Virus record (IMG/VR): IMGVR_UViG_3300006028_000033
Span: 1-25,338 of that record
Strand: one strand, 5' to 3'
From: a virus
Length of the DNA stretch: 25,338 nucleotides
The notes beneath the pieces are model-generated. The model was not told the origin of the DNA and did not search any database. It saw nothing but the letters and a program-made list of their open reading frames with translations. Positions 1-25,338 of this stretch are shown in pieces; the first letter of the stretch is position 1, and every line of letters starts with the position of its first letter. The translations under genes and the position numbers were made by a program.

Positions 1-627
1 ATTGGTCGTGTCGACCGTGGCCGATGAGGCCAGGCCGCTGACGTCGCCGGCGGCGGGCTGCGAGGAGTGCGGCACGCCCGAAGTCGAGATTGAATCAATG
101 AATTGATGCGTGGTGGCCGCGAGTGATTGCACACCGCCAGAAGTCGTCGCGGTCGGATTCGGCAACCGCGCGGGAGGGATCGTGCCAGAACCTAGATTGC
201 TCGCGTTGAGGCTTGTCAGGTTAACACCCGAGAGTGCGGGAAGTATGGCCGGGAAACGTGCGTCTGGAATTATACCCGTTATCAAATCGCTGGCACTGCC
301 GCTCGTCGCGATCGCGGCCAGGCCGCTGACTCCTGTGATAGGAATCTGCGTGAAATGCAGATTGCCTGCCCCGTCCACCGAGATCTGTGCCGACATGGTA
401 GGCGAACCCCAAAGGCCAACGTCGAAACTGGCGGTGGTGCCATAAAGGTGATTCGCTAGGGTGAACTGGTTTTTCGTCGGCGAAAGAAGCTGGTGTGTGA
501 TCGGGTCAACATAGACGACCTCCGCAAATCCCGGAGCAGCCAGGACGCAAACGAATGCGAAGATATAGAGAAGAAATGCCGAAGCGGCGCAGGCGCAGGC
601 TAAGATGGGGAGGAAGAACTTTTTCAT
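1..627 (-). CDS. Fibre-like phage surface protein with signal peptide (3' end outside window)
   Basis: The frame is open for 209 codons from ATG at 627 to the window edge with no stop, so the protein is truncated by the window, not by mutation. Residues 1-36 are Lys-Lys followed by a long hydrophobic run ending near PGFAEV, which looks like a Sec signal peptide or membrane anchor. The rest is rich in Ser, Thr, Gly and Ala, with segments such as GLAAIATSGSASDL and NLTSLNASNLGSGTIP that are typical of phage tail-fibre stalks. The Gly-Leu-Ala motif recurs (VSGLAAIA near residue 104 and VSGLASSA near residue 200). The start follows the stop of the upstream gene by one base; no Shine-Dalgarno sequence is visible. 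Fibre identity is inferred from composition; no named domain is recognised. Confidence 0.6.
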   Translation of the reverse strand, partial: MKKFFLPILACACAASAFLLYIFAFVCVLAAPGFAEVVYVDPITHQLLSPTKNQFTLANHLYGTTASFDVGLWGSPTMSAQISVDGAGNLHFTQIPITGVSGLAAIATSGSASDLITGIIPDARFPAILPALSGVNLTSLNASNLGSGTIPPARLPNPTATTSGGVQSLAATTHQFIDSISTSGVPHSSQPAAGDVSGLASSATVDTTN

Positions 628-628
628 G

Positions 629-934
629 TTAGAGGAAGCGCTGGAAATATTTGGCGTTGGTGACCGGATCGTAATTGAACGGCAGCACTACGCTCTCGCC
701 GTCTCCGACCGCCACGCCGAATTGAACTACCCAGCCGTGCGGAACGCCCGAGACACGAAAGAAAAACAAGATGTTCTGGGTAATTGTGGTGAGATCGTAG
801 CCATCGAGATTCGAGGCGCCGCCGCCGGTCACACCGGTGATCGAATTAAAAAAGCCGCAAGGAGCCCCGCCTGTGGGAGGCATCGTGAATTGATTGACGA
901 CGGTAGTTTGCCATTTGCCAGCGATGCTGCTCAT
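629..934 (-). CDS. Hypothetical protein of the tail region (101 aa)
   Basis: This is a short late gene between the 118-aa protein and the fibre-like protein, 6 bp and 1 bp from its neighbours. It has no transmembrane segment and no recognised motif. The middle is Gly/Thr-rich (SITGVTGGGASNLDGYDL) and the C-terminal half is hydrophobic and beta-like (NILFFFRVSGVPHGWVVQFG), which would suit a small virion component. Position in the tail-proximal block is the only functional hint. It starts at ATG 934 with the sequence MSSIAGKW. Confidence 0.6.
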   Translation of the reverse strand: MSSIAGKWQTTVVNQFTMPPTGGAPCGFFNSITGVTGGGASNLDGYDLTTITQNILFFFRVSGVPHGWVVQFGVAVGDGESVVLPFNYDPVTNAKYFQRFL

Positions 935-940
935 AAGTGT

Positions 941-1297
941 TTACGGTAACGGGTTAGTGGTGGCGGGGACCCTGGGTTCCAGGATCACCTCATAGATGGT
1001 TTTCATGATCATCCCGATCGAGAAGGCGACGATCTCCAGGTGATAAACGCCGCCGGGCTGGAGGCAGGTTGTATTTAATTCGATGTAGGCGTTATTGCCC
1101 CAACGGATGAAGTAGTCGTTTTGCAGAAGGCCGACGGCGTCGCTGTCGGCCTTCGATAAATCATCTTTGATGGTGAGCTGGAGATTAAACCGCTTGATGT
1201 CCTGCACGGTCTGGCCGAAAGGATCTTTCGATATCGTTATGAGAAACGGTATCGTTTCACCCCAGAGAAAGCGCAAAACTGGCGGAACAATCTTCAT
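941..1297 (-). CDS. Hypothetical virion-associated protein (118 aa)
   Basis: An acidic-to-neutral soluble protein starting MKIVPPVLRF. Repeated patterns of alternating hydrophobic residues (IPFLITISKD, FNLQLTIKDD, GVYHLEIVAFS) suggest a beta-sandwich, as in many tail or baseplate-associated proteins. It lies 9 bp downstream of the tube-like gene and 6 bp upstream of the next gene, inside the same transcription unit. No family is recognised, and a structural role is inferred only from neighbours. Confidence 0.6.
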   Translation of the reverse strand: MKIVPPVLRFLWGETIPFLITISKDPFGQTVQDIKRFNLQLTIKDDLSKADSDAVGLLQNDYFIRWGNNAYIELNTTCLQPGGVYHLEIVAFSIGMIMKTIYEVILEPRVPATTNPLP

Positions 1298-1306
1298 CGA
1301 TATCGC

Positions 1307-1798
1307 TTAGGTGACTGGGGCGTTTGTGGTGATCGTTACCGCACTGCCCTTGGTGGACATGAAGACGAGGCTCATCTTGGAGAAATCGCCGCCGCCCAAT
1401 TTCGTCGGCCCCTTCACGATTACGGTGCAGGCGAATACATCCGTCAGATATTTGACTGTGTTGACCGCATCATCGGGATCCTTGGCGAAGAGTTGAACGG
1501 TGCCCTTCTTGACTCCGGTCAGGCCGCCCATGATTGTGAGCACCTGATCGACCTCTTCTAGATCGGCAAAGATAAAGTGTTCCTGCGCATCCTTGCCGAC
1601 GATGCGATCGGCGCGAAGAACTCCATTCGCATCGGGAACCTTTCGCTCCACGATGTCTGTCTTAAAATCGCAGTCGACGAGTTTGCCGATGATATTGACG
1701 GCTGCGCCGCCGGTGGGAGTAAAGACGGCTTTGCTTTTGCCGATGTAAGCTGTCTTTGTGGGATCGAAGGATACTACTGGTTCTGCTGGTCCTGGCAT
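1307..1798 (-). CDS. Putative major tail (tube-like) protein
   Basis: A 163-aa protein beginning MPGPAEPVVSFDPTKTAYIG. It shows the alternation of short beta-strands and turns usual for tail-tube or head-tail connector beta-sandwich proteins: KAVFTPTGGAAVNIIGKL, HFIFADLEEVDQVL, CTVIVKGPTKLGGG, and a C-terminal KGSAVTITTNAPVT strand. Length and place, downstream of gpG-like and terminator-like genes, fit a major tail protein. A Mu-type sheath gene is not seen before it, so tail type is undecided. Structure prediction would be decisive, because sequence alone gives no signature. Confidence 0.45.
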   Translation of the reverse strand: MPGPAEPVVSFDPTKTAYIGKSKAVFTPTGGAAVNIIGKLVDCDFKTDIVERKVPDANGVLRADRIVGKDAQEHFIFADLEEVDQVLTIMGGLTGVKKGTVQLFAKDPDDAVNTVKYLTDVFACTVIVKGPTKLGGGDFSKMSLVFMSTKGSAVTITTNAPVT

Positions 1799-1834
1799 AG
1801 TTGTGAGGAGTTGAGTGTTGTTACTTGGATGAAA

Positions 1835-2371
1835 TTAGCTGACGGCGACCTTCATGTTACCGGCGGGTATGATAATGGTTTGCACGCAGCATTCCCGGCC
1901 CGGATTGTCCTTGGCCTTGGGATCGGCGACCGTGATGGGCACCGCTGTCATCGGAATGATGCCTCCGAATTCAAAACCCAGGCTCTGGCCGATGACGGCC
2001 TCGATCGTGCGATCGGCGAGCTCGATCACGCCGAGATTGTCGTTGCCACCGAAAACCGCTTCCTGGCCGCCTTTGGTGAAGGCCTTATCTGCGATCAGAA
2101 GATCCACTTCGATGTCTTTGGAAGATAGAACAGAAACCGTGGTGTGAGAAATATTGCTCAGCTTGTAGTGATAGGTATGCGGGACGATGAGGCAGATCCG
2201 CTTTTGGAGGATCACGAGGTCATGGATCGCCTCGGCCAAACTCCTGTTCTTGTGGAGTTCGACCACCTCAAAAAGCGGCGCGAGATTATTGGGATCGTCT
2301 GGATCCAGTCTGATGGCGGAGATAAAATCCTTCAACACTCCGAGGACGGTGACTGTGCGCAGATAGCTCAT
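1835..2371 (-). CDS. Hypothetical tail-completion-region protein (178 aa)
   Basis: Starts MSYLRTVTVLGVLKDFI and overlaps the upstream gpG-like gene by 4 bp, so the two are probably translationally coupled. The N-terminal third is helical; the rest is strand-rich. In many phages the gene after a gpG-like protein encodes a tail terminator or head-tail completion protein, and the size agrees, but no diagnostic motif is visible. The next gene starts 36 bp further on. The function is a positional inference only. Confidence 0.5.
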   Translation of the reverse strand: MSYLRTVTVLGVLKDFISAIRLDPDDPNNLAPLFEVVELHKNRSLAEAIHDLVILQKRICLIVPHTYHYKLSNISHTTVSVLSSKDIEVDLLIADKAFTKGGQEAVFGGNDNLGVIELADRTIEAVIGQSLGFEFGGIIPMTAVPITVADPKAKDNPGRECCVQTIIIPAGNMKVAVS

Positions 2372-3039
2372 GAGTCACCTCCGTTAGGATCGATCTGGCG
2401 ATCGCGCAGCCGCGTGAAGTGAAGCGCCATTGCTGACAGGGCGGTGTCTTTGATCTGATCATCCGTCGGCAGGACACTCGAATCGGGCGCTTGGTCCACG
2501 TGGCGAACGAGCCAGAACATAACCTGCTCTTCGAGAGGGACGCCTTGAGAAACTTTATAGTGTTTGACGCCATCCTTCCCTTTGCGGCCGCGATAAATAA
2601 TCGTCTCGCTTGGCCTGCGCACCAGTGCCCATTGCAATGAACCGGTAGCTGGATTGAGAACCTTGCGCATCTCCAGGTCGGAAAACTCCGATGCTCGCTT
2701 ACCGATGGCCTCGTCGCAGGCTGGAATCGTGAGAAACTTCCTACCGCCCGTCGGATCGATCGGGCCGCCATAGAGTCGCTGACGAAAGCCCGTTTGCGTG
2801 ATGCTGACCTTGGCTCCTTGCGGGACGGCCGTGACTGTCACGCTCTTGGCCGCATTCGCGTAGAAATTGGTGCCGCCGCTGCGATGGCGCGAGCTATTCA
2901 AAGCGACGAGATGATCGCGAATCAAGTTCGCCGCCGCGCGGCCGCCGACGAGGACCAGGCCGTTAGAAGTGGCTGCATCGCGAATGCGGTCGAGGAGCGG
3001 CGTCGCCCCGTCCTGAATGTTGATCGATATGCCGCTCAT
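2368..3039 (-). CDS. Putative virion morphogenesis protein (gpG-like)
   Basis: A 223-aa protein starting MSGISINIQDGATPLLDRI. The N-terminal strand, a helix that includes GRAAANLIRDHLVALN, and the segment SSRHRSGGTNFYANAAKSV are typical of the gpG / phage virion-morphogenesis group, in which such proteins assist head completion or head-tail joining. The middle (RQRLYGGPIDPTGGRKFLT) is also typical of that type. It overlaps both neighbours by 4 bp and directly follows the minor head protein, as G follows F in Mu. Confidence is moderate because it rests on pattern recall. Confidence 0.55.
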   Translation of the reverse strand: MSGISINIQDGATPLLDRIRDAATSNGLVLVGGRAAANLIRDHLVALNSSRHRSGGTNFYANAAKSVTVTAVPQGAKVSITQTGFRQRLYGGPIDPTGGRKFLTIPACDEAIGKRASEFSDLEMRKVLNPATGSLQWALVRRPSETIIYRGRKGKDGVKHYKVSQGVPLEEQVMFWLVRHVDQAPDSSVLPTDDQIKDTALSAMALHFTRLRDRQIDPNGGDS

Positions 3040-3887
3040 CCGCCCTCTCCTCCGGTTGAGCTTGCGGCGTGATCGAATTCAAAGACGCCATCGGCATTAA
3101 AGCTGCCTAGACCGCTTTCTTCTAAAAGCTTCCGCAGATCGTCGCTGCGAATATCGGGTGAAGCCTGCAGTGAGTCATTCAGTCCCACATCCTCGGGCAT
3201 GAGTTCGGTGTTGTCATCGATGAGGCCCAGCTCGATCGCTTCATCGCGGCCCACGTCGCGCACGTTCATGCCGCTGTTGAAAGCGTAGGGCGGATAAGGA
3301 TTGCCCAGCCCGTCGTCGAAAATATCCGGATCGCCGAGCTTGTCCCAGATGGGATCGTTTTTAAGCGCGATCATGCGCTCACCGTAGAATTGCCCATCCA
3401 CCTTCTGCCAGCGCGCCGCCCAGTCGCGCTCGGCGCTGACGCCGCCCTTGGGCTCGGAGAAGCGCACGAGCTCCTGCGCTGGGTATTCATCGAGCACGTC
3501 TTGCTGCTGGCCCTGCATCCACCAGCCATAGCCTCGGGCCGTATCGACATTGGTTTCAAGCTGCACATCGATGCGCGGCGTCGATGAGAGGTCTTGAATC
3601 CCGCCGGCCTTTTCTGGATCCGGCTGATAGCCGAGCTGCTCCAGCAAATCTTTGATCGCGGCGCGTTCCGTGGCCTGATCGCTTTGCCCGGTGAGGATCG
3701 CGTTCACGCCGTCGTCAATCTTCTGGAGCAATTCCGCCGTCGTTACCCTCGCGGAGAAGAGTGCGCGGCGTTTTATATCGGAGGAGAGCTGCTGGAGATC
3801 GGAAGTGCCCCCGGTCGTAAGGAGCGGAGATTTCACCTCGGCGGCCTGCAGGGCCTCCTTGAAGGGCATGGGAGCGGTGAAGTTCAT
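3036..3887 (-). CDS. Putative minor head protein (Mu gpF-like role)
   Basis: I chose ATG 3887 (MNFTAPMPFKEAL) over an ATG 13 codons upstream because it overlaps the methylase stop as ATGA and has an AGGGG Shine-Dalgarno sequence about 7 bases before it. The protein is then 283 aa. The central part, with GYGWWMQGQQQDV, FYGERMIALKND and GNPYPPYAFNSGM, resembles the C-terminal region of phage minor head / head-morphogenesis proteins, which carry a similar Pro-Pro-Tyr/Phe motif near a DVxRDE segment (here NVRDVGRDEAIELGLI). In Mu this protein is made before the protease; here it comes after the capsid and methylase genes. Confidence 0.55.
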   Translation of the reverse strand: MNFTAPMPFKEALQAAEVKSPLLTTGGTSDLQQLSSDIKRRALFSARVTTAELLQKIDDGVNAILTGQSDQATERAAIKDLLEQLGYQPDPEKAGGIQDLSSTPRIDVQLETNVDTARGYGWWMQGQQQDVLDEYPAQELVRFSEPKGGVSAERDWAARWQKVDGQFYGERMIALKNDPIWDKLGDPDIFDDGLGNPYPPYAFNSGMNVRDVGRDEAIELGLIDDNTELMPEDVGLNDSLQASPDIRSDDLRKLLEESGLGSFNADGVFEFDHAASSTGGEGG

Positions 3888-4711
3888 GCGCTCGCCCCTT
3901 TCCTCTCCTGGCCAGGCTCGCGGCATTCGCTGGAAATGATGACCTCGCGATAGATGCGGCCCTGGCGCTTCTTGCCATTATTGCCGATGCCATTGGCCCG
4001 AGTGATGGCCTTGATCGCAAAGCCCTGCATCAACGCGCGGACCTGCTCGCAATCCTGGAAGGTGAAAAGCCATTTGGCTTTGAGCGAAGCCAAGCGATCG
4101 CAGAAACGTGTGAGCTCGTGCTCGCTCCAACCGGAATAGGCCGTGCCGCCGTCATCGAGGTAAGGCGGATCCAGAAAGAAAAAGGATTCAGCGGAATCGT
4201 AAGTGGCGAAGAAACGCTCCCAGCTCACATGTTCAATCGTGGCATGATCGAGCCGCCGATTGAGCGATCGCAAAGCGAGCTGACGCTGAGCGCGTGATCC
4301 AATCGGATGCGTCCTGGAAATGGCGAAGGTGCGTCCCAGGCCGCCAAAGGAAAGCTTGTTTCGGATAAACCAGCGCGCGGCTTGTTGAATCTCGGTAAGG
4401 CCGGGCTGCCTGCCGTAGTCCTCGAAATCCTGGCGAGAGTTCAGGACAAGATCCAATTCATCGAGCACGGCATCGAGGTGATATTTGCATTGCCTATAGA
4501 AACTCACGAGGTCGCCATTGATGTCGTTGAGCACTTCCACCTCGCTTGGGTTCTTGGAGAGCAGCATGGCCGCGCCGCCGCCGAACACCTCGCCATAGAG
4601 CGTGTGCTCCGGGATCATCGGAATGAGATGCTTGAGCATGCGCGACTTTCCTCCTGGCCAGGAGATCACCGGCCGGGGTTTGGGAAGAGGCGGCTGTGGG
4701 TCGTTGAACAT
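3884..4711 (-). CDS. DNA adenine-N6 methyltransferase, D12/Dam class
   Basis: A 275-aa protein with the full signature of the D12 class. A SAM-binding motif of FxGxK type appears as WPGGK (residues 18-22), GEVFGGGAAML lies at 40-50, an NDINGDL segment at 62-68, and the catalytic motif IV DPPY at 181-184. It should transfer a methyl group from SAM to adenine N6, probably in GATC. No restriction endonuclease neighbour is seen, so it is an orphan enzyme carried within the head operon and expressed late, presumably to methylate packaged or replicating DNA against host restriction. It overlaps the preceding gene by one base and the next one by 4 bases. Confidence 0.9.
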   Translation of the reverse strand: MFNDPQPPLPKPRPVISWPGGKSRMLKHLIPMIPEHTLYGEVFGGGAAMLLSKNPSEVEVLNDINGDLVSFYRQCKYHLDAVLDELDLVLNSRQDFEDYGRQPGLTEIQQAARWFIRNKLSFGGLGRTFAISRTHPIGSRAQRQLALRSLNRRLDHATIEHVSWERFFATYDSAESFFFLDPPYLDDGGTAYSGWSEHELTRFCDRLASLKAKWLFTFQDCEQVRALMQGFAIKAITRANGIGNNGKKRQGRIYREVIISSECREPGQERKGASA

Positions 4712-5166
4712 CAGATTCCTCGGAGGGTTCTGCGGGTTGCCCGACGTCTCTCGGAATCAACGATGGTTGTGCCTTCGGAGCTTTTCACTTGCGGAGTGGT
4801 TTGCGGGTTGTCCGGCACTTCAATGGGCCATTTGCCATCGCGGATATCTTCGAGCCGCTTTTGGTATTGCTTCTCATCAGCCTGCTCATCGGTGGAGAGT
4901 GCGCGTTCCGCCGAGCGCTCCATGAGCCGAATCACTTTGCGAATCGCGAGATCGACTAATCCTTTCGGAATGGCGGTTGAATCCGCATCCAAGGGGCGGC
5001 CCGAGAAGCCGATGACCGAACGAATTTCATCGGTCGTAATCTGAACGAAGCGCTGCCAGGGATCCGTCTGACCCTGTTCGCGGGCGATGTCACGAAGCTT
5101 CTCGACGAGACCAGCCACGCTGGCGTCGTTGAGATTATCGAGTGTAACTGGAGTCCAATTAGACAT
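4711..5166 (-). CDS. Putative gp36-like (DUF1320-type) head-tail connector
   Basis: A 151-aa protein starting MSNWTPVTLDNLNDASVAGLVEKL. Helical pattern with short alpha segments ending in basic/Arg-rich RRRATRRTLRGI. The ASVAGLVEKLRDIAREQG, ITTDEIRSVIGFSGRPLD and LVDLAIRKVIRLMER helices resemble the all-helical Mu gp36 / DUF1320 connector proteins that follow the capsid gene. It is the first gene after the capsid hairpin, and its stop shares one base with the methylase start. The assignment is by pattern and synteny, not by a firm motif. Confidence 0.5.
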   Translation of the reverse strand: MSNWTPVTLDNLNDASVAGLVEKLRDIAREQGQTDPWQRFVQITTDEIRSVIGFSGRPLDADSTAIPKGLVDLAIRKVIRLMERSAERALSTDEQADEKQYQKRLEDIRDGKWPIEVPDNPQTTPQVKSSEGTTIVDSERRRATRRTLRGI

Positions 5167-5183
5167 TAGTTAGAGTCTTGAGA

Positions 5184-5208
5184 GAGCCCCGCTGGTTAGG
5201 CGGGGCTC
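5184..5208 (-). terminator. Strong hairpin after the major capsid gene
   Basis: A perfect 9-bp inverted repeat, GAGCCCCGC (5184-5192) and GCGGGGCTC (5200-5208), with a 7-base loop. It lies in the 63-bp gap between the capsid stop and the next start. No run of U follows on the minus strand, so it is more likely a partial terminator or a 3'-end stabiliser that raises capsid mRNA over downstream messages than a full stop. Confidence 0.6.
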
Positions 5209-5229
5209 GATAAGAATCCAGCTCAGTCC

Positions 5230-6294
5230 TTAGCTGACGGTGAACTGACGGATGCCGAGCGTGCTCGTCATAACGATGTTCGAGTAGTGCTCGACCGAGA
5301 GATCCACGAGTTTTGCGCTCACCTGCTGCATGTAGACGTTCAGATCCAGGCCGCCAGAGGGGCGCTGGAACTGATTGCCGCCACTCAGCACATTGGGCGG
5401 AGGCGAGACGAAGCGCTTGATGTTCGAGGGATCCTCGATGTCCTGGCCGGCCATCGCGGTAAACATGAGCACTAGGTTTCCGACGACCTGTGTCTTCGCC
5501 GTGGCAGAACTTTGATATCGCTCCTTAGAGACCGCGACCTCATCGACATTGAAGAGAGCGGCGAGCTGCTCCAGTGTCATGCTGGCGCTGGTCCACTTGG
5601 CGGCATTGGCATTGCCACGCAAGGCGAGCGATCGCTTGCTCCAAGAAGTGTGGCCATAACCGACCCGGTTGAATTGGAAGCCTTGGGAGTCTGCGGCCGT
5701 CACGGCCTCATTGATCACATCCTGGTCGGGATCCGCATTAACGTCCCATGTCTTCGCGGTGTTGGTCGCAGCGGCCGAGAGGAGAGCGAATGAGCGGCGA
5801 AGCTCATTGCGCAACAGTCGGCGGATCAACTTGGCCACAAAGCGATTTTCCCAGCCCGGCTGCTGGCCAGCGACATTGTCGAGGTCGATGCGCATGCAGA
5901 GGCCCTTGTTCAGGGTCTTGCCGGTTTGATCCTGGCCGGTGTATTCCACGCGCTTGAAATCCGCGCCGATCGCACGGAGATCATCCGTCTCGGAATAGAA
6001 TTCCTCGGCGTTGCTCCATTTCTTCCATTCAAACAAACGTCCGGGGACGGGAACCCTCGGAGCGAAGAACTCAAGTGTTTTCTGGATATCGTTCGGATCC
6101 TTGTAGCCCACGGCGTAGGTTGTCAGGGGTTCCGAAAAATAGGTTTCCGAAAAGCGGGAATCATTGGCCAAGGAATAGATTTGGCCAGGGACAAGATCGC
6201 CGCCCATTTTTCCAATGGGCATGCGATCTTCATTCGCAAGCGAGATGACGGCGGGCAAGAGAGCGCGGGCCGCGCGGGCAAGTTTGTGACTCAT
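5230..6294 (-). CDS. Major capsid protein
   Basis: A 354-aa protein in the slot of the Mu major head protein (protease, decoration, capsid). The N-terminus (MSHKLARAARALLPAVISLA) is followed by mixed alpha/beta sequence with features usual in HK97-fold coats: an E-loop-like stretch FEWKKWSNAEEFYSETDDLRA near residues 88-108, a spine-helix-like FVAKLIRRLLRNELRRSFALL, and a C-terminal strand region rich in Val/Ser. The segment AVGYKDPNDIQKTLEFFAP is typical of a coat family seen in Mu-like prophages outside Enterobacteria. No Shine-Dalgarno sequence is seen before ATG 6294. The gene is isolated by gaps of 53 and 63 bp, and a strong hairpin follows it. Confidence 0.8.
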   Translation of the reverse strand: MSHKLARAARALLPAVISLANEDRMPIGKMGGDLVPGQIYSLANDSRFSETYFSEPLTTYAVGYKDPNDIQKTLEFFAPRVPVPGRLFEWKKWSNAEEFYSETDDLRAIGADFKRVEYTGQDQTGKTLNKGLCMRIDLDNVAGQQPGWENRFVAKLIRRLLRNELRRSFALLSAAATNTAKTWDVNADPDQDVINEAVTAADSQGFQFNRVGYGHTSWSKRSLALRGNANAAKWTSASMTLEQLAALFNVDEVAVSKERYQSSATAKTQVVGNLVLMFTAMAGQDIEDPSNIKRFVSPPPNVLSGGNQFQRPSGGLDLNVYMQQVSAKLVDLSVEHYSNIVMTSTLGIRQFTVS

Positions 6295-6347
6295 GGTAAT
6301 ATTATTTCGAAGTTACGATCTGGGTGAGTGAGTGGTTGAAGAGGGGG

Positions 6348-7034
6348 TTAGAGATGCTTGATCAGCGCGGGTGTGGCCAACGCGGCGGACAGTGCGGCGA
6401 CATCGGCCTGCAGCGCGTTGTAATTCGCCTTGAGGGCATTGGCCAAAGCCTCCGAGGTTGTAAGATCGGTGGCAGCCGTCGTCGCGTTTTGGACCGAGGT
6501 CAAAGCGGCGACAACCACGACCTTGATCGGCTTGATGGCGGTGAACTCCACCACTTCATTGGTGACGGTGCGATTGGCCGTTCCGATGAGCCAGTAGGTC
6601 CCCGCGAGAGTGGGTTCCGTTTGTGCCTGCCCTCCTGCGGCCGTATAGAGATCCGATCCGCCGTTAACGGTGCCGGTCACCGAAACTTTGTGCGTGCCGG
6701 GAGCGGCTCCCAAAAGATCCACGCTGCCAAGATCGCCTGCGGCAGGCGCGTCTGTGCAGACCCCAAGCGGTTCGTCGGCGGCGCCGCAAATCCCCATGTG
6801 GAAATCATCCGTCCCCTGCTTGGCGAGCAGGAAGCGTGTGGGCGTTCCACTGAGATTGAAGGCTGCATCTGCGGTATAGCTGATCTTCCCGGTTAGATGC
6901 TCGCCCTCGGCGATGTTGGCTAAACGAAAGATTTGCGGACGATTTTTACCGAAGCCCTTCGCCCAAGTGATGAGGAGCATCACGCAGAGCGCGGCGAGAA
7001 CAATAGAAGTTAACAGGTGTATATTTGGTTGCAT
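6348..7034 (-). CDS. Putative capsid cement/decoration protein (DUF2190-like) with N-terminal hydrophobic segment
   Basis: A 228-aa protein. Residues 8-25 are a hydrophobic helix (IVLAALCVMLLITWAKG) that would insert in a membrane or act as a signal. Residues about 36-180 read as small beta modules: GEHLTGKISY, CGAADEPLGVC, GSVDLLGAAPGTHKVSV, GTYWLIGTA and TNEVVEFTAIKPIKVVV. That order (reset to default, ADEPLGV, GAAPGT, IGxAxxT) is the pattern of DUF2190-like capsid cement proteins. The C-terminus is an Ala-rich helix. It directly precedes the capsid gene. The membrane-like N-terminus is unusual for a decoration protein. Confidence 0.6.
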   Translation of the reverse strand: MQPNIHLLTSIVLAALCVMLLITWAKGFGKNRPQIFRLANIAEGEHLTGKISYTADAAFNLSGTPTRFLLAKQGTDDFHMGICGAADEPLGVCTDAPAAGDLGSVDLLGAAPGTHKVSVTGTVNGGSDLYTAAGGQAQTEPTLAGTYWLIGTANRTVTNEVVEFTAIKPIKVVVVAALTSVQNATTAATDLTTSEALANALKANYNALQADVAALSAALATPALIKHL

Positions 7035-7092
7035 GGGAGTTGAGTCGAGAGTCGTTGGATTTCTGAAATGAGTTGTGGCCGAGTGGAGAAAC

Positions 7093-7257
7093 TTACTTCT
7101 CGCTCTCGTCCTTTCTTGTTTTGGCCTTCGCTTTCGAAAGGGCCTCGTCGTGCGCGATCTGGCGCTCCACGACTTCGATGGCGTCGGCTACATGTAGACC
7201 GGCGGCGACTTTGGTTTTAACGAGCGGATGCTCGGCGGTGATTTTGGGCTCTGGCAT
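7093..7257 (-). CDS. Small late protein (54 aa)
   Basis: I use the internal ATG 7257 (MPEPKITAEHPLVKTKV) because the upstream extension from 7362 lies inside the protease gene and has a random, Arg-rich composition. The short protein is charged and helical (VADAIEVVERQIAHDEALSKAK) with a Lys-rich C-terminus. The segment HPLVKTKVAAGLHVADAIEVVE recalls short head proteins that lie between scaffold and capsid genes. No family is recognised. Gaps of 43 and 58 bp separate it from its neighbours. Confidence 0.55.
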   Translation of the reverse strand: MPEPKITAEHPLVKTKVAAGLHVADAIEVVERQIAHDEALSKAKAKTRKDESEK

Positions 7258-7300
7258 ATTGGTATGGATTGATTGCTTAGTTGCTGAGAAAATACCCTGC

Positions 7301-8719
7301 TTAAGAGGCCGCGACCGCTGGCTTTCCCATCGCTTCGAAAAGCGAGGCGTTCTTCGGATCACTTTGAACCGCCTGCCAGGCTGTGTCGTAATCTTCGCCT
7401 TTCTCGCTCATCCGCGCATTGACGAGCCCGAGCACTTGATCGCCCCTTGCCAGCCCGGTGCCTTTGCCTTTCCCGAGATCGGCGGTTTGAGATTGGGTTT
7501 TGAGCGTCTTCTGACGAGCGGCGAGCTTGGCGGCCTCGGCATCGAAATCTGCCGCATTGCACAAGCCGGTGATTAGCTCATCGCGTTCCGTCGCCGCTAT
7601 GCGGCCTTCCTTGAAGGCGGCATTGGCCAGAGTCGTGGCGTGAGATTTCCGGAGAGCGGCCGCCGCCGATTTAGCCGAAGTGAGTTCCCCTTCGACCGCA
7701 AGCTTCGCATTGGCGAGTGATAGTTTTTCGGCTTCCAAAGTCGTCTTGGCATTAGCCAGGGTGAGTTTTTCCGCCTCAAGGGCGGCATTGGCGGTTGTGA
7801 GAACCGTCACTTTATTCGCCAGTTCGGCCTGGGTGCCCACGAGGGCGATCGCCTTATCATTGGCAGCCGCGATCGCTTCGATGGGCTCAGTTTCTTTTAC
7901 GGCAAAGCCGAGAGCGGCTAGCAATTTAATGAGGAGTGCTTTTTCCATAGGATTTATATTTGAGTTTTGAGTCAGAGTTTCAGCCGAGTTCACGAGAGAT
8001 ACGCCGGTAAGATTGCCCTTCTGAACGAGGCCAATGGAGTGAAGGCGGAATGGCGCTCCGATCAGGATGTCAGGCGAGGTCTCGCCAATTTTCCTGACGT
8101 CCCAGTATGGGGAGAATTCGTTAAAGCCTGCCTTTACATCGCTGGCACCTTGTTCAGTCAGGACCGGTCGCAGTCGGAGCCCCCTGTCAGTGACCTCCAT
8201 ATCGGCAATCGTTCCGCGTGGAGTCTTGTCGGGATAAAAATTAGCGAAACGAGGCGCGTCGGGATGGCCCTTATAGATCGGCAAGCCCACAATAGCCCGC
8301 TTGATGCGCGCCCAGGCGCTTTTGAAGTTATCGACTATCTCATGGGCGTCCTCTTTTGTGAAGCGCTGGATGACGGCCCGGATCGGCTGAGAGCCGTTAG
8401 CGAGAGCCGCTTCGCGGGCTTTAGCCGCTTCCGCTTCGGTCTTCCGGCCATCCCTGCCCGAATGCCGGTAATCGCCGTAGGGAATCAATGCCCAGCCATC
8501 GGCATCGATGGCCAATTCATTCGTCAGGCCGATGATTTCAAACTCGGCGGGTTCGGCCGCATCAGCATTGGCGAGGCTAAAAATTTTCGAGGCCGAGGCT
8601 GAACCCTGCCTGCAGGACCGCTGCAAGGCCCGCTGCAATGCCTGCAATGCCATTTTGGGAGGGGGGGGTGGTATGATGAGACGGGCTAAACCAACGTCGG
8701 GCATTTGTGAGCGATTCAT
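7301..8719 (-). CDS. Mu gpI-like prohead protease with C-terminal scaffold
   Basis: A 472-aa protein. Residues about 58-245 match the gpI pattern: GLTNELAIDADGWALIPYGD, IYKGHPDAP, RGTIADMEVTDRGLRLRPVL, GFNEFSPYWDV and FRLHSIGLVQKGNLTGVSLV. The protease clips the scaffold during head maturation. Residues 258-472 are a helical, Ala/Glu/Lys-rich scaffold with a 14-residue repeat (LEAEKLTLANAKTT, then LEAEKLSLANAKLA, residues 317-341). An internal ATG at 7948 (MEKALLIKLLA) could start a scaffold-only product, as Mu gpZ does within I, but no strong ribosome site precedes it. Near the N-terminus an 8-base C run (8661-8668) encodes Pro residues 18-21; a second in-frame ATG follows at Met23. Confidence 0.85.
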   Translation of the reverse strand: MNRSQMPDVGLARLIIPPPPPKMALQALQRALQRSCRQGSASASKIFSLANADAAEPAEFEIIGLTNELAIDADGWALIPYGDYRHSGRDGRKTEAEAAKAREAALANGSQPIRAVIQRFTKEDAHEIVDNFKSAWARIKRAIVGLPIYKGHPDAPRFANFYPDKTPRGTIADMEVTDRGLRLRPVLTEQGASDVKAGFNEFSPYWDVRKIGETSPDILIGAPFRLHSIGLVQKGNLTGVSLVNSAETLTQNSNINPMEKALLIKLLAALGFAVKETEPIEAIAAANDKAIALVGTQAELANKVTVLTTANAALEAEKLTLANAKTTLEAEKLSLANAKLAVEGELTSAKSAAAALRKSHATTLANAAFKEGRIAATERDELITGLCNAADFDAEAAKLAARQKTLKTQSQTADLGKGKGTGLARGDQVLGLVNARMSEKGEDYDTAWQAVQSDPKNASLFEAMGKPAVAAS

Positions 8720-8722
8720 AGG

Positions 8723-10369
8723 TCAGGTGGTTTTGTGGGCTTTGGCGGCTTCGGCGCTGCCGGAAGCCAAGGCGGTTCCGATAATCTCCTCTAAAGCTTT
8801 CGAGGCGGCGCTATTGGCCATGACCCGGCGATAAAGGGCCGGAAGATCGGCCTTCAACTTGGCCTTGGCCATAGCCAGTTTGCCGGGATCAGTCATTTGA
8901 TAGAGATTGCCCAGCCTTGAGAGAATAGGGGAAAGCGTCTCGTAGATCGCCTGGCCATATTTTTCTCTGGCATGAGCCATGAAAAGGATCGAACGGCCAT
9001 CGGCAGAAGGATCCCCAGAATTGGCCAGGCTGGTCCGCTCGCTCTCGGGCACCACGGTATCTTTCTCGGGCAAAGTCTGCGCGATCGGTTTGAGCACTTC
9101 CTCGTTCTCACCGGGCGGCGGCACGCCGAGCTCGCTGCGGGCAAATTCCTGGCCGACGGCAACGGCATTGTTTACGAGGAACGTGAGCTTGTTGATTATA
9201 TCCGTGTTGTTCTTCCGCTCTGGCACGGTGATCTGCACATAGGCCAAGGGAAGTTCATCTCCGAAAAGCTGCCGAATGACCGTCCGGCTTACGGCGGTGA
9301 GCGTTTCCGACATGTGTTCGGCGTCATCCTGCTCCAGTATGATCGATTCATCCTGTTGCATACTCGCTCCCCTGCCTTCCGAACCTTTGCCACTGCTGAT
9401 CGTGGAAAGATCCGCGCCCCGGCAGATCGTGGCGATCGCACGGTCCATACGTTCAACCAATGGATGAAAGGGCAGTGTCGCAGATCCAGCTTTGGCCTCG
9501 ATCAATTCGATCATGCCGTCTTGAGAGAGGACGGCGGCAAAGTCCTGGCCAAATTGCGCGACCGCTTCCTCCATCTGCTGCCAGGCGGGCGAATCCTTCG
9601 GCGCCGCTGTCTTGCCGATCACTCCCGGAGTCCCAAAGCGTTCGCTGTAAGAGACCCAGTCCTTAAGGGACATGATCTTGAACATATAAGCGATCGCTAG
9701 CGGCTCCATGATCCCTTCGCCGACGGTGACCAGCCATTCATCCGGAGCCATGTCCTCGCCCATGATCGTGCCGAAGTAGTTTTTTATGAACCGCAATTTG
9801 CCGGTCGTGCATTCAAAGAACCAAAGGGGCACGTAGTTGAAATGCGCGGTTAGACGAGGCTGACCGCTGATCGGATCGATCATCGGCTTCCAAACGATTT
9901 CATGCACCGCATAGCGGAAGCCGACAGCCTCCATCATCTGCTTCACCAGGAGTCGGAAGCCGCCGCGCTGATCCTGCTCAAGGATGTGGGTCGCGGTGCA
10001 ATTCTGATAAAAATATTCGAGGGCCTCGCGATGCTGCTCGGCGCGATCCTTTTCGCTCTCATCGAGGCCTTCATTGACGAGTATATTGAAGCCGTGCCGG
10101 GCGATGGCTTTTTCGCGCTTCGGCAATGCCACGCAAATGACATCGTCGCGCCGCTTGATCGCCTCCATCATCAAAGAAAACTCGCGGAGGAATCCCTGAT
10201 AAAAGGTATCGATAATCCGCGCCAGGTAATCGGGATTGAGCTGGCGGATGGGATTAAAGCGGGAGCGCTTTACCCATACGACCACTTGCGGAGCGATATG
10301 CGAACTGTCGAGCGCCGGGGCCTGCGCCGTGGGATCATTTTTCACCGGAGCGGTGATGGCCTCATTCAT
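8723..10369 (-). CDS. Portal protein (DUF935, Mu gp29-like)
   Basis: A 548-aa protein, close to the usual length of Mu gp29-type portals. Diagnostic stretches: FNPIRQLNPDYLARII (38-53), RDDVICVALPKREKAI (74-89), HEIVWKP (156-162), SYSERFGTPGVIGKT (240-254), FHPLVERMDRAIATICRG (301-318) and the helix with ILEQDDAEHMSETL (344-357). Portals form the dodecameric ring at the capsid vertex for DNA entry and exit. The start overlaps the large-terminase stop as ATGA, and the protease begins 3 bp after its end. No anomalies are seen. Confidence 0.9.
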   Translation of the reverse strand: MNEAITAPVKNDPTAQAPALDSSHIAPQVVVWVKRSRFNPIRQLNPDYLARIIDTFYQGFLREFSLMMEAIKRRDDVICVALPKREKAIARHGFNILVNEGLDESEKDRAEQHREALEYFYQNCTATHILEQDQRGGFRLLVKQMMEAVGFRYAVHEIVWKPMIDPISGQPRLTAHFNYVPLWFFECTTGKLRFIKNYFGTIMGEDMAPDEWLVTVGEGIMEPLAIAYMFKIMSLKDWVSYSERFGTPGVIGKTAAPKDSPAWQQMEEAVAQFGQDFAAVLSQDGMIELIEAKAGSATLPFHPLVERMDRAIATICRGADLSTISSGKGSEGRGASMQQDESIILEQDDAEHMSETLTAVSRTVIRQLFGDELPLAYVQITVPERKNNTDIINKLTFLVNNAVAVGQEFARSELGVPPPGENEEVLKPIAQTLPEKDTVVPESERTSLANSGDPSADGRSILFMAHAREKYGQAIYETLSPILSRLGNLYQMTDPGKLAMAKAKLKADLPALYRRVMANSAASKALEEIIGTALASGSAEAAKAHKTT

Positions 10370-11913
10370 ATCGGCATGGCCCTCCCAGCCGTAGCAAGGC
10401 GCATGTGTCCCCGAATATTGACCGGCGAATAATGAACGGGACCGCCGCCCGAACCCGCAGCCCGCCGTGCCAATGCAAGGGCCGTGCAGCGGTCGCTATG
10501 ACCCTCTGCAGTCCGTGGGGCGGAATATGTATATTCCCCATTGCGGACGATCTGCCGCATCGCGTGAAGGTCTTCGCGCAAGGCCGTTGAAATCGGAATG
10601 CGCAGCTTGGTTGGCGCTTCGAAGGTCCGGCGCAGCCGGGGGAAAATCTCTCGCTTAAATCCGGTGGTGAAAGTGCAGAGCTCTATCTTGCCGAGGAGTT
10701 CATGGTCATCGGGTTTCCATTGTCCGAAGCTCTTGACGAGATAATCGCCCAGGCCAATGCCAGGGCCGGTATAATCGAAGCAAACCCGTTGCGCGCGAGC
10801 GATGCGCTTAGCGAGGATCTGTTCCTGCACTGGCGTCGGCATATTGCGCAGCAAGAGAATCTCACGCGTCCAGAGAATATCGCCTATTTTCTCCAGCGCG
10901 TAGCAGACTGTCGGATCATTGGTCCGGCCAAAATCTATCCCCAAATAAACCGGATTGGCTCCATGCGTTTCCCAAAAACTAGGATCACAGAATTCAAGCG
11001 CATCGGCGCTCTCCGCTAATGCGATGATCTCGTAGGGAAGCAGGACATTGCTGCCATCGAGGAATCGGCAGAGGAACTCTTGATCGAAGCCTTCGGGATC
11101 ATCGAGCGCCTCACGGATTTGAGCTACGTCGACCGGCAGGCCCATCAGGACGGCGTGGTAGATGGTGACCAGATGCCGGGACCAGGCCATCTTGGCTGAG
11201 TCTTCTTTAGTCCAAATCTTGTGCATCGGACTCCCCTGGCCATTAGGAGTAGTGGCGATGCGCACTTTCTTTTCTCCACCGCGCAGCGGATTGGTAATGG
11301 ACGGCAAGATCGCGCGCCAAGTCGCCGCCGGGTTCTCGAAGAAATCGAACTCGGTCAGCAGTATATTGGTGCTGCGGCCGCGAACGGTGTCGGGTTTTCC
11401 TGGCACTGCGCGAAGGCGGGATCCATTTGAGAATCTTATCTCCGCGCTTTTTAGCAGCGTCTCTGAACCGCTTCCCTCACGCTGCTCTTGGTAATCCTCG
11501 ATATAGAGATCGAAGGCATTGGCCCAAATCTTTCCCTGCTCCAGAGAGTCAAGCGATTGCCGCTCGGATGGGGCGGCGACCATCCATTCGGTGCCAGCCC
11601 GCTCGTTGCAGTCCTCAACTGCTTCGCCTTCACCCGTAAAATCTTTGCCTGTCTGCCGCGCCTGCAGAGAAGCCTTGAATCTGCTGCGATCGTGGAAGTT
11701 CGCGAATTGATATTCGAGAAGCAGACTGCGCGGATCATCCTCGGGATAAGGATTTTTCCAGCCGCTGAGGTTTGTGCCGAGCGGATGGGTCTCAACCATC
11801 TTGGCGAGCTTTTCCAAATCCTCATTCCAAAGCACATTGGCGCGGGCCGCGCGCTGCGCTTGTTCGACTTGGACGCGGAGCCTTTCGAGTGCGTCTTTTT
11901 TGAGGTTCGCCAT
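10366..11913 (-). CDS. Terminase large subunit (Mu gp28-like)
   Basis: I choose ATG 11913 (MANLKKDALERL; 515 aa). A longer reading to 12459 would lie entirely over the small-terminase gene and has a random composition. Motor domain: Walker A-like QARQTGKD (84-91), Walker B NILLTEFDFFE (183-193) and coupling motif IATTPNG (219-225). Nuclease domain of RNase H type: LGIDFGRTND (324-333), VCFDYTGPG (377-385) and HSDRCTALALA (472-482), which supply the acidic residues. It cuts and pumps phage DNA into heads; in Mu-like phages this is headful packaging from the integrated copy into flanking host DNA. It follows the small subunit by 2 bp. Confidence 0.92.
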   Translation of the reverse strand: MANLKKDALERLRVQVEQAQRAARANVLWNEDLEKLAKMVETHPLGTNLSGWKNPYPEDDPRSLLLEYQFANFHDRSRFKASLQARQTGKDFTGEGEAVEDCNERAGTEWMVAAPSERQSLDSLEQGKIWANAFDLYIEDYQEQREGSGSETLLKSAEIRFSNGSRLRAVPGKPDTVRGRSTNILLTEFDFFENPAATWRAILPSITNPLRGGEKKVRIATTPNGQGSPMHKIWTKEDSAKMAWSRHLVTIYHAVLMGLPVDVAQIREALDDPEGFDQEFLCRFLDGSNVLLPYEIIALAESADALEFCDPSFWETHGANPVYLGIDFGRTNDPTVCYALEKIGDILWTREILLLRNMPTPVQEQILAKRIARAQRVCFDYTGPGIGLGDYLVKSFGQWKPDDHELLGKIELCTFTTGFKREIFPRLRRTFEAPTKLRIPISTALREDLHAMRQIVRNGEYTYSAPRTAEGHSDRCTALALARRAAGSGGGPVHYSPVNIRGHMRLATAGRAMPI

Positions 11914-11915
11914 GT

Positions 11916-12455
11916 CTAGCCCATTCCGAAGAGGCTCTTTAAACGCTTCGCTTTTTCCTCTTCGGTCAGCTCGGCGTCCTTCACGATTCTCGTAGCCGTA
12001 TCCGCCTGCGCCGCCTTCTGTTCCAAGATCGCAATCCGCCGCTCCTGCAGGGATTGATCTTTCTCCTTGAGCTGCAGCTTGCGGGAATCGTGCAGCATCT
12101 TCGCAAGCAAGGTCAGCTCGTCCAGATTCCCATCCTTGGAGACCGCTCTCTCGAAGGCTTTTTGCCGGATCAGCGAGATCGTAGCCTGATCGAACTGATC
12201 CGGACTCGCCTTCATCGATTCGGCTACCGTGTCCGCGATCTCCCGTGCCTGCGAATAACGCAGAGTGAAACACGAGGACGCATAAAATTGTGACAAGGCA
12301 CCAGTAGAAGTCTTTATCGAAAAGTCCTGGTAAAGCCGCTCGCGCGCCTGATCGTAGGAAAGATTCTCCTCCGTCAGCCACCGGATAAGGGTGTCTCGCT
12401 GGTGAGGCGGGAGCGATTTGAGCTTCGCGTCGGAACGTGGTTTTTTTCCGCTCAT
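11916..12455 (-). CDS. Terminase small subunit (DUF3486, Mu gp27-like)
   Basis: A 179-aa helical protein starting MSGKKPRSDAKLKSLPPHQ. The pattern LPPHQRDTLIRWLTEENLSYDQARERLYQDFSI is the DUF3486 N-terminal helix-turn-helix region that recognises the packaging site. A long charged helix follows (about 85-165, with RAVSKDGNLDELTLLAKMLHDSRK and a coiled-coil-like LQLKEKDQSLQERRIAILEQ) that would oligomerise into the small-terminase ring. The start overlaps the upstream stop by 4 bp; the end is 2 bp before the large subunit. Confidence 0.85.
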   Translation of the reverse strand: MSGKKPRSDAKLKSLPPHQRDTLIRWLTEENLSYDQARERLYQDFSIKTSTGALSQFYASSCFTLRYSQAREIADTVAESMKASPDQFDQATISLIRQKAFERAVSKDGNLDELTLLAKMLHDSRKLQLKEKDQSLQERRIAILEQKAAQADTATRIVKDAELTEEEKAKRLKSLFGMG

Positions 12456-12901
12456 ACATGGTGCGAGAAATTAGCTGTCCGCCGCCCGAAGGCTCCGCCG
12501 CCTAACTCGGCGTGGCCGCAGGCTCCGACCGGGAAACGAGTAATCGGAATTGCAGCGGCGGACAGATGAAGGGATCCCAAGCCGATCCGCGAACGTAGAG
12601 CATTTGCCTCAAAGATATTTGGGCTCTCGGGCTGGTCGGTCTCTGGCTTGGGAAAAAGATTGGTCCTCGGGCGCTGCGCAGCTTGGCTATTTGGACGCGC
12701 CGATTTACCTGCGCTCACGGCGCTAGCATATCCTACCCGCCCGAGGACCACTATCGTCATGGGGGGAATATCGATGAGAGTGGTTTTATATCTGCGGGCG
12801 CATTCGCAGGCGACGAACAAACTGCCCACGAATAGAGACACCACGAGGAGCCCAAGGATGGCCCAGATGAAATAGACGGCTGGATGGCGCTGGGTTTTCA
12901 T
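12452..12901 (-). CDS. Single-pass membrane protein of unknown function
   Basis: I prefer ATG 12901 (MKTQRHPAVYFIW; 149 aa), which follows the previous stop by 4 bases and has AAGG about 9 bases upstream; ATG 12919 adds only six residues. One clear transmembrane segment lies at about residues 8-31 (AVYFIWAILGLLVVSLFVGSL). A Cys pair (ACECARR) follows directly after it. The remainder is low-complexity, Arg/Pro/Ser-rich and ends at the terminase start with a 4-bp overlap. The late part may be disordered. The C-terminal part is not convincing as a fold, so the true end of function may lie earlier. Confidence 0.5.
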   Translation of the reverse strand: MKTQRHPAVYFIWAILGLLVVSLFVGSLFVACECARRYKTTLIDIPPMTIVVLGRVGYASAVSAGKSARPNSQAAQRPRTNLFPKPETDQPESPNIFEANALRSRIGLGSLHLSAAAIPITRFPVGACGHAELGGGAFGRRTANFSHHV

Positions 12902-12905
12902 GGGA

Positions 12906-13163
12906 TCAGCCTTGCTCATGTTTCCAGGCCCGCCCTTCGTCGGTGAGCTTCCATTTGGTTCCCGTCTCCGTTTGCAGGCCGAGGATCCGGCCATTTGAAT
13001 CCATATAGCGAATCGAGTCGCCGATTTCGTGATTCGTGGGCGGAGGTAAAACTAGCATGCCGATCTCCTGTCGCAGCGTGGCATCGGGCAAGAGATATCC
13101 GGTGCAATTGTGGAGGACAGTCGCGCAGGCCCGATCGATCTTGTTTTCGCGGGGCGTTCTCAT
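12906..13163 (-). CDS. Small winged-helix-like protein (85 aa)
   Basis: Starts MRTPRENKIDRACATVLHNC and overlaps the upstream gene by 4 bp. The order helix, helix, then SIRYMDSNGRILGLQTETGTKWKLTDEGRAW looks like a small winged-helix domain: the final WKLTDEGR pattern is common in the wing and last helix of such proteins. It could bind DNA near the terminase genes, but in Mu-like phages genes at this position are mostly uncharacterised. The fold call is tentative. Confidence 0.55.
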   Translation of the reverse strand: MRTPRENKIDRACATVLHNCTGYLLPDATLRQEIGMLVLPPPTNHEIGDSIRYMDSNGRILGLQTETGTKWKLTDEGRAWKHEQG

Positions 13164-13519
13164 TTGCGTGCGATCTCCCCTTTCATTTGCCGCACTTCTC
13201 CTAGCAGCTCAGTGATGCGATTGTGTATGCCAGCTATGGACGTGGAGCGCCTGGTGTCCGCATGCGCGAATCCATCCTCAATCTTCTTGGACATTTTCTC
13301 GATACGCTCATCCATCTTTTTGTCCTCCGCATTCATATGCGCTTCCAATTTCTGGTGCTCTTCCTTGGAAACATATTGCTCGTGCAGAGGCGGCTCATGC
13401 CCGAAGGCCTTCATCGCCTGATTGTAGATCACCAGGAGCATCCCCAAAGAGCCGAGGAATCCGAATACTTCGGTCGGTGTAACCGGCAAAGTATCAGCGA
13501 GGATGAGGGCGAAGAACAT
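13160..13519 (-). CDS. Membrane-anchored coiled-coil protein (119 aa)
   Basis: Residues 18-38 (EVFGFLGSLGMLLVIYNQA) form a likely transmembrane helix, followed by a long charged helix (about 50-118) with heptad spacing: EEHQKLEAHMNAEDKKMDERIEKM, HNRITELLGEVRQMKGEI. This layout matches the DUF2730-like membrane/coiled-coil proteins found upstream of the terminase genes in Mu-like phages; their role is unknown, and lysis accessory functions have been suggested. Overlaps the next gene by 4 bp and follows the upstream one by 9 bp. Confidence 0.6.
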   Translation of the reverse strand: MFFALILADTLPVTPTEVFGFLGSLGMLLVIYNQAMKAFGHEPPLHEQYVSKEEHQKLEAHMNAEDKKMDERIEKMSKKIEDGFAHADTRRSTSIAGIHNRITELLGEVRQMKGEIARK

Positions 13520-13528
13520 TTTCTGGCG

Positions 13529-13792
13529 TCAGTTTTGGACTTTTACTTCCAATGGCATCGAGCTGCTGGTTGACGTGCTCGGAAACGGAGGGAGAGGCAG
13601 AGAGTTCGTTGCGATGGTCGCAGGCGGAGGAGGCGGCGGATCCTTCTTGGGGGCCAGGAGTTGTTCAGCGGCGGCCTTTACCTTGGCTTCCTCGGCGATG
13701 ATCCAGATGGAGATCGGCTTGCGGAAAACATAAGCAAATATGGCCGTGACTATGATCGCGGTGATGAGTGCTGTGATGATGATTGGGAGCAT
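13529..13792 (-). CDS. Small membrane protein with proline-rich tail
   Basis: 87 aa. N-terminal transmembrane segment at residues 3-23 (PIIITALITAIIVTAIFAYV), then a short amphipathic helix (EEAKVKAAAEQLLA), six consecutive prolines near residues 52-57 and a Ser/Pro-rich tail. A membrane anchor followed by a proline-rich periplasmic part recalls spanin-class lysis proteins (Rz1 is proline-rich), but there is no lipobox here. It sits between two membrane/coiled-coil genes in the probable lysis block. Role is inferred only from layout. Confidence 0.55.
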   Translation of the reverse strand: MLPIIITALITAIIVTAIFAYVFRKPISIWIIAEEAKVKAAAEQLLAPKKDPPPPPPATIATNSLPLPPFPSTSTSSSMPLEVKVQN

Positions 13793-13798
13793 GACGAG

Positions 13799-14536
13799 TT
13801 AGGTTGAGGTTGGACTGATGGCGGCACGGACAGATGCGGCTCGCATTCTGGCCTTGTGAAAGAAAAGCATGGCTTCGGCTGTGACGTCGTGGGCCGCGTC
13901 CGCGAGTGGCGCTAGTTGCGGGAAAATCGTCACGGCGACCGGCAATAGGACATGGAAAATGACGAAGAGCGCGGCGAGGCCAGCGATGCCATAGACGATA
14001 GTCCAATAGCGAAGAGCGACGGCGTGATCGTGCGTCTCGGCTATTTCTACGCGCTTCTCGGATTCTTTGACCCGCTGATCTGCGGCCGTGAGCTCGTCCG
14101 AATGCTTCGCGCTCAATTTATCCCGATCATCGAGACTCTTTTGCGCCTCCAGATGAAGCTGCGCATTATCGGAGCGCAGGCCATCGACAAGCTTTTGCAG
14201 GAATAATTCACGCTCGGAAGTTATCGCGCCATCCGCTTGCGCGGTCTTCGCCTCGGCGCGATCGAGAAAGGCATCGGCGAGTTTGCTTTCACGCGATGGC
14301 TGTGGATCCGATTTGATGGCGATATGGGCCGCATGCACGTCCTCCTGTGAGTCCTTGCGAAGCACCGTCGTCGCTTCATCGCGTTTATCCTGGGCTTGCT
14401 CCAGCTTCTGAACCGTGGGAGCAGAGGAAGCCACAGGCGTGGCGAACTTCTTAACGCCCCACCAGCCAAGCGCACCACCAACGATGATGATCCCGATGAG
14501 AACCAGATTGAGCGCGCCGCGAGAATTCTTCGTCAT
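13799..14536 (-). CDS. Two-TM coiled-coil protein of the lysis-like block
   Basis: 245 aa. First transmembrane helix at about residues 10-28 (LNLVLIGIIIVGGALGWWG), a long charged coiled coil (about 40-170, for example KSLDDRDKLSAKHSDELTA), and a second transmembrane region at about 176-205 (YWTIVYGIAGLAALFVIFHV), then an amphipathic C-terminus. The long helix between two membrane segments resembles an envelope-spanning protein such as an Rz-type spanin, though two anchors are unusual. It overlaps the upstream holin-like gene by 4 bp. No enzymatic motif is seen. Confidence 0.6.
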   Translation of the reverse strand: MTKNSRGALNLVLIGIIIVGGALGWWGVKKFATPVASSAPTVQKLEQAQDKRDEATTVLRKDSQEDVHAAHIAIKSDPQPSRESKLADAFLDRAEAKTAQADGAITSERELFLQKLVDGLRSDNAQLHLEAQKSLDDRDKLSAKHSDELTAADQRVKESEKRVEIAETHDHAVALRYWTIVYGIAGLAALFVIFHVLLPVAVTIFPQLAPLADAAHDVTAEAMLFFHKARMRAASVRAAISPTST

Positions 14537-14802
14537 GGCGCTTTGACCTCCTGCGGTTTTGTGTCCTTGGATTCCTGCCGTTTGTTATGGGCCGCGTAAC
14601 CCAAGACGACCATGTTCGCGGTCTGAATATAAAGCGGGACCGTGGGATCGATCGCGAAAGGCTTCTCCTTAAAAATAGCCAGATAGGTTACCGTCAAAAG
14701 CGGCACGAGAACCAGCGCGGGAACCGTGAGCATCACGAGCAGCCGGGTATGGCTCGGTTTCTTGCCGTCCGATAAGAAGCCTATCTTTGCGGGCTCGCTC
14801 AT
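14533..14802 (-). CDS. Putative holin
   Basis: 89 aa. Two hydrophobic segments, about 20-43 (RLLVMLTVPALVLVPLLTV) and 55-70 (VPLYIQTANMVVLGYAA), with a short connecting loop and a charged C-terminal tail (HNKRQESKDTKPQEVK). Size, two segments and a charged cytoplasmic tail are the usual class II holin layout. It heads the membrane-protein block that precedes the terminase genes, where Mu-like phages keep lysis genes. No endolysin is beside it, so this is a topology-based call. Confidence 0.5.
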   Translation of the reverse strand: MSEPAKIGFLSDGKKPSHTRLLVMLTVPALVLVPLLTVTYLAIFKEKPFAIDPTVPLYIQTANMVVLGYAAHNKRQESKDTKPQEVKAP

Positions 14803-15032
14803 ATAACCGCCTCCTTTTTCGAGGCAGAGGCGTAAATTTCCTCAATGGGCCGAAAGGGAACGCCATTGGAATCCACATCGCCACGAGCAGCCTTGGTGAA
14901 TTCCTTCTCGGTCATTACGCCAATGATAGTCCCCTTCGGCGTGCCAAGATGGAGAGCGATGACCGTCCCTTCCCGGCAAACCGAGAAATTGGAAACATGA
15001 TACCGGCCGAGGATGTCTGTCACGCGTGGCAT
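14799..15032 (-). CDS. First late gene, hypothetical (77 aa)
   Basis: A soluble protein starting MPRVTDILGRYHVSNFSVC and the first gene of the long minus-strand unit. Short strands with Gly/Pro turns (EGTVIALHLGTPKGTIIGVMT), an EKEFTKAARGD helix start, and a C-terminal helix. It overlaps the holin-like gene by 4 bp. It is too short and lacks the catalytic residues expected of an endolysin. No family is recognised. Confidence 0.55.
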   Translation of the reverse strand: MPRVTDILGRYHVSNFSVCREGTVIALHLGTPKGTIIGVMTEKEFTKAARGDVDSNGVPFRPIEEIYASASKKEAVI

Positions 15033-15067
15033 AGGCAGGCCGCGCGCTTGACGCGAAAGTGAATGTG

Positions 15068-15109
15068 AGCTGTAGTCGTAGCAGGCATTGCGCTACGAGA
15101 ATAACAGCT
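15068..15109. repeat. Nested inverted repeat in the late leader
   Basis: The outer arms AGCTGT (15068-15073) and ACAGCT (15104-15109) enclose inner arms CGTAGC (15077-15082) and GCTACG (15092-15097). Both pairs are perfect, with a 9-base central loop. It lies 36 bp upstream of the first late start codon. It could be an operator for a dimeric or tetrameric regulator or a structured 5' leader. It is not followed by a U-run. Confidence 0.55.
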
Positions 15110-15151
15110 TCCCGATTACCTGGCTAATCCCCCATTGGCTCCGTTGCCTCC

Positions 15152-15180
15152 ATTAGACAAAATTAGCTTTTTGTGGCCAA
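15152..15180 (-). promoter_or_regulatory. Candidate sigma-70-like late promoter
   Basis: On the minus strand a TTGGCC hexamer (15180-15175) is separated by 17 bases from TCTAAT (15157-15152), matching 4/6 and 5/6 of the consensus. Transcription would start near 15145, leaving about 110 bases of leader containing the nested dyad before ATG 15032. The position, just downstream of the terminator of the cargo genes and at the head of the late unit, fits. The match is modest and may be chance. Confidence 0.35.
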
Positions 15181-15214
15181 AAAAGAAAGCCGCCCCGGTT
15201 GAGAGGCGGCTCTT
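15176..15214 (-). terminator. Rho-independent terminator
   Basis: On the minus strand GCCGCC (15210-15205) pairs with GGCGGC (15194-15189) across a 10-base loop, and the second arm is followed by a T-rich run TTTCTTTTTT (15188-15179). It lies 17-55 bp after the stop of the 69-aa membrane protein and separates the cargo genes from the late operon. Confidence 0.8.
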
Positions 15215-15231
15215 TGAAGCGAGCGGAGGAG

Positions 15232-15441
15232 CTATCTCAGTATATCCCTATAGCCCTTCATTGTCATCGGAGGCTCTTTGTAATCTTTCGGCTTCGTGAA
15301 CTTAGCGATCTGCTCCAAAAGCTCCGTCTGCTTTTTTGATTCTTCAAGCATCTGCCCCATGCGCCAATAGATGAAGAAGTAAAGCAGGAAACAAACGAGT
15401 GCAAAGAGCAGCGAGATGGCGAGGCCTATCAACTCATCCAT
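15232..15441 (-). CDS. Small membrane protein (69 aa)
   Basis: Starts MDELIGLAISLLFALVCFLL. One long transmembrane segment (about residues 5-27) followed by a charged coiled-coil helix (MLEESKKQTELLEQIAKF) and a basic tail. It lies 12 bp after the lipoprotein stop and just before a rho-independent terminator, so it is probably the last gene of a short cargo operon with the lipoprotein and the RHH-like gene. No family is recognised. Confidence 0.6.
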   Translation of the reverse strand: MDELIGLAISLLFALVCFLLYFFIYWRMGQMLEESKKQTELLEQIAKFTKPKDYKEPPMTMKGYRDILR

Positions 15442-15453
15442 AAACGTTTCCGC

Positions 15454-16110
15454 TCAGCCGTTGATACTCCAGCGGGCGAGCTTTCCTTCGTAGAAATAGA
15501 CGTAATTATATCGATCCAGGTCGTATGGTCGAAAGGTCCATGTTTCTATCGTGCCGCCGACGCCGCTGTCATAACTCTTGGTCATCGGTTTACCCCAGGA
15601 TGCCTCCACCATTTCCCGCGTCATACCGACCGCCACGTCACCCTTCATAATGCTCTTCACCATTTGATCTGATAACTCTGGATGCTGATTCACGAACTTT
15701 TGCCGACGTTGCTTCTCTGAATCTAATTCGGCAGTCCATTGCTTATCAGCTTCCTCTTTAGTATGTTCTACGGTGGGCAAAAGCTGAACGTCGATATTTT
15801 GGTTCGCTATGAATTGGCTGCATGTCTGACGCCAAACGTCGTAACCAGGTTTTGAGACCTCCAGATAATAGGTAAGTATCGATGAGGTTGGATAAAAGGT
15901 AACCGCATCTGCGGCCTGCGATTGACGGATAACAGGCAAGAATTCGCCTTTATCGTGGTCATAGATAACGATCCGTTTAAAAGCATCTTTGGGTGTCGAT
16001 TGGATATTGATAGAAACTGGCGCGAGCGGGACGGTCGCGCATGCCGAGAGCGAGAGCGCCAGAATAATGGCGGGAAACATTTTTAGAGCGATTGTGAGGA
16101 TGGTCTTCAT
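15454..16110 (-). CDS. Lipoprotein with BamE/SmpA-like C-terminal domain
   Basis: 218 aa. N-terminal lipoprotein signal: basic start, hydrophobic core (FPAIILALSLSAC) and lipobox LSAC with Cys24 as the lipidated residue. The next residue is Ala, so sorting to the outer membrane is plausible. Residues about 35-115 are beta-rich and read like a PEGA-type strand set (SINIQSTPKDA, YYLEVSKPGY). A helix with a charged run follows. Residues about 148-215 carry the BamE/SmpA pattern: SIMKGDVAVGMTREMVEASWGKP, WTFRP and YVYFYEGKLARW. BamE is an accessory of the beta-barrel assembly machine. This gene is cargo, not phage structure, and may change the host envelope. Its start overlaps the upstream stop by 4 bp. 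Confidence 0.75.
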   Translation of the reverse strand: MKTILTIALKMFPAIILALSLSACATVPLAPVSINIQSTPKDAFKRIVIYDHDKGEFLPVIRQSQAADAVTFYPTSSILTYYLEVSKPGYDVWRQTCSQFIANQNIDVQLLPTVEHTKEEADKQWTAELDSEKQRRQKFVNQHPELSDQMVKSIMKGDVAVGMTREMVEASWGKPMTKSYDSGVGGTIETWTFRPYDLDRYNYVYFYEGKLARWSING

Positions 16111-16463
16111 AAGCGAGATTTAGTTGAGCCGCGTCGCGGCAAGAGAGTTAGATTCGATTCGGGAGAGCGTAGATCGCGGGCGATCAATGCTTCGATAAAA
16201 GCTTTCAAGCTGAGGCCGGCCGCTGAGGCCAGCCGTGCTGCAAGCGAGCCCACCTGCCGACGGAGGTAGCAGCCCACCCGCTGGCGCGCGAATTTCTTGG
16301 AATCCGGCTCTCGCCGCAATCGGCTCGGTGCCTGGGCCTGATTCCATACAAGCGCCGCGACATAGCCGCTGACCGTGAGATTCAATTGCGCTGCGCGAAG
16401 CGGTGTCTTGACCGCGATCTGGGGCAGCAGTTTGAGCGAGGAGTCTCGCGCGGATGAACGCAC
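16107..16463 (-). CDS. Ribbon-helix-helix-like small protein
   Basis: 118 aa from GTG 16463; an in-frame stop lies just upstream, and no ATG is available. Two stretches look like RHH cores: a basic strand plus helices PQIAVKTPLRAAQLNLTVSGYVAALV (about 14-39), and LASAAGLSLKAFIEALIARDL (about 78-98). The pattern, Leu-x-Leu-Ser/Thr-x-Ser-x-Tyr/Phe-Ile/Val followed by an amphipathic helix, is usual in RHH regulators and mobilisation proteins. It overlaps the lipoprotein start by 4 bp, so it might regulate that cargo. An overlapping frame at 16120-16560 is also open, which lowers certainty. Confidence 0.5.
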   Translation of the reverse strand: MRSSARDSSLKLLPQIAVKTPLRAAQLNLTVSGYVAALVWNQAQAPSRLRREPDSKKFARQRVGCYLRRQVGSLAARLASAAGLSLKAFIEALIARDLRSPESNLTLLPRRGSTKSRL

Positions 16464-16466
16464 CTC

Positions 16467-16525
16467 TGCAAGGAATCAGCAGGGGTCTTGCAGAACAATT
16501 GCCCTTAAGACCCGGTTTCCGGGTC
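16467..16525. repeat. Two inverted repeats upstream of the RHH-like gene
   Basis: The proximal one is TGCAAG (16467-16472) with CTTGCA (16487-16492), separated by 14 bases and 4 bp from the GTG start. The distal one is a perfect 7-bp dyad, GACCCGG (16509-16515) and CCGGGTC (16519-16525), with a 3-base centre. Neither has a U-run. They could be operators for the RHH-like protein. The rest of the region from 16526 to 16677 shows no gene and no confident promoter. Confidence 0.45.
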
Positions 16526-16677
16526 CGATGTGGGCATCTATATGTTTTCGATCCTTTCATCAGTGCTTGGCTATTGCTCTTTTTGGGTTAAGAAACTCCG
16601 AACCAGGCCGATTATTACATGAAAATACGTAGTAAACTTGCTTTCACTTGCTGTGAGCCCTACGCGGAATCACCGCT

Positions 16678-16902
16678 GTGCTCGCCCGCGCGAAAATAAT
16701 CCAATTTACGACAGTGCCAGAATCCAAGGACATGGAAGTCGAGCGTTTGCGAAAAGAACTCGCCGAAGCCGAGCGTGAGTTGGCGACACAAAAGGAAGTT
16801 ATACGACTGATGGTGGATACGATGCCCCATGATATTTATGATATTTTCCGCTCGCGTTTCGAAGCTGCTCGCTTGCGCTCCTTATCATCAAAGATTTCCT
16901 GA
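16678..16902 (+). CDS. Short coiled-coil protein (74 aa), uncertain
   Basis: Starts GTG 16678; ATG 16732 gives a 56-aa form. The central helix MEVERLRKELAEAERELATQKEVIRLMV (about 19-46) is a convincing coiled coil with Leu/Val heptads, and composition is protein-like. The last 67 bp overlap the end of the convergent repressor gene, which counts against it. Most likely a small regulator-like protein or a fortuitous frame. I include it at low confidence. Confidence 0.35.
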   Translation: MLARAKIIQFTTVPESKDMEVERLRKELAEAERELATQKEVIRLMVDTMPHDIYDIFRSRFEAARLRSLSSKIS

Positions 16903-17333
16903 AGCGAAGGTGGTATAGGGCCTGACAGTGGAGATTCGTTTGCTGTTTTGGAGTGGCCGTCATCTGTGAGACGTAGAAAAAGAGCCCGCAGCTCCACACG
17001 AATCCAGCCTAACCGACCTGGATCATTGCCGACAGTTTTTATAAGCCGCTCCATTTCTATTAATATGTCGGCGCGTAACAGCTCACAAATTTCAGAGCTA
17101 GAGCCTTTCACTTCACGAATATGAACTTCACGTGTTGACTGCTTGTTCTCAAAAAGAACACGGAACGACTCCAGATCGCGAATAACTCTCATCGAAGGTT
17201 CCTGAATACCTGCTTCGATCTTCGCGATGTAGTTCCGCGATATCAGTAGGCGCCTAGCCATTTCGTGCTGCGTTAAACCAAGCTGACCACGGACTAGCTT
17301 AAACCTGGCGGCTATTTTGTTCTCTTTATCCAC
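16836..17333 (-). CDS. XRE-family repressor
   Basis: 165 aa from GTG 17333. Residues 7-62 are an XRE helix-turn-helix: ARFKLVRGQLGLTQHEMARRLLISRNYIAKIEAG with the typical TQHEMA helix 2 and SRNYIAKIEAG recognition helix. Residues about 70-125 are helical and may serve in dimerisation; the tail is basic. It is transcribed away from the Ner/Cro-like gene, which is the arrangement of lysogeny switches in Mu-like phages, so a c-type repressor role is likely. The switch gap of 56 bp carries a dyad. No Shine-Dalgarno sequence is visible at the start. Confidence 0.8.
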   Translation of the reverse strand: MDKENKIAARFKLVRGQLGLTQHEMARRLLISRNYIAKIEAGIQEPSMRVIRDLESFRVLFENKQSTREVHIREVKGSSSEICELLRADILIEMERLIKTVGNDPGRLGWIRVELRALFLRLTDDGHSKTANESPLSGPIPPSLQEIFDDKERKRAASKRERKIS

Positions 17334-17341
17334 TTTAATGA

Positions 17342-17376
17342 TTGACTTGTGTTCTCTGTGTCAACAAACGTTGACA
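17342..17376. promoter_or_regulatory. Candidate switch operator
   Basis: A perfect 7-bp inverted repeat TGTCAAC (17359-17365) and GTTGACA (17370-17376) with a 4-base centre lies between the divergent repressor and Ner-like genes. A third half-site TTGAC (17342-17346) lies 17 bp to its left. The half-site contains TTGACA, so binding would cover a -35-like hexamer on either strand. No clear -10 box for the plus-strand early promoter is visible. Confidence 0.6.
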
Positions 17377-17389
17377 AAGTAAACCACCA

Positions 17390-17572
17390 ATGCGAACCGG
17401 AGCACAAGCAAAATTTAGGCATCGCGTTAAAACTTGGCTGATCCTTCGGGATATGACCTTGACGGAATTCGCGAATAAAATTGGCCGACGAAGAGACACT
17501 GTTTCTACCGCAATCAATCGAGGCCGATTTCCAAGGGTACGCAAACAGATCGAGGAGGCGTTGCATCTATGA
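17390..17572 (+). CDS. Ner/Cro-like small HTH protein
   Basis: 60 aa starting MRTGAQAKFRHRVKTWLIL. Residues about 15-45 give a helix-turn-helix: LILRDMTLTEFANKIGRRRDTVSTAINRG, with EFANKIG as helix 2 and RRRDTVSTAINRG as the recognition helix; the C-terminus is a short helix. It is the first gene of the early unit, divergent from the repressor, where Mu has ner. It probably down-regulates early and repressor transcription. It overlaps the next gene by 4 bp (ATGA). Confidence 0.7.
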   Translation: MRTGAQAKFRHRVKTWLILRDMTLTEFANKIGRRRDTVSTAINRGRFPRVRKQIEEALHL

Positions 17573-17802
17573 GCCTCAAACTTTCCGCTCACGCCTATCT
17601 ATACTCTTTTTTGCTCCAGCAGATCGCCAATCAACCGACTGCGCAGGCGCTGCTTTTGTATCGAGCCCTTGCTGTAGAGACCGATGACAAACTACTTTCC
17701 GAAGCCTGCCACAAGCGTGCAGATGAGCTTGAGAGCTTAATTCATAATCATCGGCAGATGTCATTAGCGTTCAGGCGGAGAAACGAAAGAAATGCCACTT
17801 AG
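17569..17802 (+). CDS. Early hypothetical protein (77 aa)
   Basis: A mostly helical protein starting MSLKLSAHAYLYSFLLQQIA, with many Ala/Leu residues and an ADELESLIHNHRQMSLAFRRR basic end. Residues about 10-35 could form an amphipathic helix. No motif is recognised. It is translationally coupled to the Ner-like gene (4-bp overlap), and the next gene starts 3 bp after its stop. An early regulatory or host-takeover role would be a guess. Confidence 0.6.
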   Translation: MSLKLSAHAYLYSFLLQQIANQPTAQALLLYRALAVETDDKLLSEACHKRADELESLIHNHRQMSLAFRRRNERNAT

Positions 17803-17805
17803 ATC

Positions 17806-18144
17806 ATGGCCGCGATCGCTCAACAGTTAGAATTCCCCTTCTCTAGCCTGGACTTCCCTGGCCAGTCGGTTCTCACGGTCCACCAGATCGCGGAAAAACT
17901 CGGCGTCACCGATCAGCACATTCTCGACCTTATCGAGGAGCACAAATTTCCCGCGCTCGATCTCAAGGGCAAATCCGCCAGCCGCCGCCTGCTGCGGATC
18001 CCGATCGAGATCTACCGCGATTTCATCATCGCCACCATGACCGGGCCTTATCGCCGGAAGTTCATGGCGGACCTGCCCCGCGCCACCCTGCGAGAGCTGA
18101 AACGCGAAATCGACTCCATTCTCTCCACTCCCGTTTACGCATGA
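17806..18144 (+). CDS. Excisionase-like HTH protein
   Basis: 112 aa. Residues about 22-68 read as an HTH_17/MerR-type domain: SVLTVHQIAEKLGVTDQHILDLIEEHKFPAL followed by SRRLLRIPIEIYRDFI, the wing-and-helix pattern found in excisionases and small DNA-binding adaptors. The C-terminal half is helical and basic, ending LKREIDSILSTPVYA. In a transposable phage it could act as an architectural protein for the transposase or as a regulator; excision in the lambda sense is not expected. It overlaps the next gene by 4 bp. Confidence 0.65.
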   Translation: MAAIAQQLEFPFSSLDFPGQSVLTVHQIAEKLGVTDQHILDLIEEHKFPALDLKGKSASRRLLRIPIEIYRDFIIATMTGPYRRKFMADLPRATLRELKREIDSILSTPVYA

Positions 18145-18863
18145 AAGGCAACCTCTCCGACGATAAGAAAGTCGCACTCGCGCTGCTCGATGATAAGCAA
18201 ATACGCACCACTGGTGCGAATTTGGACACCCTGCAAAGGGCCGCGATTACTCAGATTGCTCTAGTGCGGCGCATGGAGAGCGAATCCGCCTTGCGGGCTA
18301 TCCTCGTCGGCATGGCTCTCATGCGGGTCAAGCATTCGCTGGCGCACGGCGAGTTTATGCCGTGGCTGAAAAAGAACTTGGATGCTACGGCGCATCGGCA
18401 GGCGAACTACTACATGCGTCTCGGGCTCGTCTTCCTGGAGAAGACGAAGGCTACCAAGCCCGAGGTGCTCGCACTGCCGGGTGATCAAGCTGAGCTCTCG
18501 CTCGATAACATCGAAGGACCGGCGAGGCGGCTCATGGAGAAAATGACGAAGTTCGTGGGCGACAAGTCTCTCAACGAGCTGCTCAGCGAGCACGCGATCA
18601 AGGACGGCAAAGCGCTGGGAGGCGCGCGCAAGGGAGGAAAAGAGGACAAGCGCAGCGAGGAGGAGAAGCTCGCCGAGGTGCGCGAATTCAAACTGGCGGA
18701 ACTCAATGCGTGGCTCGCTAGCGGAGAACAGCTCCTCATCGCAGAGAACGTTTGCCAATTTCTGAGCGCGAAAGAGATCGAGCGGTTCCACGGCCAGCTT
18801 CTCGACCTCAAGACTAATTTCACAAAGGCCATTCAACCCCTGCTTAAGAAAGCAAAGTCATGA
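18141..18863 (+). CDS. DUF3102-like early protein
   Basis: 240 aa. Residues about 45-105 carry the DUF3102-like core: SALRAILVGMALMRVKHSLAHGEFMPWLKK, then ATAHRQANYYMRLGLVF. Such domains appear in phage and plasmid proteins and are thought to bind DNA. The middle is basic and low-complexity (GGARKGGKEDKRSEEEK), and the C-terminus is helical. It is sandwiched between the excisionase-like gene and the transposase with 4-bp overlaps on both sides, so it is probably a component of the transposition or early control module. Its function is unknown. Confidence 0.65.
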   Translation: MKGNLSDDKKVALALLDDKQIRTTGANLDTLQRAAITQIALVRRMESESALRAILVGMALMRVKHSLAHGEFMPWLKKNLDATAHRQANYYMRLGLVFLEKTKATKPEVLALPGDQAELSLDNIEGPARRLMEKMTKFVGDKSLNELLSEHAIKDGKALGGARKGGKEDKRSEEEKLAEVREFKLAELNAWLASGEQLLIAENVCQFLSAKEIERFHGQLLDLKTNFTKAIQPLLKKAKS

Positions 18864-21046
18864 GCGAAACCGCCCTGCAGCTCGTTTCCACCGACGAGGC
18901 TCCTCTCGCCAATCCTCTCCGCTTTAGCATCCCCGTGGAAGACATGGGAGAATTTGCCCTCCTCCCCGAAGCGAGACGCTTCGAGGTTAACTTCACGCTG
19001 GCGCTCCTTTCCAAGGTCGCGAGCGTGAACAATTTCGTGGCCGCGACCAATGATCTCGCGGTCAAGTATCCGCATATCCGGGGAATGAGCGGTCCGAGCC
19101 TGCGCCGGAAATTCTACGCGTATCGCGACTCACAAGGCGACTGGCGTTGTTTGGTGAAGGGCTACAAGGCTCCGAAGAAACTGGCGGATGCTTTCGGGCC
19201 GTACATCAAGGGCTTGATCGAACAGAATGGGCGCTGCATTTCCGGGGCGCTGCGCCAACTGCACGATTGTTGGGAGAGAGGCGAAGAAGTGCCAGGCTAC
19301 GGCACCTGGCGCGATTGGTTCATCGCTACGCATCCCACGCTGCCCTTGCCCAAAAAGTTCCCAGGACAATATCCGCAAGGCTGGAGCACCCGCAATCTTC
19401 GCCGCTATGCGCCGAGCCGCGCCGAACGCAGCTACATGACACGCGGCCTGACCGCCGCTCATGCGCATCTGCCGAAACTCAAGCGCGATACTTCCAATCT
19501 TCGGCCAATGGAGTGGATCGTGTTAGACGACTTCGAGCTCGATGTGATGAGCGCCTTCCTGGGCGATCCATCGCGCAACATAAAACCGCAGATCGCCTAC
19601 GTGGCGGGCCTCATGGCGATGTGCGTGGGCACCCGCAAGCATCTAGCCTGGATGCTTGGGCCTCAAGTGGAGCGTGACGAGCGCCAGCCCGACGGCACGG
19701 TGAAGAAAGTGCGCTGCGGAGTCCGCGCGATCGACGTGCAGGGGTTGCTCTATAAGATTTTCTCGGAACATGGGCTGCCGGAATATCCGGTAACACTCAT
19801 CGTCGAAAACGCGGCCGCTGCGATCAAACCCGAGCTGGAGCTGATGCTCTCCACCGTTTTCGAAGGCCGCATCCGGGTGCAGCGCACAAGTCTGATTCAA
19901 CACAAGACGCTGCCTAACGGTTATCTCGAAAGAGGCGGCACGCCCTGGGAAAAAGGATGGGTCGAGAGCGACTTCAATTATCTCTGGGGCAGCCTGGCCG
20001 CTCTCCCTGGTTACAAGGGCAGCAATGAACGCCTCAATGCGCCAGGCGATCACGCCGAAAAACTTCGGCAGATGAAAATCCTATTCGGCCAGGGCTCCGG
20101 GAAATTGAACTTGCCACCGGAGATCCTTGAGCAGCTCCGGCTGCCATTCCCAAGTCTGGATATTCTGGAGAAGACTTTCGCGCAAGTGCTCGCGCGCAGC
20201 GAGCAGCGCACGAACCACAAGTTCAATGGGTTCGATGCTGTCACCGAGTTTCACTGGGCAAACCCGGCCTTGCCGCCGCCAGAGGGCATCGATCCCGCAG
20301 GGCCGAACGATTTCCGAGCGCTGGCGGTACTCGACCAAACGCAAATGCAAATGATGCGCCCTGTTGGCAGGAAGGAATCCTCGATCGAACGCTGGGAACG
20401 GCTCTCCGTGCAAAATGCCCGCAAGCCACTCTCGGCTGGGATTCTGGCACTCTTCCTCCTCACGCCAAAGGAAGTCGTGCTGCGCAACCACAGCGTAACC
20501 TTCACGCACAACAAGACCGGCTATACGTACATTGACGAAAAAGGCGATGTCTTGGCCGGGTTGGAGGAGGGCACCAAGCTGCTCGTCTATGTGGACCTGC
20601 AGCATCCTCGCACGGCCCTTGTAACGACTTTGCAAGGAGCGGTCCGGGGAACGCTGGCGATGCTCGGAGGAAGCGCACGCGGCGTCGATGTGATGGACTC
20701 CGAAGCGATGAAGGCCGCGCGGGCTCAGCGCGCCACGGTGGTCAATCGCGTGATTTCGGAAGTGCGGGCGCGGCCGCTGCATGTGGCCAAGAACGAACAG
20801 CTCGCCGCCGATCGCTCGCACAATGAGGCCCTCATCGAGCGCTATGAGGCCGAGACCGCGCAGCTCACCACCGCGCAGAAAATCGCTGCAGCGGTATCCG
20901 ATGAGGCCGGCCGCGAAGCCGAAGAGCAGAGCACAGTGAAAGCATTGCGCAGCGCACGCAATGAATCGGAGCAACTCCTCTCGGGAGAATCCGCCAGCAA
21001 GGAAGCCGGATCCTCGGACGAACTCTCTAGCGACCAATTTCTTTAG
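18860..21046 (+). CDS. MuA-like DDE transposase
   Basis: 728 aa, longer than MuA (663). The catalytic core spans about residues 210-400. First acidic position: MEWIVLDDFELDV (D223/D224). Second: VTLIVENAAAAI, where E316 stands in place of the usual Asp-Asn. Third: WEKGWVESDFNYLWGSLAALPGYKG, probably E369, followed by the LPGYKG motif common after the last Glu. Residues about 535-590 match the Mu-transposase C-terminal beta-barrel (LTPKEVVLRNHSVTFTH, KLLVYVDL). A helical Ala/Glu-rich tail (640-728) would contact the MuB-like ATPase. It performs strand transfer at the phage ends. Residues 40-100 contain an N-terminal winged-helix-like region. The gene is coupled to the one upstream. Confidence 0.9.
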   Translation: MSETALQLVSTDEAPLANPLRFSIPVEDMGEFALLPEARRFEVNFTLALLSKVASVNNFVAATNDLAVKYPHIRGMSGPSLRRKFYAYRDSQGDWRCLVKGYKAPKKLADAFGPYIKGLIEQNGRCISGALRQLHDCWERGEEVPGYGTWRDWFIATHPTLPLPKKFPGQYPQGWSTRNLRRYAPSRAERSYMTRGLTAAHAHLPKLKRDTSNLRPMEWIVLDDFELDVMSAFLGDPSRNIKPQIAYVAGLMAMCVGTRKHLAWMLGPQVERDERQPDGTVKKVRCGVRAIDVQGLLYKIFSEHGLPEYPVTLIVENAAAAIKPELELMLSTVFEGRIRVQRTSLIQHKTLPNGYLERGGTPWEKGWVESDFNYLWGSLAALPGYKGSNERLNAPGDHAEKLRQMKILFGQGSGKLNLPPEILEQLRLPFPSLDILEKTFAQVLARSEQRTNHKFNGFDAVTEFHWANPALPPPEGIDPAGPNDFRALAVLDQTQMQMMRPVGRKESSIERWERLSVQNARKPLSAGILALFLLTPKEVVLRNHSVTFTHNKTGYTYIDEKGDVLAGLEEGTKLLVYVDLQHPRTALVTTLQGAVRGTLAMLGGSARGVDVMDSEAMKAARAQRATVVNRVISEVRARPLHVAKNEQLAADRSHNEALIERYEAETAQLTTAQKIAAAVSDEAGREAEEQSTVKALRSARNESEQLLSGESASKEAGSSDELSSDQFL

Positions 21047-21058
21047 TCCTAAACAAAC

Positions 21059-21090
21059 GCGCTCCCGGCCGCTGAAACGACCGAGAGCGC
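21059..21090 (+). terminator. Hairpin between transposase and ATPase genes
   Basis: GCGCTC (21059-21064) pairs with GAGCGC (21085-21090). The 20-base interior can form further short pairing (CGG with CCG). No U-run follows, so it is more likely an attenuator or mRNA processing/stability element that sets the ratio of transposase to ATPase than a terminator. The MuB-like gene starts 33 bp later. Confidence 0.4.
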
Positions 21091-21123
21091 TCACCACTAA
21101 GCTAACAAAACAAGGGAAACTCA

Positions 21124-22290
21124 ATGGCTGCCAATGAAGAAACGCCATCCGATCAGGATGAGCAAGCAAATGAACGCAACGTCGAGGCGGGCGATACCGT
21201 GCGCGCCTCGTGGCCAGTATCGCTCGATACGCTGCGCAAGAACGTCAGCAACAGCTCTGCGGAAGCGCAGGAGCTGATCGTCTGGTGTTTTCTGTGGTGC
21301 ATCGATGCCGCGCATCCTTACCGCGTGCAAGAATTCGCCGCGCGGGTCGGAGCAGACACGACCACCATCACCCGGATTATCCAGGGCAAGTACACGAACC
21401 CGAATTCTCAGGAGCGGATGCCGATCTCCGAAAAACTCACGCGGGCGATGGACGCTTTTAAGAAGCTTGAGATCGAGCGTTCGCAATCCAAGCGCTCGGT
21501 GTTCGTCCTCACGCCGACGGCCAAGCGGATCCAGAATGCCTGCGAACTCGCACGCGAGAGCCAGTCGCCTGTCTTTGTCGTAGGGCCTTCTCATATCGGA
21601 AAGACTTGGGCCTTAAAGAACCATACCGAGGACAATAACCACGGCCGCACGATCTATGTGCGCCTGCAGGCGGCTAGCGGCCTGGGAGGCATGGTGCGCG
21701 CGATCGCCGAGGCCTGCGGGATCTCCACCAAGCAGCCTACGGCAAGACTGGTCGAGCGGCTCAAGCACGCGCTCAAGCCGAACATGCTGCTCATCTTGGA
21801 TGAGGTCCACCAGCTCATGTACACCTACCGCAAGGAAGCTTTCTTCGCCTGCTTGGAGGTCATCCGCGAGATTTACGATGCGGTAGGGTGCGGCCTGGTC
21901 CTCTGCGGCACGAAGCTGCTCCTCAATCACGTGCGCACGAATAAGGACGAGCTGGAACAGCTCATGCGGCGGGGCGTCCACAAGATCATTCTGCCCGACA
22001 TGCCGACGAAGGGCGATGTGGAGGCGATCCTCCGCGAGATCGGCGAAATCGAATTCCCGGCGCGAGCGATGCAAGTGACGGTCAGCGTCGGCGGCCGCCC
22101 GATCGTCGAGCGTCCCTATGAAATTCTCCGTCAAGTCGGCAAGGACGAAGGACTCAAGGCAATCACCGAGCGCCTGCGTTACGGCCAAAAATTGGCCTCG
22201 AAGGCCAAGGCCAGCCTCTCATGGGAGCACTTCGTTCGCGCCCATCTGATCATCAAGCAGAACGCCATTCCTGAAAGCGATTGGGATTAA
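21124..22290 (+). CDS. MuB-like AAA+ ATPase, target-DNA selection
   Basis: 388 aa. Residues about 66-92 form an HTH (RVQEFAARVGADTTTITRIIQG), as in the N-terminal domain of MuB. Walker A is GPSHIGKT (154-161), Walker B LLILDE (222-227), and a sensor-1-like segment GLVLCGTK is at about 257-264. ATP-dependent filaments on target DNA recruit the transposase and give target immunity. It starts at ATG 21124 with AAGGGA about 8 bases upstream. MuB is normally about 312 aa, so this is longer, with an acidic N-terminal tail (1-30). It is downstream of the transposase, as B is of A in Mu. Confidence 0.9.
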   Translation: MAANEETPSDQDEQANERNVEAGDTVRASWPVSLDTLRKNVSNSSAEAQELIVWCFLWCIDAAHPYRVQEFAARVGADTTTITRIIQGKYTNPNSQERMPISEKLTRAMDAFKKLEIERSQSKRSVFVLTPTAKRIQNACELARESQSPVFVVGPSHIGKTWALKNHTEDNNHGRTIYVRLQAASGLGGMVRAIAEACGISTKQPTARLVERLKHALKPNMLLILDEVHQLMYTYRKEAFFACLEVIREIYDAVGCGLVLCGTKLLLNHVRTNKDELEQLMRRGVHKIILPDMPTKGDVEAILREIGEIEFPARAMQVTVSVGGRPIVERPYEILRQVGKDEGLKAITERLRYGQKLASKAKASLSWEHFVRAHLIIKQNAIPESDWD

Positions 22291-22295
22291 CCGCC

Positions 22296-22538
22296 ATGCA
22301 CACCTTCGCTTTTTCAGGGAAAGAATGCGCCGTGCTTGCGGAAGAACTGGAGACACAGGCCGCAAAGGCTGATCGGAAAACCGCCGCCGAGCTGCTCACG
22401 GTTTCTTCACTTTGCCGCACGGCTTCAAAGATAACCATCATCACGGACCCGAATAAATCTAATCCGGTCGCGGCTATTGTTAAGTCGGTGGCCACAACCG
22501 GAAGTGTGCCTTCTATGGCCCTGGCCTGGAACCGTTGA
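22296..22538 (+). CDS. Early hypothetical protein (80 aa)
   Basis: I use ATG 22296 (MHTFAFSGKECAVLAEEL), 5 bp after the ATPase stop, and not an in-frame ATG inside that gene. Residues 10-45 are helical and charged; the rest is mixed (KITIITDPNKSNPVAAIVKSV). No motif is recognised. It is one of several small genes between the ATPase and Gam-like genes, a slot that is variable in Mu-like phages and often holds host-modifying proteins. Confidence 0.55.
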   Translation: MHTFAFSGKECAVLAEELETQAAKADRKTAAELLTVSSLCRTASKITIITDPNKSNPVAAIVKSVATTGSVPSMALAWNR

Positions 22539-22548
22539 GGACACTCCC

Positions 22549-22701
22549 ATGAATCCTTCACGCAGCAATCTTCGCCGCTATCCGATGGATCTGAGTTATT
22601 GGGAATCGCACGACTGGCGATGGACGAAACTCATCCTGCGCTGGGCCGGTGTCGCGGCGGGCTTCACTATCGCCCTTTGGGCTTACCTCCTCCTCACATG
22701 A
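22549..22701 (+). CDS. Very small membrane protein (50 aa)
   Basis: Starts MNPSRSNLRRYPMDL at ATG 22549 with GAGG about 8 bases upstream. Residues about 29-49 (ILRWAGVAAGFTIALWAYLLL) are a single transmembrane helix with a positively charged N-terminal region, so the N-terminus should face the cytoplasm. Overlaps the next gene by 4 bp. No family is recognised. Confidence 0.6.
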   Translation: MNPSRSNLRRYPMDLSYWESHDWRWTKLILRWAGVAAGFTIALWAYLLLT

Positions 22702-22964
22702 AATACGTTTTCTTAGCCAGAGAAGACGGCAAGGGCATCGAGCGCCTCCTCTGCTGCTGCGCTCCCGTGACTCATGGCGAAATGGCCGAGGCTCATGCCA
22801 AGGAGGGATACAAGCCTGTTAGCGCGGGCTTTTTCAAAGTTAAGCCGGATGGCTCTGTCGAAACCTTCGGCTCCAGCTCTTCTCTAAAAATCGGGCCTCG
22901 GCCCAATGATGCAAACCGCATCTATCACCTCACTCAAGCCACTATCACCCTAGGATCAATGTGA
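22698..22964 (+). CDS. Early hypothetical protein (88 aa)
   Basis: ATG 22698 (MKYVFLAREDGKGIERLL) overlaps the preceding stop as ATGA, so this start is preferred over the longer frame that begins inside the membrane protein gene. Beta-strand start, a Cys triplet at residues 19-21 (LLCCCAPV), a helix (GEMAEAHAKEGYKPV), then strands (AGFFKVKPDGSVETFG). It looks like a small alpha/beta protein. The last bases overlap the GTG start of the Gam-like gene. Confidence 0.6.
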   Translation: MKYVFLAREDGKGIERLLCCCAPVTHGEMAEAHAKEGYKPVSAGFFKVKPDGSVETFGSSSSLKIGPRPNDANRIYHLTQATITLGSM

Positions 22965-23506
22965 AAACTACTTCTGTCACTCCCGCCGAGCTCGACGTGC
23001 TCGCCTATAAATACTCCACAGATCGAATGGAGCTTTCCAAACGCGTTGCCACTTTCCAGGACCAGATTGCTGCCATCAACCGGCGTTTCCTTCCAGGTAT
23101 AAAGGCCGCTGCATCGCGGGCTACAGATTCTCAGGCGCTCTTACGCGATGCAATTGAAGGTTCGCCTGATCTCTTCGTTAAACCGCGCACCATGACGCTC
23201 CACGGCATCAAGGTGGGCTATCAGAAGGGCAAAGGTAAGATCGAATTCGATGACCCTGAGCGCGTCGTCGAACTGATCGAGAAGTTGCTGCCCGATTTGG
23301 TCTCCGCGCTCATCGAAACGAAGCGCGTGCCGGTGAAAGATGCGCTCAAGAATTTGTCCGTCAAGGATCTGCGGCGCATCGGCTGCACAGTTGAAGAAAC
23401 GGGCGATCAGATCGTGATTAAGGCGGCCGACAGCGAAGTCGACAAGCTTGTCGCAAGAATCCTCGTGGAGGGCGCGAGCGATCTGGAGGAACCTGGCCAT
23501 GTTTAA
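22961..23506 (+). CDS. Mu Gam-like DNA-end-binding protein
   Basis: 181 aa from GTG 22961, which overlaps the previous stop by 4 bases. An N-terminal coiled helix (about 8-50) is followed by HGIKVGYQKGKGKIEFDDPERVVELIEKLLP (81-111), TKRVPVKDALKNLSVKDLRRIG (120-141), CTVEETGDQIVIK (142-154) and SEVDKLV (158-164). This is the usual order of Gam-like proteins, which bind double-strand DNA ends like eukaryotic Ku and protect phage DNA from exonucleases. Its place after the ATPase matches Mu early-region genes. Confidence 0.85.
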   Translation: MKTTSVTPAELDVLAYKYSTDRMELSKRVATFQDQIAAINRRFLPGIKAAASRATDSQALLRDAIEGSPDLFVKPRTMTLHGIKVGYQKGKGKIEFDDPERVVELIEKLLPDLVSALIETKRVPVKDALKNLSVKDLRRIGCTVEETGDQIVIKAADSEVDKLVARILVEGASDLEEPGHV

Positions 23507-23771
23507 ATTACCCGAAGGATCGGGCTTCAAAGTTCCCATGCTTAGATTGCCTTATGCCTCGGCTCATCGCTCGCATCTTTGCCCCGTCGATCAAGTGCCC
23601 AAGGAAAAATCCTGGCATCTCGTTTGCCCGGCCTGTTGGCAAACTGTTCCGATCGCTGATCGCGAGGAGGTTTATCGCCTTTATAAGACTGAACGTGGCT
23701 CAGAACGGCATGTCCTCAAATGCCGGACCGTTGTGCGGCATTTGATGGAAGAGAGGAGGGCCATCCGATGA
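23499..23771 (+). CDS. Small Cys-containing protein (90 aa)
   Basis: ATG 23499 (MFKLPEGSGFKVPML) has a GGAGGA ribosome site about 8 bases upstream, which decides it over a longer frame starting at 23448. Cys residues in HLCPVD and VCPACWQ, with LKCR further on, could make a zinc-binding knuckle, but one pair is not a clean CxxC. The C-terminus is helical and basic (RHVLKCRTVVRHLMEERR). It is coupled to the next gene by 4 bp. A DNA- or RNA-binding role is possible. Confidence 0.55.
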   Translation: MFKLPEGSGFKVPMLRLPYASAHRSHLCPVDQVPKEKSWHLVCPACWQTVPIADREEVYRLYKTERGSERHVLKCRTVVRHLMEERRAIR

Positions 23772-23941
23772 AGGCTTTTCTCTGGATAAGTTTCAGCATT
23801 TACGGCGTGAATATCTTCTCCGCCATCGTCGGTTTGCTGACGACAAACAGTCGAACGAAATGGCCCGTCATCGTCATAAATATCACACAGCTTGCTCTGT
23901 TTGAGCTGATGGCGATCTGGACCTGGAGGCTGCTATCGTGA
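23768..23941 (+). CDS. Small membrane protein (57 aa), two segments
   Basis: ATG 23768 overlaps the previous stop as ATGA. The sequence MKAFLWISFSIYGVNIFSAI gives one transmembrane helix (about 4-24), a short loop with basic residues (NSRTKWP), and a second helix VIVINITQLALFELMAIW (about 33-51). No homology is recognised. Overlap with the next GTG start by 4 bp suggests coupled translation. Possible superinfection-exclusion or membrane-modifying protein, by analogy of size only. Confidence 0.6.
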   Translation: MKAFLWISFSIYGVNIFSAIVGLLTTNSRTKWPVIVINITQLALFELMAIWTWRLLS

Positions 23942-24384
23942 GCGCCAGGATCTCAAAAGCTCTGGCCCATTTTAAGGACAGGCATCGGGCAATGCTTATT
24001 GCCGCCGACGATCTTGTCTCCGCTCTGGATGCGGAGGCCGCACTCTATGTTGATATACCTGACCGTCTTCCTGCCGATGTTCAGATCATATTCGATGAGG
24101 TCGCAGCGCACAATCGGATCGAGAGCCGCCTTCTGCTCTCTCGCAATATTTCCTGGCAGCTATCGATGATCAGACACACGGCGATCGCGCTCTGCTTAAG
24201 ATTGGGGAAGGCGGATTCCAAAGAGATAGCCGCGTATTTCAACAAAGGAGTTCACTCGGTCTATCATTCCCGCCAGGCCTTTAACGACAGGTATCATACC
24301 GATCGCAGATTCCGAAATGACTTTGAGATTCTGGAGTCGAAGATCCTGGCAAAGCTCGATGCGCTAAGAAAGGTGCCCTCGTGA
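23938..24384 (+). CDS. Early protein with DnaA domain IV-like C-terminus
   Basis: 148 aa from GTG 23938. Residues about 74-128 follow the pattern of the DNA-binding domain IV of DnaA: WQLSMIRHTAIALCLRLG, KEIAAYFNKGVHSVYHSR (compare DHSTV/H in DnaA signature), then a closing helix. The N-terminal 70 residues are helical and lack any AAA+ motif, so this is not an initiator. It may bind DnaA-box-like sites as a middle or late regulator (Mu has Mor at a related position) or interfere with host initiation. The assignment rests on visual pattern. It overlaps both neighbours by 4 bp. Confidence 0.55.
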   Translation: MSARISKALAHFKDRHRAMLIAADDLVSALDAEAALYVDIPDRLPADVQIIFDEVAAHNRIESRLLLSRNISWQLSMIRHTAIALCLRLGKADSKEIAAYFNKGVHSVYHSRQAFNDRYHTDRRFRNDFEILESKILAKLDALRKVPS

Positions 24385-24539
24385 CTCATATTTGGCGATG
24401 GAAATGCCGCCTGGGCGACCGCTATGGCCAATCCTGCCGCGTTCTTGCTCGGGGCAAGATGAACTCATGCCTCGTTGAGTTTTCTGATGGCTATAAGGTC
24501 GTTACGAGCCGCTGGGCAGTGCGAAAGCTAAAAGCATGA
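24381..24539 (+). CDS. Conserved small phage protein (52 aa)
   Basis: Translated from GTG 24381, which overlaps the previous stop as GTGA; it ends at TGA 24537-24539 and overlaps the next ATG. The sequence begins MTHIWRWKCRLGDRYGQSC and ends VTSRWAVRKLKA. Three Cys, basic residues and the pattern CRLGDRYGQ, VLARG, MNSCLVEFSDGYKVVTSR match a type of short beta-rich protein I recall from phages and prophages; the function is unknown. The tight overlaps on both sides support that it is real. Confidence 0.7.
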   Translation: MTHIWRWKCRLGDRYGQSCRVLARGKMNSCLVEFSDGYKVVTSRWAVRKLKA

Positions 24540-24745
24540 ATATGGCCCTAATCAAAGCCAATATTGAGGGTCAAAATGCCTTCCGTGGCGGCCTGAACCA
24601 TCGCGCAAATCCTCACGATGAGCATGCGGCATTTTTCGTCCATCTTGCCTGGTTCAATGGCTGGTTGATCGCAGCTGTTGAACAAGAGATTGGCGAAAAA
24701 ATCCTGGTCACTGATCAACCCTATTTTGGAGAGCAGTTAACCTAA
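24536..24745 (+). CDS. RMF-like small protein
   Basis: 69 aa starting MNMALIKANIEGQNAFRGGL. The core EGQNAFRGGLNHRANPHDEHA then HLAWFNGW (about 11-43) matches the ribosome modulation factor signature (Gly-x-x-Ala-x-x-x-Gly, Asn-Pro-Tyr/His, then x-x-W-x-x-Gly-Trp). RMF dimerises 70S ribosomes in stationary phase. RMF-like proteins occur in phages, where the role is not established. Longer C-terminal tail than E. coli RMF (55 aa). Overlaps the next gene as TAATG. Confidence 0.65.
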   Translation: MNMALIKANIEGQNAFRGGLNHRANPHDEHAAFFVHLAWFNGWLIAAVEQEIGEKILVTDQPYFGEQLT

Positions 24746-25083
24746 TGAAAAAACAAAAACCGGTTCCCGCCCAATACCGTCAGGGCGATGTCCTAATCGA
24801 GCGACGAGGTTCAAAACCCGATGCTTTGAAACCAAAGGTCCGAGAAAATGGCCGGATCGTCCTGGCGCATGGCTCGGCCACCGGTCATGCCCATGCAATC
24901 GCTTCCAAGTGCGCGAGCCATTTCGATGGCGATAATGTAGGGATGACCCATCTCGAAGTGAAGGGTGGCAAGGCTGCCATTCAACACGAGGAGCATTCAA
25001 CCATAACTCTTGCGCCGGGCCACTATGATGTGATCCGCCAACGTGAATTTTTTCCAGAGGAGGTGCGCCGTGTTACCGACTAA
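24745..25083 (+). CDS. QGDVLI-type His-rich phage protein (112 aa)
   Basis: Starts MKKQKPVPAQYRQGDVLIERR. The pattern YRQGDVLI (11-18), VLAHGSATGHAHAI (39-52), IQHEEHSTITLAPGHYDVIRQREF (79-102) matches a common small phage protein type with no known function. His residues at 42, 48, 50 and 81, 84 could form a metal site in a cupin-like beta-barrel; this is an inference from spacing. ATG 24745 overlaps the preceding TAA by one base. Confidence 0.7.
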   Translation: MKKQKPVPAQYRQGDVLIERRGSKPDALKPKVRENGRIVLAHGSATGHAHAIASKCASHFDGDNVGMTHLEVKGGKAAIQHEEHSTITLAPGHYDVIRQREFFPEEVRRVTD

Positions 25084-25338
25084 AGAATCCCCTTTGCCAT
25101 CCATCGATGTGCTGATGGATCGTTTTAAAACGTCCTGCGATTTGCGTCAGCAAATCGACAGGGAAAAAATTTTTCGCTGTTTCACGGAGTGGCTTCCCAA
25201 GATCACGAAACAGAAACTATCGATCCGTTTCGTTGACTCGATCGAGCAAGCGAACATAGCCGCCAGAGCCGCCATAGACGCCAGAGCCGCCATAGCCGCC
25301 AGAGCCGCCATAGACGCCAGAGCCGCCATAGCCGCCAG
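25070..25338 (+). CDS. Partial ORF with alanine-rich hexapeptide repeat
   Basis: GTG 25070 has a strong GAGGAGG ribosome site 6-7 bases upstream and overlaps the end of the previous gene by 14 bp. The frame is open for 89 codons to the window edge. Residues 1-60 (MLPTKESPLPSIDVLMDRF..., with CDLRQQIDREKIFRCFTEWL) look like a real helical domain. From residue about 64 onward the sequence is repeats of (A/D)ARAAI, which would make an amphipathic or coiled helix. The 3' end is outside the window. Confidence 0.65.
   Translation, partial: MLPTKESPLPSIDVLMDRFKTSCDLRQQIDREKIFRCFTEWLPKITKQKLSIRFVDSIEQANIAARAAIDARAAIAARAAIDARAAIAA
25259..25338 (+). repeat. 18-bp tandem repeat, at least 4.4 copies
   Basis: Units run 25259-25276, 25277-25294, 25295-25312, 25313-25330 and a partial copy at 25331. 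Odd units read GCCGCCAGAGCCGCCATA and even units differ only by C to A at the second base, so the effective period is 36 bp. The copies are otherwise identical, meaning recent expansion. It is in frame within the ORF above and codes for (A/D)ARAAI. It ends at the window edge, so total length is unknown. Confidence 0.9.

Follow-up and report, generated by a model that had tools for sequence, protein, structure and literature searches.

A stand-alone DnaA domain IV-like protein with replaced box-reading residues in the early operon of a Mu-like phage

Introduction

What could a protein built like the DNA-binding domain of DnaA do in the early operon of a Mu-like phage, if the ATPase of the initiator is missing from it? 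The question is raised by a protein of 148 residues encoded in a 25,338-base stretch of viral DNA (the window, by which we mean the whole stretch analysed here). An earlier note on this DNA had seen in it a DnaA domain IV without an AAA+ domain, placed where phage Mu encodes its activator Mor, and had offered two roles: activation of the late genes through DnaA-box-like sites, or a decoy that disturbs host initiation. Phages commonly encode stand-alone proteins of the DnaA C-terminal type. They are often named replication initiators, few have been tested, and the two studied cases that we name, GafA and GafY, activate transcription.

Results

The gene and its surroundings

With MuA-, MuB- and Gam-like genes on its + strand and head and packaging genes on its - strand, the window is Mu-like. 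The reading frame at 23938-24384 on the + strand is a genuine gene, with coding-like GC fractions at the three codon positions (0.58/0.39/0.60). The features to which we refer below are:

18860..21046, + strand: MuA-like transposase (phrog_310, E 5.5e-19)
21124..22290, + strand: MuB-like AAA+ transposition protein (phrog_296, E 1.6e-31; Pfam AAA_22 and TniB)
22961..23506, + strand: Gam-like end-protection protein, the conserved upstream landmark (Pfam Phage_Mu_Gam, E 2.6e-6; phrog_491, E 1.2e-14)
23720..23941, + strand: small membrane-protein-like ORF, its stop overlapping the start of the DnaA-like gene
23925..23929, + strand: Shine-Dalgarno-like GGAGG, 8 nt 5' of the GTG start
23938..24384, + strand: gene of the stand-alone DnaA domain IV-like protein, 148 aa, GTG start at 23938 (Pfam, TIGR00362, phage profile, AlphaFold model)
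23941..24072, + strand: codons of residues 2-45, a long helix (2-35) and a linker (block pLDDT about 62-80)
24073..24360, + strand: codons of residues 46-141, the DnaA domain IV fold (AlphaFold model and structural alignment)
24381..24539, + strand: next ORF, 52 aa, its start overlapping the stop of the DnaA-like gene
24745..25083, + strand: conserved early protein (phrog_27831)

An early ORF at 25070-25338 contains 9-base repeats coding runs like AARAAIDARAAI and runs off the contig end; other early genes with short repeats are found in relatives (L022 1296-2288; L021 6542-7339; L097 7701-7911, with GSGYGSGDG; L024 2547-3245, pentapeptide-like). Rfam gave no match, a promoter scan of 15900-17900 returned 2 sites with 1.8 expected, and a search of the switch region for repeats yielded nothing convincing.

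A DnaA domain IV fold without the ATPase

The protein's sole Pfam match, to Bac_DnaA_C (PF08299), covers residues 49-108 at E 9.3e-6; its 26 bits fall short of the curated cut-off (31.5). The DnaA model TIGR00362 (NCBIfam) is matched at its C-terminal end by residues 47-136 (E 1.6e-5). A profile made from eleven other phage proteins, with the window protein left out, gives it 40.7 bits (E 2e-11); the highest score among 2000 shuffles was 8.3, and no other frame of the window exceeded 6.8. A PHROG search with the window protein gave no significant match. By sequence it is a divergent member of the domain IV family, and it is the match of the predicted fold that carries the assignment. The AlphaFold model is confident (mean pLDDT 87.5), and its residues 46-141 superimpose on the M. 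tuberculosis DnaA-DBD (3PVP) with Z 16.2 and rmsd 1.4 over 96 residues; E. coli DnaA domain IV (1J1V) follows with Z 15.6, the rmsd across the alignments to these two structures being 1.4-1.5 over 93-96 residues, and the first unrelated fold, DeoR, reaches Z 6.2. The helices of the domain in the model span residues 46-58, 63-67, 73-88, 94-100, 105-121 and 123-144. Residues 2-45 have no family match and are a candidate partner or dimer surface.

The identification of the C-terminal half as domain IV is thereby upheld, and the outcomes that the earlier note had named as refuting it, no structural match to this fold or a clear match to another HTH family, did not occur. A profile of the window protein and seven relatives, run against the PDB, found DnaA chains only (6/6, best E 1e-20). 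Equally confirmed is the lack of an AAA+ ATPase, domain III of DnaA, from the 148 residues, in which only domain IV is matched; the AAA+ protein encoded in the operon is the MuB-like one.

The box-reading residues are replaced

Window residues 46-141 align with residues 411-506 of M. tuberculosis DnaA-DBD, and as both ranges comprise 96 residues, the structural alignment has no gap and the register is fixed. In this register, R-D-H-T-T of DnaA becomes K-G-V-H-S, so that the "conserved His-Ser" after the helix-turn-helix, on which the earlier note had relied, is out of register by one position. The residues that read the DnaA box are replaced (R399 by I71, D433 by G104, H434 by V105 and T435 by H106), among them R399, the minor-groove arginine of DnaA; R407 is kept. 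In E. coli DnaA, the substitutions R399A and T435M impair binding to the box (PMC5742627). Because these residues are replaced, binding to the DnaA box, whether for regulation or as a decoy, is unlikely for the window protein, and judging from its residues it should have a different binding site.

The DNA itself agrees with this. A search of the window for DnaA boxes gave 2 near-matches with 2.63 expected, which is chance level. The 9-mer noted previously at 17326-17334 does exist, where it overlaps the opening codons of the repressor gene, which is read from the - strand, and its presence is of the order that chance would produce.

Relatives and gene order

Queried directly with the protein or with MuA, the viral, genome, phage and plasmid collections yielded no relatives, and tblastn with the window MuA had no match in 50,697 phage records. 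Relatives were reached via the terminase, which led to 57 related viral records, some of them fragments. As only seven of these 57 Mu-like records contain a Bac_DnaA_C match, the DnaA-like gene is accessory; a profile search of the 50 larger records brought up no further DnaA-IV proteins. The PF08299 cut-off is passed by five relatives and missed by P0002 (29.4 bits) and G014 (25.3).

Like the window, five of the seven carriers (G007, G013, G037, G026 and G024) have gam upstream of the DnaA-like gene and on its strand; G014 and G016 gave no Gam match. The DnaA-like gene stands directly after gam in G026 and G037, and in G037 (L096) a relative of the window protein at 24745-25083 is encoded directly downstream of it. 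The order in G024 is MuA, MuB, Gam, DnaA-like gene, gemA and a further conserved gene, and in G007 the DnaA-like gene sits just before a gemA-like gene, called by eye and without a Pfam match. The N-terminal parts of the DnaA-like proteins vary among the relatives. In the protein of G037 (L096 6001-6717), the extra N-terminal residues 13-96 match phrog_2831 (E 2.7e-12), so that this related phage has a fusion of the DNA-binding domain with a second domain.

The contact residues are graded across the carriers: in G013, G026 and G037, R399 is retained and the recognition motif is intact or nearly so (RDHGTV, FDHGTV, FNHSTV), those of G007 and G024 are partly changed, and the window protein departs furthest. 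Strict DnaA boxes number 0-1 per relative in six records with the protein and five without it, with no clear enrichment.

Another conserved gene occupies the Mor slot in relatives

The supposition that the gene takes Mor's position is contradicted by the relatives, in which it precedes gemA and a different conserved gene follows gemA; G024 has both. The window ends before any gemA, and from the relatives we infer that its DnaA-like gene likewise belongs to the accessory stretch between gam and gemA, outside the Mor slot. The other gene encodes a conserved protein of ~200 residues that ends the early operon (L098 10800-11417; L021 4590-5165, - strand; L111 177-806, - strand). It is found at the early-operon end in G003, G013 and G024, behind gemA in G003 and G024, and accompanies a DnaA-like gene in G013 and G024. 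The member scanned has no Pfam match and the model of this Mor-slot protein is poor (pLDDT 60.6); we regard it as a candidate Mor replacement. The Mor/C family (PF08765) had no match in 50 records, the window and 49 related ones.

Discussion

What can be said about the role of a DnaA domain IV that has neither the ATPase nor the box-reading residues? Taken together, the absent ATPase and the replaced residues make a transcription regulator with a site of its own the most economical reading: a stand-alone DnaA-fold DNA-binding protein of new specificity, acting like GafY or the N-terminal domain of GafA, to which we would assign a probability of about 0.5. Without the ATPase, the protein could not form the initiator filament, which would leave it with sequence-specific DNA binding and one partner surface, the binding presumably directed to a site other than the DnaA box. 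Made early, such a regulator might bind DNA near a promoter and contact RNA polymerase via the rest of the protein, with the late genes as only one option among its targets. There are tested precedents. To activate gene transfer agent promoters, GafA of Rhodobacter needs its DnaA-like N-terminal domain, whose point mutants mostly fail (PMC9638019). In Caulobacter, the separate protein GafY occupies DNA upstream of promoters, makes contact with RpoD and acts together with IHF and GafZ (PMC11150451). For the window protein, neither a binding site nor a target promoter came to light, and its occurrence in 7 of 57 records counts against a regulator: nearly all of these phages should carry a late activator, unless the task falls to different proteins.

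From the proposal of a late-gene activator using DnaA-box-like sites, the activator role thus survives as plausible, given GafA and GafY, and the use of boxes does not, with the contact residues replaced and the boxes not enriched. That the protein specifically replaces Mor as activator of the late genes is nevertheless improbable. With Mor not found in the 50 records searched, another protein presumably does its job in these phages, and both GafA and GafY directly activate phage-like late clusters; however, the DnaA-like gene lies outside the Mor slot, most relatives have no such protein, and G013 and G024 also possess the conserved gene that closes the early operon. The accessory distribution speaks against a role as general late activator, and so does the second conserved gene that some relatives have in the Mor slot.

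A DnaA-like fragment could instead act on the host, competing with DnaA or its regulators and so shifting initiation to the phage's favour. GafY was first named HdaB, for the effect of its overproduction on chromosome replication in Caulobacter (PMC9632790), so that the two ideas of the earlier note share one precedent, and an accessory stretch after gam would suit such a function. Simple competition for boxes, and with it the decoy, is disfavoured by the replaced residues and the unenriched boxes, but an effect via protein contacts could still be exerted; overall we hold an influence on host replication to be unlikely. More doubtful still appears a part in the transposition-replication of the phage or another DNA step, for instance in binding phage DNA and recruiting replication proteins. 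The same operon encodes the MuA-, MuB- and Gam-like proteins, and some phage proteins consisting of domain IV only match phrog_27829, "DnaA-like replication initiation protein", a name given by similarity only. Yet without the AAA+ domain an action in the manner of DnaA is impossible, most related Mu-like phages do without the gene, and the stretches searched hold no convincing repeated site.

A wider and quite speculative scenario is one in which Mu-like phages have repeatedly recruited the DNA-binding domain of DnaA as a swappable regulator module. It would arrive still reading the box, as in G013, and drift to a new specificity, as in the window and G024, changing its N-terminal partners on the way, and so would found a class of phage transcription regulators derived from DnaA, with GafA and GafY as its domesticated branch; we think this improbable. 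For annotation, a member without the box-reading residues argues against the label of replication initiator. The prediction for the window protein is specific DNA binding, but at a motif other than the DnaA box TTATNCACA.

Comparison with known systems

With bacterial DnaA domain IV (PF08299; 1J1V, 3PVP), the window protein shares the fold over residues 46-141, the order of the helices and R407; it differs in lacking the AAA+ and the other DnaA domains, and in the replacement of R399, D433, H434 and T435. Mor of phage Mu is likewise encoded in the later part of a Mu-like early operon, but belongs to another family, PF08765 having no match in the window protein, and its slot lies after gemA, whereas the DnaA-like gene of the relatives lies before it.

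Stand-alone phage proteins with the DnaA fold are a known kind, common and, judging from the literature searched, mostly untested. In BFVD, dozens of predicted viral proteins match the model, many of them named "Chromosomal replication initiator, DnaA C-terminal". Like these and the families phrog_34198, phrog_27829 and phrog_16091, the window protein is small and consists of just this domain, but it has no significant PHROG match and sits in a Mu-like early operon; a literature search found no paper linking DnaA domain IV with Mu-like phages. Proteins with only the DnaA domain also occur on viral contigs outside the terminase set (L099 5866-6297, L100 4570-5199, L101 6031-6354, L102 5800-6141 and L103 5549-6049), all five with an intact RDH(T/S)T motif, and in L102 the gene lies ~2.5 kb before apparent terminase genes.

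For a possible function, the comparison is with GafA and GafY. A candidate GafA homologue from RDJL Phi 1 (P0003), taken as such from its adjacency to ctrA and its DUF6456, matched neither Bac_DnaA_C nor the phage DnaA-IV profile, and no GafZ-like partner is recognised in the early operon of the window. GafA and GafY are tested activators, whereas the role of the window protein is one that we infer; what it has in common with GafY/HdaB and the N-terminal domain of GafA is a DnaA-like DNA-binding domain that, without an ATPase, serves a phage-like element (PMC9638019, PMC9632790).
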